Made by a program: the position numbers and the translations under genes. The notes under the pieces are model-generated. The model was not told the DNA's origin. It saw only the letters and a list, made by a program, of their open reading frames with translations, and searched no databases. 64,000 nucleotides of DNA, taken from contig OY997589.1 of the NCBI GenBank assembly GCA_963921825.1, positions 84,552,523 to 84,616,522 of the forward strand. The letters run 5' to 3'. Of the stretch, positions 1-64,000 are shown one piece after another (position 1 is the first letter of the stretch; every line of letters starts with the position of its first letter). This stretch comes from Erodium maritimum. Its lineage: Eukaryota; Streptophyta; Magnoliopsida; Geraniales; Geraniaceae.

Positions 1-539
1 TTTGCTTGGGATGGAACCTAAACTCTTTGCTAACATAGTTTGATTTGACATGTAAATTCTTGAGTAACCTCGAGAGGAATACTAAATCTAGAATGTATTG
101 TACGCTCATTAAACAAAAATAAGGCTACAATATTAGATGAAGCAACAATAATATAATTTTTCATTTTATCATAATTTTGATATAATAATGTTCAACAATT
201 TTTTTTACTTGTACCCTTCGACCATGAACAAAAATTAGTTACCCTCCATCCTTCTTCAGAAGAAGTTATTGTAGACATTGGAAAGACTTTTTTATGGATA
301 ATCTTAAGACTCTTGATGTTGTTATCTCTTTCATCTTCCAACAATTTATTTTTGGGTTCTTTGAGCCATCTTGAGTCTGGAATTGGCGTTCCTTTGATTT
401 TCCTGAAACTTTTTTTATCAGCAATACATATATTAAAGCACCGACTCTTTGAAATAAAACTTTTTTCTATTTTCAATATTATTTATTCAATTTCAAATGA
501 CATAGAAGTCACATTTTGTTCATATTTAATGGTCTTTGA
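1..539. other. AT-rich sequence without a recognisable gene
   Basis: I see no gene here. Two short antiparallel open frames (192-476 minus, 313-630 plus) have no recognisable motif and overlap each other, as expected by chance. The right part may already belong to the family X repeat that follows. Confidence 0.4.
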
Positions 540-1467
540 GCCTTTGTTTAGACACCATCAGTTTCAGTTTTTAGGTGTTGTAAAGTTTCGGTGGTTTTTC
601 GACCATCGACATATCTTTGGCGTTTCTTGATATTGGCCATTATTAAAGCTCATTCCAACCCAGAAACTCAAGCTGATAGGTGGATACATTAAGATGAATA
701 TTAAGGGGCCTATTCATCTATACACTTTCCATGTGAGACTTATACTTTAAGACCCCCCTCACCCTCACGTGCGGGCCTCGCATGTGGAACATTTGGGCAT
801 CGAGAGTAGGTTCATTAATACAGGCCCAAACCAAGCTATGATACCATGTTAAAGCTCATTCCAACCCAAAAGCTCAAGCTAATAGGTGGAGACATTAAGA
901 TGTATATCAAGGGGTCAATTCATCAACACACTTTCAATGTGGGACACACACTTTAACAATCATCGACGTGTCGGTGGTCATTCAACTCTTTAAGTTGCGG
1001 GTCCCTATGAGTTAGATTGTTCTCTACAAGTCCTGGTTCGGTTTTGGACTGTTCAGAGTGGAGTTTGGTGGTTGTTGTTAGGGTGTTGCGGTTCAGTTTA
1101 CTTGGTTTTCTGAGGTAATTTTTTATGAGATTCATGGTGGTTATATATAGGTTTTAGTCATGTTTTGTTTTTCTTGTTAGCCCCTTGTTGGGTTGTTTTC
1201 CGTTACTTTCGAGCTTCATGGTTGAAAAAATAGGTTTTTAGACCGTGTTTCAGTAGCTTTGTTACACCCTTGTTGGGTTTTATATCTATTTGCTTCATGG
1301 TTGTAAAATCTAGGTTATTAGACCTGTTTATACTCTTTGATAGGGTATAGTTATGCGGTTTGAGGTGCCATTTCGACATGTTCTTGTTTTTGCTCGAGAG
1401 GTTTAGTCATTGACCTTTGTTTTTTTTCAAAAACTAGATCTTTAAAAAACTGCTTATCAAAAAAATA
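540..1467 (+). repeat. Family X retroposon copy D (3' part), split by a TRIM
   Basis: This non-coding repeat shares diagnostic blocks with three other places in the window: 9.7-11.5 kb, 25.7-27.9 kb and 38.8-52.9 kb. The shared blocks are a TTGGCC-(n)-CGA(T/C)G-TGT-(C/T)-GGTGGTC-like segment, repeated GCTTCATGGTTGTAAAAT...TTAGACCT segments, and a terminal GCTTATCAAAAAAA. The end resembles the 3' tail of plant L1 LINEs, so it was probably copied by LINE machinery. No coding capacity is visible. A TRIM (641-958) sits inside the TTGGCC block. The left edge is uncertain. Confidence 0.55.
641..958 (-). mobile_element. TRIM (miniature LTR retrotransposon)
   Basis: Two direct repeats of about 112 bp (641-752 and 847-958) flank only ~94 bp of internal DNA. 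The right copy starts TGTTAAAG and ends CTTTAACA. On the minus strand the internal side of the right copy opens with a primer-binding-like TGGTATCATAGC (about 835-846), and a purine-rich tract lies just before the left copy (about 753-765). The element therefore reads right to left. It has no coding capacity, as is normal for TRIMs, and looks structurally whole. The two repeats differ noticeably, which suggests an old insertion. No exact 5-bp target duplication was found. It lies inside family X copy D. Confidence 0.8.
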
Positions 1468-1818
1468 TATATTTATAAGTTGTATGTTACTTGATTTGAA
1501 CTTTCTATTTTACAATATAATTTTATCTTCTAACAACATTTGATAATGAGTTTCCAGATTCAATTAATTTTATGTTTCTTTTTCTTTCTAAACCTTACGG
1601 GGTTGCGCCTATTCATCTCCAGCCGCCACCATCAATGGCCACCCGGGCTCAAGCCTTAGAGGGCTACCAGTGGGGGCATTTTCTCAACCCCTAGATTCTC
1701 TCCTCTTCTCCTTCTTGTCTGTCTTAAAGTCCCGCAACGAGAAGCCTACCGAGCCCAATCGCCTCCGACATCGTATCCCTGGTTCCTCCGTTCCTCCTCG
1801 TCCTCTACCGACCTTCTA
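1468..1818. other. Sequence left of a solo LTR, no recognisable gene
   Basis: The stretch turns pyrimidine- and GC-rich from about 1600. It continues in character on the far side of the solo LTR (4761-5240), so 1600-1818 and 4761-5240 were one block before the insertion. It resembles the C/T-rich 5' part of family X but I could not align it firmly. Confidence 0.35.
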
Positions 1819-4755
1819 TGTCACACCCCAAATCCGGTGTTGACCGGACTCGCGACGTGACAAAAGAATTACACTAAAACAAGTAGAATGGAAATAAATA
1901 AAGTTCCAAATGATATAAAGCCTTCAAAATGTAAAGGGTCACAACTCAATCAGTAAAGTACAAAATCCAGTATAAAGGGGGTACACGTCTGTAAAACTAG
2001 CAAAACCCTCAAAAGCTCCCAAGCTCCGAGAGTCCGACTAGTACTGCTCCCGTTCAACACCTGAAACACCACAAAGACAGGAGGGGTGAGCTTACGCTCA
2101 GTAGGAAAAATGCATAACCAAGGTGACCTTTCATTTTATTAAATAGGAGTTCATAAGTTTATTCAAATCTTAATGCAACGAGGAACCAAAGAGATGATGA
2201 AATACAGAGGCAAACCGAATGTTTAACGATTTCAAAGAGGCAACAGTAACCATAGGGAAATTAAAGGAATCAATGCTTTTCTTTGAAAATCATTAGAAAA
2301 CAGGGCGTCCAATAAATGCCGCGGGACATGAAGTCACCACCCTCCGATCCACAATACTCGTTGTGTCATGTCGGATTTTCCCTCGGTCCAAAGGAGACGC
2401 ATGACATCACAAAGACGTTTAACGTCGAGGCTACCGGTAACAACCCCTGAGGGCGCTTATCGTCGGGATTCTCGGAAATGTCTCCAAAGGACCATATGTC
2501 ATAAGGAACCAAGGTATTGCTCCCGCAGGACGCATACACTTGGGTGAATCAACAAGTAATCAATCCCCGCAGGGTAAACCATCGAATTGCCCCGCAGGGT
2601 CCAATAACCAATGCCCCGTAGGGTCCAATAATCAATGCCCCGCAGGGTCCACAACCATTGCCCGTAGGCTCAATAACCAATGCCCCGCATGGTCCACAAC
2701 CATTGCCCGCAGGCTTAATAATCAATGCCCCGAAGGGTCCACAACCATTGCCCGCAGGCTTAATAATCAATGCCCCGCAAGGTCCACAACCATTGCCCGC
2801 AGGCTTAATAACCAATGCCCCGCAGGGTCCACAACCATTGCCCGCAGGCTTAATAACCAATGCTCTGCATGGTCTACCAATCAATATCCCGCAGGATCTA
2901 CCAAACAATACCCCGCAGGGTCTATCAATCAATAACCAAACTTAGAAATACACACGCTCATCGATACACACCACACGGGATTCATACCCACAATTACACT
3001 TACCATCATACTTACCACCTGCACTCCATCGGTCTATCATTCACCCGTTTTACCACAAACAATTACACTCAATCATTCATCCAAACATTCAATCATTCAA
3101 GCATGCATTCGATCGTTCAAGCATTCAAGCATGTATTCAATCTAGTTTCATTAGACTCTTGATTATCCTAATGACTAGCAAACAAAGCATGTGAAGCTAA
3201 CACAACTAATCTGAGGGCTCATCACGGCCTCTCTACCAGTAAATCAATTCCCAAGTATTGAAAGCAAGCTACATTATTAATTTACGTCCTAAGCATGCTT
3301 ACTAGACACATCCGGTTATTAATAATCGAAAGACAGTTATTCTAGTTATTCGCATCCTATATGCAATTCTAGGACCTTTCCGATTTTATTACCCTAATAG
3401 GCATACTAATGATTGAAATGCACGAGGAGTTAATACTTTCCCTACCTTGTGGTGTTCCTCTAATATTTCTCTGAGCTGCTGAAGTCCGGGCCAACTCCGT
3501 CTTCTCGGGCGAAGTCCAAGCTCTCGGGCGAAGTTAAATCTGAGTTCAACAGATAAAGGTCCAATAAGTCCCGATAGTTGTCCAAGGGTCCTCTGAATTG
3601 TACAATGAGTCCTTTAAAGTCCAATTTTAAGTCAAATAATTAGATTAATTAATTACTTAAACCTGATTTTAAAAATATTAAACTTTGAAGTCGGATCGAC
3701 CCGGATCTGGCCCGAATCCATGCCCAACCCGGATCCAGACCCGGTCCGAACCCAGAACCCGACCCGGACCCGAGCCTAACCCGGACCCGGCCCCAGATCC
3801 GAGTCAGACCCGGTCCGGACCCGAGTCAGACCCGGTCCTAAGACTTGGGCCTGACCCACGTCCGAACCACGATCTGGCCCAGAGCCCATCCAGATCCAGG
3901 TCCGTCCTGGTTGTCCTGGCCCGATGACGTCCGGCCCAACCATCCCACTTGGCCCAAGGCCCGTCTAGCTTCATCCCCGAGTTCGCTCAGCTCCGGCGAT
4001 GCTCCTGCGTTCCGGCCACCGTCTCCGACGGCGACGACACCCAAAACCCGACGTGAAGGGCTGGTGAAGCTCGGGAAGGGACAGCGGAGCTCAGGCCGTG
4101 GCTGGACGAGGGCAAGGGTGTCAGGCACGACGTCAGGAGTCAAACCCGTTTCAGATCTAGGGTTCGCGAGTCGCCGACGATGATTCCGACCCAAAGTCGT
4201 TCGAATCGAGCTCGGGAACGCCAGAAACCGAGAGGGGGGAGGCTGGGGAAGAAGGAGAGAGGTCGAGAGAAGCACGAACCGTGCGGAATCGAGCTCGAGG
4301 ACCTCGGTTGTTCTCCGGCGAGCCCTTGTTGGTTCTGAAGACGAAGCGAGAATGGAGAAGAGGGATGGGGATGTTTCTGGTGCGGGTTTGAGACGAAAGA
4401 CGATGGTGGGTGGATAACGGAGGTCGGGAGGTAACGCCGAAGCTTTGGCGAGGTCGGAAAGGCTCGAATCTCCTGCGATGGCGAGAGAGAAACGAGGGAG
4501 AGAGGAGAGTGCGGCGTTGCGTTTTTCTGCCTCGGTTTGCGTGCGAAGCTAAGGTGAAGACGAAGGGTTTCACGTCTGGGCCGGGTGCGCGCGTAAATGG
4601 GCTCGAAGCTGGTAGGCCCAAACCTAGCCCAACAGGTGCTTTGGCCCAGATTTTACCCTTCTCCTTTTTTTTCTTTTCAAAACATTCGTTGCAATTTTCT
4701 ACCCCAACGTTTCGATTTTCACAAAATTATCCTATAGAATAAGTGGGGCTTTACA
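1819..4755 (-). mobile_element. Solo LTR of a long-LTR element (LTR family 1)
   Basis: The block starts TGTCACACCCC and ends GGCTTTACA, giving TG...CA ends. It is bounded by a perfect 5-bp target duplication TTCTA (1814-1818 and 4756-4760). The same LTR family recurs at 41.25-51.65 kb and 56.65-59.47 kb, and the copy attached to a primer-binding site at 48.5 kb shows that the element reads right to left here. There is no internal region, so this is a solo LTR of about 2.94 kb. It holds a tandem array (2563-2932) and a GC-rich degenerate array around 3690-3910. Open frames inside it are shadows of these arrays. The long LTR suits a Ty3/gypsy element, possibly a Tekay/Del-type chromovirus; the lineage is an inference. 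Confidence 0.85.
2563..2932. repeat. Minisatellite inside the solo LTR (~46 bp unit)
   Basis: About eight imperfect units alternate CCCCGCAGGGTCCACAACC with CATTGCCCGCAGGCTTAAT plus a short link. Long open frames on both strands here (for example 2540-2935) are products of the periodicity and have no protein meaning. The matching place in the related LTRs at 44.6-45.0, 49.5-49.9 and 57.3-57.5 kb also carries a short tandem array but of different sequence. Confidence 0.85.
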
Positions 4756-4760
4756 TTCTA

Positions 4761-5240
4761 CTTCGTTCGTCATCCTCCACCAACCCCCTGATCTGTCCCT
4801 CGCCGGATCTTAACCCCCATCGTCTGGACCGACTCGCCATCGGCTGTGATGGTTGTTACGACCAGGACGGTCCGCGCAGCTCTTGATCGGCTCTCGTCTA
4901 AAAACATGGTGGGGGCTGCAAGTTGTTGCCTCAGTCCTGGTCGGCGCTGCTCTCGCCGGACCTTGTCGCCCGGATTCGGGTTCTTTCCTTGTCTCTCCCT
5001 ATTTGGCCGGTCGGAGCATTGGTTTCCCCTCTTGGTGCTCGGAAGTCTCTCTCGTTCGTGGATTGTGGTCGCCTGTTTTTGGGCGTTTGTCGTGGTTGCC
5101 TGTTCGGGGGCCGTTGTCGTGTCCGCTTGTATGTGATTCAGGAGTTTGTTGTGTTTGAAGATCTGATGAGATGTCCTACCGTCATCGTCACAGGTCTTTG
5201 TCTCTTAATCGTGCTTACCCGATCTCAACGTCATCGTTAA
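4761..5240. other. GC-rich flank of the solo LTR, gene not recognised
   Basis: Overlapping open frames on the plus strand (4846-5136, 4853-5158, 4923-5240) carry no motif I recognise. Base composition and T/G-rich style resemble family X 5' regions, so a partial X copy is possible. Pre-insertion, this abutted 1600-1818. Confidence 0.3.
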
Positions 5241-6637
5241 GCAAAGGGGACCCTCGTCCGTTGCTGCCTTCCCTCTCAACCCGATTGCAATCCTATTTGA
5301 AAGGCTCATGTTCCTTGGGGAAACATTGTTTATCCTCCGCGAGTCAAGACAACCACCTTATGGGCATTTAGCTCTTTGGTATCGCGTTATTGTGCGTATC
5401 TCTAGTTGCCGATTCTATTCTACAGTTTGTTATAAAACTCAGTTTACTTTCAATCAAATGTATCGGATCATCTGTCTTGTTTCAAGCGAAAAATACCTAT
5501 CTTTATCTTAACTTGTATCGGATCCATCCTTAGGCTATGATACTGTTTCCGTTTTCGGAACTGATTGAATGAAGCATGAACTTTTCGGAATGATAAAAGA
5601 AACAAGTTTCCTACAACTTCGTTGTATTTGTAACTTGACATCGTGTGAGAGCTGTAGTTCTTTCCCAGGTAGACAGTCAATTTTCTTGTTATCATCATCT
5701 AGTAAACCTAAAGCACAACATGCACCTTTAAAGGTAGAATATGTCACACCATAAACTGTTTCTATTCTTTTTTCAGAATGTAGCTTAGACAGATATGATG
5801 GCCTACTTTTGCTTTTAATAATTCAAAACTTAAATCATCTTTAATCTATTTAATGGATATATTAATTAATTTCCCATAGGCACATGCCTTTTTGTACCTA
5901 CCTTATCCAATTGAAGGAATTTTTCATTTAAATATTTTTGGTTTTTCTCTAAACGACAAATGTTATTGGTTACAAAACCAAGTGGATTGGCCCAAGATTA
6001 CACCAATTTCTTAATTTAAGCATGTTTTCTCTATAATAAACTCCTATATCTCAACTACCACCAATAAAAAAAAATATTATCAATCATTTTCACATAAAAA
6101 TAATATATTCTTCAAATCATATGGCTGAGTTTTGAAAAGAGAATAAGATCTGGTAATCCAAAGAGAACACTAACATAATTATCATGACCTGATTCTACAA
6201 TTATGATATACACTTTCGTAGGTCCCATTATTTGATTTTATCTAATTTGCTTTTTACTTGATTTTGACATTTTGTACTAAACAAATAAAAGTTACCAATA
6301 TATTCTACACGTTTTTATTAAGAAATTCGAAAAATCAACTTCTTAATGGACATCTTTGTCCACCACATATTTGTCATATTTGTATATTCTTTGCCACATG
6401 GAAACACCCCATATAAGATAACCACAGATGTCTTTTGCACCTGAATCATGTGGAAATGTGTTTTGGAGACTTCCACAAACCAATTGGAACTCCAAATCTC
6501 CTAATGAAAGTGATGTTAGATTCTTTGCTCAAAATCACAACTAAATCTTAGTAAAAGTTTTATGCAATTACAACCTGATAAAGTGGTGTGTTTGGTTTAG
6601 CTTGTTAGAGATTGGAACGGTGGCCGTTGTTATGTAA
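5241..6637. other. AT-rich intergenic sequence with a possible Helitron-helicase scrap
   Basis: The only hint of coding is on the minus strand at about 5540-5745, where a frame reads TFKGACCALGLLDDDNK. This resembles the TFKEAC.ALGLLDDD motif of plant Helitron helicases, but the following residues do not continue the match. I rate it a weak lead. The rest, 5760-6637, is AT-rich with no recognisable feature. Confidence 0.3.
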
Positions 6638-8040
6638 ATGGACAAAAGAGTCGAGACTCGTCCGAGTCCTCATAGATCTTATTCGAGGGTCTCGGAGTTA
6701 TCAGCTGTTAGTTGTGTGAAAATTAACCTAAACAATGTATTATTGATAAGCGGCAATATTTTACAGCTATCTCGGCCTTTAGGGTTTCTTCAGTCCTCCT
6801 TCTATTTCCGAACTATAGCTGTCAGCCTCCAGCCATTATGGCGTCGCCACCACACCCCTCGTCGACCTCCTTCCCTCCCCGATGCACCACACGCCATCCA
6901 TCCACATCCCGCCTGGTGCAATGGGGGTCGTGGGTCCGCCACTCGATCGCGGATCTTCTCTAAGACAGAACCCACCACCACCTTCCCTCATGTGAGTTGA
7001 TCACGACAACATGGAATCTCCTGCCCTCGACTTTGGTAACCATCCCATGTGCAACGTGCCTAGTCCATCGATTTCGCTGATCGAAGGAAGATTGGCCAAC
7101 CCTCCAATGGTTGCACATTACAGCCGCCATGCATGATCGTGATCAACTGCTCCAGTGCCATTGTTCGGACGATCCGGTGATGCACCATCTCTAAGGAACA
7201 GGTCCGATAGGGCATGCCCTAGCCCACCGCCCGAGGGTTGCGCAAGACACCGCTCCTCGTACATGGGGATCCGCCCCTAGTGAAGAACCCAAGTGTGCAT
7301 GTCGAACCCTCCTGTTGGGATCACACCTGTGGCGACCGATTCATACCCAGGAACTCAGGGTGGAAGATTAGTTAGTAGCTTTTCAAGTTGTTTGGGTTGT
7401 AAGTCTTGGTTTTGACTGGTTTTTTCTGGTCGCTTTTCTATTAAGGGTATGAGCCCTGTTTCTCTTTTGGAGACTTTTGTAATCGTGGTTTTTTTTTTGA
7501 CTTCTCCTTCTTGGAGATTGACCAACGAATAAAAATTTTAGCGCTTAGCAAAAAAAAAGGAACTCAGGGTGGAGGAGGCGGTGAGTGTGGGATGAGACGC
7601 ATATGGCCAACGGGGGGACTTTTGCTTTGGACCGTGCTATTTTGGACCCGTATTATAGTGGGTCTACGTCCCGACTTGTTGCCATTGATTGGGGCCTGAA
7701 GGAAAGTAATGGGAGAGTAGCACCAGCATTCGGTTAGAGTGGGGTTCCCTAAATATGGGGGAGGACGCAACTTGAAATCGGTATCACGGGGTTTCCTAGA
7801 AAAGCCACACCTCGACCTCTAGGGATCAGACATTATCAAACTCCAACTTTCTCTTTTCCCTGAAATACTCCTTTGCAGCATGTCGAGACACCACAAGCCT
7901 GACTAAGTCGAGACGGTGAAAATCATCTCGATCATCTATGCCGCTCACTGAAAGAACAGGAAACCACCCATAACCTCTCACTTGGAATATCCGGACGTAT
8001 TGCTATAGGACTAGCGCTTCAAATGTCAACGAAACTACGT
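6638..8040 (+). other. Degraded coding-like block split by a LINE tail
   Basis: From about 6770 to 7970 the sequence is GC-richer and codon-like in changing plus-strand frames, but stops interrupt each frame and I recognise no domain. One readable stretch, at about 7575-7730, gives a frame rich in W, D and aliphatic residues. It was a single block before a 5'-truncated LINE landed at 7365-7558, since the two sides share the target duplication. It may be a decayed transposon ORF. Nothing supports a working gene. Confidence 0.4.
7365..7558 (+). mobile_element. 5'-truncated LINE 3' end with 15-16-bp target duplication
   Basis: About 194 bp of LINE 3' UTR ends in AATAAAAATTTTAGCGCTTAGC followed by nine A. 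It is flanked by a perfect direct repeat GGAACTCAGGGTGGA (7350-7364 and 7559-7573). A perfect target duplication, a 5' truncation and a clean A tail are the hallmarks of target-primed reverse transcription. The perfect repeats suggest a recent insertion. No ORF is retained. Confidence 0.92.
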
Positions 8041-8151
8041 CTTATCCTTTTTGTTATTTCTACTATGTTGTATGATAATTTATGAACTATCCAAAATATT
8101 TTAATAAAATATCATACTTATGCTAAAAAGATTTATAATTGTAGCCCTTTA

Positions 8152-9550
8152 AGAGCATCTCAGTGGAAAATTACTAGCTTGACTTAACTGTTAGGGTTAA
8201 GAACCATTTTTCAGATTCCCTCTTATGTTCAAGCCAAGCTGTTAAGCTTAGCTTTGCCAGGCTTAACCACTTGATTTAAGATGTAAATCATGAGTTAAAT
8301 ATTTTTTAACAAATTAAGATTTCATAGAACTTTTATTGCGAAATATAATAGGTTGCTTAACACGAAACATAAAACATCTTAATTGTGCTCGAAATCTTAA
8401 ATTTAGTCCAAATGTGTTCGATGCGATCATCCTTAAGACGGTCAAGAACTTTTCGATCATGAATCATTGATTCTATCTTCACGATACTTGTGATGTTGAC
8501 TATGGGGTCCTCAATGGGTCGTTGCAGTCGATGCACCCACATCCTCAAATGGATCAACGGGGTATGGATGATGTTCATCTTCGACGATCATGTTATAGAG
8601 GATAACACAAGCATTCATAATCACGACGAGTGAGTTCCCGTCCCACATTCGACTTAGGCGAAAGATAATGTAAAAATGAGTGTGTAAAACTCCAAATGCT
8701 TGTTTGATATCCCTCCTCGCCACCTCTTGGAGTTTAGCAAAACACTTTTTCTTTGGAAATTGTGTACATTGTACTATTTTCATAAATGCAGCCAATAAGA
8801 GTAAATACCATCAATCAAGTAATAAGGGGTTATGTATTTGTTATCGTTCAACTTAAAAAAGAACTGGTAGTGCGAAGTCTCAAACAGTCTGCCACACAAG
8901 TTGACTTATTGAGCACATTAATGTCTTTATTTGATCCCGAGATTCTGAAATGCGCATGCCATGTCCACTGGACCTGGGATGCAACGACTCACAACATGAT
9001 TGTGGCGACGTTCCCTCATTTTCTCCTCGAGAATTGTGCAACCCATGCTACCATATAGTTCTTCCACTCTTAGAGCATGTAATCAAGACCCCCCAACATC
9101 CCTAATACGTCGCTTGCTTTGTTTATTTGCAACAAATGTCAGATATCTTCTTCGTTTGTGTATCATAAATCTGTTCTGTGGAATATCTTGATGATGCCCA
9201 AGAATAATTTTGAACGCATTCCGAAGTAGTGCTATCGGCTATGGAATCACCGACATATCCATAACATAGTTGACGAGTTGATGATGTGCATTTATGGTGT
9301 GGAGAGAAATAGGACTTCCCACGAGCACCAGTTCGTTGATAAAATTACTCGTACCGCTCACTCAGTGCATCATTGGTTTGTAAGGAAAGTGCCTTCTACA
9401 TCCCGAAACATCGACGGAGTTGGTGTTCGTTGTTCAACAGATTGGGTGTGAAATAGTCAGCCACTAGTCGTTCTTGTGGATATCGAATTCGACTATCAAG
9501 AATTTTTTATTTAACTTCATTGTGAATTGGATTTATCTTCTCCTCGTAGT
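8152..9550 (-). pseudogene. PIF/Harbinger transposase relic (HARBI1-type)
   Basis: The minus strand carries pieces of a HARBI1-like DDE transposase in the right order, in several frames. Near 9500 it reads RLVADYFTPNLL. Near 9300 it reads GARGKSYFSPHHKC, in place of the GxxGLSPxQKC region. Near 8840 it reads YYLIDGIYSYW. At 8511-8795 it reads FAKLQEVARRDIKQAFGVL and later MNACVILYNMIVEDEH, the conserved C-terminal block. Stops and frame changes separate the pieces, so it is a dead copy. A Harbinger-style terminal motif AGAGCATCTCAGTGG at 8154-8168 probably marks the 3' terminus. I found no partner repeat near 9550-9720. In living elements this enzyme works with a Myb-like partner such as the one encoded at 60.7 kb, but the two here need not be related. 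Confidence 0.8.
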
Positions 9551-9717
9551 CTCATTACTAAGGGTTACAAGCGCTTGTGGAGTTTTCTTCTACAAATGTA
9601 TATTTTTTATGCTCATCGTATAAAGCAACTCATATACTAACACGAGGTTGCCTCATGTCTATTTTTCATACTTTAAAAAATTACTTACTTAGTAGTTTCA
9701 AACCGTTTTTCTCTCTA

Positions 9718-11552
9718 ATCCTAAAAACCCTAACTCCCCCGAACCCTCCTTTTTCTTCCCCCTCGCCTCGTCGGCGACGCCATGGATTCTGACCATGGTT
9801 GTCGCCGGCGGTGACCCCTCCGTCTGTCCTCGGCTGTTACCGGCAGAGACTTTCCCCTCCTTCTTCTTTCTACCCCTCCTACATTGTTTAACTTCGACCG
9901 TTCCTGGCTCGACTTCCCATTCTCTCTGGTCGACCACAACCTCGAATCTGGCATATCTGGTGTGGGAACTACTTCTTGACCTCTAGGGTTGTAGATCGAA
10001 GGAGATCTTCATCATATATGCTTTTTCGTCGAGTTTCGTGCCTCTACCAGACAAGCCCTCCGGCTCCGGCTGCTCTGTTCATTGGTGACTCGATTTTGAT
10101 ATTGGGTGGGACGCGTTTCTCGGGTTTATGCCTATAGTTTGTGGGTGTCGAACGAGCCGCGTCTCCTTTGGGCTACTTGGGTGTTGGCCAAAGCTCGGGT
10201 CACTGCTTTTTAGTTGCAAGTTCCGGCCTCTTCGTGGGTGTGTTGTGGTTGTGCTCTCTGTGCCCTTCACCATCTCGTTCCTTGCACCTACGACTGATGA
10301 TTGCCCTGTGGACAGAGTCCGTTTCGTGGTGGCCGGATTTGGTGCTTCCCAAACGGTACTTCTTTCGGGTTTTTTCAGTTTATGGTGCATTTTAATCGTT
10401 TTATACCCCTTAAAATCTATTATTTGTGAGTCACATTCTGGTCTTTATCCGATTTCCGCTCAGTCTTCTCGGTTACCCTACTTTATGAGTAGGGGCTCGT
10501 CGGTATTAGGTGTTGGCCTCCGGCGAGTGTTTTGGTTTGTGGGACTTTGTTTGAAGAGTGACGGAATCGATGACATGAGTATATAGTTTTTGGTGGTTTT
10601 TAATTGCTGGTCTTTCTTTGTCATTTTTAGTATTGGCCGACGATGTGTCGGTGGTCAGATAACTCATTGAGTGGATGGCCCTGTCGAGTAAGGGTGCTCC
10701 TCGCAATTTTGGCTTGTTTTGTTTTAAGTCGGTTCTTGAGGTGCGACAGTCGAAAGTGGAAGGTCGTTTGAGCTGTTTCATTTTGAGCTTCTTGTTACTT
10801 AAATTTAGGTATTAAACATGTTAGTGTTTTGTTGCTCGTGTTTATATTGGTTTTCCTCTTGTTGAGTTTGTGTTTGCTGATTGTCTGTGTCTGATATTGA
10901 GACATGTTTAAATTGTAGGAAAAACTCTGGGTTCAAACCTTTCTCAACGTTTCGTTTTAACGTCCTAACACAGACCAACGTTTCGTTACAGTTCCATACA
11001 CGAAAGGTTGGAACTTTTACAAAACCTGATATGAACCATTTAAATTAACGATTTCGTTAACATGGGAAGTGAAAAGTCGAAACTACAACTCCATTCATGT
11101 TAACCTTTCAGCTCATCTTTCCCAAAATAATGCATTATTTTGAAATTCAGTGTTGAAAAATTGTTGGATATGTATACTAATTGTTCTAATTGCATGTTGA
11201 ACGGGCATGGGGAGCTGAAAGGTTAACGTGAATGGAGGGGTAGTTTCGACTTTTCACTTCCCATGTCAACGAAATCGTTAATTTAAACGGTTCATATCAG
11301 GTTTTGTAAAAGTTCCAACCTTTCGTGTATGGAACTGTAACGAAACGTTGGTCTGTGTTAGCACGTTAAAACGAAACGTTCAAGAAGGTTAGGAACCAGA
11401 GTTATCCCAAAATTGTATTCGCTTTATTGGAAAACCTTTGGTTTGAGATTGTGTCTACATGACCAATGTTTTTGTTTGTTTCGATGCTTCGCCCTTGTCC
11501 TTCGGTTTTACTTTAAAACGATTGGACTTCAGATTAAAACTGTTGATAAAAA
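9718..11552 (+). repeat. Family X retroposon copy A, split by a MITE
   Basis: The copy starts with a CCTAAAAACCCTAACTCCC-type sequence, followed by C/T-rich DNA and a GCCATGG...GACCATGGTTGTCGCCGG block shared with 25.7 kb and 38.9 kb. It ends in AAAACTGTTGATAAAAA at 11535-11552. Net length without the MITE (10918-11408) is about 1.3 kb. Open frames inside (10128-10586 and others) lack motifs. The TTGTTGATAAAA end matches the end of copy C at 52.93 kb. It is probably a LINE-mobilised non-coding retroposon. Confidence 0.6.
10918..11408. mobile_element. Hairpin MITE of Mutator type (491 bp)
   Basis: Two arms of about 190-200 bp are near-perfect inverted repeats around an ~80-bp loop. The termini are GGAAAAACTCTGG and, on the other strand, GGGATAACTCTGG. 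A 9-bp direct repeat TAAATTGTA / AAAATTGTA (10909-10917, 11409-11417; 8 of 9 match) flanks it, the target-site length of Mutator-like elements. There is no ORF. The arms agree closely, so the element is fairly young. A transcript through it would fold into a long hairpin that could feed small-RNA processing. It lies about 450 bp beyond the ACR stop codon. Confidence 0.9.
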
Positions 11553-11858
11553 GAACAAATTACTTATTTAGAAATGGATATGTGGACATGTGGTGAGACT
11601 AGAGAGTTTAAGCTAAACACACTAAACAAGTAAAACTAGACCAGGAATTTTTATTTACAAATGTGAGAGATCTGAACTTTTCTCCCTTCTTTCATAACAT
11701 ATTTGTAGCTTTGATTTTCATGGCTCCAACGTCATGTTGGATGGGTTTCTCCTATTACATCTTCTAGAAACTGTTTCTGTTTCCTAAATTTAAGGTAGTT
11801 TCGGAGTTTCCTATGTACAAGGCAGCAAGTAACAACCTACAATGCGTGTGTTTCCCCC
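11553..11858 (-). other. ACR gene 3' UTR and downstream sequence
   Basis: This is the likely 3' UTR of the ACR gene, whose stop codon is at 11859-11861. An AATAAA signal on the minus strand lies at 11650-11655, about 205 bases after the stop, and would place the transcript end near 11.63 kb. The sequence from 11553 to about 11640 is flank between the transcript end and family X copy A. Confidence 0.45.
11650..11655 (-). terminator. Probable polyadenylation signal of the ACR gene
   Basis: AATAAA on the minus strand, about 205 bases downstream of the ACR stop codon. It is the only canonical hexamer I noticed in the first 250 bases. Plant genes often use variants, so the assignment is tentative. 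Confidence 0.4.
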
Positions 11859-14344
11859 TCAAGAATAAGTCCTAACCAATCCGAAATTAACAAAAGACCT
11901 TGACTTAAAGAGCCCGCCGAACAGGAACCTGGTCGGAGAATCTTGAGACACCGGCTTCACCTCCTCGACGATCCCTTTAACTTTTAGTATGGTCTGCCCA
12001 ATCAGTTGTCTTACCGACTCTATCGTCTTGAAGTCGACTGGGTACCCAGATGCATCCCTAACATAAAACGTATTTATAGCTTTTCCATCTTTCGTTGCTA
12101 CTTCCGCTCTGCTCATTGTGAGACTATTCTCCCGAAATATTCTCGTTACATCCGACAACAACCCAACCCTATCCGTTGTGCACAACTCTAGCTTCAATCC
12201 CTACACGCAAGATTTGAAAGACATTAGTTTATGCTTATGATCACGAGAGTCATAACAAGCTTGGATTCCTGTATAAATTGACAGGTAATAAAATGTGAAC
12301 CTTGTCAGCCGGGTGTGACGTTTTCTTTAAAGTAACATTGTGTTCTTGAATTATTTTGTTGTGAGTTCAATATCTCAACGCCACCCAAACATTTAACATA
12401 TTTTCGATATGAGACTTTAGCCAGTATATTGCAGTTTCTCACCTCAGATACTCGTCTTTGGATAGCTGCTTCGAGACATTGTACCACTCGTTGTCTCTCG
12501 GCATCTGATTTCACTGATGATCCATCCACGTGTTTGATGTAGTATTCCTTCAAAACCCAAACAAACCATGTTAACTAAAACAGAAAAAACCCGAAATCAA
12601 GTAGAATTCTCCACAACTACAAGATCAACCTTTACGTACCTGATAAGCCTCCGGGCCCTCAGCATCAACCTTGGCATGAAACACAACATACTCCATATCC
12701 GTCAAAGCGCACACCGTGTCAAACACAAGCTTCGGCCTATCCCTAGACCGGATGGTAACCACCGAATAGTCCTTATCATACCAATTCACAACGCTCACGT
12801 CCGGCCTCGGCCTCCCCTTCCGGTCCAAACCTACACCGTCCGGTCTCTCGTAGTCCCGGTCGGCCAACATCATCTGGTGGAGCCGCCTCTCCGCGTGAGC
12901 GACCCCCCGACCGACCACTGTCCTCGCCCCCCTAGACTTGTTGCTTCCCCTCATCACATTGCATAGGAGCTTCTTGATCTCACACAACCTCTCCGGTTCG
13001 AAAATGGCCGAGGTAGTCTCCTCGTCCGTCACGCGTACCACAGCCGCGGCCCGGCCGTTGTGCGTCCACACCTCGGCGCTCACTACATTGCACTTGTGGT
13101 GGGTGAGAACCGCGCTCAGCTCCGAGAGCAGGCCGGGCCGGTCCCAGCCTGTTAGCTCGATCGTTGTGTGGTCCATGTCCATGGACGGTTCGAACCCGAT
13201 TGACCCGGTGAAGCACGAATCCGGGCCAAGAGACTGAACAAGAACATAATCAATAACCTCACCATGAACATGAAAACAAAAATCATACACAAATCAAAAG
13301 AAAAAGACTCACCTTCTCAATGTAATCCAAAACCCCATCATCGACGATCTTGTTTCCCTCTTGATCCGTCACATTGAAAACTGGGTTTTGGGTAAAGAGA
13401 AGATCACACTAATCAATTTCAAACACAAATTCGCATACGATTAAAGCATTGATTAAAGTTCGATCCAACTAAAAGTTTGAACTGATAGATCAAGATTTCA
13501 CATCAAGCGTTGATTAAAGTTCAATCCAACTAAAAGTTTCAAACCGATAGATCAAGATTTCAAGATATTTATTAAGAAACGACAGGTTTTATATTGAAAA
13601 CCAGGATCTGGGTAAAAAGAGAGACCATACTAATCAATTTCAAAGACGATTTCACATGCCATATCAACCCAGCTAAAGATTTGAACTGATTGATAGAAAT
13701 TTCAAGATGTTTATCGAGAAATGACCCGTTTTATATTAAAAACTAGATTTTGGGTAAAAAGAAGATCACACTGATCAATTTTAGAGACGAATTCACATGC
13801 TATTAAGATGTTAATTAAAGTTCGATTCATCTAAAACTTCTAACCGATAGGTGAAGACAATAATATGTTTATATTGAAGCGACGGGTTTTATATCTTTTA
13901 GACGTCAGACTGTGACAAAACAACAAGGAGGGCAAAAGGGTCTTTTGTTGTTTACCATCCATCAACCAGCAGCCATCAGAGGAAATGTAAGCTTTGGTGA
14001 CAATAAGGTTAAGATCAGCAAAGACTTGCACAACATCAAGAAGGATTCCATGTCTGTTTGCACTGTCAACCTGGTAGTTCACGAAATCGAATAAGCACCC
14101 AGAAAAGTTCAGAGGAGGAAGATGACAAAAAGACGGATATACCCTTATCACAGTCGCATTCTTGGAGGCTTCATTGTCGATCACAACCCTGGGAAAAAGA
14201 AAGAGGAAGGTGGTGGTGTGTGAAGAGGGGCAGATTTGGAATCATGGGTTTGTTTTCGGAGAGATTGAGGAAGAAGAAGAAGAAGAAGAAGATGTACCTT
14301 GGTTGGTTCATTCTCCGGATGAGTTTCTCGTACTCATCGTCCAT
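11859..14344 (-). CDS. ACR5: ACT domain repeat protein (ACR family, ACR5/ACR4-like)
   Basis: Seven coding exons on the minus strand give 438 residues: 14298-14344, 14143-14188, 13956-14070, 13313-13380, 12640-13233, 12443-12547 and 11859-12200. Every intron has GT-AG ends and the phases join cleanly. The start [12 protein letters not shown] is the conserved ACR N-terminus. Four ACT domains lie at about residues 27-100, 114-190, 249-320 and 327-395, each with the DRxGLL- or NRHGILL-type turn. The C-terminus [22 protein letters not shown] is typical of ACR proteins and, from memory, is nearest Arabidopsis ACR5. ACT domains bind small ligands, often amino acids; plant ACR proteins are thought to sense amino acids and have no enzyme domain. 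The large fifth exon is GC-rich at third positions compared with the AT-rich introns. No frameshift or internal stop was seen, so the gene looks functional. Confidence 0.93.
13374..13890. repeat. Three diverged tandem repeats in ACR intron 3
   Basis: Units begin near 13374, 13594 and 13736 with a T(T/A)(G/A)AAAAC-(n)-GGTAAA-A-GAGA/GAAGA-CCA/TCACAC motif and continue with CTAATCAATTT...AACTAAAAGTTT...CGATAGATCAAGA. The first unit starts at the intron's acceptor end, seven bases inside exon 4. Units are 140-220 bp and clearly diverged, so the expansion is old. It lengthens intron 3 to 575 bp. No function is evident. Confidence 0.7.
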
Positions 14345-15240
14345 GTCGTTCGAAAACCTCAAGCTGTAATCTGAAACAAGGAACAGAACATTCGAATCAT
14401 GTAAAGAACCAACATGACCAATCCGACAAAGGAAAGTGCCATTAAAGCACAACAATATAGGAAAGAAAAGGAGCTAGGAGTGACCCAATAGAGACCAAAA
14501 CATAGGGAGAATCGATTTGGGGTCGATTCATAGTGGGAGTAAAATATGACGGGTCAATTCAGAACAGAATCGTTAAGCGTCACGAGGAAAGAGACTAGAA
14601 GAAAATGAGTCTATTCCCGAATGTACAGGTCTGACAATTTATCGACCCAAGAAGAGAGAATCGTGAATATCGACTTGGAAAACCGACTCCACTGCAAATG
14701 CTCTAAACTATGAATGCCTCATAGAGACCAAAACATAGGTAGCATCGATTTGGAGTCGATTCATAGTGGGAGTAATATATGACGGGTCGATTCAGAACAG
14801 AATCGTTAAGCTTCACGAGAAAAAGAGACTAAAAGAAAATGAGTCTATTCCTGAATGTACGTGTCTGACAATTTATCGACCTAAGAAGAGAGAATCGTGA
14901 ATCGACCTGAAAAACCGTCTCCACTGCAGTTGCTCTAAACCATGAATGCCTATTAGAGACCAAAACATAGGAACCCTAAACCACCAATCCATTGAAGCAC
15001 AAGAGCAGAACTATACACTGACCCATAAAGTCGAGACCTTTGAAGCAAAATCACAAACCCAGAAACGAAAACTTAAGAGAAACCAAAGACAATGACCTCC
15101 ATAACCGTACGGACACAAAAAGTGATGAGCTTGAACCCAGAAATAGGAATAGAAGAACAGAGCAAGAGAAACACATACCCATTGCAGAGCTTGAGGATGG
15201 GTGATGTTTTATGCAGCAAAGCTTGTGTCTTTCTTCCTGA
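14345..15240 (-). other. ACR 5' UTR with an 815-bp leader intron
   Basis: Going down the minus strand from the TATA box, a leader exon (about 15240-15179) ends at a CAATGG|GTATGT donor. An acceptor TTACAG sits 20 bases before the ACR start codon, with the exon resuming at 14363. The intron is 14364-15178. After splicing, an upstream ATG at the end of the leader exon reads ATG GCT TGA, a two-residue upstream frame ending before the main start. Leader introns occur in plant ACR genes and often raise expression. Exon edges are inferred from splice motifs only. Two copies of a MITE-bearing tandem duplication lie in the intron. Confidence 0.6.
14490..14971. repeat. Tandem duplication (232-233 bp) carrying a Harbinger-type MITE in the ACR leader intron
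   Basis: Unit 1 is 14490-14722 and unit 2 is 14723-14954; the first 17 bases of a third (AGAGACCAAAACATAGG) follow at 14955-14971. Each unit contains a ~205-bp MITE-like block whose right end reads CTCCACTGCA(A/G)(A/T)TGCTCTA, a Harbinger-style terminal repeat, with a weaker inverted partner AGCATCGATTTGGAGTCGATT on the left (clearest in unit 2). The duplicated unit includes intron DNA next to the MITE, so the MITE inserted first and the whole segment was then duplicated. The units agree at roughly nine in ten positions. Confidence 0.85.
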
Positions 15241-15265
15241 GAATCTTGTGTTGTGTGAATATATG

Positions 15266-15273
15266 TATATATA
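15266..15273 (-). promoter_or_regulatory. TATA box of the ACR gene
   Basis: TATATATA on the minus strand, in the context CTCCTATATATACATATATTC. It lies about 30 bases upstream of a CACAACAC-type region near 15240 where transcription would be expected to start, and about 90 bases upstream of the leader-intron donor. Spacing and context fit a plant TATA promoter. Confidence 0.6.
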
Positions 15274-15289
15274 GGAGAAGAGACCAAAT

Positions 15290-15690
15290 TATTTTGTTTA
15301 TATATATAAATAAAAGCCCAAAGGAACCACCTTGATGATGGGTTTGGTGATATCTCCTTTCACTGTCTCTCTATTACAATTCACTGCAAAGGTAAGATCT
15401 TTATTTCTTATATATTATTTAATTTAATTCGTTACTATTATCTTACTTGTTATTAATGGCTACTTACCAAATTTGATTTATTATATCCTAAAGTTACTCA
15501 CGTCTCACGAAGTAAAATAAATAAGAGAAACAATATCACCCGACAGGGCCCACACGATGCTCCAAAACCTGCAATTTCAATAACAGACTATTACTATTTT
15601 GTGGTTCTTTCTTTCGGTCTCAATGTAAAGTATTATTAGTAGTTACTTTGCATTAAAATTAATATCAAGAATCGACTGAACAATTTTTTT
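15290..15690. other. Upstream region of the ACR gene
   Basis: AT-rich sequence between the ACR promoter and the LINE-derived block at 15.7 kb. It probably holds ACR upstream control elements, but I could not assign any specific site. Confidence 0.35.
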
Positions 15691-15699
15691 TTTCGTATA

Positions 15700-16980
15700 T
15701 CGAGCCTCCCTCTCTAGTCCTAACCGTTATCATTATGGAAATCCCACATGTACCTACCGTCGCTCTCCCGTGTGTCGTGTCGCCACATGGTGCTCCTACC
15801 GCTGACACGATCAGTCCCGCCGTCCCCGTGTTCACAAGTCCCATCCAGTCTCCACCCTCACAGACCTCGCCGGGTGAGGGGGATAAGACCCGAAGGAGGA
15901 GGAGATTGAAGCCCCTACACCAGTCTGCTTCCCCAACCGTTGTCCTTGTGCAACCGATCCCCTCTAACGGAATCTCGATGACTTTGGTCCTGTTCTCCAT
16001 GGGCTCTTAGTCTCCCATGCCGACGACTCCAAAACCGCGAAGGGGAAGACCTTCTAGGCGCGTTTCTTCCTCTCCAAGCAATCATCATCCACCGCTGCTA
16101 GCGCCGCCCATGGCTCTTCCCTCACCTACGCCTCCCCAAGAACCAATTGGGGCCCTGACTCCTAGGGTTCCGGATCCTACTGGGCCACCATCTGCCGGTG
16201 GTGGTCTGCCTCTTAGGGCGGCCACTCCGTGTCCTCCTACTACGTCCCCTCTTGTCGAAGGGGATCTATCTCCTAGGGTTGCGGTCTCGCTTTTGGCTGC
16301 TGCATCACCACCGTCTCTGGTTCGTGATCCGGCTAAAGGGAAGGATCCGATGGAGGAGCTTCCGAGGACTATGACGGAAGCAATAGGGCTGGGACAGTGT
16401 CTTCCTAATAGGGATAGGACCCCGCTCATACCTGCCTGCCTGACGACACCGCCTGGCATGTGTCGGGGCGGATCAGGAGTCCTATATTTGGATGAGTCCC
16501 CGTCACTCCCGCAGGCGGGGGACACTGATATCCGGACTTCTCTTGCTGCTCTCCAGGACGGACTGTCCTCGTGCTCGATCGAGGATGAAGACGAGGTTGA
16601 GGTCCTGGTACCCTTCTCTCCAGCCATCTCCACGGCCATTACTAGGCAGCAGTGGGGCATGGTAGGAAAGCTTTGGTCGCCGGCACCGCTTCGGAAGGAG
16701 ACTCTAATTAGGGTCATCACCACGGCGTGGGGACAGGCGGCGGCGTGTTTGGTCTTCAAGGGGCTGGGCTCGGCAGATGCTCGGGCGTGGGTTCGGGACC
16801 ATGAATACTGGTGTTTTGATGGTCGGGCACTGTTGTTAGGGGATTTGGATCTTTGTGCTCGGGATTTGCCGGAGTTGGATCGTGTGCAACTGTAAGCACA
16901 CATCCGAAGCCTGCCACCCCTACTTTGTACGAAGAGAACGAGAATGACGATCGGAGATACTCTGGAGAGCACATCCATTT
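15700..16980 (+). pseudogene. LINE ORF1 fragment, DUF4283 type
   Basis: An open frame at 16017-16895 (292 residues) has a long Pro/Ser-rich N-terminal half and then, from about residue 210, QQWGMVGKLWSPAPLRKETLIRVI, which matches the start of the DUF4283 domain of plant LINE and related ORF1 proteins. The frame ends before the zinc knuckle, and no reverse transcriptase follows, so the copy is cut short at its 3' side. An upstream frame at 15735-16010 is also Pro-rich and may be the true N-terminus in a shifted frame. ORF1 proteins bind the LINE RNA. The long antisense frame 16085-16978 is a shadow. The insertion lies about 430 bp upstream of the ACR promoter. No target duplication was found. 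Confidence 0.65.
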
Positions 16981-18170
16981 TAAAATACTACGATTATATA
17001 CTCTACTTTAAATTTCGATACCATACTTAGTTATGTACAAAGAAAAATGAATATTCATAGGTTGAATCCTTTATATTATCGGTTCTCTAAATCTAGTTTA
17101 TATATTTAGTATTTTAAATTAATGTATACTTCATGTTTGGTGGTTTGGTAGAGGTGATATGACAAGAACATGAACATGAGCCGCCGTCAAAGTTTCGGAG
17201 CTACATAGATTGTCTTTGATCATGTTCCGTAAATAGTGGATACTATGTGGGCCACACGGTCAATGTTGGTGCGGTCACACAACCGCGTGTCTTACGGTGC
17301 GTGCCGGTCCCATAGGACCCCTTCTCGTTCTAGCTTTCCCCTTAATTTAGGGCACTTTCTCTCCGTTTGTCCCTTCAACTTCAACCAAGGGACTTGTGAC
17401 TTCCCACTCAAGGGCACTCCCAAATTTCAGCTCTTACTCCACCTTCACTTGTCTCTTAACAAAAATTTACAATTATTTAACACATTTGATAAGGTAAGTA
17501 CATGCATTCCAAATTAAAATAAGTACCCGAATCAGTTTCCAGCATGTGCAATTGTTATTTTTGAAGTTTTAAATTCGAATGAACATATTTTGACTGGTTC
17601 ATCCCAATAAGTTGTTTTTTTTATAGCAAAAATGACATGTTTTATTAATAATTTAACATTAACATAGAGAAGAATAGCGGGAGAGGTGATCATTCAGACT
17701 TACTCATACACTTAATCATCTAATCATAACCGAGGTATAGTCGGTTATGTCAAAACAGCTAAACACCAATGTAAAAATAGAACTTGTAAAAAAACAATAA
17801 ACCCAATCTCGGCTCAATTTAATACAAACTATACTATATAGTACAAACTAAAGTCCCGAGTAGTTAATGAATGAAGCAAAATAGTTGGTCTCTATTTAAA
17901 AAAATCATTAATGACATGAAGTGTAAATATGTAAAACTTTTTTTAAAAAGAATCGCAGCTCTAAACCCTAAAGAGGAGACGAGCACCTCTATGAGGACGG
18001 AGAAGTTGTGATAGGCTCTACCCGAGTTCGAAATGGACGATTAGAGTCGTAGAACTTTGAAAATTAGGAAAGAAACAAGAATGTTTAGGTATTTCATTAT
18101 ATACCAAAAAAGATATTCATATGTTTTGGTGATTTGAGCTAAAGATTGGGTTGAGTGTGAAGTATTATAT
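16981..18170. other. AT-rich intergenic DNA with a possible LINE tail
   Basis: No gene is recognised. On the minus strand, 17660-17614 reads TTATTAATAAAACATG...TTTGCTATAAAAAAA, which resembles the 3' tail of a plant LINE, so a short minus-strand LINE fragment may start there. An open frame at 17236-17517 has no known motif. Confidence 0.35.
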
Positions 18171-18300
18171 TTAGAGCATCCACAATGGTCTAGATATGTT
18201 TGGACTAAATAGGTCTAAATTATTCATTTTCCCCCTTTCTATTTCCCCAAAACTAGGTTTATTAGCCCTTACACTTTAGTGGCAATAGACATATTAGGTC
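18171..18300. repeat. Single Harbinger-type terminal repeat
   Basis: TTAGAGCATCCACAATGG at 18171-18188 matches the common plant PIF/Harbinger MITE terminus with a TTA target. No inverted partner was found within the next few hundred bases, so this is a half element or a MITE that lost one end. Confidence 0.45.
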
Positions 18301-19190
18301 TATTGTTTGGTAAGACGATAAAATTAGCCAAAAACATGTGTAGAACGTTAAAAAAAGCCTTTTTAATTAAAACAAAACAACAATGTGTAGGCTACACCCT
18401 TTCCATCATTATTGAACCGGACGTCTCTATGCATAATATCAAGTTAGCTACATCAGACCCCGCGTCTCTATGTATCATATCAAGTTAGTTATTTACATGG
18501 GGTACCGTAAAACCATGAGCCAAATTCATCTCACTCGATATTGAACGTATCCATCATTGATCAGATTACAAAATAAAAAAAAAGGGACGAACATATGATA
18601 AGAAGCGTAACATTTATATATAACGAAACCATATAGGAATATTAAAAAACGACTTAAGATGAACGAGAATAATAAAAACTGAAACTAACATGAGGCTTAG
18701 GTCCTCAAACAAGTTGTACAAATCGAGCAACCTCATTTACCGAGATGGAGGATATACCCATCTTATAGAGCTTTCCTCTGTCCTGGAGTCCTCACTATTC
18801 AGCATGAGTCGTGCAGCTTCGGACTTCCGTCCCAAAGTAGCGATCTTATTCTCTAGAGATGCTATCAAACCCAAGGCTTCCGCTTAATAGGAGGACGTTG
18901 TCTAAGTTGATCGCGAGTGTATTCTACTCCTGCAGCCAGTCTTCGAACGAATTCGTTGGGTGGTTGAGTAAGTGCTCCATATCTCTTTTCCTCACTAATC
19001 ATACCCTTTATCGTCTTTCTTACAACCACCTCCTTTCTGGTCCGACCGTGGTCGAGGTTGTTCATTTTCACGGAATCAATTGATAATGCCTCCATCTGGA
19101 CAACTTGTTCTACTTCCTACTCCACATAACTGAGCCCCTCTCCATATCTTCCTTGCTCTTTGTATATATTGTACATAACTAGCTTTGATG
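18301..19190 (-). other. Unidentified coding-like remnant on the minus strand (18680-19095)
   Basis: A minus-strand frame at 18865-19095 (76 residues) is polar and charged, with GMISEEKRYGALTQPPNEF. A second frame continues the polar character leftward over about 18885-18690, with SLENKIATLGRKSEAARL, a likely helix. One frame change separates them. I do not recognise the family. It may be a decayed transposon accessory protein or a host gene fragment. The rest of the interval shows nothing. Confidence 0.3.
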
Positions 19191-19200
19191 ATTAGATAAA

Positions 19201-19606
19201 AGTTAAATTACAAATACCTACCCCAAACTTGTAGCGTTTAACTAATTCCTTCCCTAAAGTTTTTTTAACTAATACCTACTCAGATGTTTAGTTATATAAC
19301 AAATAACTCAAGCCGTCAGCTAAAATGATGAAAACACCCTCAACTACACTTCAATAATTATTTTAAAAAAATATTTAAAAAATCACTTTTGTTATATAGA
19401 TATATTTACTTATTAAATCACTTCAACTTTATTTAAAAAAATAACTTCAGTTTTATTTTTTAAAAATCACTGAGGGCATTTTCTTCATTTTAGCTGACAA
19501 CTTGGGCTATTTGTTATATAACTAAACATCTGAGTAGTTAAAAAAAACTTGATGGTAGGTATCAGTTAAATGCTACAAGTTTGAGGTAGGTATTTGTAAT
19601 TTACCC
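19201..19606. mobile_element. MITE of Mutator type (406 bp)
   Basis: Long inverted repeats with ends AGTTAAATTACAAATACCTACC and GGGTAAATTACAAATACCTACC (other strand) run inward about 130-140 bp on each side around an A/T-rich core. A perfect 9-bp direct repeat TTAGATAAA lies at 19192-19200 and 19607-19615. The 9-bp target and long inverted arms fit a Mutator-type MITE. The arms have diverged, so the insertion is older than the one at 10.9 kb. There is no ORF. Confidence 0.88.
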
Positions 19607-19615
19607 TTAGATAAA

Positions 19616-21280
19616 TATATTGAGCATGAGAAATTTTAAGGGAGAACAATGAAAGAAATGTTGGAGTGATTTTGTTTTAAAGTTCGATGACTGTTTATAG
19701 CGAAAACTTGAGTAAAATCCGGATTTTTATTTATTACATTTACTATAATTCAGCAGATTCGTTGGTCAGGTGGCCGAATCTCTTTATTTGGGTAGGTTCA
19801 TCACGCAGAATCGGAACACGTGACAGAATCTCCCTACCTAGTCCAAGTCATCTCTGCAAATTTGGGTCTAATGTTGTTCTTGTCAGCGCCGATAGTTTCG
19901 TAGACGGGCTAAAGCAGACACTCAAATCGACACAATGATAGTCCGAGTTATGCGCTTCAGACCTTATGGTTGAGTTCTTTAAACGCTTTCTACACATTTT
20001 TTTGGGGCCGAATCAATCCCTGTATGAGTGCTCTTAAGATTTTTAGTTTAGGGTTTCGATTTTATGATTAAGAGTTTGAGTACATCTGGAAGTTTTATCT
20101 TTAGAAATCATACAAAACTTAATGTAATTGATATAAAAGAATAAGTATGTAATAAAATTTTGACACAATTTAATCATAATTATCAAATAATTTTTCTATT
20201 CATACAACTGCACCATAATTAGATGACGTTCTTTTTTCTTCCAATAACAATGAAAATAATCATTCTCTTACACACTTACACCCATATCTCCAAGAAAATT
20301 GTGGGTGAAGCCTCCATTGATACTAGGAACAAAAGCTTGAGTGTGTAAATAGTGTACTCCACCATGGCCATACCAGAGATCTTTTCAGGTTTGTATGGTG
20401 ATGGGTCTCTATGTGACTGTACGTCACTTCAACCACTCGATCTTTCCAATCAAAAACCTCATATCCAAGGACCTGCCATGGCTGGTCATGACTTGGTCTT
20501 TTACTAACTCTCTTTAAGCTATCATTATTTTATTTACGTACTTTGTTTTGGTAACCGGTATGTGTAAATGGATGTAAAGTCTTGGAATTGCCGATTGGTC
20601 TATTTGGGATGAGCAAGATTCTAAACCTATGTAGTTTGTTTCTCCCAAAACTTTCATGGGCCTTACCGTGATGTCATAACGTCTTTAGTCACTCACATGT
20701 GAAATATGTGAATAAAAATATGAACTTGATAATGAGTTTGAATCTTTGCGTACCTATATCAATTTGTTTCACGTTAAAGTTCTTCGTTTTTGTGTCGAAT
20801 TTAACACTCGATGTGGCACGAGGGAAGTGTCGGCATCTCACATTATATATATGTGAACCAAAAGACAAGTTCAATACAAAGTTTAAACTTTTCTTTAAAC
20901 AATTCAAAGATATTTTATTAGAGATAGAACATATCATACAAGTGGGAAGAAAAATCAGACTTAAGTGTAGGTATACCGGCCTCGCTGACCAAAAGAAATA
21001 CCGATTTTGGCATCTCGATTTTGAATAAAAATTTGCCCTATGTTGGTACGTAGAAAGTGTAAGATCGAGGGTAACCATCAACAACTTGACCTGTATTGCT
21101 TTAGGACGCTTGTTTGTGAGTTGACCTTAAAAAGGAGACCTGACATGTTCTGAAGAGTATGCTACGCACGTAGGGAACTCGGTGGCTAGGTGGTGGAGGA
21201 GTGTGGTTGACCAAAGTTAGACGTGATGGGGGCGGGACGCGCCTCCTACCAACTGTCTCGTATCCCTAATGATCTCTCAT
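19616..21280. other. Intergenic DNA, no recognisable gene
   Basis: Open frames on both strands around 20690-21084 overlap each other and lack motifs. I found no transposon termini or tandem repeats here. Confidence 0.4.
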
Positions 21281-22348
21281 AGATCATGCTACGACTGTTT
21301 GACAACTCTTGTTTGTTCCTCCTGAACCTCTTCAACAACAGTAGGGGTAGGCTCCATCATGTCCCGTTTCTTATTGGTAGCAACTATGAATTCGCTGCTC
21401 TTTCCCGATCGCGATTAGGTCCGATAAATCCTTTTCTTTCCCTTATTGTATCCTGGGTCACTTACCGGGGATCCAAAGAAGAAAAGGACCTCATCCAAGC
21501 ATTTATCTGGGGTCACATAGGCCTCTGACATTGGGCCCATACATGGATGACTATGGTTAGTCAGGATGTTCGACGCTATTGTTGGCGGGCCTACCTTAGC
21601 CAAACCCTCCTTTACTCTTGTTTCCAACTTGTTAGGGCTCGTATGTTTCCAGTTCCGAAGAGGTTCTAGGGCCTTAGTCGGGATGTCTTGTTTTATCTAG
21701 AGGCTGGTGGTCTCACCTTGTCCAAAGCCTAGAGGGTATCTCGAGCTTGTTGGCATGGGAACAGTGTTCGAGACTTATAGCAATACGGGCGATGGAGTCC
21801 CTCACTCCATACAGAAATATCCTCCAAAAGGTTTCACGGGCTCAAAATAGAACTACAGTTCGAAACGGGCTGACGGTAACAGTGTGGCAGGGGTGGACGT
21901 CAGGCAGTCATGAGCAGCGTGGCTAATGCACCCCCCCCCCCACACACACACACACGCAAAAATAGAAGAGAGTAAGTCTCTTAAACTGTAAACACACCCA
22001 GAAAGGTTGTGAGTATCCTTAAAATTTGAGGACGATAGACTATTAGAACGACCGGGCTAGATGCATCCATAAGCGCCCTCGGAGACCCTTCCTTCACCAG
22101 AGGCCCCACTGGTCAAAAGCTACCTTGATATAGAGTTCATGTCCCTTCCGTTATGATGTATGTTAGGATGCTAGAGGTGTGCGTTCAGAGTCGAATCTAG
22201 TCAAGCTGGATGGCTCATGGTACCACCATCAGTGGTATGTCTATTACGATGAGGGAGCCTGTTTAAAGCACCAAGGCTCACCCCTTTGGACCTTGTATTT
22301 GGCTTCTTAGGAGGCGAAGTGAAACCCATCGATCCTCTATATGAGGTC
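21281..22348. other. Degraded repeat DNA beside an LTR-like segment
   Basis: The sequence is GC-richer than its left flank and coding-like in places, but no frame is long or recognisable. A C-run plus CA microsatellite lies at about 21929-21957. The segment 22059-22348 is the first of three copies of a ~280-bp block, repeated at 22812-23076 and 23303-23590. Confidence 0.4.
21929..21957. repeat. Poly-C / (CA)n microsatellite
   Basis: A run of about ten C is followed by about eight CA dinucleotides. It is a simple sequence tract. Confidence 0.9.
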
Positions 22349-23590
22349 TGATGTGGACATAAATTGCATCGATTCTAGATGTTTTTAGCCCACATTCTTG
22401 AGCATTTTAGTCCCGGTATTGTATAATTTGGACCTATTTTCTCTCGTTACTCGTATTGTGTCTCTCATTATGTCTTGTAGGTGGTTTGATCAAAAAAAGG
22501 CTAAAATAGAGGAAAACCCGGTTTTAGGAGTTTTGGAAGCCGACTGATCTTGCAAAGGGCATAACTTCTTCATACAAACTCCGATTGCCTTGTATTTTAT
22601 GTCAAATCGAAGGTAATTAAGAGATCTACAACTTTCGTCAAGGGGCCAAGATCATCCAAAACTCTTTGCTCCACCACGGAGCCGTGACATGGTCCGTGAC
22701 GGGTCCCACTATGGAGCCGTGACGGAGATCGAAAATGGTCAAAAACTCTCTGTTCCATCAAGGAGCCGTGAAATAGTCCGTGATGGGTCGGTCCCATCAA
22801 GGAGCCGTGACGCGCATCCATAAGCGCCCTCGGAGTGCCTTACTTCATCTGAGGCCCCACTGGTCAAAAGCTACCTTGATATACAGTTCACGTCCCTTCC
22901 GTTATGATGTATGTTGGGATGCTAGAAGTGTGCATTCAGAGTCGAATCTAGTCAAGCTGGATGGCTCATGGCACCACCATCAGTAGTATGTCTATTACGA
23001 TGAGGGAGCCTGTTTAAAGCACCAAGGCTCGTCCCTTTGGACCTTATATTTGGCTTCTTGGGAGGCGAAGTGAAACCCGATTGCCTTGTATTTTATGTCA
23101 AATCGAAGGGAATTCAGAGATCTACAACTTTCGTCAAGGGGCCAAGATCATCCAAAACTCTTTGCTCCACCACGGAGCTGTGACATGGTCCGTGACGGGT
23201 CCCACTATGGAGCCGTGACGGAGATCGAAAATGGTCAAAAACTCTCTGTTCCATCAAGGAGCCGTGAAATAGTCTGTGATGGGTCCCATCAAGGATCCGT
23301 GACGCGCATCCATAAGCGCCCTCGGAGTGCCTTCCTTCATCTGAGGCCCCACTGGTCAAAAGCTACCTTGATATACAGTTCACGTCCCTTCCGTTATGAT
23401 GTATGTTGGGATGCTAGAAGTGTGCATTCAGAGTCGAATCTAGTCAAGCTGGATGGCTCATGGCACCACCATCAGTAGTATGTCTATTACGATGAGGGAG
23501 CCTGTTTAAAGCACCAAGGCTCGTCCCTTTGGACCTTATATTTGGCTTCTTGGGAGGCGAAGTGAAACCCATAGATCCTATATATGAGGT
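22349..23590. repeat. LTR-derived segment with a ~496-bp tandem duplication
   Basis: Two tandem units, about 22581-23076 and 23077-23570, are almost identical by eye. Each joins a part with alternating (A)GGAGCCGTGA / GTCCGTGA motifs, typical of some plant Ty3/gypsy end repeats, to the ~280-bp block that also occurs at 22059-22348. A possible LTR start, TGATGTGGACA, lies at 22349. This looks like an old LTR-element remnant reshaped by unequal exchange between repeats. The element is broken and no coding region is recognisable. Confidence 0.7.
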
Positions 23591-23960
23591 CCTTGGTAAC
23601 AAGGTCGTAGGTCTCCCCATACCTTGGTCCCGATGCCTGGCAATATTTTGCGATTGAGTGGCCGATTGGTGAAGAGGCCTTGGTCGTAATTTAAAATTTA
23701 CAATTTATGGAATAAGTGTTGAAGATATAATAAGTGTAGACTCTAGTATTTTTATTCAGGTGGAGTGTAATTTTCAATTTTTTGTTAAATAGTGTTTTGT
23801 TTGTCGAATTTATTAAGGGTGATGTGATTCATATATTTTAATATGGTATACATTGACAATTTTTCACCAGAAGATCTGATTAAGAGAAACGACAATCAGC
23901 GAGATTATACATGTGAAATAATGTTATTAGCTCTCAAATGAGATGAAGATCAAACTATAA
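23591..23960. other. AT-rich spacer
   Basis: I see nothing recognisable between the tandem duplication and the inverted-repeat element that follows. Confidence 0.4.
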
Positions 23961-23984
23961 CGCTACATTATGTTTCAGTTTTTC

Positions 23985-24785
23985 CCCCAAGTTTATTAAT
24001 TTGATCTTTTCCGCTTTGTTTCAACTTCAATTTAATTTTTTTTTTCTGTTTTCAAGGGCTTTCTAAAAAGCAGTGTATTGAATATGTTTTGATGTGTTTT
24101 TTGATACATGTATAGATGTGTGGATATGAGTGTGAAAAATTGTGATCTGGTTTACAAATATAGGTGATGTGGATTGAGAATATGGTGATGTGAGTTTAGA
24201 ATATGATGTATATGGTTTTAGAATATGAGGAATGTGGGTTTGAGAACATAACATATGTAGGTTTGAGAATATAGGTGTTGTGGGTTGAGAATATGCGATG
24301 TGAGATGAGAATACGAGGATATGGTTTGAGAATAAAAAGGATGTGAGTTTGAGTATATGAGGAAAGTAGGTTTGAGAATATAGGTGTTGTGGGTTGAGAA
24401 TATAAGAATATGAGAGATGTGGGTTTGATAATATGACGGATGTGGCCTGAGAATATAAGTGAGGTGAGTTGAGAATACGAGGGATGTGGTTTACAAATAT
24501 TTATGGGCAATGTGTGTTATGCATATGCGGGATACACTTTGCAAATATAATTGAAATGGTTTGAGTTAACAGCGATATGGTTTGAGAATATGGCAGATGA
24601 GGTTTACAAATAGCGTGTTTATCATAATTTTTGCTTGTACAAGTCTTTTCTTTATTTAAAATATATCCAATATGCTAGTTGATAAATAGATCTTGGAGAA
24701 AGAAAAATATTGGCGCAAAAAAAATTAAATCAGTGTTGAAACGAAGCAGGAACGATCAAATTAATAAACTTGGTAGAAAAAAAAT
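23985..24785. repeat. Foldback-like element with a minisatellite core
   Basis: Inverted repeats of about 55-65 bp (23985-24045 and 24716-24780), each containing AAGTTTATTAATTTGATC...CGTTTCAA-like sequence, bracket about 650 bp of degenerate tandem repeats. The core unit is about 25-30 bp, around a (T)GAGAATATGAGGNATGTGGGTT motif, with many variants. Minus-strand frames (24063-24254, 24196-24510) are translations of this periodicity. The arrangement suggests a foldback-type DNA element that expanded by internal tandem repetition. I found no clear target duplication. Confidence 0.65.
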
Positions 24786-24874
24786 ATGAGCATTTTCTAA
24801 GCGCGACAAGTGGTATGTTGTGGTTGAATTCGCAGGTTCACATTTTAAAAGAGGTTCGCATATGATTGTCACCC

Positions 24875-24875
<1 letters not shown>

Positions 24876-24957
<82 letters not shown>
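24876..24957. repeat. (TA)n(GA)n compound microsatellite
   Basis: A run of TA dinucleotides passes directly into a run of GA dinucleotides, about 80 bp in all. The (TA)n part can extrude as a cruciform and is likely to vary in length. Confidence 0.95.
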
Positions 24958-24961
<4 letters not shown>

Positions 24962-25129
24962 CTATCCAGTAGAAACTTCACTTATTGTGTGAATTACGAA
25001 CTATTGTAAACCGTCAGATTTGAAAAATGTACGAAGGAGATCATAAGACGAATTTATGACTTTTCACGTTACTATAACGCATGTTAACCGTTATTGTAGC
25101 GTTGTTGACCGTTAATATAACGTGTTCAT

Positions 25130-25315
25130 ACAAGGGTCCTGATACATTACATTCAAAGGTGTTAGTACCTTACATATAAAATGTGATGGTTATATACAAA
25201 GGTGTCGATACCTTATATACAAATAGGTGGTTGTACCTTACATATAAAGGTGATGATGCCTATATACATGAGTACTAGTACCTTACATACTAGGGTGTTG
25301 GTACCTTTTGTGCGC
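25130..25315. repeat. Degenerate minisatellite (GGTACCTTACATA unit)
   Basis: Six or seven imperfect units of about 25-32 bp share a GGTGTTGGTACCTTACATA core with many substitutions. There is no coding potential. Confidence 0.75.
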
Positions 25316-25687
25316 TGTAGGCGTGTTCAACACACACTATAGTACAATCAATAAGGTGAAATTCCTTACGTCATTTACAAAATTGCCACAATATGTTGGC
25401 AGCATCTGCGCCATTAGAGTTTGTGAACCCAATGGCTCTAGAGTGGGAAGAGGTCTTTCGAGCCTCAAAAGACCGGTATCCTTATGACTGTTATTACCCT
25501 ATATGAGAAAACGTCTTCTAAGATATAATGACAATAAGAATGAAAACAACTGTGTACAAACAAGTCTATCGGAGAGGAACAATTTCGTTTATATCTATTT
25601 TTCAAACGATATATAGAATAAAAACTAAATAAAGAAAAATGGATATTCAAACATGAGTAAATCTACATGAAACTGACAAAAGGAAAA
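25316..25687. other. Spacer, no recognisable feature
   Basis: No gene, repeat or transposon end was recognised in this stretch. Confidence 0.4.
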
Positions 25688-25807
25688 ACTCTTTCTTCTC
25701 TACCCTAAAACCCTAGCCACATGCCTCACCTCACCCTTCTTCTTCTTCTTCCTATCGTCGATGATGTCATGGTCTCCGTTCATGGTCATCGCCGATGGTG
25801 ACCCCTT

Positions 25808-25843
25808 CTCCTCCTCCTCCTCCTCCTCCTCCTCCTCCTCCTC
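25808..25843. repeat. (TCC)n trinucleotide repeat
   Basis: About twelve TCC units inside family X copy B. It creates spurious Pro-, Ser- and Gly-rich frames on both strands. Confidence 0.95.
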
Positions 25844-27353
25844 CTCTCTCTTCTCCCTTAACCCCTTCTTTATTTTCTCTGCCCCTTTCCTTCGTCCTCG
25901 GTGCTCCTGTTCCTCGGTCTCTTCCTGGTGTCGTCGAGTTTGGTCCGACCATCTATAGATCCGGTCTCCTCCTCAAGTTAACTTTCGTCGCTGGTGGTTT
26001 TTACGCCTCACAGGTACTTTGTGCGCTAGATCTGTTTTGGTTTTGGTTATGGTGTGGCGAGTGGTGCTCTGTCGAAACTGAGCCTCAACGGAAATGAGCA
26101 AAGAGTTGGCTCCTAGAGCTATGCATGCCAGTCTATGCCATGAGACTTGTTCCTCCTTCTTCATTCGCCGGAACCTCGGACATGTTGTGTGGAAGGTCTT
26201 GCCCGAGACTGCCCTATTCTAGTCTGTCGAAGATTTGTTGTTGTTCTGGATGGTATGGCTGCTATAATGTTCACCCCCCTTTGGCCATAATCATGGACTG
26301 CTCAACTGGTCCTCGGTTCCCCATGGCCGGATGGGGTCACCGGAGATTTTTTCTCCATCAGATTTGTGTGACCTGTGGGCTCGAGTTTTGGTTCTGAAGC
26401 TCTAGTTGTGTCTCTGTCTTGGTGGGTGCGGCCCGGTCAGAAGTGGTCGGTTCTTGCTCTTGCTTGGCGTCTGGTGTTCAGGGGTTTTCCGACGGATTTG
26501 ACCATTGCGGTGATAACTTGTTGCTGACAATTTTGAGGTTTGAGCTCATACTCGGTAGAAATGCCGGTCCTCCCCCCTTTGGTCTTTGTCTCGGTTTTGA
26601 CCGATATTATGTATCAAAGGGCTGAGTACGAGCTCCATCGTTTGTTCTGTTCCTCATGCTCTCGTCGGAGGAGCATCTTTTGGGTTATTGGAGGTGTCTA
26701 GTTTCAGCTCTGGCCGTGGGACACGCTTCTTCATCCTAACGGGGTTTGATCGTTGCTGAGCTTCTCTAGCTGCATCTGGTGGTTCGTTTGTGTACCTGGC
26801 GTTTCATTTCAAATCTGGTCGTGGGATGCGTTTCTTCATCCATCAGGATGTTAATTGTCGTGGATCTAGCGGGACGTCGTGGTACTGATACTGATATTTC
26901 CTCTCTTCATCTTAAGATTTGTGTCCATGCATTGTCCCCTTATCGGTATTTGTTGGTTATTCATCTGCCTTCTTCTACTTTGGCGGATAAGACTCGCCGG
27001 TTTAAGGTGTTGGCCGTCGATGAGTGATTTGGTCATTGGGCATCCCAGCTTTTTACTTTCAGATTCGTTTTTGGGGGTTTCTGTGTTCGGGTGGGTATTA
27101 CTCACCAGATCTGTCTTTGTCTCTTGCGGCGTTGTCCGCCGACGTGTTAGTGTTCACTTTCTCGTCTGTGTGACAGGTTGATAGTACTAATGAGACAGTG
27201 TGTCCTATTTTCTTAGGTTGTTGGTTGGTTTTATTACAATATCGCTTGTGCTTAATGGTTGCAAAATTTGGCTTAAAGACATTTTCTTTTGTGCGCTTCA
27301 TAGTTGTAAAATCCGGGTGTTAGACCTTGTCTTTAACTTGTTGTACGCTTCAT

Positions 27354-27785
27354 GGTTTTTTTTTATCTGCGAATTTTTATAAAGCTCCATTTCCCAACGA
27401 AGGAACAGGAGTAACCTGCAAAGTACAGGCTAAAAAAACCAACTGGGGACAACCCTTACAATTAGATACCATCTGTTTCCTCCAAACAAAATAACACTAA
27501 AAACAACATCCTGACAACTTAACGACGTTTGGATCGAAAAGAGCTACGAAAACACGCCAATGGGAATCGAAACCATTCCGATTTCGACCCCACCCCTCCT
27601 CCCTTAATCGAGAGGAGCCTCGACACACCAAGAGCCACTCCTTGCACCTTGATAACCACACTCTTCACAAAAGGAATCTCTTGTCTGAACACCAAATGGT
27701 TTCGAGCTAACCAAATCTCCCACAAAGTAATAGCACAAATAGGATTCCGTATTTTCTTTGCATACCGAGGCACCAAGAATATCTG
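27354..27785 (-). pseudogene. LINE ORF2 C-terminal fragment with tail
   Basis: The minus-strand frame at 27519-27776 (about 85 residues) reads ICAITLWEIWLARNHLVF, the stretch that follows the zf-RVT region at the end of plant L1 reverse transcriptase proteins (LWxIWxxRNxxxF). It runs on to a 3' UTR ending TATAAAAATTCGCAGATAAAAAAAA, a typical LINE tail, at 27354-27375. The copy is 5'-truncated to about 430 bp, as is usual for LINEs. The insertion interrupts family X copy B. I could not identify a clear target duplication. Confidence 0.8.
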
Positions 27786-27955
27786 GTTATTTAGACCTTC
27801 ATTGTCTGGTTTGCTCCCATGTTATGATGCCGAGGTTTCTGGTACAAAAATGCTCTTTCGTGTATCAAGTTACTCCCCGTGTTGGGATTGTGGTAGGCGT
27901 TTGGTTGGTGGCTGAGCCACTTGGTTTTCTGTTGGACCAAAAATAGTTCGGTCCT

Positions 27956-28815
27956 CAAAATTTTCAAGCATTGCCTCTACAGATGCCTTCTTTTTTTATT
28001 TTCCGAAAAGATTGAACTTTTATAATATTATTTTACTGATAAAAAAACGCATGAGTGACTTCAGGGTACATGAAATCACGTTTTTAGCTCCAAATCAATT
28101 TCAAAATTTAAATTAAATTGCTGAGAATTTATTAAGGGGCCTGAAATTTGCATCCTCGGTTATGCACGTGAAAGAAAACCCTACTTTTAAGCACTTCAAA
28201 TACGCAATGAAAGGCTTCCATACATGTATAAACTCAGAAGACTCGATATCCTTTTTATGAGAGATTTAAAAATAAAATGTTTGATTTTATCTGCATGTGT
28301 TTTAACATTCTAGTTCAATATGTGATATTTACGTCTTAATTTTTCATTCACCTTTTATTTGTTTGGAGCTTGAAATATCTGGTTGAAAAGATCTGATATC
28401 AATATATATACCGTTGTATTTTATATTATTCAAATACAAACCTTTCCATTTTAAAAAACTAAATTTGAATTGACATATTCTCATCCATAAACTTCATCTT
28501 TTTCAACAATAAATAGTTTCCTTTGACGTTCTATATTTGTTCATATTTAGAGGAATCACAATTGATTTGTCATGACTAAAGTTTATTTGTTTAATAGATC
28601 AAACTTTGTAGCACAAAACCAATCCAACCACTTTCTTAACAAACATTTCTCATGGTTAACCTTTTGAGTTTGGTTAGGTTAACACATGGACGTATTGTAT
28701 TGGTGGCAAGCTTATACTGTGGTTCACTGATTTCCACAAAGTATACATTATCTCGTACCGACATAAGATTCTTCCTAGCTTTCATGAACCGTTGTTTCGT
28801 GCCTAACTACTAACT
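27956..28815. other. AT-rich intergenic DNA
   Basis: I see no gene, terminal repeat or tandem array in this 860-bp stretch. Confidence 0.45.
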
Positions 28816-31800
28816 ACCTCCGTTGTAGCTTTTCATAGTGGTGGACTGAGTATCCCCCCAGGTTGTCAGCGTGCGTCGTCCTCTCTTGAATGATAGGGGT
28901 AGAGCTCCAAAGCGCGGGATTGCTGACCCCTGAGCTGGTAGGGAACCTTGAGTCGGTTCTTGATGGTACCACTGTCATCCTACATCTAGGGGGACGGTAT
29001 AACCAACTGCCCTCCCCCTGGGCCAGTTCACACTCATTCCTCGAGGCAAGGGTGTTTACTGGCCCCCGCCGCTGTATTAGAAGCACCATCTGATCGAGTC
29101 CCTTCCGAGTCTTCATCTTCCTCCACATCTCTGACCAGCCTTTTCATTCCTGTCGACACTGACCGAGGTTCCCCTCGTTGCTCCAATCGGCCATCTCGGG
29201 GCCCCGATCGTTGTATGACCGGTTGAGGCCTCCACGGTCGAGACTGTTGGGTCTCGAGGTAGGGTTGGAGATGAACCAACTCGCAGCGGAAAATCAAGGA
29301 AAACCAAGAGACGGTTAAAACCATGAAACAACTAACAAAGAATGGATTCACAAGAGAAAAAATTCAGCACTATTTCTTACCAAAACAAGAACACCGGTTA
29401 ACGAATGATTGGCTTGAGTCTCTAAGACGCCTACATATCCACATGGGAATCAAAGTCACGTAGTTCTTCTCTTTGAGGACTCAAGAACACAAAAATGGAG
29501 GTGGGAGCTTGCCAAACCCGAAATTGCAAGGGAAAGGGGAGAGAAGTTGTGTTTCCTATTATTGTCTTGTGTTTGTTATGTTGAAAAAAGATGACTTAAA
29601 CATAACAAAACTCATACTTGTCCAACTAAAGGCATGGGACAAGTATGGTGTCAAGTAAGGTGTAAATAGGACAAAGTATGGCAAGACAAGATTGGGTTAG
29701 GTGGTGAATCACCAACACCTTAATCCTTGTCTTCCTTACTTATTACTAATTAATCAAGACTTAATTAACTAGTTGCATGGGCCTTGGTTGCATGGGCCTT
29801 TCATGGGCCTCTTGGAACATGGCCCGTGGCCATTTCCAACGAGGTCCCGTGATTCGCTCATCGCCTCCAAGCCTTCCATACCGAAAATGTCCAACATTAT
29901 CCGACACGATCAATCCCAAGACTCCAAGCCTTGTCTTGATCCGTAAAGTCCTATTCACTTACGAGCACATGACCAAAAACCCAATTTTGGTCATGTCCCG
30001 AGACAACTCCCTTTTGGCCATTCTCTATAAATGTGTCAATGAGTTTCACCTTCCGGTGTGACCCTTAGGTTTATGCATGTCAATAGATCAACGTAAAATC
30101 CCATTTTACTTGATCCTATTTAAGTGGCGACTAACGAGACTTTAGTATTGCCTGACACTGCATAACGAATCGACCCTGTCGATTCTAACCTTTCTGTCAT
30201 CCTTGTCATTATCCTTTTATCTCCGATATCCTGATTGAGATAAGGCATAGAGCCGTCATCCTTATTATTCTCAATCACTGTTCCTTGATATGTGAGATGA
30301 CTGAAGATATGATACCCAGTATCATGTGCATGGCCATGCTATTCTTTCAGTCACTCTCGATCAAGCGGCCGAGAACCGATATCTTTCTCATACCTCAGTA
30401 TGAGGGATAAATCCCTTAGCCGTCTTTCGTGTCATTCATGTAGCCCGTCCCCAAGCCAATCCTGGCCGTTATGGAAGCCCTGTTACGGACAACGTTAGGC
30501 TCAGGTTAAACTCAGTTGTTGACTACATAGCGATCATAAAGACTCCTTGGTCTAAGGATACATGACAAGCTACGACACTGAATATGTTCATGACTTAATC
30601 TATGGCACATATTCAGGGCGGGTCGTTCAATATCATGTCCCACATGATATCTATGATCAGACTCCGGAATCCCATTCCAATGACTAACAGGATGTAAGCC
30701 ATAAAGAGCCATCTTTCATACTAGTCGCTTCTAGTGAAGCTTTGGTGACTAGGGACCCATCGAATGTGATCTATCTCGATCTATGGTTCTATTCGCATTG
30801 TGGGCATAGATCAGAGCACACATCGATATATTACTGCAACACATAAGTAATATAAAGCCGCTTTAATTTTATTGCTAACGATGATATATACATTTGTACA
30901 TTTAGGATTGAACTACGGGCACTAAGACTAACAGAGACTCCTCCTCCTCCTCTACCCGTCCTCTCCGACTGGTCTCCCTCTAAGGGGCCACCGGGGAAAA
31001 ATGTCGAGTTGGTGTCCCCGACGCACCCCCCGAAATAGGCCCAATTTGTTCCTGGGATAGGTTTCCCATGCTTAGCTTTCAACAATGCTGAGCGTGGATC
31101 AGTCGAGGACCTCAGAAATGGGCCCTTCGTTCCCTCGCTCTCTGGGCATGCTGGGAAAAGATGGCCGGCACATCTGCATCCATGGAAATGATCTGGCAAT
31201 AACCTATAAGACAAATGCAACAAAGTACGTACCTGATCTTTCGAGAGACGGAACCACACTTCTCGTTGCAAGGGGACCCGCACGTCAACCCAGATACGAA
31301 TTCGCATGAAATCCCCCCAGCACATGCCATACTTATATGTGTCCTCCGCATGAAAGACACCCAACGTATTCCAAATCCAGAATGCCACCTTTCTGGTCCA
31401 TGCCCCCACTGGCAAATTGGATACCCTTACCCAGACTGAGAAGTGGTTAAAATGCATGTCCCCTGGCCTCATGTACGCTCTAAGATCCGCAAAGATGACT
31501 AAGGAATCCCATAAGGACCAGGGTTCCCCAGCTAGCACACTCATTCGTTCCTTGGTCGTCTTAAAGAAAAAAGCCACCACCCCGTCTTCCAGGGGTCTTG
31601 CCTCCACGTTCCGTATTCCCCACAAGTCTTCCATGCGATCCACCATTGTTCTTCAATAGAAAGGACGTGTAGTAAGTACCCTTACCGCTAAGACAAATGT
31701 AAAGTCCGGTCCGTCCTCTTCTATTTCTTCCGGTGACAATGCCACCTCCTTGATCTGGAGTGCCCTCATCTCATTGCCAATATCTCTCATACCCGAAGTA

Positions 31801-32775
31801 GGGCCCTTACCTTGAGTACCCGGATGAAGGTTATGTCGAGGTTGGTTTGGGAACCGACCCGATTCGAAACCGGTCTGAGCCGGGTTTGGGTGAGCTCCTG
31901 ACCGGACCCGGGTGCATGTCTGTCCCGTCCCCCCGTCAGGCCCGCAGACCCCGCGCCCTCGTTAGGCCTTCTCGGCCCGTGACGCCCGACCCTCTGATCT
32001 GAGCCCAGCCATTGTAACCCCTAATCCGCCGGCCCAACCCGCTGTTTAACTTCCACCCATCCTCTTGGGCCGGCCCGTAATCCCTTCAAAGCCCGCCTTG
32101 CGTCTAAAAGTAGGCCCGACGCCACCGGCTCAGATGGCCTGATCGCCTCAAGAATACTAGCAGGTTCTTTTCCCGGTCGCCGTCTCCAGCGATTCTTGTC
32201 GGATTAGTTGAACGGGCACTAGTGTCGAAGTGACAAGATCCTCCCCCTCAACCGCCGCCTCCAAATGTCTGGTCATGATTGTCCCCCACCGGCCTGTCGA
32301 GGTCGTGGGCATATCGCCGGCGTCCGCTGCAATGGTCCCTTCTTGACGCCACGAGATGATCAATTGGACGGCGCCCCGAGCCTCGTGTCATCTCCGGTCG
32401 CTCACCCGCCTCTCGAACCGCCGCGAATCGCATCGGGCTCCTCTCCACCCATGGTTCCTCCTGCTCTTCCTCCATCGCCCCGACGATCCAGATCGAGACA
32501 AGTTACGTACCGGGGTGATGGGCACCACCGGCGAGCCGAGGTTCTCCTCCTCCATTGGTTCCTCTTCCTCCGCCATCCTTAACGATCCGGATCGGGATAA
32601 GAATCGAGACGAGCTGTCGAACGCCGCCGGTGATCTGGTGGATTCCTGCTCCGCCTCCTCCAAGGGCTCCGTCGGCTCCCAAAGAATCCCGACATCTAGG
32701 CCCCAGTCACTGCTTGATAGACGTCCGGCCGAGATTTCCATATTCCTTGATCAAGCGTTTTAGCAAAACCCTAGT
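28816..32775 (-). pseudogene. LINE ORF1 region of DUF4283/zinc-knuckle type, split by a solo LTR
   Basis: On the minus strand an ORF1-like sequence runs from about 32741 to 30934 and continues at 29244-28816 beyond a solo LTR. The frame at 31646-30934 gives the DUF4283 signature: HFNHFSVWVRVSNLPVGAWT, then a LGVF/GDFMRIRIWVDVRVPL block. A worn zinc knuckle follows (CRCAGHLFPAC). An acidic and Ser-rich N-terminus starts at 32741. Frames change several times, so it is dead. No reverse transcriptase is attached; the 3' edge near 28816 coincides with that of the related copy at 33216. Such proteins bind the LINE RNA. Confidence 0.75.
29245..30933. mobile_element. Solo LTR, 1689 bp (LTR family 2)
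   Basis: The block starts TGTTGGG and ends CTAACA, with a perfect 5-bp target duplication GAGAC (29240-29244 and 30934-30938). The DNA on either side belongs to one DUF4283-type LINE copy. No primer site, coding region or second LTR is present, so only a solo LTR remains after recombination. Sequence style suggests a Ty1/copia or Ty3/gypsy element with long LTRs; I cannot fix the lineage. The perfect duplication suggests a moderate to young age. The minus-strand frame of the LINE runs a short way into it by chance. Confidence 0.9.
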
Positions 32776-33215
32776 TCTGGAGAGAAAAGGTTGCGCTTGT
32801 TCCGAACACCATAAAGTGAAGTTCGCATTCTTAAATAAATAGAATCGTGTCAATTAAATTAGACTTAAATTTTATAAATATCACTAAGTTTTTTTTACCA
32901 GAGTTTAATGTAGGGAAAAGAACAAATGTATATTCTTAAGTGATCACGTTTCTCTGATATCTATTTTTATGTTTTTTTGGATCCAAAACCTATCTCGATG
33001 TTTTTCTTATGACAAATATCTAATGTCGTTAAATTCTTCATCTATTTTCTGTTATTTTTTAAAAAATACTCAAAATGTCCTTAGAACAAATAAATCTTTT
33101 TTATTTAGAAAAATCATTTTTACTTTAGAACAAATAATTTTTATTTTACAAAAAAAAACTGTTTTTATTTTATAGAGACTGGCGGCGGAAGCTAGGACAG
33201 AGCATGCCCCTTACC
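32776..33215. other. AT-rich spacer between two LINE ORF1 copies
   Basis: T- and A-rich sequence with TTTTATTTTA-like runs, similar in style to the interior of the Mutator-type element at 53.7-53.9 kb. No feature is recognised. Confidence 0.4.
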
Positions 33216-34320
33216 GTTAAAAAGTGATGGTGGACAGAGTACTCCCCCAGGTTGTTAGAGTGCGTCTTCGTCCCTTAATTGATAATGGTAGGGCTCCAAA
33301 ATGCGGGATTGCTGATCTCCGAGCTGGTAGGGAAGTACCGTGCCGGTTTTTGGTGGAACCGCTGCCACCTTACGTCCAGAGGGGTGGTACAGCCGACCGA
33401 CCCCTTCTGAATATCTTCGAACTCATTCTGTGAGGTGAGGGTACTTATAGCCCCCTGCCGCTATAATTGGTGTTCATACCAAAAGAATGGAGGCTTCAGA
33501 TTCCTCTACCTCGGATATCGAGATAGTGACCTTTTGATCCCAACCGACCCGCTTTCTGCCATAGGTGCCCCCAAACCCGTACTATCCCAGGTCAACCTGC
33601 CCGCCTAGATCCAAGACCCCTTGGGTCTCTCTGCCCCGAGTCGGGCCATCCCGTAGCCGGCTTCTAGTGGGCCTCGACCCAATAAGGAAAATCGAGGGTC
33701 CGACCCTTGATCCCCTTGCCCAAGAACCCTAAAAGACCCTCGTCCCTCACGCCGCCGTCCCCCTCAGACCGGCCCTATTCCCTTCCGGTGAACGAAGGCC
33801 CAAGGAAACCTGATGGAAGCCTATCTCGGGCGGCTCACGAACCGGAACCCTGTTGAGCTCCTTTCCACGACGCCGCCAGGACGTCCTCTCCTGGTGTTTT
33901 TTCCTCGGTCGTCGCCTCCCGGTCGACAGCTCCCCGTGTCCGTCTAGTCGGCCAGTCCCGGTATCCGAGGGGATCTGATGCACCTGCTCCGACGCTTTCG
34001 GCCCCCCATGTTTCTGCAGATCACCGCCCACCAGTGTCGGAGATCCAAGGGATCGAGAGTATGTACGAGACTGCGAAGTCGGAGACAATGGAGGGGATAG
34101 ACTCGCTGCCCTCATTCCTTTGATTCCTCCGCTCGGTGCATGAAAATAGTCGGAGACACTGGTGTAGAACCATTCCTTCGTCTCTATAAAGTCGTAAAAT
34201 CCTATTTTTGGTTACAAGAAAAAAAGGTTGTAGGTGACGAAAACCCATTCCACCATCCTGTTTCATTTTAATTATTCGGAAGAAGAGGACTAGAAAAGTT
34301 CTGAAAATTGAACTTGGGCT
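33216..34320 (-). pseudogene. Second DUF4283-type LINE ORF1 relic
   Basis: 33218-33480 aligns by eye with 28830-29095 in the same orientation, including shared blocks such as CCCCCAGGTTGT, GGGCTCCAAA and GCGGGATTGCTGA. The rest, to about 34.1 kb, has the Pro/Arg-rich style of the ORF1 N-terminal half. Frames are short, and the DUF4283 core itself is not readable. Both copies stop at the same 3' position, which hints at a shared shortened source element. Confidence 0.5.
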
Positions 34321-35168
34321 CAAAATATAAAGCCCACAAAGATATAGATTTATCCGGTTAAAATCCGTTATTAGTCCGAATCCGTATCGCCTAGAATCCG
34401 GTCCGAAACTCTATAGCTCAGATTGGACATGGACATTAGATTTTGATGTCCAGATGACTCAAACAGGACATCAAGAAGGGCTCTGAATCGGATAGTCGGT
34501 CCGATTACACCCCTATTAACATGTGGAAGTGGAACACTTGTTCAAAACTGTCGGTGCACTACCATTAAAATGATATTTTCTTCATTCTATCAAGAGAAAA
34601 CTTTACATAGCGACATCTGAATTGACCTGTATATTAGGATAAAAAATCATGAGTAAAAATGTTTATTTTAAACGTCGTAACTCTTTGTTGTTATTTTATG
34701 CCAATGCCTTGATACTTGAATAAAAATTAAAATAACAAAAATACTTCTAGGTCTTCCTTTGTTTTTGCGATAACTCAACGGAAACTTTTGTCTAAATGAA
34801 ATGCCTGACGTTAGAAGATTCACATCAAAAAATTCACCGGGTAGAATGCTTTGTACTTCTATAGCTAGAATTTTTTGTACTCCTCTCTTCTACTTTAGAA
34901 GAGTTTGTTAATCCATATTTGTTTTCGCCGATCAAAAAAAGGAAATTTTAATTCATGCACATTTAGTTCTACTAATTTTGTATGTTTCTTAGATTACTTC
35001 ACAACACTTGCTTATTGGTTTATCTTTGGTTCTTTGCACCAAAATGTCTCGATGGCAATGTGATTTTTTAAATAAGATTTGTGGGTATAAGTAAAAAACT
35101 TAAATACTACCTTTGAGGAAGAATCGCTCCTAGAGCGAGAAATGAGGAACCTACCATAGTATCATCTC
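34321..35168. other. Upstream region of the sulfotransferase gene
   Basis: AT-rich DNA without open frames of note. It would hold the promoter of the sulfotransferase; only the TATA box is identified. Confidence 0.4.
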
Positions 35169-35169
35169 T

Positions 35170-35178
35170 TTATATATA
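35170..35178 (+). promoter_or_regulatory. TATA box of the sulfotransferase gene
   Basis: TTATATATA lies only about 30 bases before the ATG at 35206. With normal spacing, transcription would start almost at the start codon and leave a leader of a few bases. Either the leader is very short or a more distant promoter is used. Confidence 0.45.
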
Positions 35179-35205
35179 GCCATAACAAAATAGCAAGACT
35201 TGTTC

Positions 35206-36466
35206 ATGGATACCATATCTCCTCCTACGGTTCCGAGATACTTGCAAGAAGAAGAAGCCCTAAGCGACGAGTGCCGAGACTTGCTCCGAACCCTCCCAAG
35301 AGAGAGAGGCTGGATCGGCAACCATATCTATCTCTACCAAGGCTTCTGGCTCCCTCCAAGACACCTCCAAGGGCTTCTTGCGTGCCGCGAGAACCACCAA
35401 GCTCGCGACGAGGACACCGTTTTAGTCACACACCCTAAGTCAGGCACGACCTGGCTAAAGGCCATGGCCTACGCTCTCATCAACCGATCAAAGATCCATC
35501 CCGACCACGACCATCCCTTCCTCACCACCAACCCTCACGACCTCATACTTAGAACTTCAACCTAACGGCCCCTCGAACCTCCCCGGGCACTTCCCCGTTA
35601 CGCGGATCTTCGCGAGCCACTTACCGGTAAAGGTAGTTCGTTCTCTTTGTTCTCAATCTGGTTTAGAACCAACAAGTGGTATCAGAGTCCGATTTATTAT
35701 GGACGACTCTAGTGTGAGGATCGGCAACATTATTATACACATCTAGTTTAAGGGGGAGATTGTTAGAAAAAAATATTAAACCAATTTTTGTAGTACACAA
35801 AAAGTATAAATGAGAAGAAAAGTTGGACACGGAACATAGTTACAATAAAAAAAACATGTGCTTGAGTTACTGTATGATTTACGGCTAGTTTAATTTTTTT
35901 TTCTAACAAAGGTGCTCCCAAGATCCATGAAGGGTTCTTCGTGCAAGATCGTGTACATGGCCCGGAACCCTAAAGACGTGTTCGTGTCGCTCTGGCACTT
36001 CGCTAACAAGCTCAGGCCCGAGGAGCGCGGGACAAACAAGCTAGAGGAGATGTTCGATAAGTTTTGCAATGGTGCGAACGCGTACGGTCCTTTTTGGGAC
36101 CATGTTATGGGGTATTGGAACGAGAGCTTGGAGAACCCTCACAAGGTGTTGTTGTTGAGATACGAGGAGTTTAAGGAACAGCCCGCGGGTCAGCTAAGGA
36201 GGCTTGCGGAGTTCTTGGGTTGTCGGTTTTCGCCCGAGGAAGAGGCGAAAGGGAAGGTGGATGAGATCACGAGGTTGTGCAGTTTTGATAGTTTGAGAAA
36301 CATGGAAGGGAACAAAACGGTGAGTTCGCACACCGGTATGGTTAATGAAGCGTACTTCCGTAAAGGTGAGGTTGGGGGTTGGGGTGAAGTTCTTACCCCG
36401 GAGATGGCTAAGAGACTCGATCGTATCACCGAGGAGAAGATGAATGGTTCTGGATTCAAGTTTTGA
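35206..36466 (+). pseudogene. Plant cytosolic sulfotransferase (SOT), frameshifted, with a possible transposon-derived intron
   Basis: The product resembles plant flavonol/brassinosteroid-type sulfotransferases, which move sulfate from PAPS to small hydroxylated substrates. From the ATG at 35206 the frame gives the PAPS 5'-phosphosulfate motif PKSGTTW at residues 77-83. Near 35546-35552 the frame shifts, and a stop follows at 35563; the alternative frame then continues the protein ([27 protein letters not shown]) to 35632. Exon 2 (35912-36466) starts VLPRSMK and holds the 3'-phosphate motif YMARNPKDVFVSLWHF and the C-terminal RKGEVGGWGEVLTPEM. In that last region the usual GDWK is GGWG, so the PAPS-contacting lysine is missing. 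Total length, about 326 residues, is normal. The gap 35633-35911 is bounded by GT and AG and is LTR-element DNA. Most plant SOT genes I know lack introns. The frameshift makes it a likely pseudogene unless it is a sequence error. Confidence 0.85.
35635..35908 (+). mobile_element. TRIM-like LTR remnant inside the sulfotransferase
   Basis: A right-hand end repeat at 35761-35908 begins TGTTAGAAAA and ends TTTTCTAACA. Just before it is a purine tract AAGGGGGAGAT (35750-35760), and a primer-binding-like TGGTATCAGAG lies at 35677-35687. The left end repeat is only partly recognisable, so the element is broken. The direct repeat AAGGT at 35630-35634 and 35909-35913 is the target duplication in the sulfotransferase coding sequence. 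There is no coding capacity, as expected of a TRIM. Confidence 0.8.
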
Positions 36467-36834
36467 TACCATGGATCAAATTCTTTCTCGTATCCAATGT
36501 ATGGTTTGGTTTAGTGTATAGAGACTATGTTATAGTTAATCTTGATATGCTATGCTTTTGTCCATTTTGCTTAGTATTTATCGTAATAATGGTATACATA
36601 AGTAACATAACTCAGTATGTGAGGTTCCCAGAAACATTTTTGTTGTTGTGGATGTATGGGCCACACCTGCCTTTTCGCTTTGATTGGTACATCTGAACCA
36701 GCCTAAGACTTGGGGTCCCTTAATGCAAACGGATTGGGACAGAGCCCAACCAGTGAGGATGAAGGCAGCTCTCCCATGGTCCTCGTACAAGAATCAGCCC
36801 AACTAACAAAAGTAACTATAACTATAAAAAAAAA
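36467..36834. other. Sequence downstream of the sulfotransferase
   Basis: This interval should contain the 3' UTR. I saw no clear AATAAA signal. The stretch from about 36660 is of different composition and may belong to the repeat that follows. Confidence 0.35.
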
Positions 36835-38796
36835 GTGCTACCATTCATCGCCTTCCCTGGAGGTGCAACTTTCTCCTTCCCTGTAACCAGTGCGGATGAG
36901 GACTTTCGAGCACGACACGTTCCACCGCCTGTTTTTGATGTGTCAGTCGCGCGAACAGGTTTAGGTTTAGGCGGACCATTCTTTCGAAGTTGTCATACTG
37001 CGCCAGTCGCAGATTGAGGCTGAGTTTTAGAACTCCGACACCCAAATCGTCTCGCACGACACCCATCTCGTCTCACAGGCTCGGGACCACCTGCTGAGAC
37101 TATAGATCGATAGTCAGCATAGAGATGGAGCAGCTCCGTGTAGAAGGCGATGAATGGTAGCACTTTAGGTGGCCTGGTTACAGGGAACGAGGAAGTTGCA
37201 CCTCCAGGGAAGGTTGCGCCAGATCTCTCGAGTAGAACGGGAACTGTGTCAGGGTCGTCTAAATCGGCTCCAGATGCGATTTGTAAGGTTGTGGTGAGTC
37301 AGGAAATAATTGGGGAGGATGTTGTGCAGTCAAACCGTGTTGTCACTCATTCAGAACACCCAGGAATGTTAGCTTTGATTCCGGACCAAGTTAAGACAGT
37401 GGACACCGTTTCACCGACCTTGAAGACGAACTTGAGCTCCTCTGTAGGGTCAGGTACGAAGGTTTTTGTTTTTAATATTCCTTTCGGTTCCTCTGATGGT
37501 TGGATTCGGAAAGTCTTCGGGGACATGGGAGCGATTAAATCAGCTATCGCGATAAAGCGTCCAAATCAGAAGGGTCGTTGTTTCGGTTTTGTGGATTTCT
37601 TTACGCCGGATGCCGCTCAAAAGGCAATTGATGTCTACAATGGTTTCAAGTACAATGGGTTTACTCTGTTTGTGGCTCTGGCTCGTCCGGAACAGAACCC
37701 GTTTTCGGTCAAACAGTCCACACTCTAAAAACAGAGCCTGAACACTCTTGAGTTGTCCACCGGCTTAGCTCATAATCAGAACCCTAGCGTTGAAGTTTCG
37801 GTTCACTCGTTTACACAGGAGAAAGGGGCAATGTTGGAGGACCGGAATTTGCTGAAGTTCCTGCTCGCTGGTGATCGAAAATCGACGTTGGTTGTCGACT
37901 GGTTGGCGGAGGAGATTCAGGCGCAGATTGCAAATCACCGGATGTTTCCCGATTCTCAACAGTTTTCGAAATTCAAGTCTGATTCTGGTGCGTTAAATTC
38001 GGCAGGATTGAAGGAAGTGGTTTGCACAGAATCCTCTGTGGATTTGGTTTTGCTGGAGAAGTCTCGTGATACACAAGCAACTCAGGGTGTTGCGAATCCG
38101 TCTAACAGATGTTCGGGCTCGGGAGTCCCTTTATTGAATCCGGTTTTGGGCCTTGTGGAAGCCCATTCTTGCAGAGACTCTGTTCCTTTAATTGGTTTTG
38201 AGCCTTTGGTTGATGGCTCGTCTGGTCAAGTGGCTCGTCTGGGTCGTGGGCCCACTTTTGTTCCGAAGACGATAAGTGAGGGTGACGAAGGCTCGGGTGC
38301 GAGTACCGGGGTATCGGTTGTGGTTTTGGTTGAGTGTTCTGAGCAACAGGACTTGATTGAAATTCATGTTCCAGAGGCCTCGAAGGAAGCAGAGAAGAAG
38401 GAGAGCAGTCCTTGGAAGGGAGCCCTCCTCCAACCTTGTCAGAGTCGACTTCCTACTTATACTGTCGTTACTCGATCGAGAGCCAGTTCTCGGGAACGAG
38501 CCATCAAGGCAGCGCCCCCTGTCTCAACCTTATGGAAAGCATCTCATAAGGCCCGTCAGAATTCAGCCAAGTAATTTTGTTTGGTTGTTTTTTTTTTGTT
38601 TTCTTGTTCTGTTTTCTGGATGTTTCTGTTTATGGGTTATGGTTTTCCTTATAGTTCCCCCTTAGCAGAATTCCTCTGTAAGCGTTGTTCGGGTCTTTTG
38701 GCCTCTTTTATCCTGTTTTTTCTTGAATCGGGGTCTTCCGATTCCCTTTCTTGGAATCGGTCTTTAATAAAATTTTCGAGCTTATCAAAAAAAAAA
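36835..38796 (+). mobile_element. RRM-type LINE lacking ORF2 (copy 1)
   Basis: The element holds an RRM-type ORF1 (37150-38574), a 212-bp 3' UTR ending TTTAATAAAATTTTCGAGCTTATC, and a 10-A tail (38787-38796). No reverse-transcriptase ORF lies between. The tail is characteristic of plant L1 LINEs, and RRM-bearing ORF1 is known from the BNR sub-clade of plant L1. The left ~300 bp (36835-37140) contains inverted copies of ORF1 5' segments (36842-36890 against 37146-37214), as can arise by twin priming. Total length is about 1.96 kb, close to the net 1.91 kb of copy 2. No clear target duplication was found. Confidence 0.75.
37150..38574 (+). pseudogene. LINE ORF1 protein with RRM domain
   Basis: One frame of 475 codons contains a single in-frame TAA at 37726-37728. 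The RRM lies at about residues 98-178, with RNP2 VFVFNIP and RNP1 GRCFGFVDF, both canonical. Beyond the stop the frame continues through a long Ser/Glu/Val-rich tail to a basic C-terminus (YTVVTRSRASSRERAIKAAP). The protein would bind RNA in the retrotransposition particle. With one stop and otherwise open sequence, the copy looks fairly young. An alternative reading as a host RNA-binding protein is unlikely because a LINE tail follows the ORF directly and a second copy shows the same layout. Confidence 0.8.
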
Positions 38797-41700
38797 TTTA
38801 TCTCTCAAAAAGGCCCCACCCTCAACCCCTACCTTTTCTAACCCACCGTCACCCTCTTCGTGACTCTGTCGGTGATGGTTGTGGCTCCGGCCACGCTAGT
38901 TACCGGCGGAGACCCTTTGCTTCCCTCCCCTTCTAGCTCCTTACTTCTTCCCCTCCCCTCCTCTGCTTTCTCTGTTCTACTTCTTACCTTTTCCTCGCTC
39001 GTCGCCTCAAGCCGCCTGTGGTAGAACTCTGTCAAGTTGTGCTGGAGTTCTTCCATGTCGACGTCGGTGCTGGCAGGTGGTTTTTAGGCTCTGTTTTCCC
39101 CAAATCTGTCCTTTGTGGCCGGATGTCTACCTTCGCCAGGGTTCCTCCTCGTCATTTTCGCGTGTGGTTCGACTTTCTGCTCCTCAGGTACTTGTTGGCG
39201 TGTATTGTTTGGCTACCGGAGTCTGTCGCGAGATTGCTAGCTCTGGCCTCCGTGGCCGAAATATTAGTGCTCTCATGTCCGTTTTCCCTTCGTGCAAAGT
39301 CCGGTCTCCTTATGGTTTTCATTGGTTTATTCTTTATTCACAAATCTGTGTTTGGTACTAGTTTTGGTGGTAGATCGGGAAATTTCCCTGCTTCCTCCGA
39401 CCAAGGTGGTGCCTTGGCGTTTTCTGTTCGTGCTTCTTGGAGTCCCGGCCGTTCCAGCCAGTCCTGTCGGAGCTGTGGCTGGTCGATTCCCCATCGTGAC
39501 CTGCTCCGGTGTTCTGGCTGCCTATTAGCTCTAGCTTGTGGTCATGTTCCGACACAGTGGTGTGTGGTCGTGGGACCGGTTCAGGTACCTCAATGGATCT
39601 GTCACCAGCGCTTTGTGCAGGATTGAAGATGACCATCTCGACGCCTACCTCTATATTGTTGGTGTTTTTTCTGGCGTCTCGTATCAGGTACAATGTGGGA
39701 CACGTTTCAAGACCTCCTGGTGGTTGATCGTTGTGGCCCTGATTCAGTCGTGCCCGCTCATGGGTTGTTGTGGTGTTGGACCCAGCTCAGCGAAGGTTTT
39801 CTGGTCCTGCTCCAGCTAGGGTGAGGTATACTTGCTCTACCTTTCTTCTGCTTATATGTTGTTTCCCCCCCTCCTTGTCCTTGTATCGTTTCTGTTTGGT
39901 TATCTTCGGTTTCCTTCCACTACGGTGGTAAGGGCTTGCCGGTTTATATGTGTTGGCCGCCGATGAGTGTTTACGGCTTTCAGCCTTAGCTTTGATCCTT
40001 CGGTTTCGATATTAGGTATAGTGAGCTCTAGTGGGTTTTGCCTTGTAGTTTTGTCTCCGTCGATTGTAGTGTTGGCCGTCGACTTGTTAGTGGCCGTCTT
40101 AATTCCTTTGAAAGATTTTCATGGTCCTAATAAGACAGGGTGCTCTTTAACTTTAAGTTTAGATTGAGGGTAGTTCAAGTTTCTGAGCTTTATGGTTGGA
40201 AAATCTGGGTTTTGACCCCTTTGTTTTTAAATGTGCTTCATGTTTGTGAAACCTAGGTTTTAGACCTCATTTCATAGTCTTGTTTTGGTCTTAACGTTTG
40301 TAAAATTTGGGTTATTAGATCTTGTTCTTTCAGCTTATCACCCATGTTGGATTGTTGTTTCAGGTGTTTGTTAGTCTTACTATCTTCTTGATTCTTGTCT
40401 ATACTACCCCTTGTTGGGTTATGAGTTGTATCTTTTTTTTAGATAGGCGCTAATTTTTTTTTATTAAAAGAACATTCTCCAAGGTGGAAAATGCTAAGCC
40501 AAACCAAAACGATTACAGAAAACTCCAGCAAGGAGCAAAAGGGAGGATGTCCATAACAAAGAAAATCACCCAACAAACAAAAGTTGGCAACCAAGGCCTA
40601 CCCTTTCTCATACCACTCGCTATCCGAAGACATCAGATCGCTAGGAGCCTTATGTTTGAAGGCCCGACTCTTGGACCTAGTATTGTGAGCACAAGGAACA
40701 TCCGGAGGAGGTACCAAATTGGATTTATACCGTCCCTTGCGGGCCTTAGTCTTGAGGACTTCATCCAACCACCCGTCGAACGACTACAGACGATCTATAA
40801 CCCCTTGAGACACGTTCTGAATGGGTGGAAGCTTCACACCAAAGGCAACATTGCCCTTAGTTCCCTTTTGGACCTCCAAGTACAATTTGGGTTTATCAGT
40901 AACATAGTACGAAAAATGCTTGGGAGCCTGGCTCAAAGGTTTTAGAGGTTTAAGGAGGGCATCCTTCCATGGGCCGACTTGATCCCCAGAAGATCCACAC
41001 TATCCTCCAACCTTAGCCGGTCCAATGAACGAAACCTCTTGTACCAGAAAAGAGGGTTCAACCATAGGTGCCACCAATTTAGAGTCCCTGGATGTTGAAA
41101 AATCTTGAGTTATCGGACCCGAAACAGGCCCACCGGCTTCAATAACATCCTTTGGGCTTGCAGACAACAAGCCTACACCCGTGGACAGGCTCCGCCTCTT
41201 GTCCATCTTGTGCGAACACACCAGCATGCACCGATACTCCACAATTCCCAAATTGTAAGAACCGCCCCCGGTCGATCCCGGTTGAACCGGAGGTTTTCGG
41301 CGAAAATTGACTTTTTGCCGGAAAAGTCAACCGATGACTCTGAGGGTCATCCGAGACGTTTTCGGGGCCCAAAAAGCTTAGCCGTCGTTACGGTTAGCTT
41401 AGTTGGGTCATTTCCTTTCCGATGACTATAATGTTGGGAAAAGTCAACCCGGACCTTTTATCGGTAAAACGCGGTCCGATTAAGATCTAAATCCGATAAA
41501 TTATTTGTGCTGGAATTATTTAAGCTTGGAGTGGTCCCCACATGGACATGTGTCCATGTTAGCTTGAAAGGAAAGAATTGGGTACAATTTGACTCTTTTA
41601 CCCTTGTTGGTTGCACTTGAGAAGAGATAAGGCAAGGGGTACTTTGGGCATCCTTCCCTCTAGGTTTAATACACCATTTTGGTGCACTTTTCAGCACATA

Positions 41701-44629
41701 TCCCAAGGTAGCCGAAATCTAGAGAGAGGGGAGAGAGAGAGAGAGGAACCAAGGAAGTTTGAGGAAGAAGAAAGAGGAAAAGGAAGGAACTTTAGCTCAT
41801 TTCTACACCAAAACCTCTATAGAATCCCATTTTCTTCATATTCTCTTCATCATCAAGGTAATCCCTCAATCCATTTTCGTTTTAGGTGAGTTTGATTATT
41901 GGGATTTGAAGAAAAATGATGAACAATGGTTGAGTTTTGATGTTGGGTGTTGGATGTTGGTTTTTTGAGAAAAAAGAGTGTTAGATGATTGACTTTTGGT
42001 GATTTGAGTAGTTTTGATGAAATACCTTTGTGGGTATTGAATTTATGAAGCTTTTGGGTTTGTATTGGAGTTTTGAGGTTTCATCAATGGTGTTTTGTTG
42101 TGGATTTTAGTGGAAAACGAGTTGGGGAAGAAGAAGAGTGTCTGCTCTGTTCTGGCACGGAACGAAGCACGGAGAGGGCCAGGTTCCGTCACGGAACTCG
42201 GCACGGAACGGGCTTGGTCCCGGCACGGCATGCCGCACAAACCGTGTCTGGTTCCGGGCCGGTGCGCTGCGCGGACCGTGCCTGGTTCTGGGCCAGTCTG
42301 TGACACGCGCCGAGTCTGGTTCCGGGCCGGTCTGTGGCACGAGTCGATTCGGGTACCGGGCCGGTACGCTGCACGGACCGGGTCAGATTCCGGGCCAATG
42401 GGCCATCCAAATTGGGCCTCGTTTCGGCCCACTTTCCTTTTAGCCTATGTTGGACTTTCGGGCTTAATTTAGTTGTTTCTCGTTCTTAACGCAACTGAAT
42501 TAGTATTGATTCGAGTATTTAATTGTGATCCAAGGCTTCGAACCTGAGATCGACGGAGGAGGAGACCCGAGGACATCGTGAAGTGGAGGAGGAAGCGAGC
42601 CAAGACGTCAGCAGCTAGGAGTTGAGATCTGTTTACTTTTGAGGTAGGGAACGTAGCGAATACTGGTTTAATTGCGGAAAGTTACTAGCATGCTTTTAGA
42701 ATAATAATAACCGGAAATGTCCTAGTTTGCATATAGGATGTGATTCACTAGAATAACCGCTTTCAATTACGATAATAAACGGAAGAGTCTTAGTTCGCAT
42801 ATAGGATGTGATTCACTAGAATAATCGCTTTCAATTATTGGGAAATTGTCGTGCTGGTAGAATGGCCATGTCGACCCTTAGGTTGTGTGCTGATTGAAAT
42901 GCCGTGATCTTTTTTTTGAGATGCATGATGTGTGACTTAGTGTCGATAAGATTAAGAACCTTGTTATGTAGCATGTTGTGGCTATGTGTGGGCAAGTGTG
43001 CCGTGAGCGATGTGTTGTAAATCGTTGGTTGTGATATGATTGGGTGAATGATAGACCGACTTGTGTGTTATGGTGAATTGGCTCGGTTAGTATACCATGG
43101 TCGAATTATGGTATGGTGATGCGTGTTATGCTCTTGATGTGTGTTCCAAGAGGAGGTGTGTCCGGTATGATACCTACACTGAGAGAGTATGCCGGTGTAG
43201 AGTATCAAGGACGAGGACGATTTAACCTTTACCCCGATGTTATGTGGTCCGGGAAGGCGTACGACCGAGGTATGTGCCGATTCATTATGCGTGAGGCCCC
43301 GATTGTACGTGACGGGAAGACATCCGACTAATTGTATTGGTGGTCAGGTATGTTACCCCGAGTCTACGTGACGGGAAGATGTCGGGACCGATGTTTCGTC
43401 TTCCGGTACGATATAAATGGGACGGGCTGTGATAGCCGGTGATGTTGGGAACAATTGTACTAACTTATGTGTTGTTTTGCTGTGTGTTCTGTGCGTTGCA
43501 TTATTTGTGATTTTGGTCTTACGAGGGTAATTGGTGGTTGGTACTTGTCCCGTGGGCGTTGTTGATAGCTATGGTTTACTAGTATGCCCTAATTGGACGG
43601 TTACTCGTGGTATTGAACTGATGTTCATAACCTTAACTACTTTTTGTCACGCCCCAAATCCGGTCTTGGCCAGACTCGAGACGTGACCTGAAACAAACGA
43701 GGTATCAGTAGTACAATAGAAATAAATTCTTTTAAAGCTGAGAACGAGTCCCAAGTATTCCGTAATAATTCAATCTAAACTTCAAATATAGTGTCAAAAC
43801 TTGATAAGTGACAAAGGTAAATAAAGATCAACAATGTGGGCCAACACATCTCTAATACAACTCTCAAGACATCCGGAAGCCCCCGAGCCTCGAATTTCCC
43901 AGATCCCAAGCACACCTGTACACACGATAAATAAACAAATAGGGATGAGCTTACGCTCAGTAGGGAAAATCGTAAATAACTTTAGTCTCCGAATTTAATA
44001 GTAAATCTGCTTTAAATCAATGTCACAAAAGTATTTAAGACCCTTAGACCAACCAAAAGGTATAATGAACGAATAAGAAGCAACAATAACAATAACGTAT
44101 TCTCGAGGATAACGATGAGCTTTCAAAGAATAAACAGAGAACGTTAGACTAACATAGAAAATTGACACAACGGGAACGATTAAATTCTATAAATCAATGA
44201 AATGTTATAGGACCCGGATAATGAAATAGTATCGCTTTTTCCAAGATAACAGTAACTTAAAAGAAGTTCATAATAAATACTTTAACGGATCAATCAGAGT
44301 AAAATGGGAGTATTTAATCTCATGCCAACCACTCGCTTTCTCAAGCCTCCGATCCATGGATAGATTCTGGGATCACCTCGGTTCCCATAATTCCGATCCA
44401 CCAGAGTATCCATGTCATATCAGATTTTCCCTCGGTCCAGAGGAGACGCATAACGTCACAAAGACGTATAACGTCGCGAATAGCAGAAACATCCTTAGGA
44501 GGACGCATATCATCGGTATTCTCGGAAACGTATCCAAAGAACCATATGTCCTAGGGAACCAAGGTAGTGTGCCCGTAGGACGCATACACTTGGGTGAAAC
44601 CATAGTAACCATCTCTCACTAAGTAATCC

Positions 44630-45040
44630 ATCCAACTGCCCCGTAGATCCAATAATCAATGCCTTCCGGCTCCAATCATTCCCGTAAACCATTCCCACAC
44701 CAGACTCCTCAACAGTATGGGTACCATTAATCATTTCTCTTCCTACACCGGACTCCTCAACGGCGTAGGTACCATCGCGTATCCACAATAATCATTATCT
44801 CACCCTACAGCGGACTCCTCAACGGTGTAGGTCCAATAACCAAAGCCTCGTAGGGTAAACCATTATCTGCACCGGAATCCTCCACGGTGTATATCCAATA
44901 ACCAATGCCCCGTAGGGTAAGCCGTTCCCCACACCAGAATCCTCAACGGTGTGGGTACCATACCAAATCACCCTTAATCCTTCTCGTAAACTATCCCCGC
45001 ACCAGAATCCTCAACGGTGTGAGTAAACTAACCAGTATCC
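44630..45040. repeat. Tandem array in the left end repeat
   Basis: About six units carry CTCCTCAACGGTGTNGGTACCAT or variants, spaced 45-70 bp. The right LTR has the same array at 49480-49880. It sits where the solo LTR at 1.8 kb carries its own different array. Confidence 0.8.
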
Positions 45041-47734
45041 CGCATAATCTATCAGACAAAGCCCCGCAGGGTCCACAATCAATCATAGAAATACCCACGT
45101 TCATCAATACACACCACACGGGATTCATACCCATAATTACACTTACCATCACTTACCACTTGCTCTCCACCGGTCAATCGATCACCTGATCGTGCCTCCT
45201 TGGCACAACCAGTCATACTCGATCAACCATTCAATCAACAATTATATCAACACAATCGCTCAACCAATCACGCAAACATTCAACTAATCAACAGTAAAGT
45301 AAACTAGTTCCATTAGACTCTTGATTTCCTACTAGCAAACAATCAAGCATGTGAACCTAGCACACAAGGAAAAGAACTTCCCGTACTACTAGGTCTGTTA
45401 CTCCTCTTTCAAACCCGAAAACAACACGACCACGTGTAAAGCTCAAGTGTTAGCAAACACAGACCACAATGTAAATCGTAAACGGGCACTCTATGCGATC
45501 TCGAGATCGGTATCAAGCCCCTCAGCTCGGGGCCCGACAATCGCGTATGCTCGGCCCTGCTGAATCAGAAGTCCTTCTCTCGGTGGTGGTGAAAGAATCT
45601 GCTGCGGTGATAGCATGTCCTCTTATCGGCTCTCGTAGGCCGACCTGTAGGACGGTTTGTGAATCCAACGTTCCATGGGCAGTTCCGGCCTGGATGTCCA
45701 AACTGGTTGCACTATGGACAAAACTGTGCCACCGGGGTAGGTCCAACTGACGCTGCTGCACTAACCCGTCGTGTCCCATCGGACTGGGTCCATGGTTGAA
45801 ACAATCCTGAGGTCCTCTGCCTCTTAGTATTGTGACTCCTTGGCGACCTTAGGAAGTCACTCGGCCTCGGCCTGGTCCTCCGCGCTCTGGCGGTCTCCCA
45901 AAGATGCTTCTTAATCCTCATCCTGAAGGTAATAACTCGATCTGCGACAGACGGGGTGAGTCCTCTCTCGAACACCCATGGTGGCTCTCCTCGGTTTGCG
46001 CCATCTCGGCGCGAAGCGGTACAGGAACGTGAACCTTGCCTCATACTTAGAGACGGTCATCCCTCTCTACCGCACATCCATCAACTGCTGGTGTTGGTCC
46101 TCTCGAACGGATCGAGGGAAAGATAATGTTCCAGGAACAATCTAATGAACAGCTAAAAGTCACCTCCAACCCTAATCTGCACATGCTGCCACCGGTATTA
46201 GCTTCTCTCTCAAGCTTGACGGGTGCGAAAAACATTCTCAGATGACCAACCGAAAACTCTCGAATTAACAAAGTTGCGGGTAATCCACTCCAACCGTACT
46301 ACAGCTGCCTCGGGGTCTGAACTCCCGGGATTGATTGGCGTTCTCAATCTACGAAGATTCGAGAGCCCGGACGTGTTGCTGTGCATCTGACCTGGCCTCT
46401 CGATAGTGACGGCGTCGGCCGTAGGCACAGACTCTGGTGCTCTAAAGGAGTAGTAACTTGGGCACTCGCTGCCCTTGCCTGCTCAACAACTGGTGTCTGG
46501 CTCTGTCCCACAGCTAGGCGGCTCTTGGTCCCTCTCGGACCGTAAACACGGAACCTCTCGTGCACTCGTTGCATTTAAATGTAAGTACTCATAACTCGAT
46601 TTAACTCAAGTGATTCGAATTATCATAAAGGGACGTTCTCATGCGTCTTAAAGGGATCCCACTTGGATTGCTAGTACGAAGTCTCGTTTAGAACAACCGG
46701 TTCGATCAAAACTCAAGGACGTTCACGTGCGTCCCACAAAGATCATAAAAGACCAACCGCACCTGGCTCAGTAAATATATAATACTTTACATATAGGCAG
46801 AAAAGGCCGCCACTTAGTGCGTCTCAAACAACAGCAATCAACGGTGTTCAATCAAATCAATCAACTCCCATAGGAAGAACAATCTCAATCAATTCACAGA
46901 ATTCGCAAAGCAACAAGCATACCCCTCGGTTGGGTCTCTTCCCAACACTAAGGTCTAGAATCGTAATACGATAAAGTTCACAATTTATGTCCTCAACTCC
47001 TTTCCATAATCTTAATCCCTTACTTTTCCCTTATAACATTCATGTCGATCTCACGTCATTACAACCCGATTCAGGCGTCCCCGAATCTCGTTGTAACCAC
47101 TTGACATCCCTCTATCACGCTCGACTACAGTGGCGCCCCTGAGTCAGCCCGTGATAGTGCAAACACTTCAGTTTCTACCGAGAATTCGGCATCACCCATT
47201 TGTATTTTCCTCTAACCATCCGCTTAAGCGGGACATTTATATAATAACATGTGCACAGAGTCCTACCCATAAGGTACACACAAAACATCTCAATTACACG
47301 AAATCTTGAACACCACAGTAACCCACGCGGGTCTTAGTAAATATCTTAATACTACCCGGTCAATTTAGCATTTCATGTTTTACATCAATTAGCGGCCGAC
47401 CTAAGCGGAAAATTCTCCAACAATTATCTAATCAACGTGTTATAACCAACCCGAGCATCGCTCGTTCATCCGATTTAAACCTGATCTTAATCTCAACCTC
47501 AATCTCTGTCTCGACTTACTTTCCATTTCAAACTCAATTTCAAATTTGACTTAAGCCTCAGATTCAAACTCAAAGTTCAATTCAAACTCAATATTAGTTT
47601 CAACCTTAATTCTTAAATGACGGTTATCACTTAAACAAATCAACAATTTCACAACTAACATTTCAACACTCTAGAACACGCCGCATTAGAATAGTACAAC
47701 CAAATATGGTGTCGGAGCATCATCGGCTCAGTCT

Positions 47735-47925
47735 CCCTATATCACGAAGCATAGGGGTGTGACCAGTCCCGTATCACGAAGCATAGGAGTAAAACCAATC
47801 CCGTATCACGAAGCATAGGAGTAAAACCAATCCCGTATCACGAAGCATAGGAGTAAAACCAATCCCGTATCACGAAGCATAGGGTGGAACGAGTCTTTCC
47901 GGATCACGGAGCATAGGAATAGACA
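47735..47925. repeat. 32-bp tandem array in the gypsy-like leader
   Basis: Five near-identical units and one diverged unit contain ATCACGAAGCATAGG followed by AGTAAAACCAATCCCGT. The array lies between the primer-binding site and gag, in the untranslated leader. Short leader repeats of this kind can expand by slippage during reverse transcription. Confidence 0.9.
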
Positions 47926-50900
47926 CAAAACACTTAACAAGAGCGCAAGAATACACGAGTTCTACTCTTTTCTCAACTCTCATCCCAATTGGATCATTCT
48001 TTCAATAAATCAACACTCCAATAAGTCGATTCTTCAGTAATCAACACCTCGATAAATCAATACTTCAACAAGTTAACCCTTCAACCTTATCAATCAAGAA
48101 ACGACCAACCACGACGGTAACACACATCACAAATCATTTTACTCAACAACCACTTTATAACGGTTCGCTCATTGCTAGTTAACCCAATACCGATCTCAAC
48201 CATTCGGCTTCACCGATCACTGTATCTTACAGTCAATAGGGTAAGGATCCCAATCAGGCGATGTAACCATCGTAATAAAGGGATTCAAATTTAAACAACC
48301 ATTGAGACAATCAAGATTCGTGTCGTTCCCACTCTACGCATCAAATATTTTCACTTGCGTCACTGAGCACACGACTTAGACCTCCTAACTCTACCCACCT
48401 AATTGACGTTGGTCCGAGGTTTTGAAAACAAGTTCAAAATTTAACCTGTTTCAAATGAAACCAGGCTCTGATACCAAATTGTCACGCCCCAAATCCGGTC
48501 TTGGCTAGGCTCGAGACGTGACCTGAAACAAACGAGGTAAAAGTAGTACAACAGAAATAAATTCTTTTAAAGCTGAGAACGAGTCCCAAGTATTCCGTAA
48601 TAATTCAATCTAAACTTCAAATATAGTGTCAAAACTTGATAAGTGACAAAGGTAAATAAAGATCAACAATGTGGGCCAACACATCTCTAATACAACTCTC
48701 AAGACATCCGGAAGCCCCCGAGCCTCGAATTTCCCAGATCCCAAGCACACCTGTACACACGATAAATAAACAAATAGGGATGAGCTTACGCTTAGTAGGG
48801 AAAATCGTAAATAACTTTAGTTTCCGAATTTAATAGTAAAGCTGCTTTAAATCAATGTCACAAAAGTATTTAAAACCCTTAGACCAACCAAAAGGTATAA
48901 TGAACGAATAAGAAGCAACAATAACAATAACGCATTCTCGAGGATAACTATGAGCTTTCAAAGAATAAACAGAGAACGTTAGACTAACATAGAAAATTGA
49001 CACAACGGGAACGAGTAAATTCTATAAATCAATGAAATGTTATAGGATCCGGATAATGAAATAGTATCGCTTTTTCCAAGATAACAGTAACTTAAAAGAA
49101 GTTCATAATAAATACTTTAACGGATCAATCAGAGTAAAATGGGAGTATTTAATCTCATGCCAACCACTCGCTTTCTCAAGCCTCCGATCCATGGATAGAT
49201 TCTGGGATCACCTCGGTTCCCATAATTCCGATCCACCAGAGTATCCATGTCATATCAGATTTTCCCTCGGTCCAGAGGAGACGCATAACGTCACAAAGAC
49301 GTATAATGTCGCGAATAGCAGAAACATCCTTAGGAGGACGCATATCATCGGTATTCTCGGAAACGTATCCAAAGAACCATATGTCCTAGGGAACCAAGGT
49401 AGTGTGCCCGTAGGACGCATACACTTGGGTGAAACCATAGTAATCATCTCTCACTAAGTAATCCATCCAACTGCCCCGTAGATCCAATAATCAATGCCTT
49501 CCGGCTCCAATCATTCCCGTAAACCATTCCCACACCGGACTCCTCAACAGTGTGGGTACCATTAACCATTTCTCTTCCTACACCGGACTCCTCAACGGCG
49601 TAGGTACCATCGCGTATCCACAATAATCATTATCTCACCCTACAGCGGACTCCTCAACGGTGTAGGTCCAATAACCAAAGCCTCGTAGGGTAAACCATTA
49701 TCTGCACCGGAATCCTCCACGGTGTATATCCAATAACCAATGCCCCGTAGGGTAAGCCGTTCCCCACACCGGAATCCTCAACGGTGTGGGTACCATACCA
49801 AATCACCCATAATCCTTCTCGTAAACTATCCCCGCACCAGAATCCTCAACGGTGTGGGTACACTAACTAGTATCCCGCATAATCTATCAGACAAAGCCCC
49901 GCAGGGTCCACAATCAATCATAGAAATACCCACGTTCATCAATACACACCACACAGGATTCATACCCATAATTACACTTACCATCACTTACCACTTGCTC
50001 TCCACCGGTCAATCGATCACCTGATCGTGCCTCCTTGGCACAACCAGTCATACTCGATCAACCATTCAATCAACAATTATATCAACACAATCGCTCAACC
50101 AATCACGCAAACATTCAACTAATCAACAGTAAAGTAAACTAGTTCCATTAGACTCTTGATTTCCTACTAACAAACAATCAAGCATGTGAACCTAGCACAC
50201 AACTAAAAGAACTTCCAAAGGTCCAATCAAAACCCGTAAATGTCCAAAGGTCCACTGATTTAGTCAAAATTGTCCTTAAATTCTCACCTTGAATTGAATC
50301 AATTTATTAAATCTGATTTTGAAAATAATATTTTTCTTTGAAATTGGGTTGACCCGGATCTGACCCGGTCCGAGCCCGAGCCCGAACCCGGCCCAGACTG
50401 ACCCGGTCTGTCGGACCTGGCCTGTCTAGGGTCCGGCCCGATATTCGAACCTCTGGCCCAATGATCTGCCATGGTCCAAGGCCCGTAGCCCAGACCCACC
50501 TTGTCTCGGCCCAATCTCACTATGGCCCAAGGCCCGCTTCCCTTTGGTCTGGCCTGAGTTGGGGAACGACGGGGGCGACGATGGTCTTGTCTCAGGTCGC
50601 CGGCGGCGGTGGCAACGATGGCGGGGAGCTCGGGAGGACGTCCGGCGACGCTCGGGAGTGACGACCATGGATGGGAGAGGACGACAGGGTCTCAGGCGAG
50701 GTCGTAGCCGTGGTTTTGGTGGCTGGAGAGTGGCCCGACATCATTGTCCCAGATCCGACGAGGTTGAGGTCCACCGACAACGTTTCCGGCTAAACCCGAC
50801 TCGAATTCGTGGCGCCGTGAGAGGGGTTTAAGGAGGGCGACGCTGGAGAGGTGAAAAGATACGAGAATCAGCACGAAACGTGCTGGTTTCTTCGTTGCCG

Positions 50901-52938
50901 GAGCAGTGCAGTCCAGATCTGGAGAAGCCGCACCAGAGAAGGGAAGGTTTGGCTGCCGCGGCGTCGGTCTGTGGTTGTTACGGGTCGATTTACAGCCGGA
51001 GATGCAGACTCCGTCGGTGGTGTGGCCGGATTTGCGAGAGAGGAGAGGGAGAGATGGAATCGAGAGACGAGGGAGAGAGGGATTGTGGTGGTTGCGATGT
51101 CTCGATAAGTGTGCCAAACGCGAGAAGATGAAGACGCGTGAAATTGGTTAAGGTTTCAGCTTTGCGTGGGTTTGGGTCGCGCGTAACTGATTGGGCCCAA
51201 ACTGGCCCATTCCCTCAACTCTGTCCATTTCACTTCTTTTCCCTTTTTTTTTTTGATTTTTCCCTTCAAATCCCACTCGTTGCAAATTCCAACCCCGATG
51301 TTTCATTTTGTAAAAGATTATCCCAAATTAAATTTGTCGGTCTTTACACTTTTCCTACTGTGCGAAAGCTCGCCCCTTTACCTTGTTGTCTTTCAGGTGT
51401 TGAGCGGGATTTGTACTAGCTGGATGCTCGATGCTTGGGAGCTAGCGAGGGTCGTAGGCTAGCTTGTCTAGAGACGTACCGTTATCTTTTATTGAACTCT
51501 TTTACTAGGTGTTTTTACCGAGCTGTTGACTCGTGTTATTATTTGGAGATTTAAAACTGTTATTTGAGACTCGTTTTGGTATTAAATCGTTTTATTTATT
51601 ATTTGTTTAAGTTCACGTCTCGAGTCCGGTCAAAACCGGATTTGGGGCGTGACAAGCCGAATGGATTTGAAGTGAGTGGGCTCAACACACTCGACCCAAT
51701 CACATGCCTAACAATTGAAGTGTCCACTACGTCTTCAACCTCGCGCGATTCGCACTCAACAAAAGCAGGAATATCATGATTGATAACCTGAATCGCAGCT
51801 AACTGATCGAGATTTTGTGTGCCTGGAAAACACGATTTCAAACAGTCTGAATTCAAAATCGGATTCGATTCCGTGAAATTCTCCCCCACAATCCGTGATG
51901 GTCCTACTCTATTTCCAGGCAACTCCGGTGAACTTGCTATGTTTCCAGCCAACTCCAGAGAATTGTCACCAGCCAAGGAGTGAACACCATTACCCAAACT
52001 TGTTTGATCTGTCAAAGTCCGAGATTTCACGAGCTCACCTTCTACAACGGGTTGCGAAACCAAAACAGAGGCCTGCACAATCCTTCGTTTCCAAGCGATC
52101 ATTAGAAATATAATATGGCCATTTACTTTAAATCCATTCAAGCTAGCCACAGTGTCAGACGCAGTTGAGTTCGATGAAAATCTGATGAAACTGAAGAAGC
52201 ATCCTTTTTTGTTTGGGCGTTTCAAAGGAGAGAAATCGATGATTTCACCATAGCTGCTAAAAAAGTTCTTAGACCAGTCCACTGAATTCTCGTATGGAAA
52301 ATTACATACGAAAATTTCCGAAGCATTGAGCTTTTTCCTCGGACGATATCAATATTGCACCTGCTTCTCAACCCCCACGATCAAATTATCGCTCTGAGAC
52401 CGAGAGACTACCTGACCCAGCAAGGTAGTATCAACATCAACGTCTCCGTCCTTGATCTTTGAACCCGAACCGACATCCAAAGACTTGGCCGGAGCTACAA
52501 TACTGACCTTTGGATTAATTGAACCAGAACCAGCCGCCCCGATCTTAGTTTCGGCTTTGGGAGCTATCCGAACCTTTGGAGCTTTGCGCGTGTAATCCTT
52601 TCGTTTAGATCCAGCCACCGCAAACCTTGTTGGAGACTTGACAAAGCAAGATCGCGAAACGATCTTGCAATAAGAATTGTATGATGATACTAGCGCCGAA
52701 CAAATGTCAGAGAATGAGAGAGCCTCCATTGGACTACTTAAGCAATGAGTTATGAGTTTTATCTTGTTTGGGTTGTAAGCAATGGGTTGTATTATGGTTG
52801 ATGTTGTTGTATCTCGCCCTTACAATTGGATGCGTTCAATTTTGATCTTTTGGGGTCTATAGTTAGACATGTTCTTATAACTCCTCATTTGCCTATGAGA
52901 GGTTTCATTTTAAATTTGTTTTGTTGATAAAAAAAAGA

Positions 52939-53518
52939 ATCAACCCAACTTTCACGACAAAAAATTGGTACCTCTAAGGTCTAGGTCATGACACTGATAG
53001 CCCAAACATTACTATTTTCGTCATTAGTATCTATGGTGCTAGGTATCATCATTGCATTTACCCTTATTACGACTCCTGACATTTATATGCTGGTTTTTCC
53101 TCTGGTTAGAGTTAGTCAAGCTTTACACCACCTTGTGTACCACACCCTATCAACAATGCGTCCACCCTTATTATTCGATCAGTCCCCATAATTCAAACCC
53201 TACTTAATGAAGTGTTACCGCCTAGAGGTGTCCTAATCACCCGATCCCCAAGGAAACCAAACTATCAAGTCAACCTGAGGCACCCTGGGTCCTGGAGAAC
53301 ACTTGGAAAGTGGATTGGGATTTAGGGTCAAGCCCTCAGACCCCGAGTTTCTCAACTACCAAGTGATACTTGTGAAACTCAGTTTCATTTGTAGTCTAAT
53401 ATAGTATATATCATTAATATTGAATATATACTTCTGGATCTACTTGTATCCAGAGTATTATAGATATTTTATTTTATTTTAATTTTCAACGATGTGGTAG
53501 CTCTTTCAGAGCCTATTA
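52939..53518. other. Spacer, no recognisable gene
   Basis: An open frame at 52988-53191 has a hydrophobic start but no recognisable family. I found no repeat edges in this stretch. Confidence 0.35.
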
Positions 53519-53527
53519 TTATATTAA

Positions 53528-54866
53528 GGGAAAATTTCAATTTAATAACCTGGCAAACATTTAATTGCAATATAATACCCTAACTTATTTTTTTTTGCAA
53601 TATAATATCCTGGCAAACATTTATTTTCAGTTTGATACCCAACGTTACTTTTCCGTTAACTTCCCATCCAAAAGTGTAAAAGGTCCAAAATGCCCCTTAC
53701 TAACAATCAAATTTTCAACACATGCCATTGGTTTTTTAAAAAAATTCATTTTTTAAAATTTTCAGTTTTTAAAATTCTTTTATTATTATTTATTTTAAAC
53801 TTCTTTTATTTATTTCTAAAATCAATTTTTATTTTAAAAAAATATGTTTTTATTTTAAAAAAATCAGTTTTTATATTGAAAAAAAGTTTTATCTTCAAAA
53901 AATATTCTTTTAATTTGCTTTCTTTTTTTAATTTACATATTTTTTGTTTCTGTTCTTCGAACTCAATTTCTCAAACTCAATCTCACCATTTTCCCTTTTC
54001 GTGACAATTGCCCAGAAAGCTATCACATACTGCTTCACAATCTCCTTCTCATCTATCAAGAACCCCCTGAATCTTCTCATCAACACTCAACACCTCACCA
54101 AAAATTTATTTTCATTATTACATTGCATCAAGAAGCTTCACACTGAAATAAATGAGAAATCAATTAGTAAAAGGATGAACGAGGAAGTGATGGGAGGGAG
54201 AGACAGTTGGTCCAAGTGAGCACCATTTTTGGGTTTGACTCTAAACTTCAAATTCAGAGTTTCAGCAGCGAGAACCCCCACGGCGGACGTGTTCATTCGA
54301 TGAGTAAATCCGTGCCTACACCAGCAGAAATAGTCGTCGTCGACGCGGAGAACTGGGGCAGCAGATCCGGTTGCAGGCACGGAGACGGCGGAGGACTAGA
54401 TCTGATGGCCAAGACGGCCGGGCGAGCGGCGTCGTACTCTGTCTACTATTACCCAACCAAACCCACACCTGCTAATCCTGGTACAAGGAGGCCATGGTTC
54501 TGCCTCATCTCTTGTGGTGGTGGTGGCGGGCGAAGGATTGTTGCAAGAGAGGGGCCAAGCATAATGAGGAGAGGGTGAGAAAAGGAGAGAGAGAATGACA
54601 TCGTTCAAAAAAGAGGATAAATAATTAGGGTTAAAGGGTATTCTTGGTATTTTGTGGAAATACAAGGTCATGTGCTGTGCACATGACCATTTTCCGTCCA
54701 AAAATGGACGGAAAATTAACGTTAGGTAGCAAACTGAAAACAAATGTTTACTTTAGGTACCAAACTGAAAATAAATGTTTGCTAGGGTATTATATTGTAA
54801 AAAAAACACGTTAGGGTATTATATTGCAAATAAATGTTTGTCAGGGTATTAAATTGAAAATTTCCC
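53528..54866. mobile_element. Non-autonomous Mutator-type element (1339 bp), possible Pack-MULE
   Basis: Terminal inverted repeats of about 130-165 bp start GGGAAAATTTCAATTTAATA at both ends. They include a sub-repeated AATATAATA(C/T)CCT...CAAACATTTATTT motif. A perfect 9-bp target duplication TTATATTAA lies at 53519-53527 and 54867-54875. The interior is AT-rich to about 53.95 kb and then changes to GC-richer, codon-like DNA (54140-54600) with frames on both strands: 54207-54578 plus, 123 residues, and 54138-54380 minus. Neither frame has a domain I recognise, and no transposase is present. The GC shift suggests a captured gene fragment, the mark of a Pack-MULE, but this is inference. Confidence 0.9.
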
Positions 54867-54875
54867 TTATATTAA

Positions 54876-56394
54876 TGACACCTAAAATATTGTTTAACTT
54901 TATCTCAACCAAGGTTAAATATTATAAATGTTTCTCATTCTTTATGATAGCATTGTGCCAATGATACACATATCATTATCATTTTACCACACAAATTAAT
55001 CGATTCAAAGATCCATATATAATTGGAGAAATAGACTATAGTCATATGGAGTACATCATCTATAAATATGTCCAAGACATTAAATTCATTTAGATCTTCT
55101 TTATCTAAGTTATCAATCAAACTTTATCTCTATTACCCTTTTCTTTTGCCTTTGGTTGATTCTTGATATGAATTCATCAAAACATTTGGTCGTAATCAAT
55201 CAATGATCTCTCCCATCTCGTATAGAACATATACTTTTATCATTTCTGGGAGTTCAGGATTAATCAGCAAGCCTAATCAGCCCCGATTGGTTTTTTTGGG
55301 CCATCGGTCCAACTTCTTCTAAACTAGTCGCTGACCTTAAGATGGTCGGTTTGATGATTTCTACGCTGACTATACACCAGAATCCACCGGTTTTGGGTTT
55401 TCCGGTAGAAAATCCGGTCGGTTTCGGTTGGAAACTGGTGGGCGAACTATTTTGCCCAATCCTACTTATGCTTGTGTATTACTAGAGTTTCGTGATTCGT
55501 TGCTCTATGTAGTTCTCCTTGATAGTCGATGCAATTCGGTCGTTAGGATGTTGAACTAGGCGTAACTAAGTAGATTCGACGTTTGGGGTAGCTATCTCTA
55601 GTTGTGGTAGTTGGTAGCGAGAATGACATGCATTCGTTGTTGTTATCTCTAGTTCGATGATTGATCGAGCTTTGCTCAAGATCATATTACTACATCTTAT
55701 CATTACTGATTTTTCCGATGATTGGTGGTTTGCATATCGGTCCAGGCAATGGTCTTGTGCCCTATCCCCGTGACTAGTATTTGGTTGATTTAAGGGTACC
55801 GCATACATAGGAACTTAAGTGTTATAAGACCCTAAGGAAAGCATTTATTGATTTTTCCCATCATTAACCATCCCATACGTTTATTGGATTTCAAGTTTAC
55901 TTATACCAGCGACCAACTCTTTGCGTGAATCAATAGCTATGTGTCTTAGGTGGTAGCGTGTACATAATTCCCTTTTGTCTAAGCTCAAACAAACTTTTAC
56001 CTTTTTTACCCTTTGTTTTCCCTTTCGGGGATGTGGAAGTGATAGGCCATATCCACTGCTTTTAGAAAAGATATTAATGATACCTCTACTTCATGTGGGT
56101 TCGACCGATAATTAATCATTTTATATATTGCTTGATGATCGTGTAATGATGCACGTAAAAGAGAGAGATTTGACCCATAATCGTTCCCACTCATCACTTG
56201 TATTCAAATTCTATATATAAAGGTCTACAAGGGGTTGGTCCCGAAGATTAATTAACCGTCTTTCTCTTCTCCTCCATCCTCATCTATTGAGTGAGAGCAT
56301 ATTGAGAGAGCATAAGAGATTGAATTGTTGAAGGCCAAGCCAATCTCTTGTTCATTCTCAATAATGGATTGAAGTACACAACTTATGTTGTTGT
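54876..56394. other. Intergenic or decayed LTR-type DNA
   Basis: No gene is recognised. A TATA-like CTATATATAAAGG at 56210-56222 is followed by a T/C-rich transcript-like segment, which resembles an LTR promoter, but I could not define element ends. Minus-strand frames at 55566-55808 and 56006-56197 have no known motif. Confidence 0.35.
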
Positions 56395-56650
56395 ATGATT
56401 AAAGCCAAATCCAGGGGGCAAGCGAGTGGGTCTCTAAGGGAAGATGGAGTTCGTCCAATCCCGACAGACCCTGCTTCACAGATTGGGGGGGGGGGGTGTT
56501 CTCTATCATCAGAGACATATCAAAACGAGGGGCCACCAGGATTCCCAAGCCTGTCTCCTGGGGCCATGCCTTTTCCAGGTCCCCAATACAACTGCATTGG
56601 ATGCAGAAGCACGGAAGCAACTAATACTGCAGTCGTGCCCGGACCAACGA
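56395..56650 (+). pseudogene. Coding-like fragment cut by a solo LTR
   Basis: The plus-strand frame reads KSRGQASGSLREDGVRPIP and later a Gly/Pro-rich stretch, in the style of transposon ORF1 or gag tails. A run of 12 G lies at about 56485-56496. The coding style stops at the solo LTR edge (56651) and may resume at 59475. The family is not identified. Confidence 0.35.
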
Positions 56651-59469
56651 TGTCATGCCCCAAATCCGATTTTGACCGGACTCAAGACGTGAACTAAAAC
56701 AATAATAATTTTAAATGAAAGTAAAGCCAAAACAAGTCTTTAATAACGATTTTAAACTCCGAAATATAACCGCGAGTCAACAGCTCGGCAAAACAACCAG
56801 TAAAAAGGTTTAATAACAAGAAAAAGTACGTCTCTAGACAATCTAGCCTAGGACCCTCGCAAGCTCCCAAGCATCGAGCATCCAGCTAGTACACAACTCG
56901 CTTAGAACCTGAAAAACAACAAAGTAAGGGGGTGAGCTTTCGCTCAGTAGGAAAAGTAGTTAAGGTTATAAGCAAGCGCTCACCACCACGGCATACTAGT
57001 ACAACACACACTAATTTCCAACGGAACTCGTAACAACAAACCTCAACTCAAGACCAAACCACATTCGCAAACATACTCATACGACTAAGCACAAACTGCA
57101 ACCACAACACTTAACAGATCAACAAGCATAAAGTAAACAGTAAAAACACAAACACGTCCCGTACCGCAGTCCACTACTCCGCCGGCTGTCCACAGCCCGA
57201 CTCCATCATATCGCACCGGAACACACAGCATCGGCCTAGATATCTTCCCGGCAAACACACGAGGCACAATCTCAATACGTCATACCAGAATCTCCATCGG
57301 CCTAGACATCTTCCCGGCACTCCTTCGGGGAACAAAAAGTCAACACAAACCGTCGGCCTAGATATCCCACATCGGACTACCCCCTCGATGTAGGTATCGT
57401 ACCATAACCACTACCCGAGGGACCGCGCATATGTGGGACCACACCGTCGGCCTAGGTACTACCCTACACCGGCGTACCCCCTCGGTCGTAGGTACCATAC
57501 CGGAAAACAACTCCTCGGAACACACATCAAGATAATATCACACATTGCAATGCCATAATCAAACACGGCTTACCAAGCCACCAATCGTACCATAACACGT
57601 CACGTCGGTCTATCACTCACCCGACCACAACACAATCAAATATTCACATCATATCAAACACGGCACACTCGCCCACACATAGCAACAACATGTTCACCGG
57701 ATATACTAATTCTTGACTCTTAAACTTAACGACGCAAGGTCACACAACATGCATCTCAAACAATAACAGGAAATTCAATCAGCACGCAACCTACGGCTCG
57801 ACATGGTCAATCTACCAGCACGACAATTTCACAAGTATTGAAAGCGGCTACACTAGTGAATCACATCCTACATGTTACTAAGACTCGTCCGGTTTATTTC
57901 ATAATATAAGCGACCGTTCTAGTTTTATTATTTCCTAGCATGCATACTAGTAACTTTCCACAATTAAACCGATATCCGCTACTTTCCCTACCTCAAGAAA
58001 AACAGACAGCTACGTCTCCTAGCTGCTGACGTCCTGGCTCGCTACCCCCGGTCTTCTCTTCGATCGAAGCCGGACTCTAAATTAACACGGAAAGCTATAA
58101 TTAAAAACTGTTCCAAGGTTAAATTAAAAGTTACGTACGTTCCGATTTAAAATCAACAAGATGCCTTTTAAACTCGAACGGGCTAAAAGCGGGATTATAC
58201 GACGAATCGGGTTCGAGTACCCGAGCCCCGAGCATAGAATCTGGTGCACGTTTTCCGAGGCATGGTTCCTAATGCATGGATCCCGAGGGCACATTTTCCG
58301 AGGCACGAGTTTCGCGGCACGATTTCTGGGGGTACGGTTTTCGAGGCACGAATCCCGATGCAAAGTTTTCGAGGCGCGGTTTTTGAGGTGTCCAATTCGG
58401 CGTTTCCGCTTTTAAACCCATCCTAAGTCCGATTTAATCGTCCATTTTATTCGTCTGTGGTTCCGAGTTCGTTCAATAGTCCAAAATCCGTTCTAATTCA
58501 AATCTGATTTAAACCCTTTTTGATTTAAATCTGTTTTTCGTTTTATTTTAATTTTCTAAACATTTCTTTTATTTCCTTTGATTTCAGTCCCAAAACAGTC
58601 CAGATCCAAACAAGCTCGGGAAAAAGGAAAAAGGGAAGAAGAGGGTGCTCGGTTTTGCAATCCGACCGGCCAGTGGCGGAGAATCCGGCGACCAAACCCC
58701 ATAGTTGCGACTATCACCGTAAAGGAAACGGACGACGGCGGGGTGGTGGTTGTCGACTTGGGAGCAACGGAATACGGAGGGGATTTCGCCTCAGATCCGG
58801 ACCGTAAGACGAAGGTCTCGACGGAACAGCGGCGACCTGAACGACGGCGGGGGTTTGGTATCGGTTTCGTCCTTCGCCGGCGAGCCAGACGGCGGACTCC
58901 CTCGTAACTTTCCGGCGATGCTTCCTCTCGACCCTTCCACGGCGAGCCCGAAGCAAGGTGTGCGTGAGGCGAAGAGGAAGACGCGAAGGAGAAGAAGAAG
59001 GACAAGAAGGGTGAGAGAGCTCGGGAAAGGGGGTCGGTAACGGGGAGTTTGGCTGGTCGGAGAAGGGGAGAGGGAGATGGCGGCGAGACTCAGATCTGAG
59101 GGAGGGAGGGGCTCAGGTGAGGGAGAGAGAAGTGGGAGACGAGAGAGAGAGGCGTTGGCTTCGACTGAAGTGAAAACAAAATTAGGTTTCGAACCCTAAT
59201 TTTGTGTTTAAATAACACGGGCTCAACGGGCCTCTGGCGGGCCTGGGCTGCACGGTCCAACGCGAAGAAAGAAGGCCGGGTCGGGGCGGCCTGGCTCGGG
59301 CCGGATCTGGTGGTCGGGTCCGGTCCAACCCGGTCCAGCCCCTTTCCTTTTTCTTTTTTTTTATTAAAAAAACGCCCTCTATCCAACTTTTCGATCCGCT
59401 TTCCAAGCATGACGCTTTAAGTCGATAAAATTAACGTTTTAATTCTTTTAAACCGGTGCGGGCTTTACA
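56651..59469 (-). mobile_element. Solo LTR of family 1 (2819 bp)
   Basis: The block starts TGTCATGCCCC and ends GGGCTTTACA. Flanking 5-mers AACGA (56646-56650) and TACGA (59470-59474) agree at four of five bases and are the likely target duplication. It lines up with the LTRs at 1.8 kb and 41-51 kb, in the same orientation as the first. It contains the tandem region (57290-57500) and a GC-rich array (58240-58400) with a different unit from its relatives. No internal region remains. It is older than the 43.6 kb element, judging by divergence. Confidence 0.8.
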
Positions 59470-59474
59470 TACGA

Positions 59475-60142
59475 CCCATGCCCGTGGATGAGGAGACGAT
59501 CCGAACGGTAAAGTGGCGTGTCCAGGTCCTTCCAGAAGAGCACCTTTAGAGTTCCTACCCAGGCTAGACCCGCGATGTCCATCCGAACGTCCACGAAGCA
59601 CCCAAACGCTTCCCCTACCTAGAAGCACGTGTGGCTATAAGGTCGTCCGAAGAGAGGTTGGAGAAGAGAAGTGAGCCTACATCTGAGTGCGGGAGAATGA
59701 GAGGATGATGGGAATGATGTAGGACTAAATATCCTTCAAGACAAAGGATGCCTGCTTGAATGACCATAGTTCGTCCCTTCGAATCCAATCCTTCCCACCT
59801 GTAAGGTGAAATAAAAACAAGATATCTCTAACCGAAGTTGTTGATGATGAGTCCGACATATTACCAATAATAATCATTTATATTAAAACCCAACTAATCC
59901 ATTACTATATCCTATATTTACCTAACAAGATAATATACAACAACGTCAACAAAAGATCTAATTGCCTCTCTAAGAGATCTGCCTGTCGCCCACCCACAAA
60001 TATTTAAATATTTCATCGGCTAAGGGTTGAAGCATCATAGATGATAGAACTATTATATCAATAGTTCCAATGGTTAAATAGCCAGTATCATGTAGCAACA
60101 CCAAGGTACCAACTACCAAAAGACTTGTTGCCACCACTCACC
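59475..60142. other. Upstream region of the second sulfotransferase copy
   Basis: 59475-59700 has coding-like composition and may continue the fragment at 56.4-56.65 kb. The rest is AT-rich. The last ~20 bases before the ATG (AGACTTGTTGCC) match the region just before the ATG of the 35.2 kb copy, which also has AGACTTGTT. Confidence 0.35.
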
Positions 60143-60341
60143 ATGGATATCAAATCTCCTCCTACGGTTCCAAGATACTTGCAAGAAGAAGAAACCCTAA
60201 GCGACGAGTGCCGAGACTTGCTCCAAACCCTCCCGAGGGAGAGAGGCTGGATCGGCAAGCATATCTATCTATACAAAGGCTTTTGGCTCCCCACTGTACA
60301 CCTCCAAGGACTTCTTACGTGTCGCGAGAACCACCAAGCTC
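60143..60341 (+). pseudogene. Truncated sulfotransferase copy (N-terminal ~66 codons)
   Basis: From ATG 60143 the frame reads [18 protein letters not shown]... and matches the N-terminus of the 35.2 kb gene at most positions ([31 protein letters not shown]). Homology stops at CCAAGCTC (60341), before the PAPS-binding motif, so no enzyme can be made. The sequence then changes to short C/T-rich tandem repeats. The two copies are paralogues about 25 kb apart. They agree strongly, so the duplication is not ancient. Confidence 0.9.
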
Positions 60342-60748
60342 TTCATCTCTTTGTGACCTAATCTCTTCATCTCAGCTCTTCGAACTTCATCTCTTTGTGT
60401 CCAAGCTTCGAATTCCATCTCTTCGTGACCTCAGCTCGCGCAAGCTCCATTATAAAATGAGTCACGTGGGCAGCACGTGATTCACTGTTCACGGAAAAAG
60501 TCAATTTAAACAGTACTTTTTGATTTTTAATAATTCAGTTTTGAAATTCGTTACTATTTGACAATTTTCCAAACCTTGGGTGCGGATTTGACAATTAAGT
60601 GTAGTACGAGGTTAGGACATGGAGTAAACCCTTTAAACATTTTTGGAAATAAATAATTAATGACAATCAATAATTAATAAATTCAACACGAAATGAACTT
60701 CTAACTTTATTCAACCCCTTTTAATACAACCCAAAACAAAATACAAGT
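60342..60748. other. Tandem C/T-rich repeats and transposon 3' flank
   Basis: 60342-60450 holds about four degenerate units of CTTC(A/G)(A/T)(A/C)TCATCTCTT(T/C)GTGA. Two CACGTG motifs (60461-60466 and 60473-60478) lie just after. The rest is AT-rich and should be the 3' end of the Harbinger-type element on the minus strand. I could not find its left terminal repeat. Confidence 0.4.
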
Positions 60749-62290
60749 TCAAGAATCATCCTCTGTTGGGTCGACATCTGGTGGTGGGGGTTGGCTTCGA
60801 AGATCATCAATTTGGGCTTCAAGGGTAGATATGAGTCTTCGCAGTTGGGACTTGCAAAACTTATGGTCTGCCATAGCCTCTTCGTCGTAGGAAGATGTAT
60901 CTGTCCCCACTAGGGACTTGTAGTTGGCGAGGTTTTCTTCCCACTGTTGGGTTAATGTCTGTATCATGCGATACTTTTCTGCATGTTGTTCGCCACGTGA
61001 ACGTTGAGCCTCAAACCGTGCACGTTCAGCGTCGATTCGTGCACGTTCCAGTTCGGCGAAGGCCGACATTTGGGCCGTGAGGACGGTCCCCTTCTTTGCG
61101 GCCTTCGCTGCCTTCTTCCCTTGCGGTCGGCGAGGGGGACTTGGGGCGGCCTCAGGGGATGGGGGTGTGTCGCTGAGAGGGACCTGAGTCCCCTCGTAGT
61201 TCTCGCTTCCTCCCCATTCTGGTGGTTGGGACTCACCACTGAGATGTGTGCCCTCCTCCCCTGTGCTTGTGGGTGGGGTTGAGCTGTAAGCCTCAACCTC
61301 ATCCAACCGCTGTCGTTGTTGGCGTACCTGACTGCGGACAGTTCCCATTGTGCCCTCCTGGGCACTGAACTTCTCATTGCCCTCGAGCCTCATGACCCAA
61401 TGATCCAGGTCAAACTTTATTGGGTGGTCTTTCACCACTTTCCCATCATTCTCCCACATTTGCTTCGCACGTCTCAAGTGCTCTTCCTGGTTTGCGCCGC
61501 TCGGCTTCTCGGCCTTGGACCTCTTCGTATAGCCGATCATCCTCATTGTTTGGCTGGAACCTCTGAGCCAACGTTTCTTGATAGCTTCCCAGCGGCGATG
61601 TGGGTAACCTCCCTTGGAGTTGTATTTCCTCTGCACTTCGCACCAGAATGTGCTGCCGGTTTGAGAGTTGCCCTTGACAGCGTCTTTGGTAGTGCTCAAC
61701 CAGCAAGTTATGAGGTGGTGGTCCTCCTCCTTGCTGAATGTCCGGCCCTCCGGATCTGGTTCTTCGGGTTGGGCTCGGGGTTGGGCTCGGGCTCGGGCAG
61801 GGGCTCGGGCTCGTCGTTGGGAAGGTCCGGCAGAGGATGATGGTTGGGGGGTTTGTACGTCGGGTAGTGGATGACCCTCGTAGTTGTAGAATTGGGGTGG
61901 CATGCCCCATTGTGAGGGCACTTGGAACGGTGGCGTCTGGAAACCTTGTGGGGGACATGCCCCATTGTGATGGCACTTGGAAGCCTAGCGCCATTTGGAA
62001 ATGTGGGGGACGGTATTGCCCTAATAATTTTTTTTAATACAATAAATTAAGTAAAATAATAAAATAAGTGCAAAAAATGAATACAATGCATTAATACAAT
62101 AAATTAAGTAAAAAAAATACGTTACATAAATAATAAGTTTGCACTTACCTGAACTCGACCCCTGGTTCGAGTTTGGGGAGTTGGAGCGATTGGCCATTAG
62201 AATGTCTCCGAAACCTCGTGCCAGTTCGTCCTCGGTGAATCCTACTTCTTCACCAGCTGAATGTGCACGAGACCCAGCGTCGCCCGACAT
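60749..62290 (-). CDS. PIF/Harbinger Myb/trihelix-like ORF1 protein, nearly intact
   Basis: Exon 1 (62149-62290) starts MSGDAGSRAHS and ends at a TCAG|GTAAGT donor; exon 2 runs from 62020 to the stop at 60749. The frame at 61921-60749 (390 residues) holds a Myb/SANT-trihelix-like domain: FSKEEDHHLITCWLSTTKD, TFWCEVQRKYN, RRWEAIKKRW. Next come an FDLDHWVMRL block, a Pro-rich linker, a basic RPQGKKAAKAAKK and a long charged coiled coil (LERARIDAERARFEAQ). This is the layout of proteins often annotated NAM-associated C-terminal or 'glutathione S-transferase T3-like', the DNA-binding partner of Harbinger transposases. The start of exon 2 (MALGFQVPSQWGM) is one base out of frame with the rest, around a G5 run at 61950-61954; this is a single indel or a sequence error. 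No transposase gene is beside it. Confidence 0.82.
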
Positions 62291-62439
62291 TTTTACGAGA
62301 ATATTTGAAACGAGAGAGGAGAATTTGGGAAAGAGAGAGTGAAGTTGGATAGTTGAAGTAGAAAGTGGTGTGAAAAAAATGAGAGTAGAGGGATATTTAT
62401 AGGGTTTTTTTGCTGATTTTTGAATTAAAAAAAAACTAG

Positions 62440-62686
62440 CCGTTATTACCTCCAACGGTCGGGACACGTGGCGAAGGCAGACGCTGCCAGCGCAGCAGAA
62501 GGCGCGTCGGCGCGTCCACCGCGCCCGGCCAGCGAGAGGGGATCGGGAGCGCGTGCAAGGGGAGCGGGAGCGCACGAATGGGGAGCGGGGCCGAGTTTTT
62601 CCGCCTCCACAGCGGAACGGCCAGCGTACCCGGCCAGCGAACGCGACGACGCGGGGAGCGGGGCCGTTCCGTTGTGCCTGCTCTTA
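62440..62686 (-). promoter_or_regulatory. Right terminal region and probable promoter of the Harbinger-type element
   Basis: Read on the minus strand, the element begins TAA-GAGCAGGCACAACGG (62668-62686), a Harbinger-type terminus beside a TAA target. The next ~230 bp is very GC-rich with repeated GGGGAGCGG, GGCCAGCGA and CCGTT motifs, which look like subterminal transposase-binding repeats, and it lies upstream of the ORF1 gene. The left terminus was not found. Confidence 0.55.
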
Positions 62687-62689
62687 CAC

Positions 62690-62925
62690 AAGAGTAGCTC
62701 GTCGCAGCTCCCCAACCGACTACTAGCATCCCCAAATATGTGCCCTCATCCTCCACCCAACGCATCCCTAATGTGGCTTCAATCCGGTTCCTAATCGACC
62801 CCACCATGTTCGGGCTAAAGGAGACATATGATTTTTTTTCACATTCACCTAATTCCAGGATGCCTTCTCATAGTTCTCCAATAGTTTTCTCCAACACAAC
62901 GTCTCTTCCTCTGTTGCATGTCTAA
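62690..62925 (-). pseudogene. LINE reverse-transcriptase fragment
   Basis: The minus strand reads ATEEETLCWRKLLENYEKAS in one frame and NMVGSIRNRIEATLGMRWVEDEGTYLGM in another. These match the YExASGQ...NxxKSxxxFSxNT...LG...GxYLGxP stretch in the second half of plant L1 reverse transcriptases. Frames are broken, and only about 80 residues remain. It abuts the Harbinger-type right terminus, so the DNA transposon may have landed in a LINE, but the matching left part was not found. Confidence 0.65.
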
Positions 62926-63316
62926 AGAAAAAAACTATCGTCGACGAAAAATAAAAGCGAGATTGAAGGGGCATCTCAGACCACTCTGGTTCCGTAGATA
63001 AGTTCGCGTTCCTCATATTTTACAATGATACGAGATAGCCCTCCGCACAGATGATGAATAAATAAAAGGGAGAGGGAGTCACCCTAATGTAGTCCCATAT
63101 TGGCTCTATCGGTCCGAAAAAAATTCCCTTTGAGATTAGGCCGGAGCAAAACAGAGGAGGTCTGAATTTCGCCAAATTCTCCGAATTCATTACGAACCCA
63201 AGTTTTTTTTAACCCTTATAACTTAAAGAAGGAAGTTTTATATGGTTAGGTTTAATTTAATATGTTTATCATATTATTATAACTACTTTTACTAATAATT
63301 TTTTTTATAAGCACGG
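62926..63316. other. Intergenic DNA, nothing recognised
   Basis: I see no gene, repeat edge or control site in this stretch. Confidence 0.4.
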
Positions 63317-63480
63317 TTAAAGCATCCACAACGTGCGAGTCATGTACACGAGTTAAGGTTCGCGATTTATGGTTTAGTGAATCGCGAACCACGAGTCATA
63401 CCGTTGTGTATACACTTAGCGTGCGACTTACGGTTAGTGGTTCACCAAACCATGAACCCCAAATCGCGAGTCTTGACCAA
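63317..63480. repeat. Palindrome-rich MITE-like segment
   Basis: TTAAAGCATCCACAACG at 63318-63334 resembles a Harbinger-type terminus, and an inverted CCGTTGTG lies near 63400. An 11-bp perfect stem (GGTTCGCGATT at 63357-63367 with AATCGCGAACC at 63380-63390) sits between them. Further copies of a TCGCGA motif follow to 63470. It is probably a worn MITE. Confidence 0.4.
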
Positions 63481-64000
63481 CCAATTAGTTCCTGCCAAAT
63501 GTCCTAACTGTTTTAATATTTATTAAATTTTAATTCGGTTGTTAATAAATCTAAACCCGATTTTGAACAAATGGTGTACATAATTTGTAAATTTATAGTC
63601 ATTATATTTATATTGTCTAGTCAGCATTTACTCAGAACCATGAACCCTACAATAAACCTCATCACTATGGAACATAATTTGTCTAAGGGGTTCAGACTCA
63701 CTATTATGTATAGTCATCATTATAAACCTCCAACCTTAATTTTTGTTTTTCTCATTTTATCTTGATGCCATTGTTGTTATCGTTGTTGTTGGGTAAAACA
63801 TCTCATGAGTTTATGATTTGTCAAGGTATGATCCCATTAGATGCTTTATTTTTATGAAATAACACACACATAAACAAATCATTTTCCAACCAGTTTTTGA
63901 ACAACTAAACACTTCATACCTGGAAGTGATGAATACCCATTACCCCTTAAGGTACATGAAACAATCATAGAGTCCATATCCAATTAGAGTACCTGTACAT
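63481..64000. other. AT-rich sequence to the window end
   Basis: No gene is recognised. A short frame at 63571-63765 has no motif. Confidence 0.4.

Follow-up and report, generated by a model that had tools for sequence, protein, structure and literature searches.

A probable retrotransposon fragment, framed by possible splice signals, in a broken tandem sulfotransferase gene copy

A sulfotransferase (SOT) coding sequence in this genome is interrupted by 279 bp of LTR-retrotransposon-like DNA that begins with GT and ends with AG, raising the question of whether a transposable element has made a new intron in a flowering plant. We analysed a window of 64,000 nucleotides (C2:84552523-84616522 of a 763-Mb genome); positions below are those of the window unless a C or L name precedes them. 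The SOT gene copy carrying the insert, termed W, runs from an ATG at 35206 to a TGA at 36466, and its halves matched the plant sulfotransferase chain 1q44 at residues 4-112 and 146-324 and also Pfam PF00685. W is a member of a small cluster with two further copies, P57 and P58, and a 200-bp fragment. The gene copies, the lesions of W and the edges of the insert are as follows.

35206-35549, plus strand: 5' part of the SOT coding sequence of W, from the ATG to a 5-bp deletion
35549-35550, plus strand: 5 bp missing by alignment relative to both P57 and P58, placement uncertain by about 1 base; frame lost
35563-35565, plus strand: TAA that ends the ATG frame prematurely, 67 nt upstream of the candidate donor
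35630-35634, plus strand: left AAGGT with the candidate donor AAG/GT, its GT at 35633-35634
35909-35913, plus strand: right AAGGT with the candidate acceptor AAG/, its AG at 35910-35911
35912-36466, plus strand: 3' part of the SOT coding sequence of W, 184 codons open to the TGA
C2:84624327-84625314: P57 (locus L057), the second SOT copy
C2:84658601-84659587: P58 (locus L058), the third SOT copy

The 5' half of W was 89% identical to P58 and 85% to P57, and the 3' half was 91% identical to P57 and 86% to P58. The halves of W are thus closer to different paralogues, as would be seen after gene conversion. The 200-bp fragment, a SOT 5' end at 60142-60341, was 90.5% identical to W. Just downstream of W lies a 40-bp inverted repeat with 2 mismatches (36850-36890 and about 37174-37213), adjoined by an ORF resembling an RNA-binding-domain protein.

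The first-pass annotation had proposed that a miniature LTR element inserted here, that its AAGGT target duplication supplied both splice sites and that splicing would give exactly the expected protein. The insert occupies 35633-35911, between AAG (35630-35632) and GTG (35912), and both its GT and AG ends and the AAGGT at either edge were found as described. P57 and P58 lacked the insert, and the length of their site equalled that of W minus exactly 279 bp, bearing out the proposal that DNA derived from an LTR retrotransposon placed AAG/GT at both edges of an otherwise continuous SOT stretch. Eight further homologues (L060 to L067) were also uninterrupted at this codon. The interruption was therefore absent at the same codon from all ten SOT homologues read in this genome, as expected of a recent gain, with further, weaker SOT matches falling outside these ten. 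The gaps that the homologues do contain sit elsewhere (after NR in L063 and L064, after NK of ANKVPD in L065 and near codon 198 in L066), which rules out an old SOT intron at this codon for the ten read. The comparison indicates that the insert is real and private to W. A potato study (PMC8707064) reports that, with 4 exceptions among 29, SOT genes lack introns.

The reading frame of W was then traced from its start codon. A 5-bp deletion about 80 bp upstream of the insert leads to the stop at 35563-35565 whatever is spliced downstream, while P58 is open for 328 codons. Read from the ATG, the joined exons of W ended in 11 residues followed by this stop, and a spliced mRNA would carry no full frame. 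All three frames of the exons joined by a 35632/35912 splice were read as a possible rescue, and the 3' half was open only in a frame that has neither the ATG nor the 5' half. At the insertion site the codons read V-P-L-L-P in P57, I-T-L-L-P in P58 and V-K-V-L-P in W without the insert. Splicing would therefore restore V-K-V-L-P locally, not a SOT. The prediction of exactly the expected protein was not borne out, as W would read HLPVKVLPRS against HAPVPLLPRS and HASITLLPRS in the paralogues and its ATG frame is already lost upstream. An assembly error or a variant of one individual could account for the 5-bp deletion. P57 has an in-frame TAG of its own, which brings the broken copies to two among the three long ones of the cluster.

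Substitutions private to each copy were counted, omitting gapped codons and, in each of three parts, 2 sites (six in all) at which three different bases occur. The W branch carried 26 nonsynonymous and 21 synonymous singletons, with nonsynonymous changes below the neutral share (binomial 0.0003). The P57 branch carried 34 and 23 (0.001) despite its TAG, and the P58 branch carried 39 and 32, a pattern like that of W. Between the deletion and the insert lie 27 codons; dN/dS was near 1 (0.95-1.34) in all three pairs including the intact copy, and the middle-part branch counts exclude the codons of the insertion site. These counts suggest that W was constrained, and so may have been alive for most of its separate history, with the insert maybe present and spliced during part of it. 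However, P57, which is dead, shows constraint like that of W, and the counts can therefore be read only as a late death of both copies, not as evidence that W is alive.

The content of the insert was compared with the rest of the genome, and its pieces matched the LTR, primer-site and purine-tract regions of a gag-bearing family as follows.

35635-35674, plus strand: last 40 bp of the family LTR, ending CCAACA
35677-35687, plus strand: primer-binding-site-like TGGTATCAGAG, then leader to about 35710-35727
35719-35760, plus strand: terminal 3' part of the internal region; purine tract at 35750-35759
35761-35781, plus strand: U3 tip in forward orientation, the 21 bp with which the LTR begins
35782-35786, plus strand: unassigned 5 bp at the head-to-head junction
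35787-35908, minus strand: inverted U3, reaching from roughly its TATA box as far as the exact tip of the LTR

The primer-site-like motif, which we take to match initiator tRNA-Met, and the purine tract were present as claimed, and an internal deletion separates the leader from the 3' internal part, with its junction somewhere in about 35710-35727. The end repeat TGTTAG...CTAACA was present as far as its outer letters go, with TGTTAG from 35761 and CTAACA ending at 35908, but 35761-35908 is not an LTR, consisting of 21 bp of LTR start followed by inverted U3. This stretch contains a 22-bp inverted repeat (35760-35781/35888-35909, 95%), and against the family LTR, insert positions 1-41 align in one orientation and 153-209 in the other. 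By these alignments the end repeat consists of a single LTR tip that occurs twice, in head-to-head arrangement. The copies of the family keep the normal order of an LTR element, and one of them (L009) has two LTRs of about 285 bp that are 96% identical. A gag piece of this copy (L009:3336-3743) scored 27.6 bits against a Pfam cut-off of 27, a second gag piece fell below the cut-off and a third ORF was without a match; the source family looks copia-type.

Among the 48 genome matches listed (best 40 of 155 candidates), all 274 bp were covered only at the insert's own site, and the next-longest matches covered 86 and 87 of the 274 bp. A second full copy would rank first in this search, and no other copies of the mosaic as a mobile unit were seen among the best-scoring candidates. 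A pattern taken from both tips of the insert, TGTTAGAAAAAAANATTAAAC, matched exactly at the two tips and nowhere else in the genome; with two mismatches it gave 70 matches against 67 for a reversed control, leaving only the exact count informative. The two tips differ at one of 21 positions and are closer to each other than to any other place found. That the exact pattern occurs only at these two tips favours one source molecule. Together these comparisons indicate that the insert is a one-off mosaic of a copia-like family and not a miniature LTR element.

The target duplication proposed earlier is plausible but ambiguous at the left edge. The right edge of the insert is an exact LTR tip followed by the 5-bp repeat, and two random 5-mers of insert-region composition would agree by chance with a probability of about 0.001; both are as expected for integrase. 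The left end falls inside the LTR rather than at its tip and does not begin with TG. In 18 of 28 distinct family contexts AAGGTTT directly precedes the base at which the fragment starts, so that the LTR itself could contribute the left AAGGT, whereas AAGGTAGTT occurred in none of the 28. Two T would therefore have been lost if the left AAGGT were LTR-derived, which argues against a simple LTR origin. The left AAGGT may be LTR sequence lacking two T or may be microhomology at which the ends were joined; a plain host duplication, its match to the LTR being coincidental, is also possible. Clear 5-bp duplications were found in two of the four family elements with both ends compared (ACCTT in L009 and CTCAA in L014/L083), with none clear in L011/L085 and L013/L088. 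The ACCTT at both LTR ends of L009 is the reverse complement of AAGGT, possibly by chance.

The insert is most probably a piece of retrotransposon scrap, a rearranged copia-like fragment in a recently dead tandem SOT duplicate, and not an intron of a working SOT gene. We infer that one of the tandem SOT copies took up, within its coding sequence, a rearranged piece of a copia-like LTR retrotransposon. The right end of this piece, an exact LTR tip plus a 5-bp repeat, would have been left as after an integrase-made insertion, and its left end would have been joined at AAGGT, a string common to the host site and the LTR, either in microhomology-mediated joining or through a microhomology deletion at a later time. 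A template switch or fold-back in reverse transcription, or rearrangement of the fresh insertion, most likely produced the inverted U3 within a single molecule, since the two tip copies have in common a sequence with no other exact occurrence in the genome. W also lost 5 bp upstream, before or after the insertion, and is now a pseudogene, and the insert therefore has no role as an intron in a functional SOT gene.

A possible alternative, one that we favour less, is decay in two steps. An LTR element in minus orientation would have inserted with an AAGGT duplication, a plus-orientation copy would have nested in it and deletions would have followed, including one that ran from the duplication's AAGGT to that of the nested LTR. 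Such a history would explain why the right end is exact and why the left edge falls at AAGGT. It needs several deletions, however, and the near identity of the two tips, each closer to the other than to any place found, points instead to one source molecule.

Splicing of the insert from transcripts of the broken copy, with no working protein made, is somewhat less probable again and we consider it unlikely. Splice sites were scored with approximate plant (Arabidopsis) frequencies, and on this scale the donor AAG/GTAGTT stood at the 98.5th percentile of 7422 GTs in the window and the acceptor AACAAAG/G at the 92.9th percentile of 7341 AGs. The GT...AG ends thus have plausible sites with fair scores of the kind seen in spliceosomal introns. 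Rival sites nearby scored alike, with a donor at 35627 at the 97.6 percentile and an acceptor at 35793 at the 93.2 percentile, which weighs against splicing at the AAGGT repeats in a dead or a working gene. About 60 bp upstream of W, including a TATA-like stretch, resemble by eye those of the intact P58, in favour of this reading. If W were transcribed, splicing through the AAG/GT...AAG/GT ends is possible as a candidate event, and the product would be cut short at 119 residues; in unspliced W, translation in the VK frame would stop within the insert. An mRNA is usually marked for decay when its stop precedes a junction by more than about 50-55 nt, and the stop of W, 67 nt before the junction, should have this effect.

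It is improbable that the insert was spliced as a real intron while W still worked, with both splice sites taken from an AAGGT common to host and LTR. Such an event would mean that scrambled cDNA of a retrotransposon gave rise to a land-plant intron in a single step, close in time to the death of the gene, just before it or just after. Still less probable is a functional, newly gained intron as first proposed, in which an insertion duplicating AAGGT created the AAG/GT donor and the AAG/ acceptor and is spliced out so that a SOT is still made. In its favour are the splice scores, an insert that is 68% AT and of a length divisible by 3, and an open 3' half. The donor score of 3.42 also lies within the range of the four inferred donors of other SOT gaps (1.26, 2.88, 4.09 and 4.56, from the same approximate frequencies), and the L065 gap likewise has AAG/GT at both ends. 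Against it stands the stop in the ATG frame, and the proposal of a newly gained intron is weakened because W cannot encode a SOT, spliced or not.

A miniature LTR element of its own family (TRIM or SMART type), suggested by the 274-bp size, the primer site and the purine tract, is barely credible, as genome comparison resolved the piece into a single rearranged fragment that has no direct terminal repeats (40 bp of LTR end at the left, LTR start plus inverted U3 at the right), no TG at its left end, an inverted U3 and one full-length match among the genome matches listed. SMART, a 292-bp LTR element of grasses, resembles the insert in size, LTR-type ends and proximity to genes but has identical 85-bp direct repeats and many copies (PMC3281118), and the insert has neither.

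Among known systems the closest are the copia-type elements of this genome with LTRs of about 285 bp, such as L009, with which the insert shares the LTR end, primer site, purine tract, LTR tip and 5-bp flanking repeat. Unlike L009 it holds fragments only, rearranged in order and orientation, without a direct LTR pair and in one copy. Maize Ds insertions can be spliced from transcripts, a possible fate of the insert, and yeast Ty1 cDNA can be joined into chromosome breaks, a possible route for its arrival. Introners, as outlined in PMC9860276, have the same layout, with a flanking repeat that gives AG/GT at both edges. They are families of spliced introns, whereas the insert is a single candidate intron, with no similar whole sequence in other genes among the genome matches listed. 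The same paper reports that no introners were found in land plants. New introns of Daphnia attributed to staggered-break repair (PMC4202315) resemble the insert in short end repeats (4-12 bp in Daphnia) and patchwork content. The Daphnia cases are recognised introns in population data, whereas the insert sits in a broken gene copy. Within the titles and abstract openings of the literature on intron gain, SOT introns, break repair and transposable-element splicing, no description of an LTR-derived intron of a plant SOT was found.

Were the insert spliced, it would document cleanly how a transposable element made an intron in a flowering plant, and the empty sites of the neighbouring duplicates would serve for comparison. 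On present evidence it is a curiosity between possible splice signals and not a proven new intron, and its main use is as a caution. GT and AG edges, flanking repeats and a locally restored frame are insufficient; the reading frame has to be traced from the start codon and the insert checked against the rest of the genome.

The gaps in two of the other SOT copies have features of their own. In L065 (751-2042, C1:845050-846341) a gap of 1.29 kb falls at the codon NK/VPD, where the neighbours L063 and L064 are continuous. The middle of this gap (about 432-1178) consists of sequence that is repeated across the genome; the outer parts gave no other match. The L065 gap is a second candidate intron gain, and the coding halves of this copy look open. 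In L066 (873-2322, C6:6845072-6846521) the gap near codon 198 holds a stretch of about 394 bp, which sequence elsewhere in the genome matches at up to 98% identity.
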